From Propionimicrobium lymphophilum DSM 4903 (GTDB taxonomy: Bacteria; Actinomycetota; Actinomycetes; Propionibacteriales; Propionibacteriaceae): a DNA stretch of 64,000 nucleotides. Positions 1 to 64,000 of the stretch are shown here, piece after piece. The position numbers and the translations under genes were made by a program. Within the stretch, counting starts at the first letter, position 1. Each line of letters opens with the position of its first letter. The notes under the pieces were generated by a model. That model was not told where the DNA came from and did not search any database. It saw only the letters and a list, made by a program, of their open reading frames with translations. Location of the stretch: NCBI RefSeq assembly GCF_000423485.1, contig NZ_AUIB01000001.1, positions 372,001 to 436,000 of the forward strand. Direction: 5' to 3'.

Positions 1-1494
1 GCTGCCGTATTTGCCGGTGAAGACGGTGCCATTTTCGAATTCTTGAGACCAGCCGCCCGGCACTGCCTTCTCGGCGGAAAGCGGCATTCCGACCTTGTCT
101 GCGCCGATGGACTCGACCGCCGATGCGATGCCACCGGTGACTGCAGCCCCGCCCTGCTTCGGCTTATTGGAGAAGAAGACCTGGCCGTTGTCGAATGTCT
201 GCACCCAGCCGCCCTTGGTGGAGGTTTCGGCAGATTTCGCGGCCCCCAGCTTGTCGAACCCGCCGGCGGCGTTGAAAGTGGTGTAGATACCGCCGACAAC
301 GGGCTGATAGCCGTTCTCGGCCGACCAGGTGATGGCGCCCCGCTCGAATGTCTGCGCGCCGGCGCCCTCGGCGTTCTCCTTCTGCTCGGCAGTAGGTAGG
401 CCGTAGCGACCGACACCACCGTTAGCCTTGAACTGTTCGTAGGTCTTTCCAACGACGGCGATACCACCACGCTGCGAGGTCCAAAAGATCCTGCCGCCGG
501 TGAAGTCCTGAACGATTGCATTGCCTTCGGCGTGCTCATTATTGAGCGGCACTCCCAGTGTTGGCTTATTCGTATCGCGATAGCGAGTAGCCATGCCGTT
601 ACGGACGTTCAGCGATTTGCCGCCGGTCGTGTAAAAAATATCGCCGTACTGGAATGACTGCTTCCAACCGCCCGTTACAGAGCCTTCGTTGCCTAGCGGC
701 AAACCCAGCTTCACGCCTTGGTTAACTGCATTCCGATAAGACGTGTAGATGCCGTTACGGATGACGAACTGGCCGTTCGGGGTCTCGACGAGCAGGCCAT
801 TGTCGAACTCCTGCCAGGTGCCACCGTTGGCGTTCGTAGAGTTAGCTCTGACGGAACCCAGCATGCCAGAGTACTTGCCAGCCAGGTCCTTGAATTTTTC
901 GTTCAACTTCGGCTTGGCAGGGACGGCTGAGGCATCGAACCTGCGCAGGTCGTACTGATTCATTAACCTAATTAGCGCGTTTGCGTAGTTCGGGTCCGTC
1001 GCGTATCCAGCCCTGGCGATTGCTCGCGCGAAGTCGTCTGCGCTCTTCGTCTGGAATGCCGGCGCATATCGCGAGTTGACGCGTAGGAAGTGTCCGTGGT
1101 CTCGGAACGAGTCGGCGCCGGTCGCATATGTGCGGAAGCCGTCAACGATCATGATGCTTCGACCGTTGATTACCTCGCGGGTCGGCATGGAAGTGCATCC
1201 GGCCTGGTGCGGGCTACGCTGTGCTGTGCATTTGATGCCGAAGTACGCGTTTCCGCTGCGGGTTAGCCCACTTTGGCCCCAGCCAGATTCCAGGATTGCC
1301 TGAGCAATAGATACGGACGCCGGAACGCCGTACTGCTGCTGGCCTGCTTGCGCCATTGGCGCGACTGCGTTAATAAACCCCTGGTTCGCGGAAGCGTCAG
1401 GTGCTGCGCCGATTATTGTTCCCGTCGCCATGCTGGCGGGAAGTAGCATGGACAGCAGCTTCCAGCTCTTGGGTTTCTCGTTGTTGGATTGCAA
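1..1494 (-). CDS. Secreted glucosaminidase-type wall hydrolase with LGFP repeats (C-terminus outside window)
   Basis: An open frame of 498 codons runs off the left edge. It starts at a TTG (1494-1492) with GGAGGA six bases upstream. Residues 1-36 form a signal peptide with a lysine-rich start, a hydrophobic core and an ASA cleavage site. Residues about 37-190 match the mannosyl-glycoprotein endo-beta-N-acetylglucosaminidase (GH73/FlgJ-like) fold: the motif ILESGWGQS contains the likely catalytic Glu69, followed by NAYFGIKC. The rest is about six LGFP-type repeats of roughly 50 residues (LGxP...E....GGW.Q.F..G.IF), a wall-associating module. The expected role is peptidoglycan cleavage outside the cell. 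It is transcribed divergently from the DUF3040 gene. The family call is firm; the exact bond cleaved is inferred. Confidence 0.85.
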   Translation of the reverse strand, partial: MQSNNEKPKSWKLLSMLLPASMATGTIIGAAPDASANQGFINAVAPMAQAGQQQYGVPASVSIAQAILESGWGQSGLTRSGNAYFGIKCTAQRSPHQAGCTSMPTREVINGRSIMIVDGFRTYATGADSFRDHGHFLRVNSRYAPAFQTKSADDFARAIARAGYATDPNYANALIRLMNQYDLRRFDASAVPAKPKLNEKFKDLAGKYSGMLGSVRANSTNANGGTWQEFDNGLLVETPNGQFVIRNGIYTSYRNAVNQGVKLGLPLGNEGSVTGGWKQSFQYGDIFYTTGGKSLNVRNGMATRYRDTNKPTLGVPLNNEHAEGNAIVQDFTGGRIFWTSQRGGIAVVGKTYEQFKANGGVGRYGLPTAEQKENAEGAGAQTFERGAITWSAENGYQPVVGGIYTTFNAAGGFDKLGAAKSAETSTKGGWVQTFDNGQVFFSNKPKQGGAAVTGGIASAVESIGADKVGMPLSAEKAVPGGWSQEFENGTVFTGKYGS

Positions 1495-1802
1495 AGTTAT
1501 TCCTCCCCTTTAACCCTCGAAGCCGAGTATTAAGGGTTTGAGCGAAATTAGCTAGAAAAACCCTAAAGCCTAGATTTAGCTAGAGACTCCTGAGCGTGGA
1601 AAAGCTCAACCTCTGTAATTGAGGGTTTCTAGTTGAGCTGTAGCTTTCGAAGAACGCCGTTGACTTGCGCTGACACCTTATTAATAAGGGCGTCAATAAC
1701 AATCTTCTACGACTCACCACTCAAGCGCTGCGATTCATCATCTTCTCGATTACCTGCGGTGATGTAGGCTATCTTTCATACAAAGCCTAAGGGAGGGTGA
1801 TC
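1495..1802. other. Divergent intergenic region with inverted repeat
   Basis: This 308-base gap separates the divergent wall hydrolase and the DUF3040 gene and must hold both promoters. It contains an 8-bp perfect inverted repeat, agctcaac at 1603-1610 and gttgagct at 1632-1639, and several aaccct/agggtt elements. On the minus strand a TTGACG lies about 200 bases before the hydrolase start, so a long leader is possible. I compared the leader with the cyclic-di-AMP (ydaO) riboswitch found before some actinobacterial wall hydrolases and did not see its conserved core. Confidence 0.4.
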
Positions 1803-2174
1803 GTGGCGCTATCCGAAGAAGAACAGCGGCTTCTTGACCAACTGGAAGCCTCGCTTACTGCTGACGACCCTAAACTTGCCTCCAAGATGGGCAATCGCTC
1901 GTCGTATCGTGTGCAACGAAAGCGTGCCACGCTGTCGGGAATTGTCTTTGTGGTAGGAGTTGCCCTCCTAGTTCTGGGGCTAGCTAACTCATGGTCTTTC
2001 GGTTGGGTTATTGGCCTTGTCGGATTCATCGCGATGTTTGCGGCCACCGTTCTAGCCCTAACCGCGTGGCAGAAGGTCGACGGTGCTCAGGCCCCGAGCC
2101 TAAAGGACTATCCACCGCCCAGTAGGCCCTCCTCGAGCCTGGAGGACCGTTGGCGTCGTCGCCAGGGTTTTTAA
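1803..2174 (+). CDS. DUF3040 small membrane protein
   Basis: A 123-residue protein beginning MALSEEEQRLLDQLEASL, typical of the actinobacterial DUF3040 family. The GTG at 1803 is chosen because GGGAGG (1791-1796) lies six bases before it; the GTG at 1797 would touch that site. An N-terminal cytoplasmic helix is followed by two membrane segments (about residues 43-63 and 66-88) and a polar, proline-rich tail. The family often lies next to the dcw cluster, as here. Its function is unknown. A strong terminator follows, so it is probably a separate transcript from mraZ. Confidence 0.85.
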   Translation: MALSEEEQRLLDQLEASLTADDPKLASKMGNRSSYRVQRKRATLSGIVFVVGVALLVLGLANSWSFGWVIGLVGFIAMFAATVLALTAWQKVDGAQAPSLKDYPPPSRPSSSLEDRWRRRQGF

Positions 2175-2194
2175 TAGACAGATCTTAAATATTT

Positions 2195-2224
2195 AGAGCG
2201 CCGGTTCGCCCGGCGCTCTTTTTT
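2195..2224 (+). terminator. Rho-independent terminator after DUF3040 gene
   Basis: A 10-bp perfect stem, agagcgccgg (2195-2204) with ccggcgctct (2210-2219), has a 5-base loop and is followed by a run of T. Confidence 0.9.
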
Positions 2225-2243
2225 CATGCCTTTTGCCGGAAAG

Positions 2244-2330
2244 TGGAGTGTTTTTGGGTCTAAATGTGGCCCCGAGGTGCATTGGTGGAGGAAAAGGGAG
2301 TATTGTGGAGCGAAATGGATGACTTGGGAT
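2244..2330 (+). promoter_or_regulatory. Phased TGGAG/GGGAG repeats, probable MraZ operator array
   Basis: TGGAG-like pentamers occur at 2286, 2296, 2306, 2316 and 2326 (TGGAG, GGGAG, TGGAG, TGGAT, GGGAT), exactly 10 bases apart. Less regular copies lie upstream at 2244 (TGGAG), 2255 (TGGGT) and 2267 (TGGCC). In E. coli, MraZ binds TGGGN units with 5-base spacers before its own gene, giving the same 10-bp period. A possible -10 (TATTTA at 2332) lies just downstream, so bound MraZ would cover the promoter. MraZ binding here is inference. Confidence 0.65.
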
Positions 2331-2361
2331 CTATTTAAGGTGCGAAAGGGGGTGCCTTGGA

Positions 2362-2811
2362 ATGTTTTTGGGAACGTACACACCCAAACTCGACGACAAG
2401 GGACGCTTCTTTCTGCCTGCAAAGTTCCGTGAAGAACTAGCCGATGGCCTCGTAATCACTAGAAGCCAGGAGCACTCGCTGGCCATCTACCCGATGGCTA
2501 CGTTCGCCGAGATGACGAAGCAAGTTACTACCGCCCCTTCAACCCTCAAGCAGGTACGTGACTTTCAACGCATGTTGGCGGCAGGCGCAAGCGACGAGGT
2601 GCCCGATAAACAGGGCAGGCTGACGATTCCGCCGATGCTGCGCGTATACGCAGACCTTGAATCGAAGATCGTCGTCATCGGCGCTATTAACCGGCTCGAG
2701 GTTTGGGACGAGGCCGCATGGCAGCGCTACATGGCCGAGCAAGAGCCGGGCTTTGCGGAACTCAACGATCAGATCCTGCCGGACTTCGGCACGGTTGGTG
2801 CCGATGGCTAG
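2362..2811 (+). CDS. mraZ: Transcriptional regulator MraZ
   Basis: A 149-residue protein with two SpoVT/AbrB-like MraZ halves. The first begins MFLGTYTPKLDDKGRFFLPA and the second is around DKQGRLTIPPMLRVYADL. MraZ forms ring oligomers and represses the dcw operon from repeats upstream of its own gene. Here it is the first gene of the cluster and sits directly after a phased repeat array, which fits autoregulation. The ATG at 2362 is the natural start; a G-rich stretch (about 2345-2358) can serve for ribosome binding. Length and sequence are standard for actinobacteria. Confidence 0.96.
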   Translation: MFLGTYTPKLDDKGRFFLPAKFREELADGLVITRSQEHSLAIYPMATFAEMTKQVTTAPSTLKQVRDFQRMLAAGASDEVPDKQGRLTIPPMLRVYADLESKIVVIGAINRLEVWDEAAWQRYMAEQEPGFAELNDQILPDFGTVGADG

Positions 2812-2948
2812 CGCAACTTGCCGGTTGGCTGCCGATCAGGCCTGTGCACCCTGGCGCAACTTCCCCTGTGCCAGGTGGCATACGGTCTGGTCGGTAACCT
2901 GCCGGCAAGTCGCGACTTCGACTGATTCCATGCCCAGTTAGCTCAATT
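2812..2948 (+). ncRNA. Structured leader between mraZ and rsmH (mraW RNA motif candidate)
   Basis: The mraZ-rsmH gap folds into one long rod. The outer helix pairs cttgccgg (2817-2824) with ccggcaag (2902-2909). The middle helix pairs 2832-2842 with 2884-2894: 11 bp including two G-U pairs. The inner hairpin pairs cctggcgca (2850-2858) with tgtgccagg (2867-2875) around an 8-base loop. There is no T-run, so it is not a simple terminator. A conserved mraW RNA motif is known upstream of rsmH/mraW in actinobacteria, and position and size agree. I could not run a covariance model, so family membership is inference; the fold is seen directly. Confidence 0.7.
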
Positions 2949-2966
2949 ATGAACAAGGAGATGAAG

Positions 2967-3929
2967 TTGCAAGACGAAAACGACCGTGCGCTTCACGTCC
3001 CTGTCATGTTGTCTGAAATTCTCGAGCTGCTGGGGCCCGCGCTGAATAGGCCCGATTCCGTTCTGGTGGATTGCACACTCGGAATGGCTGGCCACAGCTC
3101 GGCGCTATTGAAGGCCAATCCTCAGGCGAAGCTCGTGGGTATAGATCGCGATCCGCAGGCGCTAGAGGTAGCCTCTCGCAACCTTGCAGAGTTTTCGGAC
3201 CGCACGACGTTCGTGCAGGCGCGTTTCGATGAATTGGTGAACCTGGATTTGCCGAGGGTAGACGCCGTCCTGTTTGATCTCGGGCTTTCCAGCCTGCAGA
3301 TCGACCGCACTGGCAGAGGATTCTCCTACTCCCACGATTCCGCACTGGACATGAGAATGGGTGGCAACGAACTGACCGCAGCCCAAATCGTCAATACGTA
3401 CAGCCAGCAGGAGCTAGTCAAGATCTTCAGGGCGTACGGCGAGGAACCGAATGCTAAGCGAATCGCCACGGCGATCGTAAAAGAGCGGGAGAAGGAACCC
3501 TTCGAAATGTCGGGCCGGTTGGTCGAAGTGATCGCTGATTCGCTTCCGGCTGCCGTGCGTCACCGCGGTGGACATCCGGCTAAGAGGGTGTTCCAGGCCT
3601 TGCGGATCGAGGTTAACGGAGAACTTGATGCCTTCTCAGCCGCGCTTCCCGCAGCTTTGGAGAAGGTGAACCTCGGCGGACGTATCGCCGTTTTGTCGTA
3701 CCACTCTCTCGAAGACCGGATCGCCAAGAAGACGTTCGGCAAAGCATGTAGTGACGACGTTCCGAAAGATTTACCTATTGTGCCGCTGGATAGGGCGGCA
3801 AAGTTCAAGCTGCTCACGAAGGGGGCACAGAAGCCGACAAGGTGCGAGGTGGAGGAAAACTCTCGCTCCGCATCAGCGAGGCTGCGTGCTGTTGAGCGAA
3901 TTAGACAGGATGAAAAGGGGGAAATATGA
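2967..3929 (+). CDS. rsmH: 16S rRNA m4C1402 methyltransferase RsmH
   Basis: S-adenosylmethionine-dependent enzyme that N4-methylates C1402 of 16S rRNA. Family motifs are VDCTLGMAGHS for cofactor binding, DAVLFDLGLSSLQID, RGFSY and the C-terminal YHSLEDRIAKK. The TTG at 2967 is preferred: AAGGAG (2955-2960) lies six bases upstream, giving 320 residues starting MQDENDRALHVPVM. The in-frame ATG at 2949 has no ribosome site and the ATG at 2961 abuts the Shine-Dalgarno. The stop overlaps the ftsL start by 4 bases. Confidence 0.95.
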   Translation: MQDENDRALHVPVMLSEILELLGPALNRPDSVLVDCTLGMAGHSSALLKANPQAKLVGIDRDPQALEVASRNLAEFSDRTTFVQARFDELVNLDLPRVDAVLFDLGLSSLQIDRTGRGFSYSHDSALDMRMGGNELTAAQIVNTYSQQELVKIFRAYGEEPNAKRIATAIVKEREKEPFEMSGRLVEVIADSLPAAVRHRGGHPAKRVFQALRIEVNGELDAFSAALPAALEKVNLGGRIAVLSYHSLEDRIAKKTFGKACSDDVPKDLPIVPLDRAAKFKLLTKGAQKPTRCEVEENSRSASARLRAVERIRQDEKGEI

Positions 3930-4465
3930 GTGCTGCGCCTGTGGAGCACGCCGAAACTAGTTCTAAGCTGCGGTTGATACCGCTGATTGGTTCTAACGGT
4001 CGGATTCCTGATAAGTCGTTTTTAATTTTTATTATTTGCTTGCTCGGATTGGGCGTGGCTTTGATCTACGGACTCGCCACTACCGTTCAAAACGAGTCCG
4101 CGAAGCTCGCCGAACTGAAGGTTCAGGCAAACGAATTGCGTTACCGAGAGGCCGCGCTGCAGAGCCAGGTTGAGGAGCAGGCGTCCGGGCAGTATCTGTC
4201 TGCAAGGGCGTGGGAGCTCGGCATGCGACCTAATCCTTACCCCGCAGTGCTGAACGTCGAGGACGGTTCCGTCGTCGGTGTCCAGCAGCCTGTAGCTGGC
4301 AATGAGGTGCCACTTGCCGAGCCGCCCGCGCTTCCCGTCCACACCATGCCTAAGCCCGAAGGCGAGCCTGCGGCCGCGGAAAAAGTTAACGAAGCCAAGG
4401 AACAGGAAAAAACCGACGAGAAGACTGACGACGGTGAAGAAGCACCGAGCGGTGACGCCGCCTGA
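3926..4465 (+). CDS. ftsL: FtsL-like septum protein
   Basis: A 179-residue bitopic membrane protein in the ftsL position, between rsmH and ftsI. It has a cytoplasmic N-terminus, one membrane helix (about residues 32-54), then a short coiled-coil-like stretch (about 58-85) characteristic of FtsL/DivIC proteins. A charged, low-complexity acidic tail rich in Glu, Lys and Asp follows, longer than in E. coli FtsL. It would work in the FtsQLB complex activating FtsW-FtsI. The identification rests mainly on topology and position, because FtsL sequences diverge. ATGA overlap with rsmH suggests coupled translation. Confidence 0.75.
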   Translation: MSAAPVEHAETSSKLRLIPLIGSNGRIPDKSFLIFIICLLGLGVALIYGLATTVQNESAKLAELKVQANELRYREAALQSQVEEQASGQYLSARAWELGMRPNPYPAVLNVEDGSVVGVQQPVAGNEVPLAEPPALPVHTMPKPEGEPAAAEKVNEAKEQEKTDEKTDDGEEAPSGDAA

Positions 4466-4475
4466 GAGTGAGTAG

Positions 4476-6293
4476 ATGAGACTTAAGTTGGCCTCCAGCG
4501 CCAGGCGAATCAACGTATTTATCGTGTTGTTCGCCATGGCGATATCAGTGCTTGCCTGGAGAGCCATCTCGATCCAGGGAATCGACGCCAACGCCAATGC
4601 CCAGGCGGCTGCGGAAAAACTTACTCAGACAAAAACCATCAAAGCCAAACGTGGCGAGTTAGTTGATCGCAACGGTGTGGTGCTTGCTCAAAGCCAGCCA
4701 GCTTTCAGCGTTATCGCGGACCCAACCTCGATCAGCACCAACGGTTACAACCCTGCTTCGATGACCGATGAGCAGGCGGAAAAAGCTAAGAAGGCCCCCG
4801 AAGCTATTGCGGACATCTTGATCAGTTATTTGGGCGGTAAGAAGGACGAGTACCTGCCAAAGCTCGAAAACACCACGAACGAGGACGGCACGCCTAACCG
4901 TTACGTTGTGATCAAGCGCAAGGTTTCGGCCGACATCTATCGGCAGATGGCTGAGAAACTCAAAGAAGGCGGATGGTACGGCGTCTATTCCGTTGACGAT
5001 CCTGTTCGCTACTACCCGAACGGTACGCTGGCGAGCTCCGTCTTGGGCTACACGAATTTCGAAGGCGACGGGGCGATGGGCCTAGAAGGTTCGCTGAACG
5101 ACAAGCTTGCAGGCGTCGATGGCAAGCAGACATTCCAGAGGTCTGCGTACGGCACTATTCCGCTGGGCGAGAATACGCTCAAGCCCGCGGAGGACGGCGT
5201 CGATTACCAGTTGACGATCGATTCAGAGCTGCAGCTGCTCGCCGAGCAACAACTGAACAAGACCGTCAGAGATACCGAAGCGCTTGGCGGAAGCGTCGTC
5301 GTTATGTCGTCGAAAACCGGCGAAGTGCTCGCGATGGCCAACAACCCAACATTCGATCCGAATGAGCCCGGAAAGGCCGACACCTCTCACCTCGGTAATA
5401 AAGCGGTTAGCGACGTTTACGAGCCGGGGTCTGTCGAGAAGGTGCTGACCGCCGCGGCGCTGCTTGATGCAGGTCTGATTAGTCCCGACACGCAGGTTCA
5501 AGTGCCGGCTCAGATCTCCTCCGGCGGCGGATACATTCGCGACGCTTGGGGGCACGGCACAGAACCGATGACCGTCAGGGGAGTGATCGCGCACTCGTCG
5601 AACATCGGCACTGTTCAGCTTGCCAGGTTGATGGATAAACAACAGCTTTCTGATTATCTGCACTCCTTCGGTTTGGGTTCACCCACCGGAATCGAGGTCG
5701 TTGGAGAACAGCCACAGATGGGCATTGTTCCGGATGGGAACATGGCCGATTACACACGTGATCAAATTTCTTTTGGTCAAGGTCTGTCTGTTAGTGCCTT
5801 GCAGATGACAACAGCCCTGGCATCGGTGACGAACGGTGGCGTATATCACGCGCCGACTCTTCTGAAGAGCGCCACCGACGCCAACGGCAAAAATGTCGAG
5901 ATCGCCCGTAAGGAGCCGCGAAGGGTTGTCAGCGAGGAAGCGTCGAAGCAACTCGTCGATATCATGGAGGCGGAGATTGCTTCACCAGAGATTTTGACCT
6001 CGCCTAAGAAGAAAATGCCCGGCTATCGGGTCGGAGGTAAATCGGGTACGGCGCAGAAGGTCGGTGCCAATGGTGGATACGACGGCACATATATTGCCTC
6101 ATACGCCATGGTCGCTCCGGTTGAGGATCCGCAATTCGTCGTTTACGTCATGGTTGATAGGCCCCGCAAGGGGATTTATGGCGAGGCGGTTGCCTTTCCA
6201 GTTGCCAAGAATCTGATGCAATATCTTCTACCGCGTTACGGAGTTTTACCCCAAGAGGCGGTTCCGGAGTATTCTCAGCCACTGTCGTATTAA
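4476..6293 (+). CDS. ftsI: Septal peptidoglycan transpeptidase FtsI (PBP2b/PBP3 class)
   Basis: A 605-residue class B penicillin-binding protein. It has an N-terminal membrane anchor (about residues 12-32), a PBP dimerisation domain beginning near KRGELVDRNGVVLA, and a transpeptidase domain. The catalytic motifs are all present: SxxK (Ser319 in EPGSVEK), SSN (374-376) and KSGT (522-525). It cross-links septal peptidoglycan together with FtsW. No PASTA domains are visible. It starts 10 bases after ftsL. Unusually, murE does not follow: the next gene, 20 bases on, is murF. Confidence 0.95.
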   Translation: MRLKLASSARRINVFIVLFAMAISVLAWRAISIQGIDANANAQAAAEKLTQTKTIKAKRGELVDRNGVVLAQSQPAFSVIADPTSISTNGYNPASMTDEQAEKAKKAPEAIADILISYLGGKKDEYLPKLENTTNEDGTPNRYVVIKRKVSADIYRQMAEKLKEGGWYGVYSVDDPVRYYPNGTLASSVLGYTNFEGDGAMGLEGSLNDKLAGVDGKQTFQRSAYGTIPLGENTLKPAEDGVDYQLTIDSELQLLAEQQLNKTVRDTEALGGSVVVMSSKTGEVLAMANNPTFDPNEPGKADTSHLGNKAVSDVYEPGSVEKVLTAAALLDAGLISPDTQVQVPAQISSGGGYIRDAWGHGTEPMTVRGVIAHSSNIGTVQLARLMDKQQLSDYLHSFGLGSPTGIEVVGEQPQMGIVPDGNMADYTRDQISFGQGLSVSALQMTTALASVTNGGVYHAPTLLKSATDANGKNVEIARKEPRRVVSEEASKQLVDIMEAEIASPEILTSPKKKMPGYRVGGKSGTAQKVGANGGYDGTYIASYAMVAPVEDPQFVVYVMVDRPRKGIYGEAVAFPVAKNLMQYLLPRYGVLPQEAVPEYSQPLSY

Positions 6294-6313
6294 GTCGTTT
6301 AAGGAGAGCCTAG

Positions 6314-7738
6314 ATGCGTAAAACCACCGCCGCGGAAATAGCGCGGCTGGTTTCCGTCGCGACGCCGTGTCGTCTTTTAGGTGACGACCGCACGGTCGTT
6401 GGCCCTGACGTCGTTCGAGATAACCGGGAAGCCACGAAGGAGTCGCTGTTTGTTGCTTTGGTGGGCGAGAAGTTCGACGGTCACGATTTTGCGTCCAAAG
6501 CCGTTGAGGCCGGCTCCAGCGTTATTTTGGCTAATCGCGCCACCGACGCTGACGCCACTCACGTCATCTGCCCCGATACTCTTGTTGGGCTCAGCGGTTT
6601 GGCCAGGGGAGTGGTGGCTCGCGAGATCGAGCGCGGTCTGACCAACTTCGCCATCACAGGCAGCTCCGGCAAGACCTCCACCAAAGATTTGTTGGCTCAG
6701 ATTCTCGAGCACAGCGCCTCGGGCAATGTGGTCAGCCCGCAGGGCAGCTATAACAATGAGATCGGAGTGCCTCTAACCGCCTGCCAGGTGGACGAGGCAA
6801 CCCAGTATTTTGTTGCGGAGATGGGCGCTGACGCCAAGGGCGACGTAGCAAAGCTCTGCCAGATAGTGCCGCCGAAAATCTCGATGATCATCAACATCGG
6901 AATGGCCCACCTCGGCAAGTTCGGCTCGCGCGAGGCCATCGCCGAGGCCAAATCCGAGATTTTCGAGGCGCTGCCGCAAGACGGCTGGGCAGTGCTGAAC
7001 GCCGACGACGACTTGATCTCGAAGATGTGTCCTAACGCCAACTTGGCTGCGTTTAGCATCAGGGAACTCCCGGATTACGAGATCGCGGTTAGCGTCGAGG
7101 ACGTCGAGTGCGACGATTACGACCGTTACTCTTTCATTCTGGTCACGTCCGTGCGACGTGACATACAGCGTCATCCTGTCAAGCTGAAAGTGCTTGGCAA
7201 AGCGCAGATGATCGATGCCGCCGCCGCAGCCACTGCAGCTCTCGCGGCTGGGCTGGCACCTGAGAAGATCGCGGAGGGGCTGAGCCTTGCAGAAGCAAGG
7301 TCGTCTTGGCGAATGGCGTTGACAGAGCTTTCAGACGACATCGCCATCATCAACGACGCATACAATGCCAACCCAGGCTCGATGGCCGCAGCGCTAAATA
7401 GCCTGTCGGGTATGGGATCTCGCAATGGCAGGCGGAGGCGAACAATCGCGATTCTCGGCGACATGCTCGAATTGGGCGATAAGTCCTATGACCTGCACCG
7501 CAACGTTGGACGAATGGCTGCGGAGTTGGGTATCACCAAGGTTTATGCAGTCGGCGAGTTCGCATCCTACATTTCCGAGGGCGTAACTAAAGCCGGCGGA
7601 TCGGCTGAGGTGGCGGATCCTGCAAAGATTGCCGAAATACTCGAGCTGAGCGCAGGCGATATTGTGTTGGTGAAGGCCAGCCGCGGGTTAGCCTTAGAGA
7701 AGGTGGCCGATAGGCTCACCGAACGGTTTAGCAACTAG
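6314..7738 (+). CDS. murF: UDP-MurNAc-tripeptide--D-Ala-D-Ala ligase MurF
   Basis: A 474-residue cytoplasmic Mur ligase that adds D-alanyl-D-alanine to the UDP-MurNAc-tripeptide using ATP. Visible features are the ATP-binding loop ITGSSGKTSTKD (about residues 113-124), the motif VAEMGA, and the C-terminal NDAYNANPGSM and LGDMLELG stretches that separate MurF from MurE. AAGGAG at 6301-6306 lies seven bases before the ATG. It lies between ftsI and mraY in one operon. The usual neighbour murE is absent. Confidence 0.95.
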   Translation: MRKTTAAEIARLVSVATPCRLLGDDRTVVGPDVVRDNREATKESLFVALVGEKFDGHDFASKAVEAGSSVILANRATDADATHVICPDTLVGLSGLARGVVAREIERGLTNFAITGSSGKTSTKDLLAQILEHSASGNVVSPQGSYNNEIGVPLTACQVDEATQYFVAEMGADAKGDVAKLCQIVPPKISMIINIGMAHLGKFGSREAIAEAKSEIFEALPQDGWAVLNADDDLISKMCPNANLAAFSIRELPDYEIAVSVEDVECDDYDRYSFILVTSVRRDIQRHPVKLKVLGKAQMIDAAAAATAALAAGLAPEKIAEGLSLAEARSSWRMALTELSDDIAIINDAYNANPGSMAAALNSLSGMGSRNGRRRRTIAILGDMLELGDKSYDLHRNVGRMAAELGITKVYAVGEFASYISEGVTKAGGSAEVADPAKIAEILELSAGDIVLVKASRGLALEKVADRLTERFSN

Positions 7739-7755
7739 GTTCAGGCGAGGAGAAC

Positions 7756-8826
7756 ATGAAACTCATCGTTACGGCTGGCGTGCTTACGCTGCTGATGGTG
7801 TTGGTCGGCACTAGATTTTTCATTAAGTTTCTGACCAAACACGAGTACGGCCAGTTCGTCCGCGATGATGGCCCGACCACTCATAAAACCAAGCGTGGCA
7901 CCCCGACGATGGGTGGCATCGTGATCATCTTCTCTGTGGTTTTGGCCTACGCAATTTCTCACCTTGTCTTCTGGACGCCACCCTCGATCAGTGGGCTTCT
8001 ACTATTGTTCTTGCTGGTTGCCGCGGGGCTGTTGGGGTTCATCGACGACTGGACGAAGATCAGCCACCAGCGTTCGCTAGGGCTAACGGGCAGGGGAAAG
8101 CTGATCGGCCAGGCGCTGATCGGTGGCGTGTTCGGGTTTTTAGCCCTCCAATTTCCCGACGGTTATGGCGTTCGTCCGGCATCACAGATGATCTCGTTCA
8201 CCAGGGACATCTCCTGGTTGAAGCTGCCGATCGTGCTCGCGATCATCTTTATGATTGTTTTAATTACGGCGTCCTCCAACGCGGTGAACCTCACTGACGG
8301 CCTGGATGGCCTAGCTTCTGGTTCGTTGACGATGGTTTTCGGCGCGTACACACTGATCACCATCTGGCAGCGAAACCAGTGGTGTGGCTCCGGCGCAGGT
8401 GCGGATCCCCAGTGCTACATTTCGCGAGATCCCTGGGACCTGGCAATCATCTCTGCGGCACTCGCGGCAGGATGTTTTGCGTTCCTTTGGTGGAACGCGA
8501 AGCCTGCGAAGATCTTCTTGGGCGACTCTGGTTCTCTGGCTCTTGGAGCGGCAGTCGGCGGTCTCGCCATCATGACGCGCACCGAGCTGCTCCTAGTCAT
8601 TCTCGGCCTGCTCTTTGTCATCGAGGCGGCCTCCGTAATCATCCAGGTTTCGTACTTCAAAGCCACTAAGGGCAAACGAGTCTTCAAGATGACTCCGCTC
8701 CACCACCACTTCGAGTTGCTCGGGTGGGAAGAGGTAACCGTGGTGATTCGATTCTGGATCATCTGCGGCATCTCGGTCAGCATGGCCCTCGCAGTTTTCT
8801 ACACGGGATGGGTAATAGGACAGTGA
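7756..8826 (+). CDS. mraY: Phospho-MurNAc-pentapeptide transferase MraY
   Basis: A 356-residue polytopic enzyme of about ten membrane helices that transfers phospho-MurNAc-pentapeptide to undecaprenyl phosphate, making lipid I. Family motifs include the Asp-rich site [35 protein letters not shown] and the MTPLHHHFE loop. A cysteine-containing insert ([15 protein letters not shown], about residues 206-220) sits in a loop. The ATG is preceded by GAGGAG. The stop overlaps the murD start. Confidence 0.96.
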
Positions 8827-10292
8827 AAGATTGGCTAGCTGACGCCGACCGTAATTCGGATTGGTCGGCGGCCAACGTCGTCGTAGCGGGCATCGGAACC
8901 GCTGGTTACGCCTGCGCGGACGCGCTACTGGAGGCGGGCGCAAACGTTACCGTGCTCGACGATAACGACTCCGACGTCAACAGGGAGCACGCCCAGATTA
9001 TTGAGGCTTTGGACGGCAAGGTTTGTCTTGGGCCAGGCGCCTCGGCGAAGCTTCCTGGAGGCACCGATCTAGTGGTCACCTCTCCGGGCTGGCGTCCCAG
9101 TTACCCGCTTCTTGCTCAGGCCGCTGAGGTTGGCGTTCCGATTTGGGGCGACGTCGAACTTGCTTGGCGTTTCATGCACCCCGATCGTGTCGTGCCGTGG
9201 CTGGGTGTAACCGGCACTAACGGCAAAACGACCACCACTCAGATGCTCACCTCGATGCTTCGCGCGGCTGGGCTTAAGGTTGCCGAGGTCGGCAATATCG
9301 GTCGTCCGATCATCGAGGCCATCAACGACGAGATCGACTACGACGTCTTCGCCATCGAGCTGTCCAGCTTCCAGCTGCACTGGTCTCATTCGCTGAGTCT
9401 CCACTCGGCGGCGGTGCTAAACCTGCACGAGGACCACCTGGAGTGGTACGAGCCGTGGACTGCTGACAAGGCGCACGCTTATCGCGCATATCGCGACGAC
9501 AAGGCTCGAATTTTCGAACACGTCACGCACAGCTGCGTATACAACGCTTCTGAACCTGAAACCATGAAAATGGTAGAGGAGGCCGAAGTCGTCGAGGGCG
9601 CAAGGGCCATCGGGTTCACTCGAGGCATCCCTGGTTTGAGCATGATCGGCGTGGTGGACGACGCGATCGTCGATCGAGCTTTCGTCGAAAAACGGCAGAG
9701 TTCCGCGCTTCCGCTAGCCGAGCTTTCGGATGTGGTGCCGTTCGCGCCGCACAACGTGGAGAATGCACTGGCTGCGGCTGCTTTAGCCCGCAGCTTCGGA
9801 GTTCCCGGCGGTGCCATCAAGAAGGGTCTGAACGACCTGCACATTGGCGGGCACCGAATCGCGACCGTGGCCACTAGCGATGGCGTCACCTGGGTCGACG
9901 ACTCGAAAGCGACGAATCCGCACGCCGCGAACAGCTCTATGCAGGCTTTCGACAGCATCGTGTGGTTGGCCGGTGGCCAGACCAAAGGCACATCCTTTGA
10001 CGAACTAGTCACTGAACACGCCGACAGGCTGGCCGGGGCGGTCGTTTTTGGCATAGACCGCGAGGTAATCGCGGACGCGTTGAGACGACACGCGCCCGAG
10101 GTTCCGCTGATCGTGCTCGATCGAGGCGACACTGGAGTTATGGCCGACGCGGTTGCCGAAGCAGCCAAAATGGCCAGACCCGGCGACACAGTATTACTGG
10201 CACCGGGAGCAGCCAGCCGCGACATGTGGACCGGCTACGACGCGCGCGGAGACGATTTCGCAAAAGCAGTTAAAGACATCACTTCGAGATAA
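8823..10292 (+). CDS. murD: UDP-MurNAc-L-alanine--D-glutamate ligase MurD
   Basis: A Mur ligase of 489 residues that adds D-glutamate to UDP-MurNAc-L-Ala. An N-terminal Rossmann-like UDP-binding domain ([14 protein letters not shown]) precedes the ATP loop [15 protein letters not shown], then [10 protein letters not shown] and [10 protein letters not shown]. The GTG at 8823 overlaps the mraY stop (GTGA), the coupling pattern seen elsewhere in this operon. An ATG at 8808 is a possible alternative adding five residues. Further upstream extension would run deep into mraY and is unlikely. Confidence 0.94.
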
Positions 10293-10307
10293 ACGGGAGG
10301 GGCTCGG

Positions 10308-11582
10308 ATGGCGAGTGTACGGCGTTCGACGAATATGCGAGCACAAAATCCCGTCATTGAGGAACGCCTGCGCGCCAACAATAGGCTTAAGAGGCTGACG
10401 AACCGGCTGAACGATCCGATGGCCGACTACTACATGCTTATGGTCGTCGCCGGTCTGCTGATCGCTATCGGTCAGGTCATGGTGCTTTCTGCCAGCACGG
10501 TTTGGTCGAGCGTTAACTATGGCAATCCGTATCACTTTTTCGTCCGTCAGCTCGTGTTCCTGATTCTTGCGCTGCCGGTTGCCTGGTTGCTCTCTCGGCT
10601 CAAAATGGTGCACTATCACGCGCTCAGCTGGATCTCCCTGAGTGTTAGCATCTTTCTTCTTGTGCTCGTCTTCACACCGCTGGGTCATGCCGAGTACGGA
10701 AACCGGTCTTGGTTGCGACTAGGGGCATTGGGCTCCATCCAGCCTTCCGAGTTTGCGAAGTTTTCTTTGGTGCTGTGGGCAGCGAGCATATTCGCTAACC
10801 GCAGGCAAACGCTCGACGAGCCTAAGCGGCTGCTCTTTCCGCTGCTGCTGGGCTACGGCGTGGTGCTGGGTCTGGTTTTGGCCCAGCACGACCTCGGCAC
10901 CGCTGTGATCATCTTCATCATCATGTTCGCCACACTGTGGTTCGTCGGAGCTCCGCCACTGATTCTGCTCAGCCTGGGCGGGGCGGCGGCTGTTGGGGTG
11001 GGCGCGCTAATCCTCTTCGATTCCGAGCGAGTGAAAAGATTCACCAGCTTCTTGGGCAATTCCACCGACGGCTCGGATCAGCCCCTGAACGCCATCTACG
11101 GGCTCGCCAGCGGTGGCTGGTGGGGGCTCGGGCCGGGTCGTTCCCTGCAAAAGTGGGGAGGCCTCTACAACGGCGCTCAGACCGACTACGTCTTCGCGGT
11201 TTTGGGCGAGGAACTCGGCCTGATGGGGTCGATGATCGTCATCGGTTTATTCGCGTTGCTCGGCTATGTGGGGATGCGCATCGCGCTTCGTTCTGCGCAG
11301 CCGTTTTTCCGTTATGCAGCCGCAGGGATTACGGCATGGATCTGCCTGCAGGCTGTGTTGAACATCGCGGTGGTCATGCGGCTGCTGCCGGTGTTCGGTG
11401 TGCCGCTGCCGTTCCTGAGCCAGGGAGGATCCGCGCTGATCTCTAACGTGGCTGGCATCGGCGTGTTGCTGGCTGCTGCCAGGAACGAGCCCGCAGCAAT
11501 AGAATTTAGAAAGGCAAAGACGGCGAAGCATCCCAAACTGATTAGCGTCGTCGATACCGGTAAAGGCGGTCGAAAAAGATGA
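10308..11582 (+). CDS. ftsW: Peptidoglycan polymerase FtsW
   Basis: A 424-residue SEDS-family glycosyltransferase with about ten membrane helices that polymerises lipid II at the septum with FtsI. Family stretches include GSIQPSEFAKFSLVLW, AQHDLGTAVI and the C-terminal PLPFLSQGGSALISN. The N-terminus carries a basic cytoplasmic extension of about 40 residues. GGGAGG (10295-10300) lies seven bases before the ATG. The stop overlaps murG by 4 bases. Confidence 0.95.
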   Translation: MASVRRSTNMRAQNPVIEERLRANNRLKRLTNRLNDPMADYYMLMVVAGLLIAIGQVMVLSASTVWSSVNYGNPYHFFVRQLVFLILALPVAWLLSRLKMVHYHALSWISLSVSIFLLVLVFTPLGHAEYGNRSWLRLGALGSIQPSEFAKFSLVLWAASIFANRRQTLDEPKRLLFPLLLGYGVVLGLVLAQHDLGTAVIIFIIMFATLWFVGAPPLILLSLGGAAAVGVGALILFDSERVKRFTSFLGNSTDGSDQPLNAIYGLASGGWWGLGPGRSLQKWGGLYNGAQTDYVFAVLGEELGLMGSMIVIGLFALLGYVGMRIALRSAQPFFRYAAAGITAWICLQAVLNIAVVMRLLPVFGVPLPFLSQGGSALISNVAGIGVLLAAARNEPAAIEFRKAKTAKHPKLISVVDTGKGGRKR

Positions 11583-12679
11583 GCACCCCTAGCATTGTTT
11601 TGGCCGGTGGCGGAACTGCCGGACACACGTCGCCATTGATCGCGACTGCACAAGCGCTTAAGGACGCCTGCCCCGATGTGAAGCTGACCTGTATTGGTAC
11701 TGAGCGCGGGCTCGAAACCAAGGTCATTCCCGCGGCCGGATTGGATCTTGAGTTAATCCCCGCAGTCCCGATGCCCAGGCGCCCAAACGCGGACCTAGTG
11801 AAGCTGCCAGTGCGACTCTCTAACGCAATGCGCAGGAGCCGTAGGATTTTGCGTGAGTCCGGTGCCAACGTGGTCGTCGGATACGGCGGTTACGTATCGA
11901 CGCCGGCTTATCTTGCCGCCCGTAGTCTGAGGATTCCAGTGGTCATTCACGAGCAGAATGTTCGTCCCGGCATGGCTAATAAGCTAGGTGCCAGGTTCGC
12001 GGCAAAGGTGTTCACCACTTTCCCGGCGACGGCGCTGCCCGGCGGGGTTCGCATCGGGCTGCCCGCGCGCAAGCAGATCACTGAGCTTGCCCTTGCCGAA
12101 GATCGAGACGTGGTCAGAAAGCTTGCCCGTAAACAGTTTGGTCTGCCCGAGGACGGACCGGTGCTGCTCGTCAGTGGTGGTTCGCAGGGCGCAAAGACGC
12201 TAAACGATGCCACGATTGGCGCGTTGGATCAGCTGCTGTGGAAAGGCATCAGCGTCCTACACGTGTGGGGGCCAAAGAACTACCCAAAGGACGCCGTGAT
12301 CCGTCAGCACGAGTCCGGTGCGCGTTATGTGCCGGTTGATTACGTGGACAACATGCCCGATGCCTATGCCGCAGCAGATTTCATGCTCGCACGTTCAGGC
12401 GCAGGCACCGTTGTGGAAACCGCGATGGTGGGGTTGCCTGCCATCTTTGTTCCGCTGGCGATAGGAAATGGCGAGCAGGCACTGAACGCCCATGAGAGCG
12501 TCGCAGCCGGGGCCGCAGTTTTGATTGCAAACAGCGAGCTGAGCGCAGCCCGGCTGATGGATGAGGTGCACGTTCTGCTTGAACCCGGAAGACTTCGCAA
12601 AATGCGTAAGGCAGCCAGCGCCTTGATGCCTGCTGATGCCGCGAAAAAGTTAGCTCACGAGATTTTGGAGTTGGCATGA
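11579..12679 (+). CDS. murG: Lipid II synthase MurG
   Basis: A 366-residue membrane-associated GT28 glycosyltransferase that adds GlcNAc to lipid I. The N-terminal glycine-rich loop ALAGGGTAGHT-type motif appears as VLAGGGTAGHTSPL. GYGGYVSTPA, HEQNVRPG and the C-domain SGGSQGAKTLN and ARSGAGTVVE segments also match the family. It overlaps ftsW upstream and murC downstream by 4 bases each, indicating tight translational coupling. Confidence 0.96.
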   Translation: MSTPSIVLAGGGTAGHTSPLIATAQALKDACPDVKLTCIGTERGLETKVIPAAGLDLELIPAVPMPRRPNADLVKLPVRLSNAMRRSRRILRESGANVVVGYGGYVSTPAYLAARSLRIPVVIHEQNVRPGMANKLGARFAAKVFTTFPATALPGGVRIGLPARKQITELALAEDRDVVRKLARKQFGLPEDGPVLLVSGGSQGAKTLNDATIGALDQLLWKGISVLHVWGPKNYPKDAVIRQHESGARYVPVDYVDNMPDAYAAADFMLARSGAGTVVETAMVGLPAIFVPLAIGNGEQALNAHESVAAGAAVLIANSELSAARLMDEVHVLLEPGRLRKMRKAASALMPADAAKKLAHEILELA

Positions 12680-14109
12680 GTCTGATCGAACCAGTTGAGT
12701 TGGTGCCTGCTAGCCAGGCGGGGTCGCTACATTTTCTGGCGATTGGCGGTGCTGGCATGAGCGGCCTCGCGTTCGCGTATCAGGAGCTTGGTGCTTGCGT
12801 CAGCGGCTGTGATCAGGTCGAGTCTAAGAACCTCCGCAGGCTAGCGGCCGCGGGCGTTCCCGTCAGCGTCGGCCACGACGTCAACCATCTGGACGGCGTC
12901 GACACGCTGGTGGTTAGCTCTGCGATCCGCCAAGAAAACGTCGAGCTCGTCGAAGCCAGGAAGCGCGGCCTACGCGTTTGGCACAGGAGCGCTGCACTGG
13001 CGGCCCTTATGATCGGAAAGATCGGTATCTCCGTGGCCGGTACACACGGTAAGACAACCACGAGCGCGATGATCGCCGAGATCCTGACCGAGGTGGGTGC
13101 CAAGCCCTCATATGTCATCGGTTCTCCGCTGGCGTCAACTAGCTCCAGCGCTGAACTTGCGGAGGGGGACGCGTTCGTCGTCGAGGCGGACGAGTCGGAC
13201 GGTTCGTTCTTGCAGTATCCGACCAATATCGCGGTGGTCACGAATATCGAGGCAGACCACCTAGATAACTGGCACACTACCAACAACTATCACGACGGTT
13301 TCACTAAGTTTGCGACGGCAACCTCCGTACGCCACGTCGTTGCTTGCGCCGACGACCCTGGCGCCGCAGAACTGGCTGAGATCGTCCGGTCGGGAGGCGG
13401 CAAGGTCACGACCTACGGCGAATCCGAGAAAGCAGATGTTAGCTTAAGCGACTTTAACTTCGATGGCCTGCACGCCCAGACGACGCTGCACACCGCGGAC
13501 GGCGACTTCCGGTTGGCCCTGCAGGTTCCCGGCAAGCACAACCTGCTAAACGCTGCTGCCGCGTTCATCGTGGCGCGTTTACTCGGTTGCGAGCCTGCGG
13601 AGATCTCGGCTGCTGCGGCGAAATTCACTGGCACGTTCCGGCGCTTTCAGGCGGTCGGCGCGGTTGACCTGCCCGATGGTCGCGTCCACATCTACGACGA
13701 CTATGCCCACCACCCGACGGAGTTGCGGGCCGCGCTGAAGGCTGCCCGAAAGGTGAACCCGAATGGCCGCTTGATTGCCTGTTTCCAGCCCCACCTGTAC
13801 AGCAGAACCCAGGAATTTGCCGAAGAGTTCGGCCAGGCGCTGTCCCTGGCGGATGTTGCTGTAGTGACTGACGTCTACGCCTCCAGGGAAGACCCCATCG
13901 AGGGTGTCACCGGTCGGTTGGTCGTGGATAAGATAGACGGTCCCGAGGTGCATTACGTCGAGGACAAATCTGAGCTGCCCGCACAGCTTGCCCGGATCTG
14001 CAGGGGAGGGGACCTTGTGCTGACGCTAGGCGCTGGAGACGTAACGATCGTCGGTCCGCTTCTCGTCGATCAGCTTGCCGAAGCCGGAGCGAGTGTAGTA
14101 GCCCGATGA
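12676..14109 (+). CDS. murC: UDP-MurNAc--L-alanine ligase MurC
   Basis: A 477-residue Mur ligase that adds the first L-alanine to UDP-MurNAc. It has the N-terminal UDP-binding motif IGGAGMSGLA, the ATP loop VAGTHGKTTTSAMI, VVEADESDGSF and the C-terminal DDYAHHPTELRA motif diagnostic of MurC. It overlaps murG and ftsQ by 4 bases. murB and ddl, which follow murC in many bacteria, are not in this window. Confidence 0.96.
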   Translation: MSLIEPVELVPASQAGSLHFLAIGGAGMSGLAFAYQELGACVSGCDQVESKNLRRLAAAGVPVSVGHDVNHLDGVDTLVVSSAIRQENVELVEARKRGLRVWHRSAALAALMIGKIGISVAGTHGKTTTSAMIAEILTEVGAKPSYVIGSPLASTSSSAELAEGDAFVVEADESDGSFLQYPTNIAVVTNIEADHLDNWHTTNNYHDGFTKFATATSVRHVVACADDPGAAELAEIVRSGGGKVTTYGESEKADVSLSDFNFDGLHAQTTLHTADGDFRLALQVPGKHNLLNAAAAFIVARLLGCEPAEISAAAAKFTGTFRRFQAVGAVDLPDGRVHIYDDYAHHPTELRAALKAARKVNPNGRLIACFQPHLYSRTQEFAEEFGQALSLADVAVVTDVYASREDPIEGVTGRLVVDKIDGPEVHYVEDKSELPAQLARICRGGDLVLTLGAGDVTIVGPLLVDQLAEAGASVVAR

Positions 14110-14822
14110 GCGATGTTCGAGACATCAGGCCCAAGATTGATTTAAAGAGGCGTGCCGCCAGAAAGACGAGGCTTAGGCGGTTAGCTGTCTTGCTGGTCGT
14201 TCTGTTGCTTTCAGCAGCGCTGGCTTGGCTCGCCTTTTTCTCGTCGGTTTTTACCGCGAAGAACGTTAAGGTGACGGGCAATTCGCTGGTCACTAGCGAG
14301 CAGGTTGTCGAGGCCGCGCAGGTGCAGATGGGCATTCCGTTGGCCAGACAAAATCTGGGCGAGCTCGGGGAGCGTGTCGCGACGCTGCCGCCGGTCAAAT
14401 CGGTCAAGGTGAGCCGTGGCTGGCCTAGCTCGATTAAAATTAAGGTCACAGAGCGAACTCCGCTCTTCCAGCTTCGCGTGGGCGAGCAGTGGCATTGGGT
14501 GGACGAGGAGGGCGTTGCCTTCTACTCGGCCAGCGAGCCCAATGAGGAGCTGCCCAGGGCACTCGCGCAGTCTCCAGATGCTGAGTTGCTGGTGGACGTC
14601 GCAGAGGTGCTCAAGGTGCTGCCCGCAGAGGTCTTGGAACAGGTGACGGCGACGAATGCCATGAGCCCCGAACACATCGTTCTCGAGCTCACGGGCGATC
14701 GATTGGTCAACTGGGGAAGCTCAGACAACAGCGCAGAGAAGGCCAGGGTTCTCGTGCCACTGCTAGCTCAGCCGGGACAAAATTACGATGTGTCGGCCCC
14801 ATCGAATCCCGCAATTAGCTAA
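14106..14822 (+). CDS. ftsQ: Cell division protein FtsQ
   Basis: A 238-residue bitopic divisome protein. A basic cytoplasmic N-terminus is followed by one membrane helix (about residues 21-45), a POTRA domain (FTAKNVKVTGNSLVTSEQVV, about 54-125) and a FtsQ C-terminal region. It links FtsL and FtsB to the rest of the divisome. It is the last gene before a 210-base gap that separates it from ftsZ. Confidence 0.9.
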   Translation: MSDVRDIRPKIDLKRRAARKTRLRRLAVLLVVLLLSAALAWLAFFSSVFTAKNVKVTGNSLVTSEQVVEAAQVQMGIPLARQNLGELGERVATLPPVKSVKVSRGWPSSIKIKVTERTPLFQLRVGEQWHWVDEEGVAFYSASEPNEELPRALAQSPDAELLVDVAEVLKVLPAEVLEQVTATNAMSPEHIVLELTGDRLVNWGSSDNSAEKARVLVPLLAQPGQNYDVSAPSNPAIS

Positions 14823-15032
14823 AAGTCTTGAGTTGAGCTTTAGGCTTTTTAGATTTAATCCGCCTCCAATAGACAGTTTTCGCCCAGGCGCATAACCTTT
14901 CGAGTGGATACCCGTGTGGGCTGGCCATTTGTTTTGGTAATTTTGACACAATGAAGATCAGCCCAACTGGCGGGCTATCTGCCCTGAAATGATGGGTTTT
15001 GTACTTTCGATATAAGGAATGAGGCGGGCTCG
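14823..15032 (+). promoter_or_regulatory. ftsZ upstream region
   Basis: This 210-base gap probably holds an ftsZ-proximal promoter. A TTGACA (14942-14947) lies about 85 bases before the start, and a TATAAG about 16 bases before the GTG start could be a -10. An inverted repeat with arms agccc and gggct lies between them. No terminator with a T-run follows ftsQ, so read-through from the dcw operon is likely as well. Confidence 0.45.
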
Positions 15033-16244
15033 GTGGCTACTGCGTCGCAGAACTACTTAGCGGTCATCAAGGTTGTCGGCGTCGGTGGCGGCGGCGTCAA
15101 TGCTGTTAACCGCATGATTGAAGCAGGCCTGAAGGGTGTTGAATTCATCGCAATCAACACCGATGCACAGGCTCTATTGATGAGCGACGCTGACGTCAAG
15201 CTCGATATTGGTCGCGAGTTGACGCGCGGTCTTGGCGCTGGTGCCGACCCAGAGAAGGGCAGGCAGGCCGCTGAGGATCATTCCGATGAGATCGAGGAGA
15301 CCCTTAAGGGTGCCGACATGGTCTTCGTCACCGCAGGCGAGGGCGGCGGCACCGGCACCGGCGGCGCGCCCGTCGTGGCTAAGATCGCCCGTTCACTCGG
15401 CGCGCTGACCATTGGTGTTGTGACGCGTCCGTTCAGCTTCGAGGGTAAGCGTCGTTCTCGTCAGGCCGAGTCTGGCATCGAGACGTTGCAGCAGGAAGTC
15501 GACACCTTGATCGTCATTCCAAACGACAAGCTGCTCGAGTTGACCGACAAGCGCATTGCGATCCTCGAGGCCTTCCACGAGGCCGACCAGGTGCTGATGC
15601 AAGGTGTTTCCGGCATCACCAATCTGATCACCACTCCAGGCCTGATCAACCTAGACTTCGCCGACGTCAAGTCGGTCATGAGCGACGCAGGATCCGCCTT
15701 GATGGGCATCGGTTCGGCCCGTGGCGAGTCACGAGCCCAGGAGGCCGCAGAGCAGGCAGTTAATAGCCCGTTGCTCGAGGCCAGCATCGACGGCGCCCGT
15801 GGCGTCTTGCTGTCCATCGCGGGTGGTTCCGATCTCGGCCTGTTCGAGGTCAGCGAAGCCGCAAGCCTGATCGAGGAATCCGCCCACGACGAGGCGAACA
15901 TCATCTTCGGTACCGTCATTGACGACAGCCTCGGCGACGAGGTCCGCGTAACGGTCATCGCTGCTGGCTTCGATGGTGGCGCACCCAAGCCCAAGGCGCA
16001 GGCTCAGCAGATTCGTAAGCCCGCAGAGCGCAAGTCTGCCGAGCAGTCCGCTCAGCAGAACCAGCACTCTGAGGCTCCGACCGAGCACAAGCGCACTCCG
16101 ATCGGTTCTGCCCAGCCCCAGATTCCGGGCACCGGCTCCGATGAGGTCACTCACATCGCGGAGCGCCCGCCCTTCACTCAGGCGGCGAAAGTCGAAGAGG
16201 ACATCGAGGACGACGGCCTGGATATTCCAGAATTCCTGAAGTAG
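15033..16244 (+). CDS. ftsZ: Cell division GTPase FtsZ
   Basis: A 403-residue tubulin-like GTPase that forms the division ring. The N-terminal [15 protein letters not shown] loop, the tubulin signature [13 protein letters not shown] and the T7-type loop region [11 protein letters not shown] are intact. A variable linker rich in Gln, Ala and Pro (about residues 315-385) ends in the conserved tail peptide DIPEFLK, which binds partners such as SepF. The start is a GTG, with a GAGGCGG stretch upstream. Confidence 0.97.
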
Positions 16245-16247
16245 TAA

Positions 16248-17012
16248 ATGTTCTGCTTCGAGCTAAGCCCACGTCGCAATGGCGGCGTGGGCGTTGCTTT
16301 TACCGACCGCAATGATGGCTTCTCTGAAGGCCCGTTGGCCAGTTTCAATCTGGGCAAAACCGACGAGGATGTCCCGGAGGTCTTGCGCTCCAACATGGCT
16401 GCATTAAAGTCCAGACTGGGGTTCGATTCCGTCGTCGCGCTCCATCAGGTGCACGGCGTCACCGTATTCGATGCTGACGCCGACCAGCGCGATTGGCTTG
16501 GCGACGAATGGTTAGGTGATCGCTTCGGTGCGCCGCTTCCGCAGGCTGACGCCTCGATAACCACTATTCCTGGACGAACCCTGATGATCAGGGTCGCCGA
16601 CTGCGTGCCGGTCGTTTTCGCGGCCGACGGTTGCGTCGCAGCCGCCCACGCGGGAAGGGCTGGGCTGCTGAACGGCGTCCTGGAAGAGACCGTCAAAGCG
16701 ATTCGGGAGCGAACCTCCGGCCAGATAAAGGCTTGGATCGGGCCACACATTTGCGGATCCTGCTACGAGTTGCCCGAGCAAATGGTCCAAGATGCAAAGA
16801 AGGATTTCCCCGAGGCTGTCGCAACCACGTCCTGGGGCACCCCGTCCTTGGACTTGGGTGCCGGGGCTAAGGCTCAACTCGAGCGGCTGGGCGTTGAGGT
16901 AGAGGCGGTGGGGAAGTGCACCCGGGAATCCGCCGACCTTTTCAGCCACCGCGGCAATGGTCCGCAGACGGGTAGGCAAGTCGGGCTAGTGTGGCTGGAA
17001 GCTTTAAAGTAG
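16248..17012 (+). CDS. pgeF: Laccase-domain (YfiH/PgeF) protein, purine nucleoside phosphorylase family
   Basis: A 254-residue protein of the multicopper polyphenol oxidase-like family, now known as purine nucleoside phosphorylases or peptidoglycan editing factors. Metal-site segments are VALHQVHGV, VADCVPVVF, AAHAGRAGLL and IGPHICGSCYEL. It begins three bases after ftsZ and precedes sepF, the conserved order ftsZ-yfiH-sepF of Gram-positive bacteria. The substrate here is not shown by sequence alone. Confidence 0.9.
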   Translation: MFCFELSPRRNGGVGVAFTDRNDGFSEGPLASFNLGKTDEDVPEVLRSNMAALKSRLGFDSVVALHQVHGVTVFDADADQRDWLGDEWLGDRFGAPLPQADASITTIPGRTLMIRVADCVPVVFAADGCVAAAHAGRAGLLNGVLEETVKAIRERTSGQIKAWIGPHICGSCYELPEQMVQDAKKDFPEAVATTSWGTPSLDLGAGAKAQLERLGVEVEAVGKCTRESADLFSHRGNGPQTGRQVGLVWLEALK

Positions 17013-17108
17013 CGTTAAACTTTACTTAGAGTTTCGCGCGCCGGGCGTGCCCGTCGCTACGGTTACCAGGTAACCTTGTGTCACACGTGTTCTCGAAGGT
17101 GGGTTTTG

Positions 17109-17564
17109 ATGGCAGGGTTTTTGAAGAAGACAGCGGCTTGGCTCGGTTTAGTCGCCGACGACGAGACGGTCGACTACGACGCCGAGGAGTTCAGTGAGCC
17201 GATCTATCGTTCCGAGAACAAATCGGGGCGCTCCACCGTAACCCAGATCAGGCCCGTCGAAAGCGAAGATGGCCCGCAGATCACCGATCTATCTCGCATA
17301 ATCACGGTTCAACCGCACAGCTACAACGAGGCTCGTACCATTGGCGAGCAGTTCCGCGATGGGGTGCCGGTAATCATGAACCTAACAGACATGGAGGGCG
17401 AGGACGCCAAACGCTTGGTGGACTTCGGCTCCGGTCTGATCTTCGGACTTCGCGGAACCATCGAGCGAGTGACCAACAAGGTCTTCCTGCTCTCGCCCAA
17501 CAACGTCCAGGTGACCGCCGAGGACAAAGAGCGCATCAAGGGCGATTTTTTTAACCAAAGCTAA
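17109..17564 (+). CDS. sepF: Cell division protein SepF
   Basis: A 151-residue protein. A short N-terminal amphipathic membrane-binding helix (MAGFLKKTAAWLGLV) is followed by an acidic linker and the SepF core (about residues 65-145), including the VIMNLTDME and RLVDFGSGLIFGLRG stretches. In actinobacteria, which lack FtsA, SepF anchors FtsZ to the membrane. The ATG at 17109 is chosen because it starts the conserved helix; an ATG-like start at 17076 would add 11 unlike residues. Confidence 0.95.
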   Translation: MAGFLKKTAAWLGLVADDETVDYDAEEFSEPIYRSENKSGRSTVTQIRPVESEDGPQITDLSRIITVQPHSYNEARTIGEQFRDGVPVIMNLTDMEGEDAKRLVDFGSGLIFGLRGTIERVTNKVFLLSPNNVQVTAEDKERIKGDFFNQS

Positions 17565-17572
17565 GGAGACTA

Positions 17573-17863
17573 ATGGTCGTTATCGGCCTAGCTATCTATT
17601 GGGTGCTGAGGATCTATCTGTGGGCTTTAATCGGCCGAATGGTCATCAGCTGGGTGCCTCTCTTCGCTCCCGACTGGAGGCCAGGAAAACTGCTCGCCTC
17701 CCTTTTCGAAATCGTTTACACGCTTACAGATCCGCCGCTTAAGTTCTTGAATCGCTACATCAAGCCTCTTCCTCTGGGCACTGTAAGTCTCGACCTTGGC
17801 TTTATGGTTCTCTTCGTAATTGTGCTTTTTGCGCAGCGTTTGACCCTTTTTATTTTCTTTTAG
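17573..17863 (+). CDS. YggT-family membrane protein
   Basis: A 96-residue protein with two hydrophobic YggT repeats, around residues 3-25 and 70-95, separated by a loop with the conserved DPPLKFLNRYIKPL segment. AAGGAG lies five to six bases before the ATG, and the gene begins eight bases after sepF. In Gram-positives it sits between sepF and divIVA, as here. A role in envelope or division is assumed from context only. Confidence 0.88.
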   Translation: MVVIGLAIYWVLRIYLWALIGRMVISWVPLFAPDWRPGKLLASLFEIVYTLTDPPLKFLNRYIKPLPLGTVSLDLGFMVLFVIVLFAQRLTLFIFF

Positions 17864-17980
17864 CCGCGTTTCTTGGCCTATCCTGATTAAGTATTAGTTG
17901 AGTCAAACCCCGCGAGGGTTTGGCCAAAAACACCGAGGTACTGCCAGACAGGGCAGTGCGTGAGAACTACTGGAGCCTTC

Positions 17981-19075
17981 ATGACGCTGTCATTAGACGA
18001 AGTGCGCAACATCCGCTTTCCGATGGTGCGCAAGCCGAACGAGGACGGCTACCGTGCTAGCGCGGTCGATAATTTCATGGACAAGCTGGAAATCAGCTAT
18101 GCCGATCTCGTCGCCGAAATTGAGAAGCTGAAAGCAGATCAGGGCCAGGCCGCGGACACCGAAGGCTTGACCAACGAGATAAACTCGCTGCGTTCCGAGA
18201 ACGAAAACCTGAAGGAAGCCAAGCAGCGCGCGGACGAAGAAGCCGATTCGCTGCTGGCGCAGTTGAACGAGCTTCGTGAAAGCTCCGACGTCGCTAAGAC
18301 CGGCGACGAGCAGCTGCGCAAGGAGAACGAACGGCTGCGCTCCGAGAGCGAGCAGCAGCGTGACGAGATCGAGAATTTGCGCGCCCAGCTAGCCGCCGCG
18401 ACCCAGCAGGTTGCCAATGCTCCGACCGCCGACGAGATCACCAGCTCCAACCTTGGTCTGGTCACCGACGGCGTTCAGCACATCGAGGTCACCACTAGCC
18501 AGCAGGCAAGCCCCGCTGTTGTTCGTCTGGTTGAATTGGCCACTCAGCAGGCAGAAACCCTGCTAAACGACGCCAAGGCCGATGCGCGCAACCGCCTCGA
18601 CACCGCCAAGACCGAGGCCGAGCGCGTAACCAACGAGGCCAAGTCCAACGCTGAGCAGACCACCGCTGAAGCTCAGGCAACTGCCGATCGTCTGGTCAAC
18701 AACGCTCAGAACGAGTCCGATCGTCTAAACACCGAGGCTCGTGAGAAGGCCGAGAACCTGCTTGCCGACGCCCGCGGTCGCGCTGATCGCCTCGACACCG
18801 AGGTCACTAACCGTCGCTCCGAGCTGTTCAGCCAGCTGGAGTCCGAGCGTGACGTTTTGGCTCGCCGCGTAACCAACCTCCGCAACTACGAGGGTGCTTT
18901 CCGTGAGTCTCTTAACAACCACCTGCAGAACCAGTTGCAGGCGCTGGAACAGCTAAACCTCGCTCCCGATGAAGCTCCGAACATGAACGCCATGTACGGG
19001 CTGGGCAAGCTGAATGCATCCACTCCGCGCCTCGATGCGCTGCTCGAAGAAAGCAAGCTTGAGGAAAACAAATAA
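17981..19075 (+). CDS. wag31: Polar growth and division coiled-coil protein Wag31/DivIVA
   Basis: A 364-residue protein starting MTLSLDEVRNIRFPMVRKPN, with the DivIVA lipid-binding N-terminal domain. A long coiled coil rich in Glu, Arg and Ala follows, including an array of DAKADARN/TEAERVTNEAK-type heptads between about residues 190 and 280. It marks cell poles and septa and recruits wall synthesis. The ATG at 17981 has TGGAG five bases upstream; a GTG at 17960 would add seven unlike residues. A terminator follows. Confidence 0.93.
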   Translation: MTLSLDEVRNIRFPMVRKPNEDGYRASAVDNFMDKLEISYADLVAEIEKLKADQGQAADTEGLTNEINSLRSENENLKEAKQRADEEADSLLAQLNELRESSDVAKTGDEQLRKENERLRSESEQQRDEIENLRAQLAAATQQVANAPTADEITSSNLGLVTDGVQHIEVTTSQQASPAVVRLVELATQQAETLLNDAKADARNRLDTAKTEAERVTNEAKSNAEQTTAEAQATADRLVNNAQNESDRLNTEAREKAENLLADARGRADRLDTEVTNRRSELFSQLESERDVLARRVTNLRNYEGAFRESLNNHLQNQLQALEQLNLAPDEAPNMNAMYGLGKLNASTPRLDALLEESKLEENK

Positions 19076-19091
19076 TTAACTTTTGCTAAAC

Positions 19092-19136
19092 AAGTTGAGG
19101 GCAGATCCCGATGGGTTCGGCCCTCAACTTCTTTTT
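19092..19136 (+). terminator. Terminator after wag31
   Basis: A perfect 10-bp stem, aagttgaggg (19092-19101) with ccctcaactt (19121-19130), is followed by CTTTTT. It closes the dcw-wag31 region. Confidence 0.88.
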
Positions 19137-19280
19137 GCGGATATTTTTTACCTTTTAATCCGAATATCTTTGTTTAGCCTGCTTTTGTCTAAGCCGAGGC
19201 TAATATGGCATTTTCAAAAACTCCTTTGCACATCTGCAAAAAGAGTGTAAGGTTCACGCAAGTTATTAAGGAGGTCATCG

Positions 19281-19703
19281 ATGGCTACCAAGACTTCTAG
19301 CGCGAAGGAGAAAGCGCTTCCGGTTCTCCCCGGGGAAGATCCCTGGACCGAAGAGGAGATCGCCGAGGTTCGTTCGGAACTGGAGGCCGATCGCGCCAAG
19401 CTCGAGGCATCTTTGGCCGAGTCTGAAAAAGACCTTGACGAGCTTCTGCGCGAGGGTAGTGGCGGCGCTGGTCGCGACCCGGTCGACGTTGGCTCGTCCA
19501 ACTTCGAGCGCGATCAGGAGCTGAGCCTGCACGCCAATTCCCGGGACATGCTCGAGCAGACGATCATCGCTCTTCGTGCCCTTGAAGACGGCACTTACGG
19601 CCGTTGCGAGCTGTGCGGCGAGCCGATCGGTAAGCTGCGTCTTTCCGTGTTTCCCCGCGCAACCACCTGCGTCAACTGCAAGAAGCGCCTGGCTAGGCAC
19701 TAG
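19281..19703 (+). CDS. TraR/DksA-family zinc-finger protein
   Basis: A 140-residue protein with an N-terminal coiled-coil region and a C-terminal DksA/TraR C4 zinc finger. The cysteines lie in CELCGEP and TTCVNCKK, with about 17 residues between the pairs. In E. coli DksA binds the RNA polymerase secondary channel; actinobacterial homologues are less well defined. A strong AAGGAGG lies before the ATG. It heads a short run of genes with lspA and rluD. Confidence 0.88.
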   Translation: MATKTSSAKEKALPVLPGEDPWTEEEIAEVRSELEADRAKLEASLAESEKDLDELLREGSGGAGRDPVDVGSSNFERDQELSLHANSRDMLEQTIIALRALEDGTYGRCELCGEPIGKLRLSVFPRATTCVNCKKRLARH

Positions 19704-19715
19704 CATTGACTCTCG

Positions 19716-20273
19716 ATGAGTGCGAAAGGTTCTGATCAAGGATTTATAGCGGCCCTGAATGCTGGCCCGAAGCTGTCTAAAGCGGCCTCTTGGGCTGTGC
19801 TTTTGGGGCTCGCTGTAGTTTTCTGGGGCATAGACCGGGCCTCGAAGATGTGGGCGATCTATGAATTGAGCTCCGGCCAGCAGATCCCGGTCATCAACGG
19901 CCTGCTCAAATTTGAGCTTTACTTCAACCCTGGTGCTGCGTTCAGCATGGGGGAGTCCTTCACGGTCGGTCTGACTATATTTTCTATCGTTATTTTTGGC
20001 GCAGTGCTGGCGTTTCTGGCTCCCAAGCTCAGGGGTATTTGGTGCTGCTTTGGTTTCGGTCTTTTGCTCGCTGGAATTGCTGGAAACGTGACGGATAGGT
20101 TGTTCTGCCCGCCCGGCCCGTTTAGGGGGCATGTTATCGATTTCATCTCGCTTAAATACTTTGCTGTGTTCAATGTGGCTGACATGTGCATCACTGGCGC
20201 AGCTATCCTTTTCATAGTTTTGCTCTTGTTTTTCGATCGCAAAGCCAAGAAGCTAGACGAGGATGCGGCATGA
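19716..20273 (+). CDS. lspA: Lipoprotein signal peptidase LspA
   Basis: A 185-residue membrane aspartic peptidase that removes signal peptides from diacylated prolipoproteins. It has four membrane helices. The two catalytic-site blocks are NPGAAFSMGES and the region AGNVTDRL...VIDFISLKYFAVFNVAD, containing both catalytic Asp residues. It begins 12 bases after the dksA-like gene and overlaps rluD by 4 bases. Substrates in this window would be the lipoproteins at 33065 and 60983. Confidence 0.95.
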   Translation: MSAKGSDQGFIAALNAGPKLSKAASWAVLLGLAVVFWGIDRASKMWAIYELSSGQQIPVINGLLKFELYFNPGAAFSMGESFTVGLTIFSIVIFGAVLAFLAPKLRGIWCCFGFGLLLAGIAGNVTDRLFCPPGPFRGHVIDFISLKYFAVFNVADMCITGAAILFIVLLLFFDRKAKKLDEDAA

Positions 20274-21187
20274 AGGTTCTGCTAATTCCTGATGGCCTGG
20301 AGGGAGAGCGCGTCGACGTTGCAGCCTCGCGGATGACTGGCCTGACCCGTTCGCGGGTCTCCACGCTCATCGATGAGGGCAAGGTTCGCCTAGACGGTGG
20401 GCCCGTGAAGCCTTCGGTTAAGGTGCTTGGCGGTCAGATGCTCGAGATCGATCTTTCCGAGCCGGTGCGCAGAGCAAAGGTGCGTCCCGCGCTCGCTGAT
20501 GGTCTAAAGGTCATTTACGACGACAGCGACATCATCGTCGTCGACAAGCCTGCGGGAGTCGCCGCGCACCCGTCCCTCGGCTGGGACGGTCCCGACGTGG
20601 TAAGCCACCTAGCAGCAGCTGGTTATGCGATCTCAACTTCCGGCACCCCTGAGCGCCAAGGCATCGTCCAACGCCTAGACGTGGGCACGTCGGGTCTGAT
20701 GGTGGTCGCCAAGAGCGAACACGCATACACTCTTCTGAAACAGGCTTTCCGCGACAGGACGGTTAACAAGATTTATTTCGCTCTGGTCCAGGGGCACCCG
20801 GACCCGTTCAACGGCACTATCGATGCCCCGATCGGCAGGCACCCTGGTTCCGCCTGGAAATTTGCCGTCACCACCGACGGGCGACGTTCGGTGACTCACT
20901 ACCAGACGATCGAGGCCGCTCCCGCCGTAACTCTTCTGAGGATTCACCTGGAAACTGGGCGCACCCACCAGATCCGCGTTCATATGTCTGCCTTTGGACA
21001 CCCTTGTGTGGGCGATCCGCTCTATGGCTGCGATCCGATCCTTGCTGAAAAGGTGGGTCTGGACAGGCAATGGCTACACGCTGCAAAATTGGGCTTTATT
21101 CATCCTGGAAGCGGTGAATATGTCGAATTTCGGAGCAATCCACCGCGTGAGTTGTCGTCAGCTTGGCACCAGCTACGCGATAAATGA
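20270..21187 (+). CDS. rluD: 23S rRNA pseudouridine synthase, RluD type
   Basis: A 305-residue RluA-family enzyme. An N-terminal S4 RNA-binding domain (about residues 14-75, SRVSTLIDEGKVRLDG) precedes the catalytic domain containing the motif QRLDVGTSGLMVV, whose Asp is the nucleophile. ETGRTHQIRVH is also typical. It converts specific uridines of 23S rRNA to pseudouridine. The ATG at 20270 overlaps the lspA stop; the upstream extension in this frame lies inside lspA. Confidence 0.93.
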   Translation: MKVLLIPDGLEGERVDVAASRMTGLTRSRVSTLIDEGKVRLDGGPVKPSVKVLGGQMLEIDLSEPVRRAKVRPALADGLKVIYDDSDIIVVDKPAGVAAHPSLGWDGPDVVSHLAAAGYAISTSGTPERQGIVQRLDVGTSGLMVVAKSEHAYTLLKQAFRDRTVNKIYFALVQGHPDPFNGTIDAPIGRHPGSAWKFAVTTDGRRSVTHYQTIEAAPAVTLLRIHLETGRTHQIRVHMSAFGHPCVGDPLYGCDPILAEKVGLDRQWLHAAKLGFIHPGSGEYVEFRSNPPRELSSAWHQLRDK

Positions 21188-21210
21188 ATTTCTCAGGTAA
21201 CCTAGAGACT

Positions 21211-22647
21211 GTGCGTAGAGCGAAAATTGTTTGTACTTTAGGTCCCGCTACCTCCACGCAGGAGCGGATGGAAGAGCTAATGAAGGCTGGCCTCGACGTT
21301 GCTCGTTTTAACATGAGCCACGGCGACCACAGCGAGCACCTTGTCAGGCTGCAGGAAACCCGTGCAGCCAGTGAGGCGGTCGGCAAGACCATCGGTCTGC
21401 TGGCCGACCTGCAGGGCCCCAAGATTCGTCTTGGTGTCTTTGCCGAAGGCAAGGTAGAGCTGAGCTACGGCCAGAACTTCACCATTACTGTCGACGATGT
21501 GCTTGGCGACAACCAGCGCGCCTCGACCACTTACAAGGGCCTGCCGGGCGACGTCAAGGTCGGCGATCAGATCTTGATCGACGACGGCAACGTTGCGCTG
21601 GAGGCCGTTGAGGTTACCGACACCGACGTTGTTGCCAAGGTCACCGTTGCCGGCCCAGTCAGCAACCACAAGGGCATTAACCTGCCGGGCGCCATCGTTA
21701 ACGTTCCCGCGCTGAGTGAGAAGGACGAGAACGATCTGCGCTGGGCGCTGCGTAATGACTTTGACATGATTGCATTGTCGTTCGTGCGTCAAGCATCTGA
21801 CATCACCCGCGTCCACGAGATCATGGACGAAGAGGGCGTGCGCCTTCCGGTCATCGCCAAGCTGGAGAAGCCGCAGGCCATCGCAAACCTTGACGAGATC
21901 ATCGACGCATTCGATGGCTTCATGGTTGCCCGTGGCGACCTGGGCGTCGAAATGCCGCTCGACGAGGTCCCGCTGGTCCAGAAGCGCATCATCCGTAAGG
22001 CGCGTAAGTTCGCAAAGCCGGTTATCGTAGCAACTCAGATGCTGGATTCTATGATCACCTCGCCTCGCCCGACTCGCGCTGAGGCTTCCGACGTTGCCAA
22101 CGCTATTCTCGACGGCACCGACGCGGTCATGCTCTCAGGCGAGACCTCGGTTGGTTCTTACCCGGTCGAGACTGTTCAAACGATGGCAAGGATTGTCGAG
22201 AGTACCGAGCGTCGCGGTATTAAGCAGATCTCCAAGATTAAGTGGGATCCGCACACCACCGGTGGCGTTGTAGCTATGTGCGCAGCTCAGGCAGCAGAGC
22301 AGATTGAAGCCAAGTTTATGGTGGCTTTCACCCAGTCTGGCGATACTGCTCGCCGCCTATCGCGACTGCGTAACCGTATTCCGCTTATCGCGATTACCCC
22401 CGATGAGCAGACCTCACACTGGTTGACCCTATGTTGGGGTGCTCAGGTATTCCAGAGTCCTGATTTCGCAACTAACGAAGAGATGGTCACTCATGCCAAT
22501 AAGATGCTGCAGGAACAGCTAGGCGGCGAAGAAGGCCAGTATAGCGTTATCGTCTTCGGTTCTCCGATTGGTGTTGCTGGTAAAACCAACACCATGCGCG
22601 TTCATAAATTGCGTGATAAGAATTGGAAAGAAGGCGGCAAGGAGTAA
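21211..22647 (+). CDS. pyk: Pyruvate kinase
   Basis: A 478-residue glycolytic enzyme that forms pyruvate and ATP from phosphoenolpyruvate and ADP. It has the N-terminal RRAKIVCTLGPAT, the active-site segment VIAKLEKPQAIANLDEII, MVARGDLGVEMPLDEVP and the C-terminal allosteric domain. The GTG at 21211 gives the conserved start and lies seven bases after TAACCT, a likely -10, so the mRNA may be leaderless. An ATG at 21184 would add nine residues. A very strong terminator follows. Confidence 0.94.
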   Translation: MRRAKIVCTLGPATSTQERMEELMKAGLDVARFNMSHGDHSEHLVRLQETRAASEAVGKTIGLLADLQGPKIRLGVFAEGKVELSYGQNFTITVDDVLGDNQRASTTYKGLPGDVKVGDQILIDDGNVALEAVEVTDTDVVAKVTVAGPVSNHKGINLPGAIVNVPALSEKDENDLRWALRNDFDMIALSFVRQASDITRVHEIMDEEGVRLPVIAKLEKPQAIANLDEIIDAFDGFMVARGDLGVEMPLDEVPLVQKRIIRKARKFAKPVIVATQMLDSMITSPRPTRAEASDVANAILDGTDAVMLSGETSVGSYPVETVQTMARIVESTERRGIKQISKIKWDPHTTGGVVAMCAAQAAEQIEAKFMVAFTQSGDTARRLSRLRNRIPLIAITPDEQTSHWLTLCWGAQVFQSPDFATNEEMVTHANKMLQEQLGGEEGQYSVIVFGSPIGVAGKTNTMRVHKLRDKNWKEGGKE

Positions 22648-22653
22648 TCCTTA

Positions 22654-22695
22654 AGCTAAAAGATCCCTAGCCAATTGGCTAGGGATCTTTTAGCT
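22654..22695. terminator. Strong bidirectional terminator after pyk
   Basis: A 19-bp perfect stem, 22654-22672 with 22677-22695, has an aatt loop. It can also end transcription from the tRNA side. Confidence 0.9.
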
Positions 22696-22697
22696 TG

Positions 22698-22781
22698 TGC
22701 CCGAGGTGGGAGTCGAACCCACACGACCTTTCGGGTCAAACGATTTTGAGTCGTTCGCGTCTACCATTCCGCCACTCGGGC
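22698..22781 (-). tRNA. tRNA-Leu (CAA)
   Basis: On the minus strand the 84-base sequence has acceptor arms gcccgag/ctcgggc, a T arm with ggttcgactcc, and a long variable arm as in class II tRNAs. The anticodon stem is aacga/tcgtt with loop ctcaaaa, giving anticodon CAA, which reads UUG leucine codons. The 3' CCA is not encoded. Confidence 0.95.
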
Positions 22782-22929
22782 TAAGGAGTGGGCTGCTCGT
22801 TGCAAAACGAACGACAGATAGCTTACTAGCTAACGACGGACTTGCAAATTGATGATTTGTTTTCCATAAGTTGCACAGATTTTTGCGAATAGAGTTAATG
22901 TCGTAGCCGAAAGCATATTTGTTTCGCTG

Positions 22930-22960
22930 ATTTTTCATTTTCAATGGAGTAATGAAAAAT
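22930..22960. repeat. Inverted repeat upstream of pdtaR
   Basis: Perfect 10-bp arms, atttttcatt (22930-22939) and aatgaaaaat (22951-22960), lie about 65 bases before the pdtaR start in an AT-rich region. It could be an operator or an RNA hairpin. There is no direct evidence for either. Confidence 0.5.
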
Positions 22961-23023
22961 TGTTATCGTTTGCTTTCGCAAATGATCTGTATTTGTTTTT
23001 ATTCGTTGGGTATGGCCCAGTAG

Positions 23024-23662
23024 ATGAGCGAGGATGAAGTGGCTAAAACCGCTGATAAGAACGAGAAAGAAGAGAAGGTGACCCGCCCCCGCGTGCTTGT
23101 CGCTGAAGACGAGGCGCTGATCAGGCTTGATTTGGTTGAACTTCTCGAGGAGCAGGGCTACGAGGTGGTAGGCCAGGCTGCAGATGGCGAGAAAGCCGTC
23201 GAAATGGCCAGGGAACTTCGGCCCGATTTGGTTGTGATGGATGTGAAGATGCCGAAAATGGACGGCATCACTGCGGCTGAGAACATCACAGACGAGCGCA
23301 TCGCGCCCGTCGTCATGCTCACTGCTTTTAGCCAGCGCGAGTTGATCCAGAAGGCGAAGACCGCGGGGGCGATGGCTTACGTCGTTAAACCGTTCGATGC
23401 GTCCGACGTCGTTCCGGCGATTGAGATCGCTATGGCGCGGTTCCAAGAGATGCAGGCCCTCGACGATGAGGTAGCTAGCTTGGAAGAGCGTCTGGAGTCT
23501 CGCAAGATCATCGATCAGGCGAAGGGCATCCTCCAGGAGGCCCTGGGCATGACTGAGCCGGAGGCTTTTCGTTTCATCCAGAAGACCGCCATGGATCTGC
23601 GTAAGTCGATGCGCGAGGTGGCGAGTGGGGTTATCGCCCACGAGAACGGCGAGAAAGAGTAG
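23024..23662 (+). CDS. pdtaR: ANTAR-domain response regulator (PdtaR type)
   Basis: A 212-residue response regulator. The receiver domain (about residues 22-135) has acidic residues AEDE and the phospho-acceptor Asp73 in VVMDVKMPK. A coiled linker is followed by a C-terminal ANTAR RNA-binding domain (about 150-202; RKIIDQAKGILQEALGMTEPEAF). Homologues such as Mycobacterium PdtaR bind paired hairpins in mRNAs to prevent termination, under control of the kinase PdtaS, which is not in this window. TATGGC ends seven bases before the ATG, consistent with a leaderless mRNA; a GTG at 23078 is a less likely start. Confidence 0.92.
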   Translation: MSEDEVAKTADKNEKEEKVTRPRVLVAEDEALIRLDLVELLEEQGYEVVGQAADGEKAVEMARELRPDLVVMDVKMPKMDGITAAENITDERIAPVVMLTAFSQRELIQKAKTAGAMAYVVKPFDASDVVPAIEIAMARFQEMQALDDEVASLEERLESRKIIDQAKGILQEALGMTEPEAFRFIQKTAMDLRKSMREVASGVIAHENGEKE

Positions 23663-23664
23663 GT

Positions 23665-24042
23665 CTAGGCCGAGATAAGTCTGCAGGTCAGCCGGCCGAC
23701 TGCTATCAGCCGGTCTTCGCTGTCTGTCAGCTCCACGGTGTATACCGCGCTGGTCGAGCCCAGGTGCTGCGCATTGGCGACTCCTTGAACGTAGTCGCCA
23801 CGCGCTCCTTTCAGGTGGCTGACGGATAATTCAGTACCAAGCGCAATTTTTCCGTCACCTGCCCATTCGCTCGCGCCGATTGAGCCGAGCGTCTCGATCA
23901 TGGCAGCGCTGGCCCCGCCATGCCACCTGCCTGCCGGCTGGGTGTTTCCGGCTATCGGCGCCTGGCCCCGAACTTCCTCGGCGGTTGCCTTTGTAATCTC
24001 GAGGCCGAGCTTTTCGTCGAATGCGCTGTTCAGCTGATCCAT
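23665..24042 (-). CDS. PaaI-family hotdog thioesterase
   Basis: A 125-residue hotdog-fold protein beginning MDQLNSAFDEKLGLEI, with the family stretch GRWHGGASAAMIETLGSIGA that carries the acyl-CoA thioesterase active-site region. It hydrolyses acyl-CoA thioesters in the family; the substrate here is unknown. It converges with pdtaR, two bases away, and diverges from polA. The start at 24042 has GGAGGC directly before it, too close for normal ribosome binding, but a CATTAT box six bases upstream suggests a leaderless transcript. Confidence 0.85.
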   Translation of the reverse strand: MDQLNSAFDEKLGLEITKATAEEVRGQAPIAGNTQPAGRWHGGASAAMIETLGSIGASEWAGDGKIALGTELSVSHLKGARGDYVQGVANAQHLGSTSAVYTVELTDSEDRLIAVGRLTCRLISA

Positions 24043-24093
24043 GCCTCCATAATGGCACGAGCTGGTTTTTACTCTGTGCGATAGAGTCGGGCC

Positions 24094-26745
24094 ATGGCCG
24101 AAAACAGACCTAAGCTCATTCTGATCGACGGACATTCGATGGCTTTCAGGGCTTTTTACGCCTTGCCGCCGGAGAATTTCTCTACGAATACCGGGCAGTA
24201 CACGAATGCTGTTTACGGCTTCACCTCGATGCTCATCAACCTGCTGCGCGACGAGCAGCCGACGCACATCGCCGTAGCTTTCGATCTGTCTCACGTCACC
24301 TTCAGGACGAAGGAGTATTCCGACTACAAGGGGACCCGTCCGGAGACTCCGCCCGAGTTTAAGGGCCAAGTGGACATGATTCGCGAGGTCTTGACGGCGT
24401 TGAACATCGTCTATGTAGAAAAGGAAAACTATGAGGCAGACGATGTCATAGCAACCCTCAGCAAGCAGGCGAACGACGCTGGCTGGCAGACCCTGATCGT
24501 CAGCGGCGACCGCGATTCGTTCCAGCTGATCAACGAGAACACCACCGTTTTGTATCCGAAGCGCGGTGTTTCGCAGATGGATCTGATGACCCCGGAGGCC
24601 GTCGAGGCTAAGTACGGTGTGTCACCGCAACGCTATCCCGAGTTGGCGGCCCTCGTCGGTGAGACCAGCGACAATCTGCCCGGTGTTCCGGGCGTCGGCC
24701 CGAAGACAGCTGCCAAGTGGATTGTTAATTACGACGGCCTGGAGAACATATTGGCCAACCCTGATCAGATCAAGGGCAAGGTTGGCGACTCCCTGCGTGC
24801 CCACCTCGACGACGTAAAGCGCAACAGGAAGCTGAACAGGCTCGTCAGGGATTTGGAGCTCTCAGCTGGTCTGAATGATTTAAACATGCGGGAGTACGAT
24901 CGCGAGCAGGTGCACGAGATTTTCGATGCTCTCGAGTTCCGCACCCTACGTGAACGGCTCTTTACCACGTTCCCGCAGGAGGGTGAAGAGGTCGCAGAGC
25001 AGGTGGAAATCGACGGTTCCGTTCTGCAACCCGGTGAATTGGCCGATTGGCTCGAAGAAAACGGCGATCTGCTCGGCATGGATCTTGAGATCGTTGAGGG
25101 CGATATAAATTCAATCGCGCTCGCAACCCCTGACGGCAAAGCCGCCTGGTTCGATGTTGCTGAGTCGAATTCCACGGAGGAAAATGCTTTCGCCAATTGG
25201 CTAGCGGATCCTCAGAAGAAGAAGGTCATCCATTCCGCAAAAACGGCATGCCTGGCCTGCTGGGACAGGGGATGGCAGATCGAGGGGTTGGCCTGCGATA
25301 CAGAACTTGCAGCCTATCTGCTGCATCCGGATCAGCGCAGCTATCAGCTCGCGGATCTCTCTATCCGTTACCTGGGCCGAGAGCTTAAAACCGATGAAGA
25401 TGCCGGACAGGCGACCCTAGATTTTGGTGGGGCAGAAGCCGCAGAGGCAGCCATGAATCGAGCGGCTGCGGTAATTGGGTTCCGCAAGGCGCTGACCAGT
25501 GAACTCGACAAGGTTGGTCAGGTCTCGCTGCTCAACGACGTCGAAATGCCGCTGCAGAAAGTCCTAGCGAAGATGGAATTCACCGGCATAGCCGTCGACA
25601 CTGACGGCCTAGAAAAGCTGCGCGACGACTACGACGCCAGCGTGGTTGAGGCTCAGAGCAAGGCTTTTGAGTCGATTGGTCACGAGCTGAATCTCGGTTC
25701 TCCGAAACAACTGCAGAAGGTTCTTTTCGAAGAGCTGGAGCTGCCAAAGACGAAGAAGATCAAGTCTGGCTACACCACGGACGCCGAGGCATTGAATACG
25801 CTTTACGCCTCCACCCGGCACCCGTTTTTGGAGCACCTCCTGGCATATCGCGACTCCATCAAACTGCGTCAGACGGTCGATGGTCTGCTTGCCGCAGTTG
25901 CATCAGATGGCAGGATCCACACGACTTTCCAGCAGACCGTGACGGCAACCGGCAGGCTCAGCTCTACGGACCCGAACCTGCAGAACATTCCGACGCGCAC
26001 CACAGCGGGGGCCAGGGTTCGTGATGTTTTCGTCGTCGGCGACGGCTTCGATGGCTTGATGAGTGCCGATTACTCGCAGATCGAAATGCGCGTAATGGCC
26101 GATGCCTCGGGCGATGAGCACCTGATCAACGCCTTCCGCAGCGGCGTCGATTTCCACACCGATACTGCTGCGAAGGTTTACGGGGTTGACGCCAGCGAGA
26201 TCACTCCGCAGATGCGCGCACACGTCAAACAGATGAACTATGGTCTGGCCTACGGGCTGAGCGCATACGGCTTGTCGAGCAGGATCGGCGTCTCCGTCGC
26301 TCAGGCGAACGAGTTGATGGAGGACTACTTCGCCACATTTGGCCAGGTTCGCGACTACCTCGAGGGGCTTGTCGAGCAGGCCAGGAAGACCGGATACACC
26401 CAGACGTTGCTGGGCAGGCGCAGGTATCTGCCAGACTTGAACTCGTCGAACTGGCGACGCAGACAGATGGCAGAGAGGGCTGCGCTGAACGCTCCGATTC
26501 AAGGCTCGGCGGCCGACATCATCAAGATAGCCATGCTGCGGGTCGACGAGAAACTGAAGGCAGGCGAGTTCAAATCGCGGATGCTGCTTCAGGTGCACGA
26601 TGAACTCGTGCTCGAGGTGGCAGAGGGCGAACGTGAGCACGTCGAGGAACTGGTCGTCCACGAGATGGCCAACGCTGCCGAGCTGAAGGTGCCGCTAGAT
26701 GTTTCCGTCGGTTATGGAAAGACGTGGCATTCCGCGGCTCATTAG
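24094..26745 (+). CDS. polA: DNA polymerase I
   Basis: An 883-residue enzyme with a 5'-nuclease domain (about residues 1-295; DGHSMAFRAFYALP, ETSDNLPGVPGVGPKTA). A 3'-5' exonuclease-like domain (about 300-480) and a family A polymerase domain (about 500-883; DYSQIEMRVMAD, QVHDELVLEVAEG) follow. The exonuclease domain keeps a DLE motif, but the other catalytic aspartates are not apparent, so proofreading is probably lost, as in other actinobacteria. It removes RNA primers and fills gaps. TAGAGT six bases before the ATG suggests a leaderless message. Confidence 0.96.
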   Translation: MAENRPKLILIDGHSMAFRAFYALPPENFSTNTGQYTNAVYGFTSMLINLLRDEQPTHIAVAFDLSHVTFRTKEYSDYKGTRPETPPEFKGQVDMIREVLTALNIVYVEKENYEADDVIATLSKQANDAGWQTLIVSGDRDSFQLINENTTVLYPKRGVSQMDLMTPEAVEAKYGVSPQRYPELAALVGETSDNLPGVPGVGPKTAAKWIVNYDGLENILANPDQIKGKVGDSLRAHLDDVKRNRKLNRLVRDLELSAGLNDLNMREYDREQVHEIFDALEFRTLRERLFTTFPQEGEEVAEQVEIDGSVLQPGELADWLEENGDLLGMDLEIVEGDINSIALATPDGKAAWFDVAESNSTEENAFANWLADPQKKKVIHSAKTACLACWDRGWQIEGLACDTELAAYLLHPDQRSYQLADLSIRYLGRELKTDEDAGQATLDFGGAEAAEAAMNRAAAVIGFRKALTSELDKVGQVSLLNDVEMPLQKVLAKMEFTGIAVDTDGLEKLRDDYDASVVEAQSKAFESIGHELNLGSPKQLQKVLFEELELPKTKKIKSGYTTDAEALNTLYASTRHPFLEHLLAYRDSIKLRQTVDGLLAAVASDGRIHTTFQQTVTATGRLSSTDPNLQNIPTRTTAGARVRDVFVVGDGFDGLMSADYSQIEMRVMADASGDEHLINAFRSGVDFHTDTAAKVYGVDASEITPQMRAHVKQMNYGLAYGLSAYGLSSRIGVSVAQANELMEDYFATFGQVRDYLEGLVEQARKTGYTQTLLGRRRYLPDLNSSNWRRRQMAERAALNAPIQGSAADIIKIAMLRVDEKLKAGEFKSRMLLQVHDELVLEVAEGEREHVEELVVHEMANAAELKVPLDVSVGYGKTWHSAAH

Positions 26746-26750
26746 AGCAA

Positions 26751-26785
26751 AAAAATAGCGCTGGAAATCAGTGCTATTTTTATTT
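26751..26785. terminator. Bidirectional terminator between polA and sortase gene
   Basis: A 13-bp stem pairs 26751-26763 with 26769-26781, with one G-U pair. It has A-rich and T-rich ends, and serves both converging genes. Confidence 0.85.
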
Positions 26786-26791
26786 AAAAGT

Positions 26792-27436
26792 TTAACCGGT
26801 GATCAGATCGCCGTAGAAGATCATGCGGCCCAGAGTCACGTCCGATCCGTTGTCCGGATAATCGGAGCAAACCGTAAGAGAGAACCTCGGGGAGCCCTCG
26901 TCGTCGTAGATCAGGTCTCCGTTTACCTCCGGGTTGTAGTCGGCAACCCACAGGTGCTTGGAGCCGGAGTAGCGGTAGCAGGCTGATTTGCCCTCGTCGT
27001 TGCTGATCTTGATTACGGTTTTACCCTCGGTCCAGGCGCCGTTGATCAGGTCGTTTCCAAGGCCACCACCATAGCGATAGGTATGGGCGCTCAGAGTGGC
27101 CATACCTTCGGGCGAGCCTACCTTGGGCCCACCAGTAAACCACGCGACTGTGTGGCCTTCGTTCGGCGGGGGAGCCTGAGCAGCGCCCTCGCTGTCGAGG
27201 CCGAGGGACATCATCTTCAGGGGAGTGTCTGTGCCGATGACCAATAGCTGGGTTGGGTCATCGACAATATCGGGGGTCGTAGGGCAACCTTCAGGGATCG
27301 CAGGTTGGGTAGGCGTCTGCACGTTAGCCGGCGTGGGTGTGTCGACCTTGCGATTGTTTAAGGCGTAGATGGCCCCGGCGACAATCAACAAAAAAATGAC
27401 CAGGAGTGCCGCTGCTTTGCCTATTTTTCCACTCAT
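26792..27436 (-). CDS. srtF: Class F-like sortase
   Basis: A 214-residue membrane-anchored transpeptidase. One N-terminal membrane helix (about residues 7-26) is followed by a Thr/Pro-rich spacer and a sortase domain. The catalytic triad is visible: His118 in TLSAHTYRYGGG, Cys190 in LTVCSDY and Arg204 in TLGRMIFYG. Sortases cut LPXTG between Thr and Gly and attach the protein to peptidoglycan. Propionibacteria typically carry a single class F enzyme. Likely substrates are the LPKTG proteins near 38075 and 39434. The ATG at 27436 has AGGGG upstream; a long upstream extension in this frame is not supported. Confidence 0.85.
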   Translation of the reverse strand: MSGKIGKAAALLVIFLLIVAGAIYALNNRKVDTPTPANVQTPTQPAIPEGCPTTPDIVDDPTQLLVIGTDTPLKMMSLGLDSEGAAQAPPPNEGHTVAWFTGGPKVGSPEGMATLSAHTYRYGGGLGNDLINGAWTEGKTVIKISNDEGKSACYRYSGSKHLWVADYNPEVNGDLIYDDEGSPRFSLTVCSDYPDNGSDVTLGRMIFYGDLITG

Positions 27437-27550
27437 TTTTCCCCTAGCAATGGTTAATTTCAGGCGCTCTGTAAGGGTAACAAATGACTTTGAATATCTA
27501 AATGAATTGGAAACGGGTAAGAAGCTGGGGAAAGGCAAATGCACACTCGA

Positions 27551-27579
27551 TTGACCCCACAGAGGTTGGCAGTTAAGCT
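27551..27579 (+). promoter_or_regulatory. Putative rpsA promoter
   Basis: TTGACC (27551-27556) and TAAGCT (27574-27579) are separated by 17 bases, about 140 bases before rpsA. The remainder of the gap is a plausible untranslated leader. Confidence 0.55.
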
Positions 27580-27720
27580 TGAGTTTGCTGTGTTTTCGCG
27601 TGCCCAGACGTAGCGGCAACGCCAGATTTCGAGTAATGCATTAAGCGTAAAATGAAGTCCGGAGCTTAGCTTGATTCGCAGCAAAACGAACTATTCAACC
27701 AAATCGGAGCCCTACTACAC

Positions 27721-29184
27721 ATGACGTCCTCCACTGAGGCCTCACAGGTCGCTATCGACGACATTGGAACTCCTGAGGCCTTCGAGGCTGCAGTCGATTC
27801 CACCATCAAATACTTCAACGACGGAGATCTTGTTAAAGGCACTGTCGTAAAAGTTGATCGTGATGAGGTGCTGCTTGACATCGGTTACAAGACCGAAGGT
27901 GTCATCCCCTCCAAAGAACTTTCCATTAAACATGATGTCGACCCCTTCGACGTCGTCCAGGTTGGAGACGAGATCGAAGCTCTCGTCCAGCAGAAGGAAG
28001 ACAAAGAAGGTCGCTTGATTCTGTCCAAGAAGCGCGCACAGTACGAGCGCGCCTGGGGCACTATCGAGAACGTCAAAGAAGAAGACGGCGTTGTCACTGG
28101 TAACGTCATTGAGGTCGTCAAGGGCGGCCTCATCGTCGACATCGGCCTTCGTGGCTTCCTTCCGGCATCGCTGGTCGAGATGCGCCGCGTCCGCGATCTT
28201 CAGCCCTACGTTGGCCGCGAGATCGAGGCCAAGATCATCGAGCTCGACAAGAACCGCAACAACGTTGTACTGTCGCGTCGCGCCTGGCTGGAAGAAACCC
28301 AGTCGGCAGTCCGTCAGCAGTTCCTGCAGGATCTTGCCAAGGGCCAGATCCGCAAGGGCACCGTTTCCTCCATCGTCAACTTCGGCGCTTTCGTCGACCT
28401 TGGCGGCGTAGACGGCCTGGTTCACGTTTCCGAGCTGTCCTGGAAGCACATCGACCACCCGAGCGAGGTTGTCGAGGTTGGCCAGGAGGTCACCGTCGAG
28501 GTTCTCGACGTGGACTTCGATCGCGAGCGCGTTTCGCTGTCGCTTAAGGCAACCCAGGAAGATCCGTGGCAGGTCTTTGCTCGCACGAACGCCATTGGCG
28601 AGATCGTTCCGGGCAAGGTCACCAAGCTCGTCCCGTTCGGCGCTTTCGTTCGCGTCGACGAGGGCATCGAGGGCCTGGTCCACGTTTCCGAGTTGGCCGA
28701 GCGCCACGTCGAGATCCCCGAGCAGGTTGTTTCCGTCGGCGATTCCGTCATGGTCAAGGTCATCGACATCGACCTCGAGCGTCGTCGCATCTCCTTGAGC
28801 CTCAAGCAGGCCAACCAGGGCGTTGACGTTCAGGCCGACGACTTCGATCCGTCGCTGTACGGAATGACCGCCAGCTACGACGAGCAGGGTAACTACATCT
28901 ACCCCGAGGGCTTCGATCCGGAGACCAACGAGTGGAAGCCGGGCTATGAAGAGCAGCAGGCTGCTTGGGAAGCCCAGTACGCCGAGGCCCAGGCACGCTG
29001 GATGGCTCTCAAGAAGCAGGCCGCTGAAGCCGAGCACACCGAGGAAGAGCTGGTCGAGGCCGCTCCCGCCGCCGGTTACTCCTCTGCTTCCAAGCCGAGC
29101 ACCGAGGACAGCTCGCCTAAGGGCGCGCTCGCTTCCGACGAGGCGCTGCAGGCTCTGCGCGAGAAGCTTTCGAGCAACAAGTAA
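27721..29184 (+). CDS. rpsA: 30S ribosomal protein S1
   Basis: A 487-residue protein with four S1 RNA-binding domains between about residues 35 and 365. Their typical cores include VKVDRDEVLLDIGYKTEGVI, GGLIVDIGLRGFLPASLVE, VNFGAFVDLGGVDGLVHVSE and VPFGAFVRVDEGIEGLVHVS. An acidic, alanine-rich tail follows, as in actinobacterial S1. It helps the ribosome bind mRNA, mainly leadered mRNAs. A strong terminator follows. Confidence 0.97.
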   Translation: MTSSTEASQVAIDDIGTPEAFEAAVDSTIKYFNDGDLVKGTVVKVDRDEVLLDIGYKTEGVIPSKELSIKHDVDPFDVVQVGDEIEALVQQKEDKEGRLILSKKRAQYERAWGTIENVKEEDGVVTGNVIEVVKGGLIVDIGLRGFLPASLVEMRRVRDLQPYVGREIEAKIIELDKNRNNVVLSRRAWLEETQSAVRQQFLQDLAKGQIRKGTVSSIVNFGAFVDLGGVDGLVHVSELSWKHIDHPSEVVEVGQEVTVEVLDVDFDRERVSLSLKATQEDPWQVFARTNAIGEIVPGKVTKLVPFGAFVRVDEGIEGLVHVSELAERHVEIPEQVVSVGDSVMVKVIDIDLERRRISLSLKQANQGVDVQADDFDPSLYGMTASYDEQGNYIYPEGFDPETNEWKPGYEEQQAAWEAQYAEAQARWMALKKQAAEAEHTEEELVEAAPAAGYSSASKPSTEDSSPKGALASDEALQALREKLSSNK

Positions 29185-29192
29185 GCAGTAAG

Positions 29193-29227
29193 AAAATTGC
29201 CCCCTCAAGTGAGGGGGCAATTTTTTT
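29193..29227 (+). terminator. Terminator after rpsA
   Basis: A 14-bp perfect stem pairs 29193-29206 with 29211-29224, with an aagt loop and a T-run. Its end lies only 37 bases before coaE. Confidence 0.93.
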
Positions 29228-29264
29228 GTCGGAAATCAGTGAGTCTTTGCGGTATGGTGCGCAC

Positions 29265-29852
29265 ATGTTGAAAGTTGGCCTGACGGGTGGAATCGCGTCC
29301 GGCAAGACCTCCGTGGCTAACCAGTTGAGAGATCTTGGCGCAACGATCATTGACTCCGATGTTTTGGCCCGCGAGGTAGTAGAGCCAGGTACGGATGGTT
29401 TTGCCGAGGTTGTGAAAAGATTCGGCAACAGGGCGATAGGGCCCGATGGTGGTTTAGATAGGCAATGGCTGGGGTCGGTGGTTTTTCTCGACGAGAATGC
29501 CAGGCGAGACCTCAATGCGATTATTCACCCCAGAGTCCGAAAAGCAGCCCAGCTGATGGAAGCCCAAGTGCCCGACGACGGGGTAGCGGTGCAGGTAATT
29601 CCGCTCTTGGTCGAGACCAATCAGCAGGACGACTTCGATTGCCTGGTCGTCGTCGATGTGCCGGAAGAGGTGCAAATAAAACGTCTGATGGCTCGAAATG
29701 GCTTCACTCGGCCGCAGGCTGAATCGCGGATTCGTTCGCAGGCGAGCCGGCAAGAACGGTTGGCGGTGGCAGACTTCGTCATCGACAATTCCGGTTCGTT
29801 CGAGCATACGAGGATCCAGGCTGAGGAGCTTTGGCGCAGACTGGTCGGTTGA
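29265..29852 (+). CDS. coaE: Dephospho-CoA kinase
   Basis: A 195-residue P-loop kinase that phosphorylates dephospho-CoA in the last step of coenzyme A synthesis. The N-terminus MLKVGLTGGIASGKTSVA holds the Walker A motif; IIDSDVLAREVVEPGT and the lid region RLMARNGFTRPQAESRI are typical. It follows rpsA, a common actinobacterial order. The ATG at 29265 is preferred over upstream codons because it begins the conserved strand. TATGGT six bases upstream marks a likely leaderless start. Confidence 0.93.
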   Translation: MLKVGLTGGIASGKTSVANQLRDLGATIIDSDVLAREVVEPGTDGFAEVVKRFGNRAIGPDGGLDRQWLGSVVFLDENARRDLNAIIHPRVRKAAQLMEAQVPDDGVAVQVIPLLVETNQQDDFDCLVVVDVPEEVQIKRLMARNGFTRPQAESRIRSQASRQERLAVADFVIDNSGSFEHTRIQAEELWRRLVG

Positions 29853-29901
29853 TTTAGAGGAAGCCCTTTGGCCGATTTTTTGATTGGCTAGCATTGAGTA
29901 C

Positions 29902-30504
29902 ATGGAAAAAGTTGATTTTTGGTTTGATCCGTCATGTCCGTGGACTTGGGTAACCTCCATATGGATGCGCGAGGTGGCCAGCCTCCGAAGCCTCGAGGTT
30001 AATTGGCACCCTTTCTCGCTTTACATTCTGAACGAGGGCCGCGAGCTGAATCCCGACTACCGCAAGCTGACCGATTACAACTTCATCGGCTCCAGGGTCA
30101 CCGGCGCAGTAGCCGCGGAAGCCCCGGAAAAGCTCTCCGACTTCTTCACCGCAGTCGGAACTAAGTACCACAATGAGGGCCGTGGCAAGGAAGATTACGC
30201 AGGAATCTTGAAGGAGGCGCTCGCCGACTGCGGTCTCGATGCACAGTTGTTCGAGCGAGCCGAAGCAGGCGAGTTCGACGAGTCGCTTCGCGAATCCACT
30301 AAGGCTGGTCTGGACATCGTCGGCGACGAGGTCGGCGTCCCGATCGTTTCGTTCAACGGCGTGGGTTTCTTCGGCCCCGTAATCGCCAAGAGTCCCCGTG
30401 GCGACGAAGCCCTCAAGCTTTGGGACGGCTGCCTTGCTGTTGCGAGTGTCGACAACTTCTATGAGCTCAAGCGTTCCAGGAACGTTCGCCCGCAGTTTGA
30501 CTAG
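29902..30504 (+). CDS. DsbA-like thioredoxin-fold oxidoreductase (mycothiol-dependent nitroreductase family)
   Basis: A 200-residue cytoplasmic protein beginning [20 protein letters not shown], with a helical insertion in a thioredoxin fold and the cis-proline stretch [18 protein letters not shown]. It resembles the Mycobacterium Rv2466c group, which uses mycothiol to reduce substrates. Here the motif is CPWT, with a single cysteine. Function is inferred from family resemblance. TAGCAT seven bases before the ATG suggests a leaderless message. A terminator follows. Confidence 0.78.
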
Positions 30505-30516
30505 CTAAATATTTAT

Positions 30517-30549
30517 GCGGCCCGAAGCGTTTGCTTCGGGCCGCTTTTT
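30517..30549 (+). terminator. Terminator before uvrB
   Basis: A 12-bp perfect stem, gcggcccgaagc (30517-30528) with gcttcgggccgc (30533-30544), is followed by TTTTT. Confidence 0.93.
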
Positions 30550-30587
30550 ATCTGTGCACCCTGGGCTTACCGCGTAGTCTGGGATAC

Positions 30588-32669
30588 ATGCGTCCTAAGG
30601 AAAAAATTTCTCGCAGGGTGGCCCCATTCAAGGTGCACTCGGAGTTCGAGCCCGCCGGCGATCAGCCAGAGGCCATCAAGCAGCTAGCAGAGCGCATTAA
30701 TGCGGGTGAAAAGGACGTCGTTCTGCTTGGTGCGACGGGCACGGGTAAAACAGCAACGGTGGCGTGGCTCGCTGAGAAGATCCAGCGGCCGATGCTCGTC
30801 ATGCAGCCGAACAAGACCTTGGCGGCGCAATTCGCTAACGAACTGCGAAACTTCTTCCCGGAAAACGCGGTTGAGTATTTTGTTAGCTATTACGACTACT
30901 ACCAGCCAGAGGCGTACATCCCGCAAACGGATACTTACATCGAGAAAGATTCCTCGCTAAACGAGGAAGTCGAACGGCTCAGGCACTCCGCAACCAACTC
31001 GCTGCTGACCAGGAGAGACGTCATCGTGGTTTCCACGGTTAGCGCCATCTATGGTTTGGGTACTCCTCAAGAGTATGTCGACCAGATGCTGACCCTAAAG
31101 GTCGGTGAGGATTGGGATCGAAGGGATCTGTTGAAGCATTTGGTGACAATGCAGTACACCAGAAACGACGTGGCGGCTCTCAGAGGCACGTTCCGGGTTA
31201 GGGGAGACACGCTGGAAATTTTCCCGATGTATGAGGAGAACGCCGTCCGCGTCGAGTTCTTCGGCGATGAAATTGATGCGCTTTCCACGCTGCATCCGCT
31301 GACGGGCGAGTTGATCAGCTCCGACGACGAGATCTATGTTTTTCCGGCTAGCCACTACACCGCGAGCAAAGACCGCATGGAACGCGCGATGCGCGACATT
31401 GAGCAAGAACTCAACGAGCGCGTCGAGGAACTAGAAACCCAGCACAAACTTTTGGAGGCCCAGCGCCTGCGGATGCGCACCACTTACGATCTCGAGATGA
31501 TGGCTCAGATCGGAACCTGCTCGGGCATTGAGAACTACTCGAGGCACATCGACGGCCGTCCGCCGGCGTCTCCGCCGAACTGTCTGCTTGACTACTTCCC
31601 GGAGGATTTCGTTCTCGTGGTTGACGAATCGCACGTCACCATTCCGCAGATCGGCGGCATGTACGAGGGCGATATGAGCCGAAAGCGCACTCTGGTGGAG
31701 CATGGCTTCCGCCTGCCCAGCGCAATGGACAACAGGCCGCTAAAGTTCAACGAATTCGTCGAGCGCATCGGTCAGACCATCTACCTTTCTGCGACTCCTG
31801 GGCCGTATGAGATGGAGCGCTGCGATGGGGTTGTGGAGCAGATTATTCGCCCAACTGGCCTCGTCGACCCCGAGATCATCGTGAAGCCAACCCACAACCA
31901 GATCGATGATCTGATGGGCGAGATCAACGAGCGCACGCAAAAGTATGAGCGCGTTTTGGTAACGACCCTGACCAAACGGATGGCCGAGGACCTCACCGAT
32001 TATTTGGTGGAAAACGGTATCAGGGCCCGTTACCTGCACTCTGAGATCGACACGCTGCAGCGAGTGACTCTGCTTCGCGAATTGCGCGAGGGGCAGTACG
32101 ACGTGCTAGTTGGCATCAACCTGCTCCGCGAGGGCCTAGATCTTCCCGAGGTGTCTTTAGTTTCTATTCTTGATGCGGACAAGGAGGGTTTCCTGCGTTC
32201 TCAGCGCTCGCTGATTCAGACGATCGGTCGTGCTGCACGCAACGTTTCGGGCCAGGTGCACATGTATGCCGACAAGATAACCGACTCTATGGAGACGGCC
32301 ATCGACGAGACGAATCGTCGTCGCGAAAAGCAGATCGCTTACAACAAGGAACACAACATCGACCCGAAGCCGCTGCGCAAGAAGATTTCGGATATTACGG
32401 AGCTGCTCGCCAGGGAAGAGGCAGACACCGATGCGCTGCTTGGTAAAAAAGCTCCGCGTGGCCTGCACAGCGCTCTTGACGTTGACAACCGCAAGAAGAT
32501 CGACCCGAAGGACATCCCGCAATCTGAGTTGGCCGACCTCATCGTTGAGCTGTCCACCCATATGAACACCGCTGCAGGCGAACTACAGTTTGAGCTAGCA
32601 GCCAGGTTGCGCGACGAAATCGCGGATCTAAAACAAGAGCTGCGGCAGATGGTAGAGGCAACGAAGTGA
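30588..32669 (+). CDS. uvrB: Excinuclease ABC subunit B
   Basis: A 693-residue nucleotide excision repair helicase-like protein that receives damaged DNA from UvrA and recruits UvrC. It has Walker [14 protein letters not shown], the damage-verifying beta-hairpin around [20 protein letters not shown], helicase motifs DESHVT and QTIGRAARN, and a C-terminal UVR domain binding UvrC (last 40 residues). The ATG at 30588 lies seven bases after TAGTCT, a likely -10, so the message may be leaderless. A terminator follows. Confidence 0.96.
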
Positions 32670-32732
32670 TTAAGGGGCTCGGAATTGATTTCGTATTCGT
32701 ACCCCGGAACTGGTCAAGGCTATTAGCTGACT

Positions 32733-32770
32733 AAATTGGCGAGCAGATCATATCTGCTCGCCAATTTTTT
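32733..32770 (+). terminator. Terminator after uvrB
   Basis: A 16-bp perfect stem pairs 32733-32748 with 32752-32767, with a 3-base loop and a run of T. Confidence 0.93.
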
Positions 32771-33064
32771 GCAGATAAAGTGCTGTCGCCTTTGCTTTTT
32801 CTTGCCCGCCAGGCGGCTTAACAGATGGGCCAACCCGAGGGTGCGCATTTTTTTGGCATCGGAAAATTACAGGTTTCTCGATTTTTCGAATCGGATGGCG
32901 GAAAGCTTGGGGAAATATCTGCATGAGCGCTTTGGCTGCTGATTTTCCAACTCAGTGAAATGGGAACAAAATGCCAGGCTCAGAATAAGGTATTGGGTAT
33001 TAATTTCCCCCTAGGGGATCGGTTTGGTCGGCTAACATTTCCATATCCCACCCACCCCCGGAAA
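32771..33064. other. Non-coding stretch before lipoprotein gene
   Basis: About 290 AT-rich bases show no supported gene. They probably hold the promoter of the lipoprotein gene; TAACAT at 33033-33038 is a weak -10 candidate. A palindrome cccctagggg lies at about 33007-33016. Confidence 0.4.
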
Positions 33065-33598
33065 ATGGAAATGAAAGCTGCACCACCCACACTCGCCCTG
33101 CTAATTTTGCTGACCGGCTGCGGCGCAACAGCGCCCGAAACCCAGCCGAAAACGCCGACGCCTGCGGCTGCCTCCGAAACCACCGACCCGCTATACGAAG
33201 AAGCCGTGGCCGTAGCAAAAGCTATCGACGAGATCGATCAGAGGTACTACTACCAAAACAAGTACGATCCGTTCCCCGAAGAGGAATACAGCAAATACGC
33301 TGCCGGGGATTTTATGGATGCTAGTAAGGCCTTTTATGAGGTAGCTAAATCTGAGGGAACTAAGTGGCTGTCAGTCGAAAACGCGACCACTAACTATTCC
33401 CTGATCCCTGGAGTCTCTTTAGAGGGCGCAGAAGTTGTACTGCAGCAATGCTCCGACGGGACCAATGCGATATTTGAAGAAAATGGGCAACAGAAAAAAG
33501 GTGGAAAAACGAGATCTAGGTTCTTCTTAAAAAGATTCGACGGGGATCTGAAAATTTTCAAGTCCATTTTTGAAGAAGGTGCTCAATGCGAAGCATAA
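33065..33598 (+). CDS. Putative lipoprotein of unknown function
   Basis: A 177-residue secreted protein. The signal sequence ends in a lipobox (LLTGC, Cys about residue 19), so it should be lipid-anchored on the outer face of the membrane. A Thr/Pro/Ala-rich linker (about 20-45) precedes a soluble domain of about 130 residues rich in Tyr, Glu and Lys, with two later cysteines. No family was recognised. Starts at 33065 or 33071 are both possible, as neither has a strong ribosome site. The last 13 bases overlap the next gene, suggesting the two proteins are made together. Confidence 0.75.
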   Translation: MEMKAAPPTLALLILLTGCGATAPETQPKTPTPAAASETTDPLYEEAVAVAKAIDEIDQRYYYQNKYDPFPEEEYSKYAAGDFMDASKAFYEVAKSEGTKWLSVENATTNYSLIPGVSLEGAEVVLQQCSDGTNAIFEENGQQKKGGKTRSRFFLKRFDGDLKIFKSIFEEGAQCEA

Positions 33599-34371
33599 GA
33601 AGGCATCTTTCTTGTATACCAGTATTAGTGATGGTGCTTTCTTTTAATGTGAGCAACTCGTTTGCTTCACAAGACAATGTGAGAGTTGGTTATAGGAATG
33701 ATTCTGGAACCGTCACCGTGGAGGCGTCGTCCCCTGGCGTTGTAGCCGAGGCCCCGGTGGTAACCGGACCTGCGGCGTCGAAGCCTTTAACTATGGCCGA
33801 GATCCAGGCGAACTCGCATCTCTGGGAACGCCCGGAAGAGGTAGGGCTGGCTGGCGGCAGATCTTACGTCAGTTATCACCCGGCCCCCAGAGACTCGGAA
33901 GCTGTCGACTACGAGGGCCTGGCGGCAAGGGCGGTCGCCAAGATGCAAATCCCCGAGACGCAGATTGTTTTCGGTCCTGAGCCCTCCGTCAACGAGTGGA
34001 ACGCTATTCCGGTTAACTTCCCGATCTGGCTGGATCTGGGCGCCAAACGGGCCGTCTCGCAAACAGTGGTGGAGGACGCCATCCGGATCGAACTTAGCGC
34101 CAGCCTCGCAAATACCTATTGGCAGATGGGCGACGGATCGGCCTTCTCTTGTTCTGCAATGACCGCTCGCCCGAGCGGAGTTCAGAATCCGCCTAGACCA
34201 TCTCCCACGTGCGGATATACCTATACGCGAAAAGGCGACTATCAGGTGTCCGCGATCTCGACTTGGCAGGTGAACTGGTCTGCCAACGGCAGATCGGGCG
34301 TCATGACCGTTGCGCGCGGGGGAGCCAGGACACTAAAAATCAACGAGTTGCGCAGCCTAATCACACGTTGA
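33586..34371 (+). CDS. Secreted protein with PKD-like C-terminal region
   Basis: A 261-residue protein with a signal peptide (about residues 1-27, ending SFA). It matches a type of actinobacterial secreted protein in which the C-terminal half (about 150-250) has PKD-like features: WQMGDG, a pair of cysteines about 20 residues apart, then YTYTRKGDYQVSA and a Trp-rich strand. The middle holds a Pro-flanked IPVNFPIWLDL segment. Function is unknown; surface or exported location is likely. It starts inside the 3' end of the lipoprotein gene, so a shared role is plausible but unproven. Confidence 0.75.
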   Translation: MRSIRRHLSCIPVLVMVLSFNVSNSFASQDNVRVGYRNDSGTVTVEASSPGVVAEAPVVTGPAASKPLTMAEIQANSHLWERPEEVGLAGGRSYVSYHPAPRDSEAVDYEGLAARAVAKMQIPETQIVFGPEPSVNEWNAIPVNFPIWLDLGAKRAVSQTVVEDAIRIELSASLANTYWQMGDGSAFSCSAMTARPSGVQNPPRPSPTCGYTYTRKGDYQVSAISTWQVNWSANGRSGVMTVARGGARTLKINELRSLITR

Positions 34372-34429
34372 GCAAGCGAATGCGACTGGCGTGTGCTATT
34401 GGCTCGCCGCACGCGTACAATTTGCATTC

Positions 34430-35323
34430 GTGAGTCAAGAAATAGAGATATTAGCGGCGCGCCCGGAGGACGCCCAGCGGATCGTGGACGTTATCGGGCA
34501 TCCAGACTTGTCGGAGCCCTCCTCGTTGAGCGTCGACGAGATTCGCAAGCTGCTCGAAACCGAAATTGGCGTGTTGGCCTTGGCAGACGGTGAGCCGGTC
34601 GGTGCGCTATTCCTTGACGTAACTAAATCATCGCTTCACGACGTTCGCGTCATTCCTCAGGTTCAAGACGAAGGCATCGGCGCCGAGATGATCAGGGCTG
34701 TTGCAGAGCTTGCAGCGGATCAGGGCGCCACAGAACTGCACGTCAACTGCCCAACCTCTAAGACAGCTCGCGGGTGGTACTTGGACAATGGTTTCGTGTC
34801 TACCGGCTCTTCCGAGCTGACCCGAAATTTGCCCCTGCGGGTCATCGTCCCAGACGCTGGCGCCATGAAAAAATTGGGGGCTAAGTTAGCGAAGATCTTG
34901 GTGCCCGGCGACATGATCATCGCCAGCGGCGAACTAGGCGCGGGGAAAACGACCTTTACCCAGGGTCTCGGCGCTGGCATGGGAGTCAGTGGCCCGGTTA
35001 TTTCGCCGACCTTCGTCCTAAGCCGAATCCACGAAAACGAAAATGGTCCGGCACTCATTCACGTCGATGCGTATCGTCTCGGCTCCGCAGCAGAGCTTGA
35101 AGACCTAGACCTGGAACTTCAGATGGAGAATGCCGTCACGCTAGTCGAATGGGGAGACGGGCTGGCCGAGGGGCTGCGCGAGAACAGGTTAAACCTGGAG
35201 ATTCTGCGTGCATCTGACCCCGCCGATCAGACCAGGATCGTATATCTCGACGGCGTCGGCCCTAGGTGGCAAGACGTCGATTTAGCCGCCGAGCTGCAAA
35301 TCAGCGAAGGAGAAACGAAATGA
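34430..35323 (+). CDS. tsaE: Fusion of GNAT acetyltransferase domain and TsaE ATPase
   Basis: A 297-residue protein of two parts. Residues about 1-140 resemble a GNAT acetyltransferase, with a motif A-like stretch RVIPQVQDEGIGAEMIRA and a C-terminal WYLDNGFV segment. Residues about 143-297 are TsaE: Walker A GELGAGKTTFTQGLG (about 167-181), SPTFVLSRIHE, HVDAYRL and LVEWGD. TsaE is the ATPase needed for threonylcarbamoyladenosine on tRNA position 37. TACAAT eight bases before the GTG suggests a leaderless start. It overlaps tsaB by 4 bases. The acetyl substrate of the first part is unknown. Confidence 0.88.
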   Translation: MSQEIEILAARPEDAQRIVDVIGHPDLSEPSSLSVDEIRKLLETEIGVLALADGEPVGALFLDVTKSSLHDVRVIPQVQDEGIGAEMIRAVAELAADQGATELHVNCPTSKTARGWYLDNGFVSTGSSELTRNLPLRVIVPDAGAMKKLGAKLAKILVPGDMIIASGELGAGKTTFTQGLGAGMGVSGPVISPTFVLSRIHENENGPALIHVDAYRLGSAAELEDLDLELQMENAVTLVEWGDGLAEGLRENRLNLEILRASDPADQTRIVYLDGVGPRWQDVDLAAELQISEGETK

Positions 35324-35979
35324 CGAATGGCTGGACGCTGGCCATTGATACGGCAACAGGAATTAACGTCGGCCTCGCGAAAGATGGTGAGGCGGTCGCT
35401 TCCGCTCGTGAAGAGAGTACCCGAAAGCACGTTGAGCTTACTCAGCAGCTGGTAAATCAGACCCTTGAGAAGGCCGGAATCGAGTTCAAAGACCTGAGCC
35501 AGGTAGCCGTCGGCGTGGGCCCGGGCCCCTTCACCGGACTACGCGTCGGCATCGTTACTGGAACGACCATCGCGAGCATGCTGAAGATTCCGGTTCGAGG
35601 CGTCTGCACGTTGGACGCGATCTCGCTAGGCGTGGAGGGCACCCAGGATCGGTTCGTTGTTGTCACCGACGCCAGGCGCAAAGAAATTTATTGGGCGAGT
35701 TACGACCGCCAAGGCAAGCGCGACGGCGAGCCTCAGGTAAGCATCCCCGAAGAGGTCGAACAGGTGCCGGCGTATGGGACTGGCGTGAGCGTCTATCCGA
35801 CGATCTTCACCGGCGGTAAAGAACTGCAACTTGACGCGGGTCTGTTGGCCGCGCGGCTAGAGCTCCTGCCCGATGTCGGTTTGAGCCCGATTTATCTGCG
35901 CAAGCCGGACGCTAAGCTGCCAGCGACGCGCAAGTCGACTCTCGGACATCGACGAATCACACTGCCAGAAATAAAGTGA
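35320..35979 (+). CDS. tsaB: tRNA t6A37 synthesis protein TsaB
   Basis: A 219-residue ASKHA-fold protein that pairs with TsaD. It has the N-terminal LAIDTATGINVGLA and GVGPGPFTGLRVGI motifs and the peptide LDAISLG typical of TsaB. TsaB has no metal site and acts as the scaffold for TsaD and TsaE. The ATG at 35320 overlaps the tsaE stop. A short C-terminal stretch rich in basic residues follows the core. Confidence 0.93.
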   Translation: MTNGWTLAIDTATGINVGLAKDGEAVASAREESTRKHVELTQQLVNQTLEKAGIEFKDLSQVAVGVGPGPFTGLRVGIVTGTTIASMLKIPVRGVCTLDAISLGVEGTQDRFVVVTDARRKEIYWASYDRQGKRDGEPQVSIPEEVEQVPAYGTGVSVYPTIFTGGKELQLDAGLLAARLELLPDVGLSPIYLRKPDAKLPATRKSTLGHRRITLPEIK

Positions 35980-36419
35980 GCGACCACAAGTTACGCGCGG
36001 CCAAGGAGAGCGATCTCGACGCGATCGTAAGTTTAGAGGAGTGCTTTACGGCCCGAGAACGCTGGTCTCGAGAGGCTTGGCGCAGCGAGCTCTCCTCCGA
36101 AGCGACGAACGTCTTCGTCGTCGAGGCACCTAGCCCGGTAGCCGTCGCAAGCTTCGGCAACGCGGTAGACATCATAGAGCTTAGAACGATCGCCGTGTCA
36201 CCGAATCACCGACGCAACGGGTTGGCGGCGCAACTGGTTCGGGAAGGTCTCAAATGGGCTTGCGGGACATCCGCGGAACAGATGTTTTTGGAAGTCGCCC
36301 AAGACAACGTGCCTGCCGCGACTCTCTACAAGAAGTTGGGTTTCGAGCTAGTGAGCAGGCGAAAAAGCTACTACGGTCCAGGACGTGACGCGTTAGTCAT
36401 GGCCAGGGCAATCAGGTGA
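35976..36419 (+). CDS. rimI: Ribosomal protein bS18-type N-acetyltransferase RimI
   Basis: A 147-residue GNAT enzyme. The acetyl-CoA loop is in [17 protein letters not shown], and the C-terminal [14 protein letters not shown] and [11 protein letters not shown] stretches are typical of RimI. It acetylates the N-terminus of a ribosomal protein in model bacteria. It sits in the common order tsaE-tsaB-rimI-tsaD, overlapping tsaB by 4 bases with a GTG start. Confidence 0.9.
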
Positions 36420-36438
36420 AAGAGAAAACGAGGAAAAT

Positions 36439-37482
36439 ATGAGTGAGCCTCTAGTAATCGGCATCGAGTCGAGCTGCGACGAGACCGGCGTCGGAATCGT
36501 CTGGGGTCGTGAGCTGCTCGCCAACGAGGTGGCCAGCTCGGTAGATCTGCACACCCGCTTCGGTGGGGTTGTTCCGGAGGTTGCTTCGAGGGCGCACCTC
36601 GAGGCGATTCGTCCCACGCTCGAGCGCGCGCTAAAGAAGGCCGACGTCGATATCAGCGAGTTGGATGCCGTCGCCGTAACCGCGGGCCCAGGCCTGATGG
36701 GTTCCCTAGTGGTCGGCATGGCCGCGGCTAAGGCCCTTGCCACCGTCGCGAATAAACCTCTATACGGCCTTAATCACCTGGTGGGACACGTGGGCGTCGA
36801 CATGATCGAGCACGGTCCGCTGCCGGACCCGACCCTCGCGCTGCTGGTCTCCGGCGGACACTCTCAGCTGCTGCTGGTGAAGGACATCACGAGTGACATC
36901 ACCGAGGTCGGCACCACAATTGACGATGCCGCGGGAGAGGCCTACGACAAGGTTGCCCGTCTGCTCGGCATGGGATACCCCGGTGGCCCAGTCATCGACA
37001 AGGCTGCGCAACTGGGCGATCCGAAGGCTATCCGGTTCCCGCGCGGTCTCACCGCGAAGCACGACCTCGAAAAACACCGCTTTGACTACTCGTTCTCCGG
37101 TCTGAAGACCGCAGTCGCACGCTGGGTCGAGCAGCGCATGTACGACGGCGAAGAAGTACCCGTCAACGATGTTGCCGCCAGCTTCCAGGAGGCAGTCGCG
37201 GACGTGCTCACGGCGAAGGCCATCGACGCGTGCCAGCACTACGGCGTCGACACGATGGTTCTAGGCGGTGGGGTAGCGGCCAACTCTAGGCTACGCGGGT
37301 TGCTTTCTGAACGCGCGGAGGCTGCCGGTATCGAGCTGCGCAGGCCGCGCCCGGGTCTATGCACCGACAATGGTGCGATGATTGCCGTTCTCGGCGCTGC
37401 CGTTGTCGAAGCTGGACGCGCGCCCAGCGAGTTGACAATCAGCTCGGATTCCGGAATGCCCGTTGAGAAGATCATTGCATGA
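36439..37482 (+). CDS. tsaD: tRNA N6-threonylcarbamoyladenosine transferase TsaD
   Basis: A 347-residue metalloenzyme that transfers the threonylcarbamoyl group to adenosine 37 of ANN-decoding tRNAs, with TsaB and TsaE. Key segments are [14 protein letters not shown], the metal-binding [18 protein letters not shown] and [23 protein letters not shown] lies before the ATG. It completes a compact t6A operon. Confidence 0.96.
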
Positions 37483-37494
37483 TTCGAGAAGAGT

Positions 37495-37995
37495 ATGGTT
37501 TATCAGCCTGATCTAACGACCTTAGGTTTCGTGCTTTCTCGTGATCGTCAAAGCGTTCTCATGGTGCACAGAATCGCTCGCGAATCTGATGAGCAGCTGG
37601 GCAAATGGAATGGCCTGGGAGGCAAGGTTGAGCCTGGCGAAGACGTCTGGAGTGGTTTAGCCAGGGAGCTTCGCGAAGAGGCGGGTATCAAAGCCACATC
37701 TATGCAGCTTCGCGGCACTGTTAGTTGGCCCGGCTTCCATAGCGACGGTGGCGACGTCTTCGGCATGATCTTCATCGTCGACGAATACGAGGGGCAGCCC
37801 GACACAGCCAGCGAAGAGGGGCCGCTCGAATGGAAGAAGATCAGCGAGATTCCAAACCTGCCGATGTTCGAAGGCGACAAATATTTCGTCCCGCTCGTTT
37901 TCGATCCGGAGGTCTCGTCTTTTCACCTCGTTATTCCGTACGAGTTCGGCGAGCCGACAGGATGGGGCGGACATATTGAAAGAATCGGTGACTAA
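37495..37995 (+). CDS. Nudix hydrolase, 8-oxo-dGTP diphosphatase-like
   Basis: A 166-residue protein with a complete Nudix box from GGKVEPGEDVWSG to ARELREEAGI (about residues 42-65). The preceding KWNGLGGKV and later PLEWKKISEIPNLPMFEGDK stretches resemble the MutT/MTH1-like group acting on oxidised nucleotides. It starts 12 bases after tsaD and may share its transcript. Substrate is inferred. Confidence 0.85.
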   Translation: MVYQPDLTTLGFVLSRDRQSVLMVHRIARESDEQLGKWNGLGGKVEPGEDVWSGLARELREEAGIKATSMQLRGTVSWPGFHSDGGDVFGMIFIVDEYEGQPDTASEEGPLEWKKISEIPNLPMFEGDKYFVPLVFDPEVSSFHLVIPYEFGEPTGWGGHIERIGD

Positions 37996-38009
37996 GTAAC
38001 TTATTCGCC

Positions 38010-38018
38010 TGTGGATAA
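38010..38018 (-). promoter_or_regulatory. Single perfect DnaA-box sequence
   Basis: The sequence tgtggataa is the reverse complement of the consensus DnaA box TTATCCACA. It stands alone, with no cluster or AT-rich unwinding region, so it is not an origin. It may be chance. Confidence 0.35.
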
Positions 38019-38074
38019 CTTGCCGGTCGAAGCGTTTTCGTCCATAGATTTTCTCGTGTCCGAAAGGACTTTTA

Positions 38075-39205
38075 TTGAAGTCGATGGATAGGAAAATCAT
38101 GCACTCGCGAACACGAAAAACAACTCGGCTGTTTCTTCTCTTCTCCCTAGCAGTCTTGTTGCTAAACGTTAGGCCGGCATTCGCGGATGACGGCCTCTAC
38201 CGATTGCAAAACCCAGACGGCACCGATTACGGATTTGCGGTGGTGGGCAGTAACGACTTGAAGTATGGCACCCGCATCTTTACGGCCTCGGATTCCACTA
38301 CGACGATTCGGGCCTATTGCGTCGAGAACACCGTTGCGGTTAGGCGCGACCACACCCTGAAGCTGTCCGAATGGGGCGAGTTCCCAGGAAGTAATAATTT
38401 TGGCGCAGATGAACAAGTGCGTCTTAAAGCAGCTTGGATAGCGGCCAACACATACCCGCAGATAGACCTAGAGCTGATGAGGGAGAAGACGGGGGTCGAT
38501 GGTTTGTCGGTCAAGGAGGCCATTACGGCTAGCCAGGCGGCAATATGGCATTTTACCGATGGCCTTCAGTTGGCAGACGTCAGCGGGGCCTCAGGGGGTG
38601 AAAAGGCCAACGTTGTGGCCGCCTACAACTACCTGACTGGCGACGCGAACGTCGGGGCAAATCTAGGGCCGAGCGTCCAAGTTACTACCCCTGACGTGGG
38701 AACCGCGGGACAGCGCCTTGGCCCAATCAAGGTTTCTGCCAACACGCAGGCCGTCGCTATCAAGGGTCTTGACATGCCGCTCGTCGATGCGCAGGGCCGA
38801 AGCGTCGATGCCAAAAATGCACCGACAAATGTCGACTTGTACGTGGACATTCCAGACGATGCCCCCGCAGCCAGCCAACAATTCAAAGTCTCTGCCATTA
38901 GCGACGCATACCTCGGTCATCTCCTGGTGGACACCGATGCCCAAAACCCGACCCAGACCATCATCGTCAGCGGAAGCCACAAGGTGAGCGCAGAGGCTGA
39001 GGGGAAGATCACTTGGGAAGCGTTGCCGCCTGCTCCGGCGGAACCCGAGCCGAGTCAAACGCCCGAACCCGTAGCCACTCCGAGCGCTCCGGTAACTGAA
39101 GCCAAAGCGCCTGGATTGCCGAAGACTGGGGAGCAGGGGTTCGCTGTGTTGGCGCTAGCCGTCCTTGCTGCTGGAGGAGCCTGGGTTTCGCTCCGCAGAC
39201 GCTAG
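38075..39205 (+). CDS. LPXTG surface protein with thioester adhesin domain
   Basis: A 376-residue wall-anchored protein. A TTG start at 38075 has AAAGGA six bases upstream. Residues 1-37 are a signal peptide ending in AFA. Residues about 38-200 match a Cys-Gln thioester domain: Cys82 in RAYCVENT and Gln154 in TASQAAIWHFTDG, the two residues that form the internal thioester in Gram-positive adhesins that bind host proteins covalently. A beta-rich domain follows, then a Pro/Glu-rich wall-spanning stretch. The sorting signal is LPKTG (about 348), a hydrophobic segment and a basic tail. The thioester bond itself is inferred from motif. Confidence 0.88.
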   Translation: MKSMDRKIMHSRTRKTTRLFLLFSLAVLLLNVRPAFADDGLYRLQNPDGTDYGFAVVGSNDLKYGTRIFTASDSTTTIRAYCVENTVAVRRDHTLKLSEWGEFPGSNNFGADEQVRLKAAWIAANTYPQIDLELMREKTGVDGLSVKEAITASQAAIWHFTDGLQLADVSGASGGEKANVVAAYNYLTGDANVGANLGPSVQVTTPDVGTAGQRLGPIKVSANTQAVAIKGLDMPLVDAQGRSVDAKNAPTNVDLYVDIPDDAPAASQQFKVSAISDAYLGHLLVDTDAQNPTQTIIVSGSHKVSAEAEGKITWEALPPAPAEPEPSQTPEPVATPSAPVTEAKAPGLPKTGEQGFAVLALAVLAAGGAWVSLRRR

Positions 39206-39239
39206 CGCAACCGGCTTTGTAGCAAGGAGATTAACTATC

Positions 39240-39311
39240 TTGAAAAAATATCTGCAAAAGGTTTGTAGGTTTTTCGGGCGAGTCCTGTTCCCAAACGAAG
39301 CTCGCCCATAG
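39240..39311 (+). CDS. Very short ORF with good ribosome site (possible gene remnant)
   Basis: A 23-residue frame starts TTG at 39240 with AAGGAGA upstream and encodes MKKYLQKVCRFFGRVLFPNE and a few more residues. Its Lys-rich then hydrophobic start could be the relic of another surface-protein signal peptide, as it lies between two LPXTG genes. A GGGCGAG/CTCGCCC inverted repeat spans its second half. It may equally be chance. Confidence 0.25.
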   Translation: MKKYLQKVCRFFGRVLFPNEARP

Positions 39312-39433
39312 CGATCCCTAGACTGCGGTTTTTCATCTACAACTGTCAGAAAAATATTGATTTTCCGTCTCGTAAACTCGACGGGTCAGAACCCCCTCTG
39401 GCAATCCTCAACAGGGTGAATGTTAGGAAAACT

Positions 39434-39903
39434 ATGCCTAATCTTGCTAAGAAAATTAGCCTACTTGTGCTTTTGAGCACGCTTTTCACTTTACTGGTCG
39501 GGATTAACCCGGCTCGTGCAGAAATCAACAACGAATTCTCGCTGGCCCCCAGCGGTGAATTCGACTCGGGGTATCGAGTATCCGGCGAGAATAGTTCTTC
39601 GCTGAAGGCCAGCCGTTGGAGGCCTGCGACAGGGCAACTGTTTCCTGGCTTGGCAAGCCACGTCCTGTAGTTCCTTATGCAGTATCGACTCCGTCGACAT
39701 CGGTTCCGAGCGAAGTCATCGAACCGACTCCGTCAGAGACCCCTTCGGCTACTGCAACTACTTCAGCAATCGAGGTTGCCGTAGTCAAGAAGAGCGAAAG
39801 CTCTAAGCCGGGTTTGCCTAAGACCGGCGCACAGGGTGCAGGAATGCTCGCGCTAGCCGCGCTGGTTGGCTTTGCTACGGTTCGCGTTATTCGAAATCGC
39901 TAG
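39434..39903 (+). pseudogene. Frameshifted LPXTG surface-protein gene
   Basis: The ATG at 39434 (AGGAAA upstream) opens a frame with a signal peptide ending PARA and about 45 further residues, stopping at 39668-39670. In another frame, open from 39595 to 39903, lie a Ser/Thr/Pro-rich stretch and a full sorting signal: LPKTGAQG, a hydrophobic segment and VRVIRNR. The two parts make sense only together, so the gene is broken by a frameshift between 39595 and 39667, or by an internal deletion that joined the ends out of frame. No clear slippery site for programmed frameshifting was seen. Confidence 0.75.
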
Positions 39904-39924
39904 TTAGCTAGTTAGGTAGTGCCA

Positions 39925-39966
39925 AAAATCTTTGACCGGTCAGGAAACTTGCCGGTCAAAGATTTT
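39925..39966. terminator. Terminator between LPXTG pseudogene and fur
   Basis: A 15-bp perfect stem pairs 39925-39939 with 39952-39966, with A-rich and T-rich ends. Confidence 0.8.
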
Positions 39967-40035
39967 ACTCAAAAGAGGTAAAGACGTGGTATTTTATCGA
40001 TCCGGGATACCTAAACTTTGAATTACTCAAAAGAG
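39966..40035. repeat. Direct repeat TACTCAAAAGAG upstream of fur
   Basis: The 12-mer tactcaaaagag occurs at 39966-39977 and 40024-40035, with 58 bases between copy starts. Each copy is nearly self-complementary (ctc/gag arms). A related form, attactcaaaaaaagag, lies near 49231. They could be binding sites of the Fur-family protein or another regulator. Confidence 0.4.
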
Positions 40036-40051
40036 TGGTAGGTTTATTACA

Positions 40052-40495
40052 ATGAGTGAGGTTAACGACTGGGTCGCGCGAATCCGCGGGGCAGGCTTGC
40101 GCGCCACCAACCCACGCCTGGTTGTGTTAGAAGCGCTAGCTCAACGACCCCACGTTAGCGTCGAAGAGCTGGTCGACATCGTCAAGTCGTACGGCAAATC
40201 AGTTAGCCTGCAATCTGCCTACAACGTTTTGACTGATTTGTGCCATGCTGGGCTCGTCAGAAGTATCGAGTTGCCCCACCAGCCCGCTCGCTATGAATTA
40301 GACAACGGTGACAATCATCACCACGCGGTTTGCTCTAGCTGCGCAAAGATTTATGACGTCTCTTGCGCTGTCGGCTACACGCCATGTCTGACTCCCGCAG
40401 AAGATCACGGAATGCAGATCAAAATTGCCGATGTTTTCTATCGGGGAGTCTGCGTTAATTGTCAAGAGTGCGAGCTGGACGAAGTAACCAGCTAG
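40052..40495 (+). CDS. Fur-family metal or peroxide regulator
   Basis: A 147-residue protein with an N-terminal winged helix (about residues 1-80; GLRATNPRLVVLEAL, SAYNVLTDLCHAGLV). The C-terminal dimerisation domain carries a metal-site HHH motif (DNHHHAVCSSC) and a second CVNC pair, which form the structural zinc site. It binds DNA in response to Fe, Zn or peroxide; which is not clear. TAGGTT ends seven bases before the ATG, suggesting a leaderless message. Its 3' end overlaps the TRIC gene by 4 bases in convergent orientation. Confidence 0.9.
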   Translation: MSEVNDWVARIRGAGLRATNPRLVVLEALAQRPHVSVEELVDIVKSYGKSVSLQSAYNVLTDLCHAGLVRSIELPHQPARYELDNGDNHHHAVCSSCAKIYDVSCAVGYTPCLTPAEDHGMQIKIADVFYRGVCVNCQECELDEVTS

Positions 40496-41232
40496 TTTCC
40501 TTCCGGCCTAATGGCCTCGATGCTGCCGGTCGGTGCCTCTGATAAGCGGGCCTTCCTGATGCCCCTCTTCCTGAACGCATTAGATAACTTTCCAGCCTTC
40601 AGATCTATCCCGCCTCTAGGCAGCGACCAGCCCTTTTTGGAGGCTATCCAACCGAAGAGTACACAACACACGATTGCTAGCGCCATGGCCAGGTTCGGGT
40701 AGCCAAGCTGCATGATGAAGTAAGCAATGAGAGCTCCGGCTAGGGCAACAGTTGCGTATAGCTCGTTACCTCCGAAAATCACCGGTGTGCGTCCAGCCAG
40801 AACGTCGCGGATAACTCCTCCTCCGACGCAGGTAATGACGCCTAACATGACGCATGCAACCGGGCCTAACCCGTAGTTGATCGCTTTGATTGTTCCTGTA
40901 GCTGCCCAGCAACCGAGCCCCAGAATGTCTAAGAATCCGAGCAATTTGCTGAACTTCTTCCCGCTCATGTTGACGATGTAGCCGAGAACTGCAGCGCCAA
41001 TCGCGCAGGGTAAATAGAGGGGGTTCTCTAGGGCTGCCGGGACTACGCCGAGGCCGGCTAGCATGACGTCTCGAATTAGACCTCCGCCCAACCCCGTTGC
41101 GATGGCTAGGACTGCGAACCCGACGATGTCGAATTTAAGCGAACGGGCCAGGACCGCTCCGATCAAGCCGTTGGCGGCCACAGCGGTCACGTCTACGGTG
41201 TTAAAAACAATTTGCGGGTCGATGGGTTGCAC
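40492..41232 (-). CDS. TRIC-type cation channel (UPF0126) membrane protein
   Basis: A 246-residue protein with about seven membrane segments and two related repeats, each holding a glycine-rich motif (GLGGGLIRDVML and CVGGGVIRDVLAG) characteristic of the bacterial TRIC/YadS family of potassium-permeable channels. A basic C-terminal tail of about 45 residues follows. It converges with the Fur gene. Confidence 0.9.
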   Translation of the reverse strand: MQPIDPQIVFNTVDVTAVAANGLIGAVLARSLKFDIVGFAVLAIATGLGGGLIRDVMLAGLGVVPAALENPLYLPCAIGAAVLGYIVNMSGKKFSKLLGFLDILGLGCWAATGTIKAINYGLGPVACVMLGVITCVGGGVIRDVLAGRTPVIFGGNELYATVALAGALIAYFIMQLGYPNLAMALAIVCCVLFGWIASKKGWSLPRGGIDLKAGKLSNAFRKRGIRKARLSEAPTGSIEAIRPEGN

Positions 41233-41297
41233 GTAACAAGGTTATGCCATGGTCAGACAAAACCATCTTTATGGAGCCGTAGGAAAATCTCTTCGGC

Positions 41298-41625
41298 TCA
41301 CATTCCAAGAAAATCGCGGATAGCGGGCATCTCGCGACGAATCTGCTGTTTGTCGTGACGCCAAGTTCGGAAGTTTCCAATAGCCCGGGTCTGCCGCTAG
41401 ATGAATGAACGATCTGGTGGCCCTGACCTGGTCGCGCGAAAGGTAGTTCGCCAGGTGGGTCGAGCCGGCCGAAATTCCCGCAACCCAATCGAAGTGGATC
41501 CTGTTGCGCAATAGCTCTACGACGACTGGGGCAGTGGCGCTATTTCGCATACCGCCGCCCTCAAAAATCAAGGCAACCCCGAATACGTTGTTGGTGAGCT
41601 GTTTGCTCTCGGTTCTGCCTATCAT
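41298..41625 (-). pseudogene. Patatin-like phospholipase remnant with internal deletion
   Basis: The minus strand opens with MIGRTESKQLTNNVFG, then VALIFEGGGMRNS (oxyanion motif) and WVAGISAGSTHL (nucleophile elbow GxSxG), as in the YjjU/patatin family. After about residue 80 the similarity stops. A neighbouring frame then ends WRHDKQQIRREMPAIRDFLG, which looks like the normal C-terminus of such proteins, with its stop at 41298-41300. Intact members are near 280-300 residues, so the middle, including the catalytic Asp, seems deleted. A start at 41694 is also possible. Confidence 0.7.
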
Positions 41626-41834
41626 GACTTCAAGCTTGCCAGCCAGATCAGAATGCGGACTATCTTTGCGAATATTTTGGCTAAATCGGTGCACGCTTTT
41701 GCAGATAATGCCTAATATGGTCGGCTTTAGGTGGGATTAACTACTTGGAATCATAGGTCGTTGGTATGGTTTTACTATTGCCTCGTTAAGAGCAGCGAGG
41801 TACTTAGTAATTACATATGGGAGGAATCACACAG

Positions 41835-43739
41835 ATGACGACCACCCCAGACGTTGCACCCGAGGATCTGACTCTTGCTGGCGACTTTGATTCGCCTACA
41901 ATGCAGCAGTGGAAGGACGAGGTTGCAAAGGTTCTCAACAGAGGGCGTCCTGAAAACAAGCAGCTGACTAGCGACCAAGCTTACGAGAGGCTGCGCAAGA
42001 CCACGGTCGACGGCATCACCGTCGAGCCGATCTACACCAAGGACGACGCTGTCGACCTTGGCTACACTGGCTCCGCGACTTTCGTTCGCGGCACTACTGT
42101 TCGTAACGGTGAGATGGATGCTTGGGATGTTCGTGTTTTGCACGAAGATCCTGAGGCTAAGTTCACCAACACTGAGATTCTGGAGGATCTGCAGCGCGGC
42201 GCAATGAGCGTGTGGCTGCGTGTGGATCCGGATGCGGTTAAGCCGGAAGACGTTGAGAAGGCACTAGAGGGTGTCGATTTGACGCTGGCTCCCGCTGCTG
42301 TGTCCAGCTACACCGATCAGATCGCTGCCGCCGATGCGCTTTTGGCTGTTGCCGAGAAGCGTGGCGACGACAAGGCGATCATCTCGCTGGGTCTCGACCC
42401 CATCGGTCAGGCTGCGACCACTGGCGAAAAGGCGGATCTGAGCAAGCTCGCCGATTACGCCAAGAAGGTTCAGAAGTTCGCCAAGCTGAACTCCGATAGC
42501 GAGTACGTTGCTGACACCCAACTTTCCCGCGCTATCACCATCGACGGCACTATATGGCACAACGCCGGTGCGGGCGAAGTCCACGAACTCGGCTGGCTCC
42601 TCGCCACCGGTGCAGAGTACGTTCGCGCTCTGATCGAGGCCGGCCTTAGCGCCGACGAGGCCTTCAACGCCATCGAGTTCCGTGTCACCGCCACCACCAA
42701 CCAAATGTTGACCATCGCAAGGCTGCGCGCTCTGCGCGTCGCTTGGGCACGAATTGGTGAAGAATTTGGTGTCGACGAGCGCCTGCGCGGTGCACGTCAG
42801 CACGCTGTGCAGTCTCGCCGCCAGATCACTCGCGACGATGCTTACGTGAACATGCTGCGTGGCACCATTTCTTGCTTCTCCGCCGCTGTTGCTGGCGCAG
42901 AGGCTGTCACCGTTCTTCCGTTCGACACCGCTTGGGGCCTGCCCAACAGGTTCAGCCGTCGTGTCGCTCGCAACACCCAGATCGTTCTGGCCGAAGAGTC
43001 CAACATTGGCCGCGTAAACGACCCCGCTGGTGGCGCTTGGGCGATGGAATCGCTGACCAAGGAAATTGCCGACAAGGCTTGGGCTGAGCTGCAGACCGTT
43101 GAGGCCGCTGGCGGCATGGCTGCCTACTTGGCAGACGGTTCCGTCGAAAAAGACCTCGCCGAGGTTAACGAGGCTCGTGCAAAGGCCCTTGCCACTCGTA
43201 AGCAGCCGATCACCGGTGTTTCCGAGTTCCCGAACCCGACCGAGGCCCCGGTTGAGGGCTTCCGCGAGCGTCTCGAGCTCGAGCGTGGCGGTCTTCCGTT
43301 CCTGCGCGATTCCGAGGTATTCGAGGAAATGCGCGACGCGACGAAGGGTCATGACAACGCTAAGGTATTCCTGGCTGGTCTGGGAACTCGTCGCGACTTC
43401 GGTGCCCGTGAAGGCTTCGCATCGAACTACTTCCACATCGCTGGCCTGGCCACGATCCTTCAGGAAGGTGGCTCGACCGAAGAAATTGTTGCAGCATTCA
43501 AGGAATCCGCCACTCCCGTCGCCTGCCTATGCTCCTCGCGCAAGGTTTACTCCGAGAAGGGCTTGGAAGTTGCCAAGGCTCTCAAGGACGCCGGCGCGAA
43601 GACCGTCCTGTTGGCTGGAAACATCAAGGAGCTCGGTGACGTTGACGCCTCCGGTGTCATCGATGGCACCATCGCCTTGGGCGTAGACGTCGTAGCTGGG
43701 CTAAACGACATTCTGCAGACTTTGGAGGTTCGCAAGTGA
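41835..43739 (+). CDS. mutA: Methylmalonyl-CoA mutase small subunit
   Basis: A 634-residue subunit of the B12-dependent mutase that interconverts succinyl-CoA and (R)-methylmalonyl-CoA. It has the TIM-barrel domain ([20 protein letters not shown]) and a C-terminal flavodoxin-like domain without the cobalamin-binding DxHxxG, so it is non-catalytic, as in Propionibacterium. The ATG at 41835 is chosen because GGGAGG (41820-41825) lies nine bases upstream; the ATG at 41817 contains that site. It overlaps mutB by 4 bases. A small hairpin (cctcg/cgagg) lies in the leader; no cobalamin riboswitch was seen. Confidence 0.95.
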
Positions 43740-45916
43740 GCACCTTGCCACGTTTTGATCAGGTAGACCTCGGTAACCCTCAGGAGGCTGCCGACGGTAA
43801 GAACATTTTCATGCACAAGCTCGGCCCCGAAGCTGAGAAGTGGACCACTCCCGAGCAGATCGAGATTGAGCACATCTACGGCAACGAGGATCTGGAGAAG
43901 CTGGACTTCCTGGACACCAAACCAGGCTTCCCGCCTTACCTCCGCGGCCCGTACGCCACGATGTACACCTCTAGGCCTTGGACTATTCGTCAGTATGCTG
44001 GTTTCTCCACCGCTGCCGAGTCCAACGCTTTCTACCGCCGCAACCTGGCCGCTGGCCAGAAGGGTCTGTCGATTGCATTCGACCTTGCTACCCACCGCGG
44101 TTACGACTCGGACAATGCTCGTGTTACCGGCGACGTCGGTATGGCAGGTGTGGCCGTCGACTCGATCTTGGATATGCGTCAGCTCTTCGACGGAATTCCG
44201 CTAGATCAGATGTCGGTCTCGATGACCATGAACGGTGCGGTTCTGCCGATTCTGGCGTTCTACATCGTCGCGGCTGAGGAGCAGGGTGTTAAGCCTGAGC
44301 AGCTGGCCGGAACCATTCAGAATGACATTCTGAAGGAGTTCATGGTTCGTAACACTTACATCTACCCGCCGACACCGTCGATGCGTATCATCGCCGAGAT
44401 TTTTGCTTACACCTCGGCTAACATGCCGAAGTTCAACTCGATCTCGATTTCCGGCTACCACATGCAGGAAGCCGGCGCTACGTCAGACATCGAGATGGCG
44501 TACACCTTGGCTGATGGCGTTGAGTACATTCGCGCTGGTGAGTCGGTTGGTCTGAAGGTCGACCAGTTTGCCCCGCGTCTGAGCTTCTTCTGGGCTATGG
44601 GTATGAACTTCTTCACCGAGGTCGCCAAGATGCGTGCGGCTCGTATGCTGTGGGCTCGCCTGGTTCGCCAGTTCAACCCGCAGAACAAGAAGTCCATGAG
44701 CCTGCGTACTCACTCGCAGACCTCCGGTTGGTCGCTGACCGCTCAGGACGTCTACAACAACGTCGCTCGCACCTGTGTCGAAGCTATGGCTGCAACTCAG
44801 GGTCAGACCCAGTCGCTGCACACCAACGCGCTCGACGAGGCCATCGCGCTACCGACCGACTTCTCCGCGCGTATTGCCCGTAACACCCAGCTGTTCATTC
44901 AGCAGGAGAGCGGCAACACCCGCACGGTCGACCTGTGGGCTGGCTCGGCTTACGTCGAAAAGCTGACCAAGGAGATCGCCAAGAACGCTTGGAACCTGAT
45001 TCAGGAGGTCGAGCAGGCCGGCGGTATGACTAAGGCTATCGAGGCTGGCATCCCGAAGATGCGCATCGAGGAAGCCGCTGCTCGTACCCAGGCTCGCATC
45101 GACTCCGGCCGTCAGCCGGTTATCGGTGTTAACAAGTACACTCTCGATTCTTCTGATCCGTTGGATGTGCTGGTTGTTGACAACGCAACCGTTCGCGCCG
45201 AGCAGATCGCCAAGCTCGAGAAGCTGCGCGCTGAGCGTAACGAGGAAGACTGCCAGGCAGCTTTGGAGAAGCTCACTTGGGCTGCTGCCAACCCTGACTC
45301 TTCCGACCCCGATCGCAACCTGCTCAAGCTCGCCGTTGACGCTGCTCGCGCCAAGGCATCGCTGGGCGAGATCTCCGACGCACTGGAGAAGGAATTCGGC
45401 CGTTACACCGCTCAGATCCGCACGATTAGTGGTGTTTACTCTAAGGAATCCGGAATGTCCCCACGCATGGATGAGGCCAAGAAGAAGGTCGAGGAGTTCG
45501 AGGAGATCGCAGGACGTCGTCCGCGTATCATGATCGCGAAGATGGGCCAGGACGGTCACGACCGTGGCCAGAAGGTTGTCGCAACCGGCTTCGCAGACCT
45601 CGGTTTTGACGTTGAGGTTGGTCCTCTGTTCCAGACTCCGGAAGAGGCAGCTAGGGAAGCTATCGAAGGCGACGTCCACGTCGTCGGCGTTTCCTCGCTG
45701 GCCGCTGGCCACCTGACTCTGGTTCCGGCTCTTCGTCAGGAACTGGACAAGCAAGGCCGTGACGACATCGCGATCGTCGTCGGTGGCGTTATTCCTGAGC
45801 AGGACTACGACGAACTGCGCAAGGATGGCGCGATCGATATCTTTGGCCCGGGCACCAACATCGTCGATTCGGCGATCAAACTGCTCGACAAGATGATCGC
45901 AGCCGAGCAGGAATAA
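43736..45916 (+). CDS. mutB: Methylmalonyl-CoA mutase large (catalytic) subunit
   Basis: A 726-residue catalytic subunit. The substrate barrel has [16 protein letters not shown] and the C-terminal domain has the base-off cobalamin motif DGHDRGQKV, whose His ligates cobalt. It catalyses the radical carbon skeleton rearrangement central to propionate production or use. The GTG start overlaps mutA. The stop is followed by meaB after 27 bases. Confidence 0.97.
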
Positions 45917-45943
45917 TAACTAGCAAGATGTAAGGAGAAGCTA

Positions 45944-46957
45944 ATGGCAAGGAAGATTGATGTACCGGCCCTAGTCGAAGGGATCAAGGCAAGCAATCGC
46001 TCCGCCATGGCGCAATCCATCACTCTTGTTGAGTCGAAAAAACCTGCACACCGTGCACTAGCCAGGCAGCTCCTGACCGAGATTGCACCCCTCACGGGCA
46101 ATGCGATCCGGTTAGGGCTGACCGGCGTGCCGGGCGCGGGTAAATCTACTTTTACGGATTCGCTTGGCACCAAGCTTATTAAGGAGTACGGCAAGAAAGT
46201 GGCCGTGCTCGCTGTGGACCCATCCAGTAGCAAAACTGGTGGTTCTGTGCTGGGCGACCGCACCCGAATGGCAAGACTGACGTCTCTCGATGAATCGTTT
46301 GTCCGTCCTTCGCCATCGGGCACCCACCTTGGCGGTGTAGCCAGGGCTACCCGTGAAGCAATGCTCATCGTCGAGGCAGCGGGTTACGACGTTGTTATCG
46401 TCGAAACAGTTGGTGTTGGACAGTCCGAGGTTGCTGTTTCGGGCATGGTCGACACGTTCCTCATGCTTTCTCTGACGGGAGCCGGAGATCAGTTGCAGGG
46501 CATCAAGAAGGGCATCCTGGAGATGGCCGACGTGATTGCCGTCAACAAGGCAGACGGCCCGAACGAGCGAGAGGCCAGGGTAGCTGCCCGCGAGTTGGCA
46601 ATAGCCATGAAGCTGGTTACTGGCAACAGCAGCGACCGAATTCCTCCAGTGCTGACTTGTTCAGCGCTTAACGATGTTGGTCTGGATGAGGTCTGGAAGG
46701 CCGTCATCGAGCATCGCGAATGGTTGGAAAAGACCGTCGGGCTCGAAGCCTATCGTGGGCATCAGCAAGTCAGCTGGATGTGGGCGCAGGCAGAAACTGC
46801 GGTCCTGGACATCATGCACCGCGACGCGAAGATCCTTCCACTTGTGAAGGAGCTGGAGGCCAAGGTTATTAGCGGCCAGACAAGCGCTCTTGAAGCGTCT
46901 GCAAAGTTGCTGGAGGAGTTTTCTGAACTCATTCCGCAGGTAGATTGGGCTAACTAG
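45944..46957 (+). CDS. meaB: Methylmalonyl-CoA mutase-associated GTPase MeaB
   Basis: A 337-residue G3E-family GTPase (older name ArgK). Walker A is GVPGAGKSTFTDSLG; VLAVDPSSSKTGGSVLGDRT, VETVGVGQSE and NKADGP are conserved. It guards assembly and reactivation of the B12 mutase. AAGGAG lies before the ATG. It ends a three-gene mut operon with a strong terminator. Confidence 0.96.
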   Translation: MARKIDVPALVEGIKASNRSAMAQSITLVESKKPAHRALARQLLTEIAPLTGNAIRLGLTGVPGAGKSTFTDSLGTKLIKEYGKKVAVLAVDPSSSKTGGSVLGDRTRMARLTSLDESFVRPSPSGTHLGGVARATREAMLIVEAAGYDVVIVETVGVGQSEVAVSGMVDTFLMLSLTGAGDQLQGIKKGILEMADVIAVNKADGPNEREARVAARELAIAMKLVTGNSSDRIPPVLTCSALNDVGLDEVWKAVIEHREWLEKTVGLEAYRGHQQVSWMWAQAETAVLDIMHRDAKILPLVKELEAKVISGQTSALEASAKLLEEFSELIPQVDWAN

Positions 46958-46973
46958 AGATTTAGCGCCTATA

Positions 46974-47013
46974 AAAAAGTCGCGGGCCACCTCCGGGGCC
47001 CGCGACTTTTTGT
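46974..47013. terminator. Bidirectional terminator between meaB and MFS gene
   Basis: A 15-bp perfect stem pairs 46974-46988 with 46997-47011, with poly-A and poly-T ends, between converging genes. Confidence 0.93.
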
Positions 47014-47017
47014 TTAG

Positions 47018-48346
47018 TTAAGCCTGCTTGGCTTTCTTGTTGATTCGGTGGTTGATAGTTGCCAGGAAGAACGCGCAAACGGCGCCGGAGATCGCCACGA
47101 CAAGGGTGATTGTGAAGATGATCGCGTAACCAGTTTGCGGATTGTCCTTGTGGGCGTCAACTATGCCGGAGGTCACCAGGTTGCCCCAGATGATGGATGC
47201 GTAAACCAGGAATGAGCCGACGGACATTGCCGAACCGTTGATCTCCTCGGGCAGATTGAGCTCGGCGACCGGGGCCAAAATGACCGCTTTGCCGAGGAAC
47301 ACGCCCATAGCCATCAGCATGAGCAGAACCATTGCTGGCCACATCAGAGTCGTGTTTGCTGGCAGCAACAGAAGAAGACCTGAGCCGATCGCAATCACGG
47401 ACAGGCCGACAGCCATCATCATGGTTGATGACTTGAACACGTAGTCGGCGAGCATACCTGCCAGCAGACCTGCGATGATGCCGATGAATCCGGTGTTGAA
47501 GATGCCGAACGCGCCAGCGACGCCGTCAGATGCGTTGAACACGAGCGATAGGTACGGTGCCGACGAGTAAATTAGGTTTACGTAGCTCCAGTAGACGCAC
47601 AAGCCCGCCAGGCCTGCGAGCCAAAGACGTGGCTTTTTCAGAACCTGGATGAGCCCGATCAAAGCTGCCTGATTCTCAGACTTTCCCTCGCTCTTTGCAA
47701 TTGCGTTATTGGGAACGTACTTGCGGATGAGCAGGATCATGGGGATGAGGAAAAGTGCGTAGGCGATCGCGAAACCGCGCATAACGATGTTTGCTTGCTC
47801 GGGGAAAACGAACAGTGCGCCAACGACGAGGAGGTTCATGACGAACTCCAAAGCGCGGCGAATCGTCTCCAGCAGCCCCATCGCTAGGCCACGGCCCTCG
47901 CTGTCGGAATCTTTGGAGAGGTAGCTAACGCCGTTGACAACGGCCGGCCAGCCGACTGCGTCGCCGACCGCCCAAGTGAAGGCGATGGCCAGCATCATTT
48001 GGAAGGGCATCCCGGGGATTAGGTACAAAACGAGCGTCGTGAATAGGCGCCAGCCCGCCCAGATAGTAAGGATGTTCTTGATGGGGAAGCGGTTGTTAAC
48101 CCAGCCGCCGGGCACATACATGAACATTGCCAGTCCGATGACGCTCATCATCTGCCCGAATTGGGCCATGGTGATGCCCAACGCGTTACACATTGGCAGA
48201 ATCAGGGAGCCTTTAAAAGCCTCGAAAGAGGAGTAGACCAGCTGGCCGGTCGCGACGACCGCCAGGTATCCGCCAACTTTACCTTTTCGCAGGAATGCGG
48301 GAAGTTTCTTCTTCGGCTTCGAGGTTTCGGTGGTTGTATCGCTCAT
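47018..48346 (-). CDS. MFS transporter, likely for a glycerol-phosphate compound
   Basis: A 442-residue protein with about twelve membrane helices, a basic cytoplasmic N-terminus (KPKKKLPAFLRKGK) and a basic C-terminus, typical of the major facilitator superfamily. Between helices 2 and 3 lies PGGWVNNRFPIKN, matching the family loop motif. It is nine bases downstream of a glycerophosphodiesterase gene and close to glpD, so uptake of glycerophosphodiesters or glycerol-3-phosphate is the best guess. No substrate residues were recognised. Confidence 0.8.
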   Translation of the reverse strand: MSDTTTETSKPKKKLPAFLRKGKVGGYLAVVATGQLVYSSFEAFKGSLILPMCNALGITMAQFGQMMSVIGLAMFMYVPGGWVNNRFPIKNILTIWAGWRLFTTLVLYLIPGMPFQMMLAIAFTWAVGDAVGWPAVVNGVSYLSKDSDSEGRGLAMGLLETIRRALEFVMNLLVVGALFVFPEQANIVMRGFAIAYALFLIPMILLIRKYVPNNAIAKSEGKSENQAALIGLIQVLKKPRLWLAGLAGLCVYWSYVNLIYSSAPYLSLVFNASDGVAGAFGIFNTGFIGIIAGLLAGMLADYVFKSSTMMMAVGLSVIAIGSGLLLLLPANTTLMWPAMVLLMLMAMGVFLGKAVILAPVAELNLPEEINGSAMSVGSFLVYASIIWGNLVTSGIVDAHKDNPQTGYAIIFTITLVVAISGAVCAFFLATINHRINKKAKQA

Positions 48347-48355
48347 GTATTTTCC

Positions 48356-49090
48356 TTAAAAGTTCTTGACCATCTGGCCTGCGATGTCGGTGAAGACGCC
48401 GGTGCATCCCCAGTTGAAGAGTTCGTTTGCGCGGGATAGGGAGTTGACCGTCCAAACGTTGACGCCGAAACCTGCGTCGCGGAACTCTTGCACCTTCTGG
48501 CGTGTCAGGCCCTTGTCTTCGGGGTGGATGTAATCTGCCCCAACGAGCTCGAGGATCGAGCGCCAGTCGTCGTAGAGGGCGCAGGTCTCGTAGAGGCATC
48601 CGACGGGATATTGAGGCGCACGACGCTTGAATTCAGCCAGCAGGACGTGGTTGAAGCAGGAGACGATTACCTTGCGCTCCGGGTTGAGACGGTCGAGCTC
48701 GGCGATGACCGAGTCGAGCATCTGCAACGACATCTCTTTGCCGTTCTCGTTCGATTTGAGCTCGATGTTTCCGTTCAAGCCTGTCTCGTTCATGATGTCT
48801 ACGAGCTTGTGCAAAGTGAGGAGCGGTTCGCCAACGAAGTCTTGACCGAACCAAGATCCCGCATCGATCTGGGGTAGGTCTTTGGCGCTCAGTTCGTAGT
48901 ATCCGCCCGACTTGTTAGTGGTGCGGTCGAGAGTGGTGTCGTGGCAGATGATGGCGGTTCCGTCTCCGATGATGTCGACGTCCGTCTCGAACCACTTGAC
49001 GCCTTTTTCTGCGGCCAGCCTGAAGGAGGATTCAGTATTTTCTGGCGCTAGGGTGTTGAGACCACGGTGGGCAAAAACAATTTTCTCCAT
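48356..49090 (-). CDS. ugpQ: Glycerophosphodiester phosphodiesterase
   Basis: A 244-residue GDPD-family TIM barrel. It opens MEKIVFAHRGLNTLAPENT with a catalytic His, followed by FETDVDIIGDGTAIICHDTT containing metal ligands and the second catalytic His, and NIELKSNE. No signal peptide is visible, so it acts in the cytoplasm, hydrolysing glycerophosphodiesters to glycerol-3-phosphate for GlpD. It is the first gene of a minus-strand pair with the MFS transporter. The ATG at 49090 starts the conserved core. Confidence 0.93.
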   Translation of the reverse strand: MEKIVFAHRGLNTLAPENTESSFRLAAEKGVKWFETDVDIIGDGTAIICHDTTLDRTTNKSGGYYELSAKDLPQIDAGSWFGQDFVGEPLLTLHKLVDIMNETGLNGNIELKSNENGKEMSLQMLDSVIAELDRLNPERKVIVSCFNHVLLAEFKRRAPQYPVGCLYETCALYDDWRSILELVGADYIHPEDKGLTRQKVQEFRDAGFGVNVWTVNSLSRANELFNWGCTGVFTDIAGQMVKNF

Positions 49091-49254
49091 GAGAATCACT
49101 TTCTCGAGCTGTGGGTTATCGAAAGCTAAATGGTCTGCGGCGAGCATTTGCCGTGATCGTTGTCACTTCGAAATATTCCAGCAAAAAGATATGGGGTCAG
49201 GGGTTATCTGTACAGTTGACTAGCAATTTTGATTACTCAAAAAAAGAGGTTCAG

Positions 49255-49320
49255 ATGAATCAACTATCTGGATTTTCGCGCGTGAATTGGTCAATTGAGA
49301 GTTTTGACGAGCGGCATTAA
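49255..49320 (+). CDS. 21-residue ORF in glp control region
   Basis: ATG at 49255 with AAAGAGG seven bases upstream encodes MNQLSGFSRVNWSIESFDER and one more residue, ending in TAA. A TTGACT lies 33 bases before its start. It resembles no family known to me. It could be a leader peptide, or chance. Confidence 0.25.
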   Translation: MNQLSGFSRVNWSIESFDERH

Positions 49321-49362
49321 TTTCGATTTTTGGTCTGGATAGCTCAATAAAAGATTGAAGAC

Positions 49363-49399
49363 TGCACGCTTGTGCATTGGTTAGGGTTGGCTAACCAAT
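49363..49399. promoter_or_regulatory. Operator candidates upstream of glpD
   Basis: TGCACGCTTGTGCA (49363-49376) matches 12 of 14 positions of the perfect palindrome TGCACAATTGTGCA before the SorC-type regulator gene. It is followed at once by a second palindrome, attggtta (49376-49383) with taaccaat (49392-49399). Both lie just before the likely glpD -10. Confidence 0.6.
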
Positions 49400-49439
49400 A
49401 AAGTGATAATTGTGTTGCATAACTACGAATGGAGAAGCA

Positions 49440-51167
49440 ATGCAAAAGACACAGTTGTCAGTCGCAACCCGAAAAGAATCTTTGCAGAAGATGGCAGCCG
49501 AAGAATTAGATATTTTGGTTATCGGCGGCGGAGTCACTGGCGCTGGAACCGCCCTGGACGCTGCCTCTCGTGGGCTTCGAGTGGGCATCGTTGAAGCTCA
49601 GGATTGGTCATCGGGTACGTCATCACGTTCGTCAAAGCTCGTGCACGGCGGCCTGCGGTATCTGTATCAACTGAACTTCGCGCTCGTCGCGGAATCACTT
49701 AGGGAACGCGGACTGCTCCTAACTAAAACGGCTCCCCACCTGGTCAAGGCGCAGCCGTTCCTATGGCCGCTGAAGATGCCGGTTATCGAGCGCGCCTATT
49801 CCGCTGTCGGCGTCGGGCTTTACGACGCAATCGCTCAATTCGCCCACAAGGGTTCTGTGCCCATTCAGCGCCATCACACCAAAAAGGGCTCGCTGAAGCT
49901 GGCTCCCGCGCTGTCGGAGAAGGCACTCATCGGATCGCTCGTTTATTATGACGCAAGAGTTGACGATGCGCGGCTCGTCATCAACCTGCTGCGCACCGCG
50001 GCGGGCTATGGCGCGCTGGCCGCGAATCGTGCGCAAGTCGTCGAATTGATCAAAGAAGGGGAGCGGGTGGTTGGTGCGCTTGTTCGAGACGTAGAAGACG
50101 GCACCGAATACAAGATCCGCGCCAAGCGCGTCATCAATTCAACCGGAGTCTGGACTGAGGAAACGCAGAAACTTTCCGGCTCAACCGGTGGCTTGAAGGT
50201 CCTGGCTTCAAAGGGCATCCACATCGTCGTGCCAAAGGACAAGATCGATTCTTCCGTCGGATTGTTCCTGCGGACGGAGAAATCGGTGCTGTTCATCATT
50301 CCTTGGAAGCGATACTGGATTATCGGGACGACCGACACCAAATATCATGAGGATCTGCGCGAGCCCGTTGCAAATAAAGAAGACATTCAATACCTGCTCG
50401 ACCACGCGAACTCCGTTCTCGCAAAGCCCCTAACCGTCGACGACATCATCGGCACCTTCGCGGGGCTACGTCCGTTGCTGCAGCCGGGCACCCTCGACGG
50501 CGACAAGACCAAATCGACGAAGGTGTCCCGCGAGCACACCGTTACGGAGGCGGCTCCCGGTCTTTGCGTCATCGCCGGTGGCAAGCTGACCAGCTACAGA
50601 AAGATGGCCGAAGACGTCGTCGACTTCGCCTTGGGTGCAGAACGAGCCAAGCAGTTGCCTTGCCTGACGACGAATATTCCACTGAGCGGTGCCACCGGCT
50701 ACGAAGAGATGTGGGAGGACCGTCGGGCCATAGCTGGCGAGAATCAGCTGAGCATAGAACATGTGGAAGATCTTCTTGACCGCTATGGCAGCGACGTTAG
50801 CTACCTGTTTGAACTTATTGACGAAGAACCCACCCTTCGCGAATCTCTGAAGGAAGCGCCTGAGTATCTCCGCGCCGAAATAGCTTTTGGAATCAAATAC
50901 GAGGGCGCGCTGCACCTCGAGGATCTGGTGCGCAGGAGGACGAGGCTGTGCTACGAGCGTCGCGATCGTGGCTTGGCTGCCGCCGAAGAAATCGCCGAGA
51001 TTGCGGCCGGCATACTCGGTTGGTCTGACGAGATAAAGCGCGAGGAGCTAGAAAACTACAGGCGCTACTGCGCAGCCGAGAAGAAGGCGGAGGAGATGCA
51101 GGATGAGGTCGAAGCCCAGCAGGAGATGCTAAAGGCAGACGGAATCACCGAATTCAAGATTGGCTGA
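49440..51167 (+). CDS. glpD: Aerobic glycerol-3-phosphate dehydrogenase
   Basis: A 575-residue FAD enzyme that oxidises glycerol-3-phosphate to dihydroxyacetone phosphate and feeds electrons to quinone. It has the FAD-binding LVIGGGVTGAGTALDA, SRSSKLVHGGLRYL, WKRYWIIGTTDT and a helical C-terminal domain. The ATG at 49440 has GGAGAA upstream. With the glycerophosphodiesterase and MFS genes next door it forms a glycerophosphodiester-use module. Confidence 0.95.
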   Translation: MQKTQLSVATRKESLQKMAAEELDILVIGGGVTGAGTALDAASRGLRVGIVEAQDWSSGTSSRSSKLVHGGLRYLYQLNFALVAESLRERGLLLTKTAPHLVKAQPFLWPLKMPVIERAYSAVGVGLYDAIAQFAHKGSVPIQRHHTKKGSLKLAPALSEKALIGSLVYYDARVDDARLVINLLRTAAGYGALAANRAQVVELIKEGERVVGALVRDVEDGTEYKIRAKRVINSTGVWTEETQKLSGSTGGLKVLASKGIHIVVPKDKIDSSVGLFLRTEKSVLFIIPWKRYWIIGTTDTKYHEDLREPVANKEDIQYLLDHANSVLAKPLTVDDIIGTFAGLRPLLQPGTLDGDKTKSTKVSREHTVTEAAPGLCVIAGGKLTSYRKMAEDVVDFALGAERAKQLPCLTTNIPLSGATGYEEMWEDRRAIAGENQLSIEHVEDLLDRYGSDVSYLFELIDEEPTLRESLKEAPEYLRAEIAFGIKYEGALHLEDLVRRRTRLCYERRDRGLAAAEEIAEIAAGILGWSDEIKREELENYRRYCAAEKKAEEMQDEVEAQQEMLKADGITEFKIG

Positions 51168-51225
51168 TGTCGCTTACCTCAAACGCGCCACGATTTTATC
51201 GGCAATGTTGCAATAGTTGAAAAAA

Positions 51226-51239
51226 TGCACAATTGTGCA
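51226..51239. promoter_or_regulatory. Perfect palindrome before SorC-type regulator
   Basis: TGCACAATTGTGCA is a perfect 14-bp palindrome 61 bases before the regulator start. A near copy precedes glpD, which suggests autoregulation plus control of glpD. Confidence 0.65.
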
Positions 51240-51299
51240 CAAAATTTTTTTGATGTAACTTTGCTCTTACGTTTACGTGGCGCGTTGGAGGCAAGCACT

Positions 51300-52250
51300 A
51301 TGACAGATCAGCTAACCGAGCTGTATACGGCAGCGCATTCTTACTACGTCGAAGGCGAAACCATGGAAACCATCGCCCGAGACATGGGGGTGTCGAGATC
51401 TACCGTATCCAGGATGCTTTCGCGCGCCCGCGAAAACGGGGTGGTGCGAATCTCTCTCGTCGAGCCGCCCGCCTCGCAGTCTCGGCTAGCCGCGAAGATC
51501 TCGTCCCACTTCAACGTAAAGGTGCATCTTGTTGAGGTGCCCGATGAGGCCCCCATTGGGGCAAGGCTGCGATCGGTGACCTCCTACGCCAGCCAGATCC
51601 TCTCCGCCCTCATTTTCGACGGGGCAAGGCTGGGAATCGCTTGGGGTGTAACCGTCGCGCACATGGCGCGTCAGATGACGCCACGCCACATGGCCGGCGT
51701 CCAGGTCGTGCAGATGAATGGCTCCGCGCACGCAAAAGATACTGGTTTGCCGTATGTCGGCAGCATCCTGCAGGCATTTGCTGAGGCATTCAACGGAACC
51801 GTAGTTCCGTTCACCGTGCCCGCCTTCTTCGATCACGTCGAAACCCGCCGACTGATGTGGCAGGAACGCTCTGTCAAGTTGATCCTGGAAGAACTCGAAC
51901 AACTCGACCTGGCGGTGTTCGGAGTTGGCGCCCTAACCGCACGCGTACCTTCGCACGTCTACTCTTCTGGGTATCTGTCTGCTGGCGAAGTCATGCGCGC
52001 CCAGCGCCAGGGAGCTGTCGGAGACGTCTGCACAATCCTGATCCGCGAGGACGGCAGCTACGACAACATCGACTTAAATGAGCGAGCCACAGGCATGACT
52101 CCCGACCAACTCGCCAGGATTCCGCGACGCATGTGTGTTGTCGGAGATCCGAGCCGTGCCCGAGTCCTGCTCGGCGCGCTTCGCAGCGGGGCAGTAAGCG
52201 ACCTGGTCTGCGACGGCCAAACCGCCAAAAATCTGCTCAGTCTCATCTAA
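51300..52250 (+). CDS. SorC-family transcriptional regulator
   Basis: A 316-residue protein with an N-terminal helix-turn-helix (about residues 8-45; ETIARDMGVSRSTVSRMLSR). A large SorC-type sugar-binding domain follows (about 60-310; GIAWGVTVAHMARQM, LAVFGVGAL, VGDPSRARVLLG). The family senses phosphorylated sugars or polyols. Lying 130 bases after glpD, it probably senses a glycerol-derived phosphate. The ATG at 51300 has GGAGG upstream; the frame extends upstream to 51225 but without a ribosome site. Confidence 0.9.
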   Translation: MTDQLTELYTAAHSYYVEGETMETIARDMGVSRSTVSRMLSRARENGVVRISLVEPPASQSRLAAKISSHFNVKVHLVEVPDEAPIGARLRSVTSYASQILSALIFDGARLGIAWGVTVAHMARQMTPRHMAGVQVVQMNGSAHAKDTGLPYVGSILQAFAEAFNGTVVPFTVPAFFDHVETRRLMWQERSVKLILEELEQLDLAVFGVGALTARVPSHVYSSGYLSAGEVMRAQRQGAVGDVCTILIREDGSYDNIDLNERATGMTPDQLARIPRRMCVVGDPSRARVLLGALRSGAVSDLVCDGQTAKNLLSLI

Positions 52251-52258
52251 AGCAAAAC

Positions 52259-52293
52259 AAAAGTCCTTGACCAAACGGCCAAGGACTTTTTTG
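52259..52293 (+). terminator. Terminator after SorC-type regulator
   Basis: An 11-bp perfect stem, aaaagtccttg (52259-52269) with caaggactttt (52280-52290), is followed by T. Confidence 0.88.
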
Positions 52294-52338
52294 ATTTTGA
52301 TCGAAGGCTATGGGGACAGAGGGCTGATAACTATCGTG

Positions 52339-52842
52339 TCACTCTGCTGCCGTTACAGGCGGCAGAGCTGACCACGGGAAAACAATCCATTTGTCGGTGC
52401 GGTGCCAGATGTAGTCGGGTTCCGTAACCGTTGTCGGCTTCGCGTACAGCACCGCGCTTCGCACGTCCGCCCCGAACCCCTTCAGCAGCTTCAAGACCAG
52501 GGCCAAAGTTCTTCCAGAATCCACCACGTCGTCGACCACCAGAACCCTCTTGCCGGCGATCGAATCAGTATCTAACATGGGCGCCAACAAAACTGGGTCA
52601 GGCAATGTCTTCGCAATGTCAGTGTAAAACTCAACGTTGATGGCATCCGTCAGCTTCTTGCCCAGGGCATACGTCAAAGCGCCAGCCGGAATCATGCCGC
52701 CACGGGCAATCGCCAGCACCACCTCGGCATCAAAGCCAGAATTGGCAATCTGCTGGGCCATCTCTCGGCTGGCGGTTCCGAAACGCTCCCAAGTTAGAAC
52801 TTCCCGGGTTTCATCCGGGGTTGCGTCAGCGTGGTAACTCAT
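52339..52842 (-). CDS. Purine-type phosphoribosyltransferase
   Basis: A 167-residue type I phosphoribosyltransferase. The PRPP loop is VLVVDDVVDSGRTL (about residues 97-110), preceded by VLAIARGGMIPAGAL. It is closest in feel to xanthine/hypoxanthine (Gpt-like) salvage enzymes, but the base is not certain. The ATG at 52842 lies seven bases after TAACCT, a likely -10, so the mRNA may be leaderless; the frame extends upstream to 52935 without support. Confidence 0.85.
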   Translation of the reverse strand: MSYHADATPDETREVLTWERFGTASREMAQQIANSGFDAEVVLAIARGGMIPAGALTYALGKKLTDAINVEFYTDIAKTLPDPVLLAPMLDTDSIAGKRVLVVDDVVDSGRTLALVLKLLKGFGADVRSAVLYAKPTTVTEPDYIWHRTDKWIVFPWSALPPVTAAE

Positions 52843-53025
52843 GACTTTAAGGTTACGCTGGTCGCAGGAGTGACTGTGTGAAAATTGCGCCAACATCGTG
52901 CAATCATATTTTTGCTCGGACCGTAGCGAGCACACTTACAAGTACACGTACAATGGTCTAGTACAATTGCATTTCATCGCTGATCCACCGTTGGATCTTC
53001 ACAATCGAAATGAGGATTAATTAAA

Positions 53026-55083
53026 GTGAGCGATTTCACCTGGACAAAACAGGACGAGCGTGCGGTTGACACCGCCCGCATTCTAGCCGCCGACTCAGTG
53101 CAGAAGGTCGGCAACGGACACCCCGGAACTGCCATCTCCCTAGCCCCGGTTGCTTACCTGCTTTACCAGAAGGTTATGAAGACTGACCCGAAGGATCCTA
53201 AGTGGATTGGTCGCGACCGTTTCATTCTTTCTGCGGGTCACGCCTCGATTCTCCAGTACAGCCAGCTCTTCCTTGGCGGCCTGGGCCTCGAGCTCGAAGA
53301 CCTCCAATCGCTGCGTACCTGGGGCGCACTGACTCCTGGTCACCCAGAATACGGCCACACCGATTTCGTAGAGGTCACCACCGGTCCGCTCGGCGCTGGC
53401 ATCAGCAACGCGGTCGGCATGGCAATGGCTGCACGTCGTGAACACGGTCTGTACGACCCGGAGAACAAGGGCGAGAGCGTTTTCGACCACTACGTATACG
53501 CTGTCGCTGGCGACGGCTGCCTCCAGGAAGGTGTCGCAGCCGAGGCCGTTTCGCTCGCAGGCACACAGCGTCTGGGCAACCTGATCCTGATCTACGATGA
53601 CAACAGGATCTCCATCGAGGGCGACACTCAGATCGCCTTCACTGAAGACGTCTCCAAGCGCTTCGAGGCATACGGTTGGGATGTTCACGAGGTCGACTGG
53701 ACTTGCGGCGGCAAGGATTACAAGGAAGACGTTCCGGCCCTTTACGATGCAATCGAGAAGGGTAAGAAGGTCACCGACAAGCCGACCCTCATCCACCTCA
53801 AGACCATCATCGCCTGGCCGCTGCCCACCATGCAGGGTAGCCACACCACTCACGGTTCCGCATTGGGCGACGAAGAGATCACCCGCCTCAAGGATGCTCT
53901 CGGCTTTAAGGACGAGCCGTTCGCAATCGAGGACGAGGTTGTCGAGTACTCGCGCAAGAACCTCGCGGAGCGCGGTAAGGCGGCTCGCGAAGAATGGAAC
54001 GCCAAGTTCGACGAATGGGCGAAGGCCAACCCCGATCGCAAGAAGCTGCTCGACCGCGTACGCGCAGGCGAGCTGCCTAGCGACCTTGAGCTGCCGACCT
54101 TCGAGCCCGGCTCCATGTCCACCCGTAAGGCATCCGAGGTTGTCCTCAACAAGTTTGCTGACCAGCTGCCCGAGCTGTGGGGTGGCTCCGCTGACCTCGC
54201 GGGCTCCAACAACACCACGATGAAGGGTGAGCCGAGCTTCCTGCCGGAAGACCGCGTCACCGACGACTGGCAGGGCAACCCGTTCGGTCGCACCCTGCAC
54301 TTCGGCATTCGTGAGCACGCCATGGGCGGCATACTGAACGGCATTAACCTGTCCGGCTTGACCAAGGCGTACGGCGGCACCTTCTTCGTGTTTGCCGACT
54401 ACATGCGCCCACCGGTCCGTCTGGCTTCGCTGATGAACCTGCCGACCATCTTCGTCTGGACGCACGACTCGATTGGCGTCGGCGAAGACGGCCCGACTCA
54501 CCAGCCTATCGAGCACCTGTGCGCATACCGTGCGATCCCGGGTCTGTCTATCGTTCGTCCTGCCGACGCTAACGAGACCGCCATCGCATGGCGTGAGGCC
54601 CTTAAGCGCACCGATGGCCCCGTCGGTCTGGTTCTGTCTCGTCAGGACCTGCGCACCATCGATCGCAACGAGTACGCCAGCGCTGAAGGCGCAGCGAAGG
54701 GCGCTTACGTCGTGAAGGAAGCCTCCTCCGATGCCAAGCTGATTCTGATTGCCACCGGCTCCGAGGTTGAGTTGGCTCTCGACGCTGCTGAGAAGCTCGA
54801 GGCAGAGGGCACCCCGACTCGCGTCGTTTCCATGCCTTGCCAGGAATGGTTCGACGAACAGCCGGAGAGCTACCGCAACGAGGTGCTGCCGCCTGAGGTC
54901 ACCGCTCGCGTTAGCGTTGAGGCCGGCATTGCACGCGGCTGGGAGAAGTACACCGGTTGCAAGGGTCGTTCCGTCTCGATCGAGCACTTCGGTGCCTCCG
55001 CTAAGGGCGCCAAGCTGTTCGAGGAGTTCGGCTTCACCGTTGACAACGTCGTGAAGGCCGCGAAGGAATCGCTGAACGCCTAA
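53026..55083 (+). CDS. tkt: Transketolase
   Basis: A 685-residue thiamine diphosphate enzyme of the pentose phosphate pathway. It has the N-terminal GNGHPGTAISLAPVAYLLY, the cofactor motif beginning GDGCLQEGVAAEA, then FGIREHAMGGILNGI and HDSIGVGEDGPTHQPIEHL. It moves two-carbon units between sugar phosphates. The start is a GTG with GAGGA upstream. The promoter region contains repeated GTACAAT-like boxes (about 52948-52966). Confidence 0.97.
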   Translation: MSDFTWTKQDERAVDTARILAADSVQKVGNGHPGTAISLAPVAYLLYQKVMKTDPKDPKWIGRDRFILSAGHASILQYSQLFLGGLGLELEDLQSLRTWGALTPGHPEYGHTDFVEVTTGPLGAGISNAVGMAMAARREHGLYDPENKGESVFDHYVYAVAGDGCLQEGVAAEAVSLAGTQRLGNLILIYDDNRISIEGDTQIAFTEDVSKRFEAYGWDVHEVDWTCGGKDYKEDVPALYDAIEKGKKVTDKPTLIHLKTIIAWPLPTMQGSHTTHGSALGDEEITRLKDALGFKDEPFAIEDEVVEYSRKNLAERGKAAREEWNAKFDEWAKANPDRKKLLDRVRAGELPSDLELPTFEPGSMSTRKASEVVLNKFADQLPELWGGSADLAGSNNTTMKGEPSFLPEDRVTDDWQGNPFGRTLHFGIREHAMGGILNGINLSGLTKAYGGTFFVFADYMRPPVRLASLMNLPTIFVWTHDSIGVGEDGPTHQPIEHLCAYRAIPGLSIVRPADANETAIAWREALKRTDGPVGLVLSRQDLRTIDRNEYASAEGAAKGAYVVKEASSDAKLILIATGSEVELALDAAEKLEAEGTPTRVVSMPCQEWFDEQPESYRNEVLPPEVTARVSVEAGIARGWEKYTGCKGRSVSIEHFGASAKGAKLFEEFGFTVDNVVKAAKESLNA

Positions 55084-55097
55084 AGCATCGAAAACAG

Positions 55098-55130
55098 GTG
55101 GCCAGGTCCGGTTCGGGCCTGGCCACTTTT
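55098..55130 (+). terminator. Terminator after tkt
   Basis: A 9-bp stem, gtggccagg (55098-55106) with cctggccac (55118-55126), is followed by TTTT. Confidence 0.82.
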
Positions 55131-55192
55131 GTCTTCGCGCTGTTTTCCACTTCGCTGCCGAATCGACGCGGTCTAGCTGAAAGGATGTAAGC

Positions 55193-55939
55193 ATGAATTT
55201 CACAAAGCGAAGCAGCGCAGATCAAGCAAGGTGGGAGGCGCTTGGGCTGAAGTGGCTCGCCGATGCCGATGGCGCCAACGTCGTGCCCGTCGTCAGCTTC
55301 GATAATGGTGAGTTGGTCGAACCCATGCTCGAATCGGCTCCGCAGACCCGAAAGGCAAGCGAGGAATTCGGCGTGGCGTTGGCTAAAACCCACGCTGCAG
55401 GCGCCCGCTGCTTCGGTTGCGGCCCCGACGGCTGGGACGATTCTAAGTTGGCGTGGATTGGCCGTTCCCGCCTGGTGCTGGGCGAATACGACAAGTGGGG
55501 AGCTTTCTTCGCGGACCTTCGGTTGATGCCATACGCGAAAAACTCTCTAGAGCTCGGCGCCATCTCAAAGAATTGCATGCGGCTTATCGAAAAAGTCTGC
55601 GAGAAGCTACGCAATGGGGATTTCGATGACGACCGAAAGCCGGCGAGAATCCACGGCGACATGTGGGCCGGCAACGTGCTGTCGACGCCCGATGGCTTGA
55701 CGTTGATTGACTCCGCCGCGCACGGCGGGCATCCGGTCACCGACCTGGCCTTGCTCGAGCTATTTGGCTACCCACATCTGGAGGTAATCAAGTCTTCATA
55801 CGCCGAAGCAGCGAAGCTCGTTTCCGGTTGGCGGGAACTGATCGGTCTGCATCAGCTGCATCCGCTCCTCGTCCACGCCCAGCTCTTCGGCGGCGGCTAC
55901 GGGTTGCAGGCCGAATCGGTGGCGCGTCAATACGCTTAA
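55193..55939 (+). CDS. Fructosamine kinase-family protein
   Basis: A 248-residue protein of the fructosamine/ketosamine-3-kinase family, with a kinase-like fold. The catalytic loop is HGDMWAGNVLSTPDG, followed by the metal-binding IDSAAHGGHPVTDLA. Such enzymes phosphorylate sugar adducts on proteins so that they fall off. AAAGGA lies eight bases before the ATG. It follows tkt and is probably transcribed alone. Confidence 0.88.
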   Translation: MNFTKRSSADQARWEALGLKWLADADGANVVPVVSFDNGELVEPMLESAPQTRKASEEFGVALAKTHAAGARCFGCGPDGWDDSKLAWIGRSRLVLGEYDKWGAFFADLRLMPYAKNSLELGAISKNCMRLIEKVCEKLRNGDFDDDRKPARIHGDMWAGNVLSTPDGLTLIDSAAHGGHPVTDLALLELFGYPHLEVIKSSYAEAAKLVSGWRELIGLHQLHPLLVHAQLFGGGYGLQAESVARQYA

Positions 55940-56287
55940 ATTTTCGGCCAAATAAGCGCCGGCAGTTGCCCTAATGAATTTGAGATACAGAGCTATATTT
56001 CATGACCGAAGGTCACGAAACAGGCCTTGAAAAATTGAGCCAGTTGCGCAAACGGGTGCCGACGTCACCTCCGCCTGGCTCAGCGCACAGATCGCCGTCA
56101 CGGACCCCGAGGGAACGGCCAAGCTGCTCCACGGTAAGGCCATTAAGCAGTCCGTAGATCTATGGGTGAACAGCAATTCATTGATGAATACTGCTAGGTC
56201 TTCCTCAACCCGTACCGGACGGCGGACCCGGCTTACACGATGACAGCCCCGATGCCTGGCGTCATGCACGCGTTGGTCCGGTGTCGG
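55940..56287. other. Gap with an unidentified coding-like remnant
   Basis: No intact gene is supported. A plus-strand frame (56031-56243) without a start codon reads PVAQTGADVTSAWLSAQIA, then GTAKLLHGKAIKQSVDLWV, with codon use like nearby genes. It may be the relic of a decayed gene; I could not assign a family. No terminator was seen after the fructosamine kinase gene. Confidence 0.35.
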
Positions 56288-56440
56288 TTAAGGGGCTGGA
56301 CGTTCGACGGGATTCCCGTTGTCGTCCAGCAGCTGCACCGAACCCTCGGGGTGACGCAGCAGGTTGATCAGCGAGACCGTCAGGCCGCCCCACAGGATGA
56401 CTGCGAAAACCACGAACATCACTATTGCTGTAATAGTCAT
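56288..56440 (-). CDS. metS: Small subunit of methionine/alanine importer (MetS-like)
   Basis: A 50-residue protein starting MTITAIVMFVVFAVILWGGL, with one membrane helix and a short polar tail ending in PVERPAP. It begins directly after the stop codon of the NSS transporter, which supplies AAAGGAT as ribosome site. In Corynebacterium glutamicum, MetP needs such a small partner, MetS, for methionine and alanine uptake. Length, topology and position all fit that family. Confidence 0.85.
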   Translation of the reverse strand: MTITAIVMFVVFAVILWGGLTVSLINLLRHPEGSVQLLDDNGNPVERPAP

Positions 56441-58132
56441 TTAGATATCCTTTCGGCCTTCGATTTGGCTACGACGGTAGCGCTCTAGGGCCTCGAGCTC
56501 TTCAGACGCAATGGTCGGGTCGTCCAACACCTCTTGCAGGTGTCCGGAGTCGACCAGCCTGTCGAGGATGGGTGGCGGCAGCTTGTCTCCGTCGGTGTCG
56601 AACTTAGACGCCGCGGACCTCATGCTCCAAGGCAAAGAACTCAGGACGAAGGCCACGATGACCAACGCCACCGTCATGCCCCAGCCGAACACGTCGATGA
56701 ACCAGCTCGGCATGCCGCCGTAGCCGTCGGTGAGGACTTTCTGCACCTCGTTGATGAGGATGTAGCCCAATACAACCGGCGTCACGCCGCCGACCAGGAC
56801 CTGCCAGCCACGTCCGAGCTTGAACGAGCTAGAGCGGTTGAGGTGGTTGCGAAGGGTGGGCAATGCGCCGAATGCAGCGGTCAGCGTGATGGTCGAGATC
56901 AGAGCCACGGTTACGATGCCGAAGTTGTTAACGAAGTTGTCCAGCACATCCAACAGGTTGAGTCCCGTGGTGGTGGGGAACAGCAGTAGCGAGGTAAGGG
57001 CCATCGGAACGCCTACAAGCAACACGCTCGGAACCCTCTTTAGGCCGAGCTTGTCCTCAATGGAAGCGATCAGGGCTTCGATGATCGAGATCATCGAAGT
57101 AAACGCGGCGAATGTCAGTGAGCCGAAGAACAAGATGCCGATCAAGGTTCCTGCAGGTGCCTGATTGATGATTGTCGGGAAGGCGATGAACGCCAGGCCG
57201 ATGCCGGCGCTTGCTGTCTCATCGACGCCAACGCCCTGAACCTGAGCCATGAATCCCAGAACAGCAAAAACGCCGATGCCCGAAAGCAATTCGAACGAGG
57301 AGTTAGCGAAGCCGACCACCAAGCCGGAACCCGTCAGGTCGGAGTTCTTTGGCAGGTAAGAAGCGTAGGTCTGCTGAATACCGAACGCCACCGATAGCGA
57401 GAAGAAAATCTGGCCGAACGCGGCAGCCCAAACGCCGGAGTCGAGCAGCGCGTCCCACTTAGGAGTGAAGAACGCATTGATGCCGTCGGTCGCGCCCGGC
57501 AAGGTGAGAGCAACACCGACCATAATCAAGAACATGACGGTCAGCAGCGGCATGAAGATTTTGTTTACGCCGGCGATGCCCTTTTGGACGCCGAGCGTCA
57601 AGACCGCGATCACAGCCACCCAAACGATCAGCATCGGCGTGAAGATCTGACCGATGTAGTCGAACCCGATGTGCGCCTGCTCCGCGGGTACAGACTGGGT
57701 GAATTGTTCTGTGAAGAACGTTCCGGGATCTTCTCCCCATGCCTTCGTAAACGAATAGATGAAGTACATCGCAGACCAGGCTAAAATCACGGCGTAGTAA
57801 ATGCCGATGATGAAGCAAATGCACATGTGCCACCAGCCGATCGGCTCGGTCAGTTTGTGCAGTCTGCGGAAAGCCAGAGGTGACGAGGCGCGATAGCGGT
57901 GTCCGATTGCGAAATCTAGGAATAGCATCGGGATGCCGACCGCGAGAAGCGCGAAAACGTATGGAATGATGAACGCGCCACCGCCGTTGGAGTATGCCAC
58001 GTACGGAAAGCGCCAAATGTTGCCGAGTCCAACTGCGGAACCCACTGCAGCGAGAATAAACGCCGTTCTGCTGTTGAATGCACCGCGCGTCGATTTGTCC
58101 TTGATTTCCTTCACGAGTGATGAATCTAACAT
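56441..58132 (-). CDS. metP: Sodium-dependent amino acid transporter (NSS/SNF family, MetP-like)
   Basis: A 563-residue neurotransmitter:sodium symporter with about twelve membrane helices. The first helix holds the sodium and substrate site (AAVGSAVGLGNIWRFPYVAY, unwound NGGGAF). The C-terminal extension of about 60 residues is cytoplasmic. Paired with the small subunit downstream, methionine or alanine import is the likely role. The start is not backed by a clear ribosome site. Confidence 0.9.
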   Translation of the reverse strand: MLDSSLVKEIKDKSTRGAFNSRTAFILAAVGSAVGLGNIWRFPYVAYSNGGGAFIIPYVFALLAVGIPMLFLDFAIGHRYRASSPLAFRRLHKLTEPIGWWHMCICFIIGIYYAVILAWSAMYFIYSFTKAWGEDPGTFFTEQFTQSVPAEQAHIGFDYIGQIFTPMLIVWVAVIAVLTLGVQKGIAGVNKIFMPLLTVMFLIMVGVALTLPGATDGINAFFTPKWDALLDSGVWAAAFGQIFFSLSVAFGIQQTYASYLPKNSDLTGSGLVVGFANSSFELLSGIGVFAVLGFMAQVQGVGVDETASAGIGLAFIAFPTIINQAPAGTLIGILFFGSLTFAAFTSMISIIEALIASIEDKLGLKRVPSVLLVGVPMALTSLLLFPTTTGLNLLDVLDNFVNNFGIVTVALISTITLTAAFGALPTLRNHLNRSSSFKLGRGWQVLVGGVTPVVLGYILINEVQKVLTDGYGGMPSWFIDVFGWGMTVALVIVAFVLSSLPWSMRSAASKFDTDGDKLPPPILDRLVDSGHLQEVLDDPTIASEELEALERYRRSQIEGRKDI

Positions 58133-58173
58133 CTCGGAAAAAGCGCGGCCTTTTGTCTCATTTTACGGTCGCA

Positions 58174-58206
58174 AAAAAGCGGGCAGGGGAATGCCCCTGC
58201 CCGCTA
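58174..58206 (-). terminator. Terminator after mdh (minus strand)
   Basis: A 12-bp perfect stem pairs 58179-58190 with 58195-58206. On the minus strand it is followed by a run of T. Confidence 0.9.
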
Positions 58207-58225
58207 ATTGTTATTTAGTTTTTTC

Positions 58226-59209
58226 TTAGATCAGGCCGAGTTCGGTAACGGTCTTGCGCTCTTCCTCCAGCTCTGCGGCGGAAGTGTCGAGCTTGGCGCG
58301 GCTGAAGTCGTTGATCTCCAGGCCCTCGATGACCTTGTAGTCGCCATTCGAGCAGGTAACAGGCATCGAGTAGATGAGGCCCTCGGGGATGCCGTACTGA
58401 CCCTCGGAAACTACGGACATGGAAACCCAGTCGTTCTCCGGGGTGCCGAACAGCCAGTCGTGCATGCATTCGACGGTTGCATGTGCGGCAGATGCAGCGG
58501 AGCTCGCGCCGCGAGCCTCGATGATCGCGCCACCGCGCTTAGAGACGGTCGGGATGAACTCGTTCTCGAGCCAGGACTGCTCGATCTTGTCACCGACCGG
58601 TGCACCGGCAACCTCGGCATGGAAGACGTCGGGGTACTGGGTGTTGGAGTGGTTGCCCCAGACGGTCATCTTCTTGACCTCGGAGACAGGCACGCCCAGC
58701 TTCTTGGCCAGCTGAGTCTTGGCGCGGTTGTGGTCGAGGCGAGTCAGAGCGCTGAACTGGCGGTTCGGGATGTCAGGAGCGTTGTTCATGGCGATCAGTG
58801 CGTTGGTGTTTGCCGGGTTGCCGGTTACCAGGACGTGAACGTCGTCGGCGGCAACGTCGTTCAGGGCCTTGCCCTGACCGGTGAAGATCTTGCCGTTGGC
58901 GCTGAGCAGATCGGAGCGGTCCATGCCGGCCTTACGCGGCATAGAGCCAACCAGCATTGCAGCGTTAACGCCGTCGAATACCTTGCGTGGGTCGTCGCCG
59001 ATCTCGATGTTTACGACGTTGTCGAACGCGCAGTCGTCCAGCTCCATGACGACGCCTTCAAGACGAGGAAGAGCGGGGGTGATCTCGAGGAGTCTTAGCT
59101 CGATGGGGCGATCGCCAGCAAGCGCACCACTAGCGATGCGGAATAGCAGGCTGTAGCAGATCTGTCCGGCGGCTCCAGTAACGGCAACCTTTAATGGCGT
59201 CTGGTTCAT
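58226..59209 (-). CDS. mdh: Malate dehydrogenase
   Basis: A 327-residue NAD-dependent enzyme that interconverts malate and oxaloacetate. It has the nucleotide-binding [20 protein letters not shown], the loop [26 protein letters not shown] and the catalytic His in [16 protein letters not shown]. It matches the cytosolic-type MDH of actinobacteria. AAAGGA lies before the ATG at 59209. In propionic fermentation it would feed the succinate branch that ends at methylmalonyl-CoA mutase. Confidence 0.95.
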
Positions 59210-59525
59210 CAAAATCCTTTCAATTGTTTTTCCCTGCTTAAGGGAAACCCAGGGGTAGCTAGACCCCAAACCCGGCTTTGGGCTTACATATAGAAGCGTA
59301 GCGCGTCAACACTTGACGTTAGTCTGATGGGGATCATTGGGCAGGACATTTCGCTACATAAATGAGTTATTGCACGTTGTTGCTAGGGCATTTCGCGTTT
59401 GTGACTAGGGTTCGCGTGTCCAAGCGGATAACCTGGTCAGGTGAATGAAAGTAGCGACTCTCATAGTTTTCGTGCCGGCTACGGGCCGGCGTCACGTCTA
59501 ACTGGCAGTTTTGCCGGTGATAGCA
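59210..59525. promoter_or_regulatory. Divergent promoter region of mdh and CNNM-type gene
   Basis: For mdh on the minus strand, TTGACG (59309-59304) and TAAGCC (59286-59281) are 17 bases apart. For the plus-strand gene no clear promoter was seen. A short palindromic hairpin, gccggc at 59474-59479 and 59485-59490, lies about 35 bases before its start. Confidence 0.45.
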
Positions 59526-60956
59526 ATGAGTGACTTGTGGGTTTCCATCGGCGTCATCTTCTTGCTCTTCTTTATCGGCGGAATCTTTTCCGCCTCCGAG
59601 ATGGCGCTGGTTACGCTACGTGATTCTCAAATCAGAAAGCTTTCGCATAAGGGTAAACGAGGCAAGGCGATCGAGAAACTTACGAGCGATCAGAATCGGT
59701 TTTTGTCTTCGGTGCAGATCGGCGTGACTGTCGCTGGCTTCTTGAGTTCGGCGTTCGGTTCGGACTCTCTCGCTAACAAGTACCTCGGCCCCTGGCTCGA
59801 TTCCATGGGAGTCCCGGCCTCGAACACTATCGCTATCATCGCCGTAACAGCGATGATTTCATTCCTGTCCATCGTGCTTTCGGAGCTGACTGCTAAGCGT
59901 CTAGCTTTGCAGAACACAGAGCAGTTCTCTCTTGCTCTCGCTCCGTTAATCGACGCCATCGCCACCATCTGCCGTCCGCTGATTTGGCTTCTCGGTAAGT
60001 GCACTAACGTCATGGTTCGAGTTCTCGGCGGCGACCCAAATGCCGGTAAGGAATCGGTGAGCGAGGAGGAGCTCCGCTCGATGGTGGCGAGCGCCGAGTC
60101 GCTAGGCATCGACGAACGACGTATCGTGGACGACGTTTTCGACGCGGGCGATCGCAGCCTGCGCGAGGTCATGGTGCCTAGAACTGAGGTTGACTTCCTA
60201 GACGGCAACGAATCAGCCGAGGACATCATCGACGTTGTAGTCGATAGGGAGCACTCCCGATACCCGGTAATTATTGGATCCCCCGACCAGGTGGTCGGCT
60301 TCCTTCATGTTCGCGACTTGATGAAGCTCGACGAGAAGCAACTCAAAGATCCGATTCTGACTCTGGTTCGCCCGGTTAAATCTTTGCCCGCCACCGTCAG
60401 GGTTCTCGTTGCGCTTCGCACGCTGCAGCGGGAAAACGCCCATTTAGCAATAGTCCTTGACGAGTATGGCGGCACCGCGGGTCTGGTGACGATTGAGGAT
60501 CTCATCGAGGAATTGATCGGAGAGATCACTGATGAGTACGACGTCGTGGACGCCGAATACGCCCAGCACCTTGATCAGCACGATCTGGAGGGGCTGACCT
60601 CATTGGAGGACTTTGAGGAGCGGGCTCATCTCGTGTTGCCGGAGGGCCCCTACGACACGGTCGCCGGCTATTTCATGGCCCAAATCGGACGGCTTCCGGA
60701 GCTTGGCGACGAAATCTTCTCTCGTCTTCGTCCTTCTGGGCCGTTAGGCGAAGAGGAAGGCAACGAGGTGCCAGTTAAATTCACCGTCATAGAGATGGAC
60801 GGTCGCCGTGCCTCGTGGCTGCGAATGAGGCGAATAGTGGCAGGCGATAGCGCCGGTTCGACGAATGAACAGGTCGTCATTTCTGATGCAAAATCTCGTA
60901 ACGACCTTGCTGCATTTCAGCATTCCGAAGATGTTACGAGGTCAGAAGATTCTTAA
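59526..60956 (+). CDS. CNNM/CorC-family membrane protein with CBS domains
   Basis: A 476-residue protein. A DUF21 membrane domain of about four helices (residues 1-180) is followed by a CBS pair (about 205-335; MVPRTEVDFLDGNES, VLDEYGGTAGLVTIEDLIEE). A C-terminal CorC/HlyC domain (about 350-435) follows. Relatives export magnesium or cobalt or affect ion balance; older annotations call them haemolysins. The ATG at 59526 is chosen over a TTG 15 bases upstream. Confidence 0.88.
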   Translation: MSDLWVSIGVIFLLFFIGGIFSASEMALVTLRDSQIRKLSHKGKRGKAIEKLTSDQNRFLSSVQIGVTVAGFLSSAFGSDSLANKYLGPWLDSMGVPASNTIAIIAVTAMISFLSIVLSELTAKRLALQNTEQFSLALAPLIDAIATICRPLIWLLGKCTNVMVRVLGGDPNAGKESVSEEELRSMVASAESLGIDERRIVDDVFDAGDRSLREVMVPRTEVDFLDGNESAEDIIDVVVDREHSRYPVIIGSPDQVVGFLHVRDLMKLDEKQLKDPILTLVRPVKSLPATVRVLVALRTLQRENAHLAIVLDEYGGTAGLVTIEDLIEELIGEITDEYDVVDAEYAQHLDQHDLEGLTSLEDFEERAHLVLPEGPYDTVAGYFMAQIGRLPELGDEIFSRLRPSGPLGEEEGNEVPVKFTVIEMDGRRASWLRMRRIVAGDSAGSTNEQVVISDAKSRNDLAAFQHSEDVTRSEDS

Positions 60957-60982
60957 GGTCCGATGAAAACAGGAAGGTTGCC

Positions 60983-62050
60983 ATGTCTAGAAAAGTTTTC
61001 CCCAAAATAGCGCTCGGCCTGACTCTGCTAGGCGCCGTTGGGCTTGCGGGTTGCGCCCAGCCTCCGGCCACTAGCCAGCCGTCTGAGACACCGTCGACCG
61101 GCAAGGTTCAGGAGAACTTCAAGGCGTGCATGGTCTCTGTTGAGGGCGGCTTCTCGACGCCGGTGGGTAAGCAGGCTGAGGCGGGGTTGTCAAAGAGCCA
61201 AGAGGACCTTGGGATTGAAACAAACGAGGTTGAGGCCGACGACATCCCGCGTGCCCTGCAACAGATGGTTAGCTCCGGTTGCAAGTTGATCTTTGGCGTT
61301 GGCGAGGACATCACGACCCCGTTGGAAGCGGCAGCCAAGACTAATCCCGACGTCAACTTCGCGCTGCTTGGCGGCACGCCAAATCAGCAGCTCGGCAATC
61401 TCAAACCAATGGTTTTCAACACTCACGAAGTGGGTTTCCTCGCCGGATACCTGGCGGCTAGCCAGACTAAATCCGGCACTGTTGGCGTTTTTGGAGGCCT
61501 ATTCGTCCCGTCCGTGACGATGTACCTGGATGGTTTCGTTCAAGGCGTTTCCTACTACAACGGTAAGAATTCCGCCGATGTCAAGGTTGTCGGGTGGGAT
61601 CAGCAGGCCAAGTCGGGTAGCTACATCACCGACGGCGATCCATTCAACAACCCGGACGCAGCTAAGACGATCACCAGCGAACTTATCGGTAAGGGCGCGG
61701 ACGTCATCATGCCTGTGGCCGAGGTTTCTAATAAGGGCGCCATCGAGCCCGCTAAGGCTGCTGGCGCGAAGTTGATCTGGAGCGGCGTAGATGGATGCAC
61801 AGAGAATGCTGATGCTTGCGACATCATCATCGCATCTGCCATCCGCGACTACTCGAGTGCCGTCAGCGACGTCATCTATCAGGCCAAAGAGGGTGAGTTT
61901 AGCAATACCGCTTACATCGGCACTTTGAGGAACGCGGGAGCTAAACTCGTCGGTTTTTCCAGTGACGAGGCCAAAGCCAAGATCCGCGAAGTCAGCGACG
62001 GAATTGTCGCCGGTGGTATCGAGGTTCACTCCGACGCGGCTGTAGGGTAA
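60983..62050 (+). CDS. BMP-family substrate-binding lipoprotein
   Basis: A 355-residue lipoprotein with lipobox VGLAGC (Cys about residue 24), a Ser/Thr/Pro linker and a periplasmic-binding-protein fold of the basic membrane protein (Med/PnrA) family: IFGVGEDITTPLEAAA, FNTHEVGFLAGYLAA, VGVFGG. The family usually delivers nucleosides to an ABC transporter. No permease or ATPase gene is adjacent. AGGAAGG lies before the ATG. The next gene begins five bases after its stop. Confidence 0.9.
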   Translation: MSRKVFPKIALGLTLLGAVGLAGCAQPPATSQPSETPSTGKVQENFKACMVSVEGGFSTPVGKQAEAGLSKSQEDLGIETNEVEADDIPRALQQMVSSGCKLIFGVGEDITTPLEAAAKTNPDVNFALLGGTPNQQLGNLKPMVFNTHEVGFLAGYLAASQTKSGTVGVFGGLFVPSVTMYLDGFVQGVSYYNGKNSADVKVVGWDQQAKSGSYITDGDPFNNPDAAKTITSELIGKGADVIMPVAEVSNKGAIEPAKAAGAKLIWSGVDGCTENADACDIIIASAIRDYSSAVSDVIYQAKEGEFSNTAYIGTLRNAGAKLVGFSSDEAKAKIREVSDGIVAGGIEVHSDAAVG

Positions 62051-62055
62051 GCAAC

Positions 62056-63456
62056 ATGATTATTGCTGCTGCAGACGGTTCCGCTCTAAACAATCCCGGA
62101 CCTGCGGGTTGGGCTTGGTATATCGATCGGAACAATTGGGCCGCTGACGGCTGGGAGAACGGCACAAATAATCAGGGTGAGCTCAAAGCGGTTCTTAACC
62201 TTCTCCGCGCGACTGCCCACACCGACGAACACCTGAAGATCCTCTGCGATAGCCAATACGTCATTAATACAGTTACGAAGTGGATGCCTGGCTGGAAGCG
62301 CAAAGGATGGAAGAAGGCCGACGGCAAGCCCGTTCTCAATCTTGAGCTGGTTAAAGCGCTGGACGAGGCATTACAGGGGCGCATGGTTCGTTTCGAGTGG
62401 GTTAAAGGCCACTCCGGACACGACCTGAACGAGGCCGCGGACACGTGCGCCAGAGGAGCGGCTACGGCTGTCCAGCAGGGTAAAGAGGTCGATCGAGGCC
62501 CTGGTTTCAATCTGGTCCCTGCCCAGGGGCTGCATGAAGAACCCCAGGACGAACAGCTAGACCTTTTCTCGGGCGGTTTCGATCCTGAGCCGAAAGACCC
62601 AGAACCCGCTCAGCACAGGCCGGATCCCAAAACCTCGAAAGAAGATGATTCGAAAATGAAACTTGCATTCATCGGATGCGGGAACATGGGGGAGGCCATG
62701 CTCTCCGGCGCGCTACGCGCAAGCGTGGTAAATGCCGCGGATGTTCGGGTAAACACGCACACCGAAAAGTCCATGGCCAGGCTTGCAGAGAAGTACGGTG
62801 TAGCTGCACAGGCCGATAAGGCCAAGGCGGTCAAAGGTGCTGATGTGGTGGTGATCGCTACAGAACCATCCAGTTACCCCGAGGTGCTAGGCCAGATTTC
62901 TGGTGCGGTTGGTGTCGACGCAGTTGTGATCAGCATCACTCCCGCGTTCAACCTCGAGCAGCTACGCGGTTTCTTGGGAAAGAGCGGGCATTTGGTTCGC
63001 ACGATGCCTAACATGCCCGCTCAGATCGGCAAGGGCTTCACGGGCGTCGTGTTTGAAGACGCAGTTGACGGCGCACAGCGTGAAGCCGTCATGAAGTTCT
63101 TGGGCAGCTTTGGGAAGGCTCAGCAAGTTCGCGAGGAGCAGCTCGGGGCGGTCACGGCGCTGGCCGGTTCTGCGCCTGCTTTCATCTACATGTTCATCTC
63201 CGCGATGGCAGACGCTGGTGTCGATTTCGGCATGACGCGAGCTCAAGCCCTGCAGATCGCCACGGCAACGGTTGAGGGATCAGCGGCATACGTGCGCGAG
63301 CGCGATTACCGAGTTGCGGACCTGCTTGAGGGCATCAGCTCACCGGGTGGCACGACCATTCGCGGCATCATCGAGATGCAAAAGCAGGGTGTACCCGCCG
63401 GCATCGTTGAGGCGATGCGCGCGGTGGTGACCAAATACGATGAAATGAATAGCTAA
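62056..63456 (+). CDS. Fusion of RNase HI and pyrroline-5-carboxylate reductase
   Basis: One uninterrupted 466-codon frame. Residues about 1-145 are RNase HI with all catalytic residues: Asp7 (ADGSALNNPGPAG), Glu42 (NQGELKAV), Asp65 (LCDSQYVI), His119 (VKGHSGHD) and Asp129. A polar, acidic linker (about 145-200) leads to Met201, where a complete ProC begins (MKLAFIGCGNMGEAMLSGAL). It continues through TMPNMPAQIGKG, TALAGSAPAFIY and ISSPGGTTIRGI to the end. RNase HI cuts RNA in RNA-DNA hybrids; ProC makes proline. Met201 could also be an internal start, but its ribosome site is weak. Confidence 0.9.
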   Translation: MIIAAADGSALNNPGPAGWAWYIDRNNWAADGWENGTNNQGELKAVLNLLRATAHTDEHLKILCDSQYVINTVTKWMPGWKRKGWKKADGKPVLNLELVKALDEALQGRMVRFEWVKGHSGHDLNEAADTCARGAATAVQQGKEVDRGPGFNLVPAQGLHEEPQDEQLDLFSGGFDPEPKDPEPAQHRPDPKTSKEDDSKMKLAFIGCGNMGEAMLSGALRASVVNAADVRVNTHTEKSMARLAEKYGVAAQADKAKAVKGADVVVIATEPSSYPEVLGQISGAVGVDAVVISITPAFNLEQLRGFLGKSGHLVRTMPNMPAQIGKGFTGVVFEDAVDGAQREAVMKFLGSFGKAQQVREEQLGAVTALAGSAPAFIYMFISAMADAGVDFGMTRAQALQIATATVEGSAAYVRERDYRVADLLEGISSPGGTTIRGIIEMQKQGVPAGIVEAMRAVVTKYDEMNS

Positions 63457-63469
63457 GTAGCGGTTAAAT

Positions 63470-63522
63470 AATTATCGGGTGCATGAAACTGAGCGGAAGC
63501 TAGGTTTGTGCACCCGATAATT
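63470..63522 (+). repeat. Long inverted repeat after rnhA-proC
   Basis: Perfect 14-bp arms, aattatcgggtgca (63470-63483) and tgcacccgataatt (63509-63522), enclose a 25-base loop. No T-run follows. It may be a protein site or aid the terminator just downstream. Confidence 0.6.
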
Positions 63523-63531
63523 TATGAGAAA

Positions 63532-63565
63532 AAATCTGGGGTGGGAAAAATCCCGCCCCAGATTT
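63532..63565 (+). terminator. Terminator after rnhA-proC
   Basis: A 15-bp stem pairs 63532-63546 with 63551-63565, with one G-U pair and a 4-base loop. An AT-rich tail follows. Confidence 0.8.
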
Positions 63566-64000
63566 GATTTATTTAATTACTTAACACGGCGACGAAGCAA
63601 AGATGCCAATTTTATTGAGATCGTTAGTGAGCTTGGTGACGTATACAACGGCTTTGTTTTCGTTCTAGCAAGCTTTTGCAGAGTGCTTTTGGAAGACTGT
63701 TTGAAAGACTTCGACGTGCTCAGAATATTTTCCGTATATTTATTTCATAGTTGAGGAAATCTGCAATTTTTTAAAGATATTAATAGGTTGTGTGGCTCTT
63801 AGTTTCTCTGAACAATCGGTTCTATGTCTATGGTGATTAAGTGTGGGAGGCTCATCTGGAAAAATGGTTTATTCACTATTTTTCTAATGTTCTAAGAATA
63901 CCTAGAGTCATGATAACCGGAAAAAGATCACTTTTAGCTGTAATTGCTAACCCCTTAAAAACACTGAATCTGCACAGTGTGTTACCGTTGTGTCCGTATT
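63566..64000. other. AT-rich region without recognisable gene
   Basis: These 435 bases are clearly richer in A and T than the rest of the window. Short frames exist on both strands; the longest on the plus strand begins inside the terminator and resembles nothing. A minus-strand frame ends in basic residues (LLRRRVK) but has no start or ribosome site. It may be an upstream region of the next gene. Confidence 0.4.

Follow-up and report, generated by a model that had tools for sequence, protein, structure and literature searches.

An apparently undescribed fusion of ribonuclease HI and pyrroline-5-carboxylate reductase in two genera of the Propionibacteriaceae

Gene Organization and Domain Architecture of the Locus

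The window, namely the whole stretch of 64,000 nucleotides analysed from Propionimicrobium lymphophilum DSM 4903 (contig NZ_AUIB01000001.1, positions 372,001 to 436,000, forward strand), harbors a single open frame in which ribonuclease HI (RNase HI) is joined through an acidic segment to pyrroline-5-carboxylate (P5C) reductase (ProC), and the features of this frame and its surroundings are collected in Table 1. Pfam assigned RNase_H to residues 5-136 (E 1e-31), F420_oxidored (PF03807), which represents the Rossmann domain of ProC, to residues 202-295, and P5CR_dimer (PF14748) to residues 360-464 (E 1e-30), while the NCBIfam model TIGR00112 (proC) was matched with 230.9 bits against a curated cut-off of 196.75. 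A first-pass annotation made from the letters alone had claimed that one 466-residue frame encodes both enzymes and that the linker is free of stops. The former claim was confirmed by the open frame together with these matches, and the latter by the single-contig genome of a second genus of the same family (G012), which carries the same fusion as a stop-free frame. The two fusion proteins are 51% identical end to end, with 75% identity in the RNase HI domain and 39% in the ProC domain.

Table 1. Features of the fusion locus (positions in the window; residues of the fusion protein)
Feature	Positions	Strand	Residues	Remarks
CBS/hemolysin-type membrane protein gene	59511..60956	+		ancestral neighbour
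BMP-type lipoprotein gene	60983..62050	+		directly upstream, 5-base gap; ancestral neighbour
Fused frame RNase HI-linker-ProC	62056..63456	+	466 aa	single open frame; homologue L002:1501-2871 in G012
RNase HI core	62056..62508	+	1-~151	catalytic D7, E42, D65, H119, D129
Acidic linker, predicted disordered	62491..62655	+	146-200	start homologous to the tail seen in unfused RNase HI of actinobacteria
QLDLF peptide	62554..62568	+	167-171	homologous tails carry [E/Q]xDLF here
ATG of Met201, candidate internal start of free ProC	62656..62658	+	201	ATG also at the ProC start in G012 (Met192)
ProC (P5C reductase) domain	62656..63453	+	201-466	Pfam, TIGR00112, solved ProC structures
Glu270 in place of the coenzyme-anchoring V-K-P lysine (MtP5CR Lys80)	62863..62865	+	270	
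Motif E S-P-G-G-T-T, proline/P5C-binding loop	63340..63357	+	429-434	kept
Terminator-like hairpin	63532..63565	+		downstream of the fusion; 15 pairs, T-rich tail

The RNase HI-ProC fusion is thus real and in frame, and comprises two domains of full length. The occurrence of the same stop-free frame in another genus rules out a local sequence error, and an assembly artefact, in which a frameshift or a lost stop merges two neighbouring genes, is practically impossible in view of this independent single-contig genome and of the relatives that possess the same tail without ProC.

In the RNase HI half, alignment to the structures of the Escherichia coli enzyme revealed that D7, E42, D65, D129 and H119 match E. 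coli D10, E48, D70, D134 and H124, and all five positions are invariant in an alignment of 24 sequences including 23 actinobacterial homologues, in agreement with the earlier statement that the catalytic residues are intact. By its DEDD carboxylates and active-site histidine, this half belongs to the RNase HI family and is predicted to cleave RNA in RNA-DNA hybrids, and its core was modelled with a pLDDT mostly above 90.

Distribution and Gene Content

Among 198 genomes of Propionibacteriaceae, only two gave a match running through both domains, and no further fusion was present among the matches in an order sample (n=392) or a class sample (n=395), at whose thresholds a close fusion would have topped the list and a very divergent one could have stayed hidden. 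ProC was found in two of the 108 RNase HI frames read at the retrieved loci, which are the two fusions themselves, while viral contigs contained one RNase HI only. The database search for the same domain pair, which had been proposed in the first-pass annotation, led to the second genus, and the fused pair came out as sisters in both trees, with support of 100/99 in the ProC tree and 93 in the RNase HI tree. No paper on an RNase HI-ProC fusion was found in the literature search, so that the fusion is apparently undescribed, as had been supposed.

The window's genome and G012 each possess one copy of the RNase HI domain (PF00075), one RNase HII and one ProC match, along with full-length proA and proB above the cut-off. 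The fusion is accordingly the only RNase HI and the only ProC in both of these small-genome genera. A true ornithine cyclodeaminase was absent from the window's genome, where the sole match to that family was the fused ProC. Since proA and proB are present and no other ProC exists, the final reaction of proline synthesis, provided that it takes place, would depend on the fusion, as judged from gene content.

ProC genes show some irregularities elsewhere in the sampled genomes. G016 carries three ProC-like genes (L167, L168, L169), two of which are extremely divergent and sit on terminal tree branches about 4 changes per column long. G007 and G030 (genus g8, 1.6-1.7 Mb) lack proA, show weak or fragmentary proB matches and possess ProC, the G030 match containing an in-frame TGA.

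Origin of the Fusion

In relatives, the RNase HI protein is constructed from the catalytic core, a disordered and poorly conserved tail, and a further domain. Scanning of 45 such tails identified a DUF4440 domain in 28, a GNAT domain in three, an alpha/beta hydrolase in one and ProC in none. This C-terminal domain is exchangeable at the same tail position, as seen for GNAT in the Nocardioides luteus group (L034:3792-4757), the alpha/beta hydrolase in Actinomyces urinae (L093:5001-7064) and DUF4440 in most others (for example L074:5004-5894). DUF4440 gave no match anywhere in the window's genome or in G012; it was also undetected in the unfused relative G013, and thus the fusion is not alone in having lost a detectable DUF4440. 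The literature search likewise retrieved no paper on RNase HI paired with DUF4440.

The gene order CBS-BMP-RNase HI-metG of Propionibacterium sp. oral taxon 192 (L049) recurs in G012 as CBS-BMP-fusion-metG. This shared gene order indicates that the fusion occupies the site where rnhA lay ancestrally and that ProC stands where DUF4440 would be. What is unusual, as far as it can be read from the sequences, is that ProC has replaced the tail domain normally found here, DUF4440. Origin from an ancestrally adjacent proC-rnhA pair that lost a stop is unsupported, because ProC lies elsewhere in every listed unfused relative and the gene after RNase HI in the ancestral arrangement is metG.

In the ProC tree, the fused pair falls outside the clade of native actinomycete ProCs (97/97). 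An AU test did not reject a tree in which the pair is held with that clade (p = 0.185), and branch lengths are large, for which reasons a firm claim of horizontal ProC transfer was dropped.

In the window's genome, metG has gone from the position after the fusion, where an AT-rich stretch and tRNA genes are found instead. Given that metG directly follows the fusion in G012, the window's genome has been rearranged here. The AT-rich stretch, of about 1 kb (39-44% GC vs about 56%) and devoid of any sizeable gene, extends from 63457-64000 of the window to L142:5900 and ends at an opposite-strand tRNA-Val.

The RNase HI Tail and the QLDLF Peptide

The segment between the two domains had been described as a linker, and it does join them; it proved, however, to be the C-terminal tail that RNase HI ordinarily has in actinobacteria, with a conserved [E/Q]xDLF peptide. 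Residues 155-199 were modelled with a pLDDT below 50 and are predicted to be disordered, and between the two genera the segment is conserved only at its start and in the DLF peptide, which reads QPDLF in G012. The pattern [QE]x[DSEGAT]LF was present in 63% of 139 distinct tails vs 1% after each tail had been shuffled, and occurred in most tails of 15 of the 22 genus-level groups vs 0.23 expected. The conserved [E/Q]xDLF in a disordered tail is a property of many Actinomycetota RNase HIs (L031-L110), for example L074:5424-5894 and L031:5418-5870.

QLxLF is a consensus for binding to the sliding clamp (PMC4549789), which QLDLF fits within a flexible segment. Binding of the peptide to the clamp, DnaN, is hypothesized on the basis of this five-residue motif; in most relatives the first position is E and not Q, which makes the clamp reading weaker for them. 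The replicase of the window's genome appears to carry GQDSLLGG where its own clamp motif is expected, an assignment that is ours. With the terms used, the literature search returned no paper on RNase HI and the beta clamp in actinobacteria.

Expression and a Candidate Internal Start

As the fusion starts only 5 bases past the stop of the BMP lipoprotein gene, coupled translation is likely. A scan for a separate proC promoter gave one match vs 2.2 expected, and thus no sign of such a promoter. Terminator-like sites overall were not above chance, the hairpin downstream of the fusion having by far the longest stem found.

Two products might be made from this frame, namely the full-length fusion and a free ProC translated from Met201 (Met192 in G012), in which case only some chains of the oligomer would bear RNase HI. 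Both genomes retain an ATG where the ProC domain begins, although the linker is otherwise not conserved, and the computed anti-SD pairing at the internal ATG (-5.6 kcal/mol in the window, -6.9 in G012) is better than the -4.0 and -4.2 kcal/mol of the annotated starts, which also corrects the earlier description of the ribosome site at Met201 as weak, since its pairing is no worse than that of Met1. In G012, moreover, GGAAGG lies 5-6 bases ahead of the internal ATG. On the other hand, equally good pairing is found at 23% (window) and 13% (G012) of all surrounding ATGs, the purine stretch in the window is rather far upstream for a good site, and the comparison involves two sequences only. With good pairing so common by chance, an additional free ProC is possible, but a two-product arrangement is on balance rather doubtful, and the full-length chain would be the main product.

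State of the ProC Half

The ProC half, whose closest solved structure is 3gt0, shares with stand-alone ProC (TIGR00112) the full domain length, motif E and the dimerisation domain, and the ProC domain of G012 likewise exceeds the TIGR00112 cut-off. It differs from stand-alone ProC in the N-terminal RNase HI, in the replacement of the V-K-P lysine by Glu and in its unusual divergence. Motif E (PMC4522605), tested as S-P-G-G-[TA]-T, retains in the window the Ser and Thr that serve the substrate, and reads T-P-A-G-T-T in G012. The V-K-P loop has become T-E-P in the window and is retained in G012; its lysine contacts the coenzyme pyrophosphate (PMC4522605, PMC4626632) and is described as present in all P5CR representatives (PMC4522605). 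The loss of this lysine means that the domain is named ProC by descent and is a putative P5C reductase only.

Of 32 near-invariant ProC positions, six are changed in the window and 12 in G012, the highest number of all rows, against a median of one in other ProCs. The exchange of Ala for Pro at position 296, common to both fusions, also occurs in the stand-alone ProC of Acetoanaerobium and so need not be harmful. The 39% identity between the two fused ProCs is lower than in any of the 168 unfused genus pairs whose RNase HIs share 70-80% identity; these pairs are not independent of each other. Faster divergence after the fusion, different sources, or a ProC already distant on arrival may account for this. 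The structure model of the ProC half is of low confidence and lacks usable aligned relatives.

The description of a whole ProC therefore stands for length and fold family, and fails at the six of 32 near-invariant positions that differ, including the V-K-P lysine. In the same way, the view of two complete, apparently active enzymes holds for the completeness of the domains, whereas the activity of ProC is no more than putative, given the unusually diverged pair and the missing lysine in the window's copy. Normal P5C reductase activity of the ProC half is not certain from sequence.

It could accordingly be asked whether this domain has drifted from a normal P5C reductase or taken a new role, acting on another imine substrate or serving as an oligomerisation or coenzyme-sensing module for RNase HI. 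Such a change would explain Glu270 at a position described as lysine in all P5CRs (PMC4522605), the 12 altered positions of G012, above any other row, and an identity below that of every comparable unfused pair. Nevertheless, proA and proB are intact and no other candidate for the last step was found in the genome, both fusions exceed the TIGR00112 cut-off, the Ser and Thr of motif E are retained in the window and V-K-P is retained in G012, which together render an altered ProC unlikely.

Comparison with Known Systems and Proposed Explanation

That RNase HI can be fused to a metabolic enzyme unrelated to it is already known from the well studied RNase HI-CobC proteins of the Actinomycetales, in which the partner is a phosphatase of cobalamin synthesis, the two domains are independent in vivo, the linker is variable with a mean length of 55.5 residues, similar to that seen here, and fixation has been credited by the authors to drift (PMC7466739). 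The present fusion resembles these RNase HI-CobC/acid phosphatase proteins (MSMEG_4305, Rv2228c, SCO2299) in combining an N-terminal RNase HI, a variable linker and an unrelated biosynthetic enzyme in actinobacteria, and in the faster divergence of its C-terminal enzyme relative to RNase HI. It is distinguished from them by the partner, which is ProC (Rossmann and P5CR_dimer domains) rather than the phosphoglycerate-mutase-type CobC, and by its status as sole RNase HI and sole ProC, whereas Mycobacterium smegmatis has a second RNase HI gene. No CobC-type domain was matched by Pfam, and PRK07238 (NF005567) scored 19.4 against a cut-off of 326 bits, which places the fusion outside the RNase HI-CobC family. 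With the unfused, DUF4440-tailed RNase HIs (PRK06548-like; for example L074 of Nocardioides and L132) it shares the homologous core and the [E/Q]xDLF tail, and with those of close relatives the locus beside the BMP, CBS and metG genes; the end domain of unfused tailed RNase HIs, in contrast, is DUF4440, GNAT or alpha/beta hydrolase and never ProC.

These comparisons point to a true fusion that was probably fixed in a small-genome lineage of the Propionibacteriaceae, with ProC replacing DUF4440 and two independent enzymes residing on one chain. The ancestral RNase HI would have consisted of the catalytic core, the disordered [E/Q]xDLF tail and a DUF4440-type domain. Subsequently, the DUF4440 part would have been lost and a complete proC joined in frame after the tail, and with the disappearance of the separate proC one protein would have come to supply both the sole RNase HI and the sole P5C reductase. 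By analogy with RNase HI-CobC, the fusion most likely works as two autonomous enzymes, strung like beads along one flexible chain. The RNase HI part would remove RNA from RNA-DNA hybrids, perhaps kept near replication by binding of QLDLF to the sliding clamp, while the ProC end would oligomerise and convert P5C into proline.

A more elaborate scheme would regard actinobacterial RNase HI as an enzyme tethered to the clamp whose C-terminal domain can be exchanged (DUF4440, GNAT, alpha/beta hydrolase or ProC), such that the ProC oligomer here displays several RNase HIs and clamp peptides, and hybrid removal hinges on ProC assembly and on its coenzyme or proline state; in this full form it is judged improbable. 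Functional coupling, whereby binding of NADPH or proline by the ProC oligomer regulates RNase HI or concentrates it at hybrids, finds a parallel in Rv2228c, whose C-terminal partner affected RNase activity in vitro (PMC7466739). It is nonetheless very improbable, considering the long linker, disordered in the structure model and unconserved across the two genera save at its start and in the DLF peptide, and the functional dissociation of the MSMEG_4305 domains in vivo (PMC7466739).

Significance

The fusion of independent enzymes proposed here offers a clean natural case in which two important and unrelated activities have been locked together in a single gene while relatives still show the ancestral state, and it is useful for asking whether drift or function lies behind such fusions. 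The wider point, which may matter more, is that many Actinomycetota RNase HIs carry a clamp-motif-like peptide and a swapped last domain. Binding of this peptide to DnaN, if real, would hint at how RNase HI reaches replication in these bacteria.
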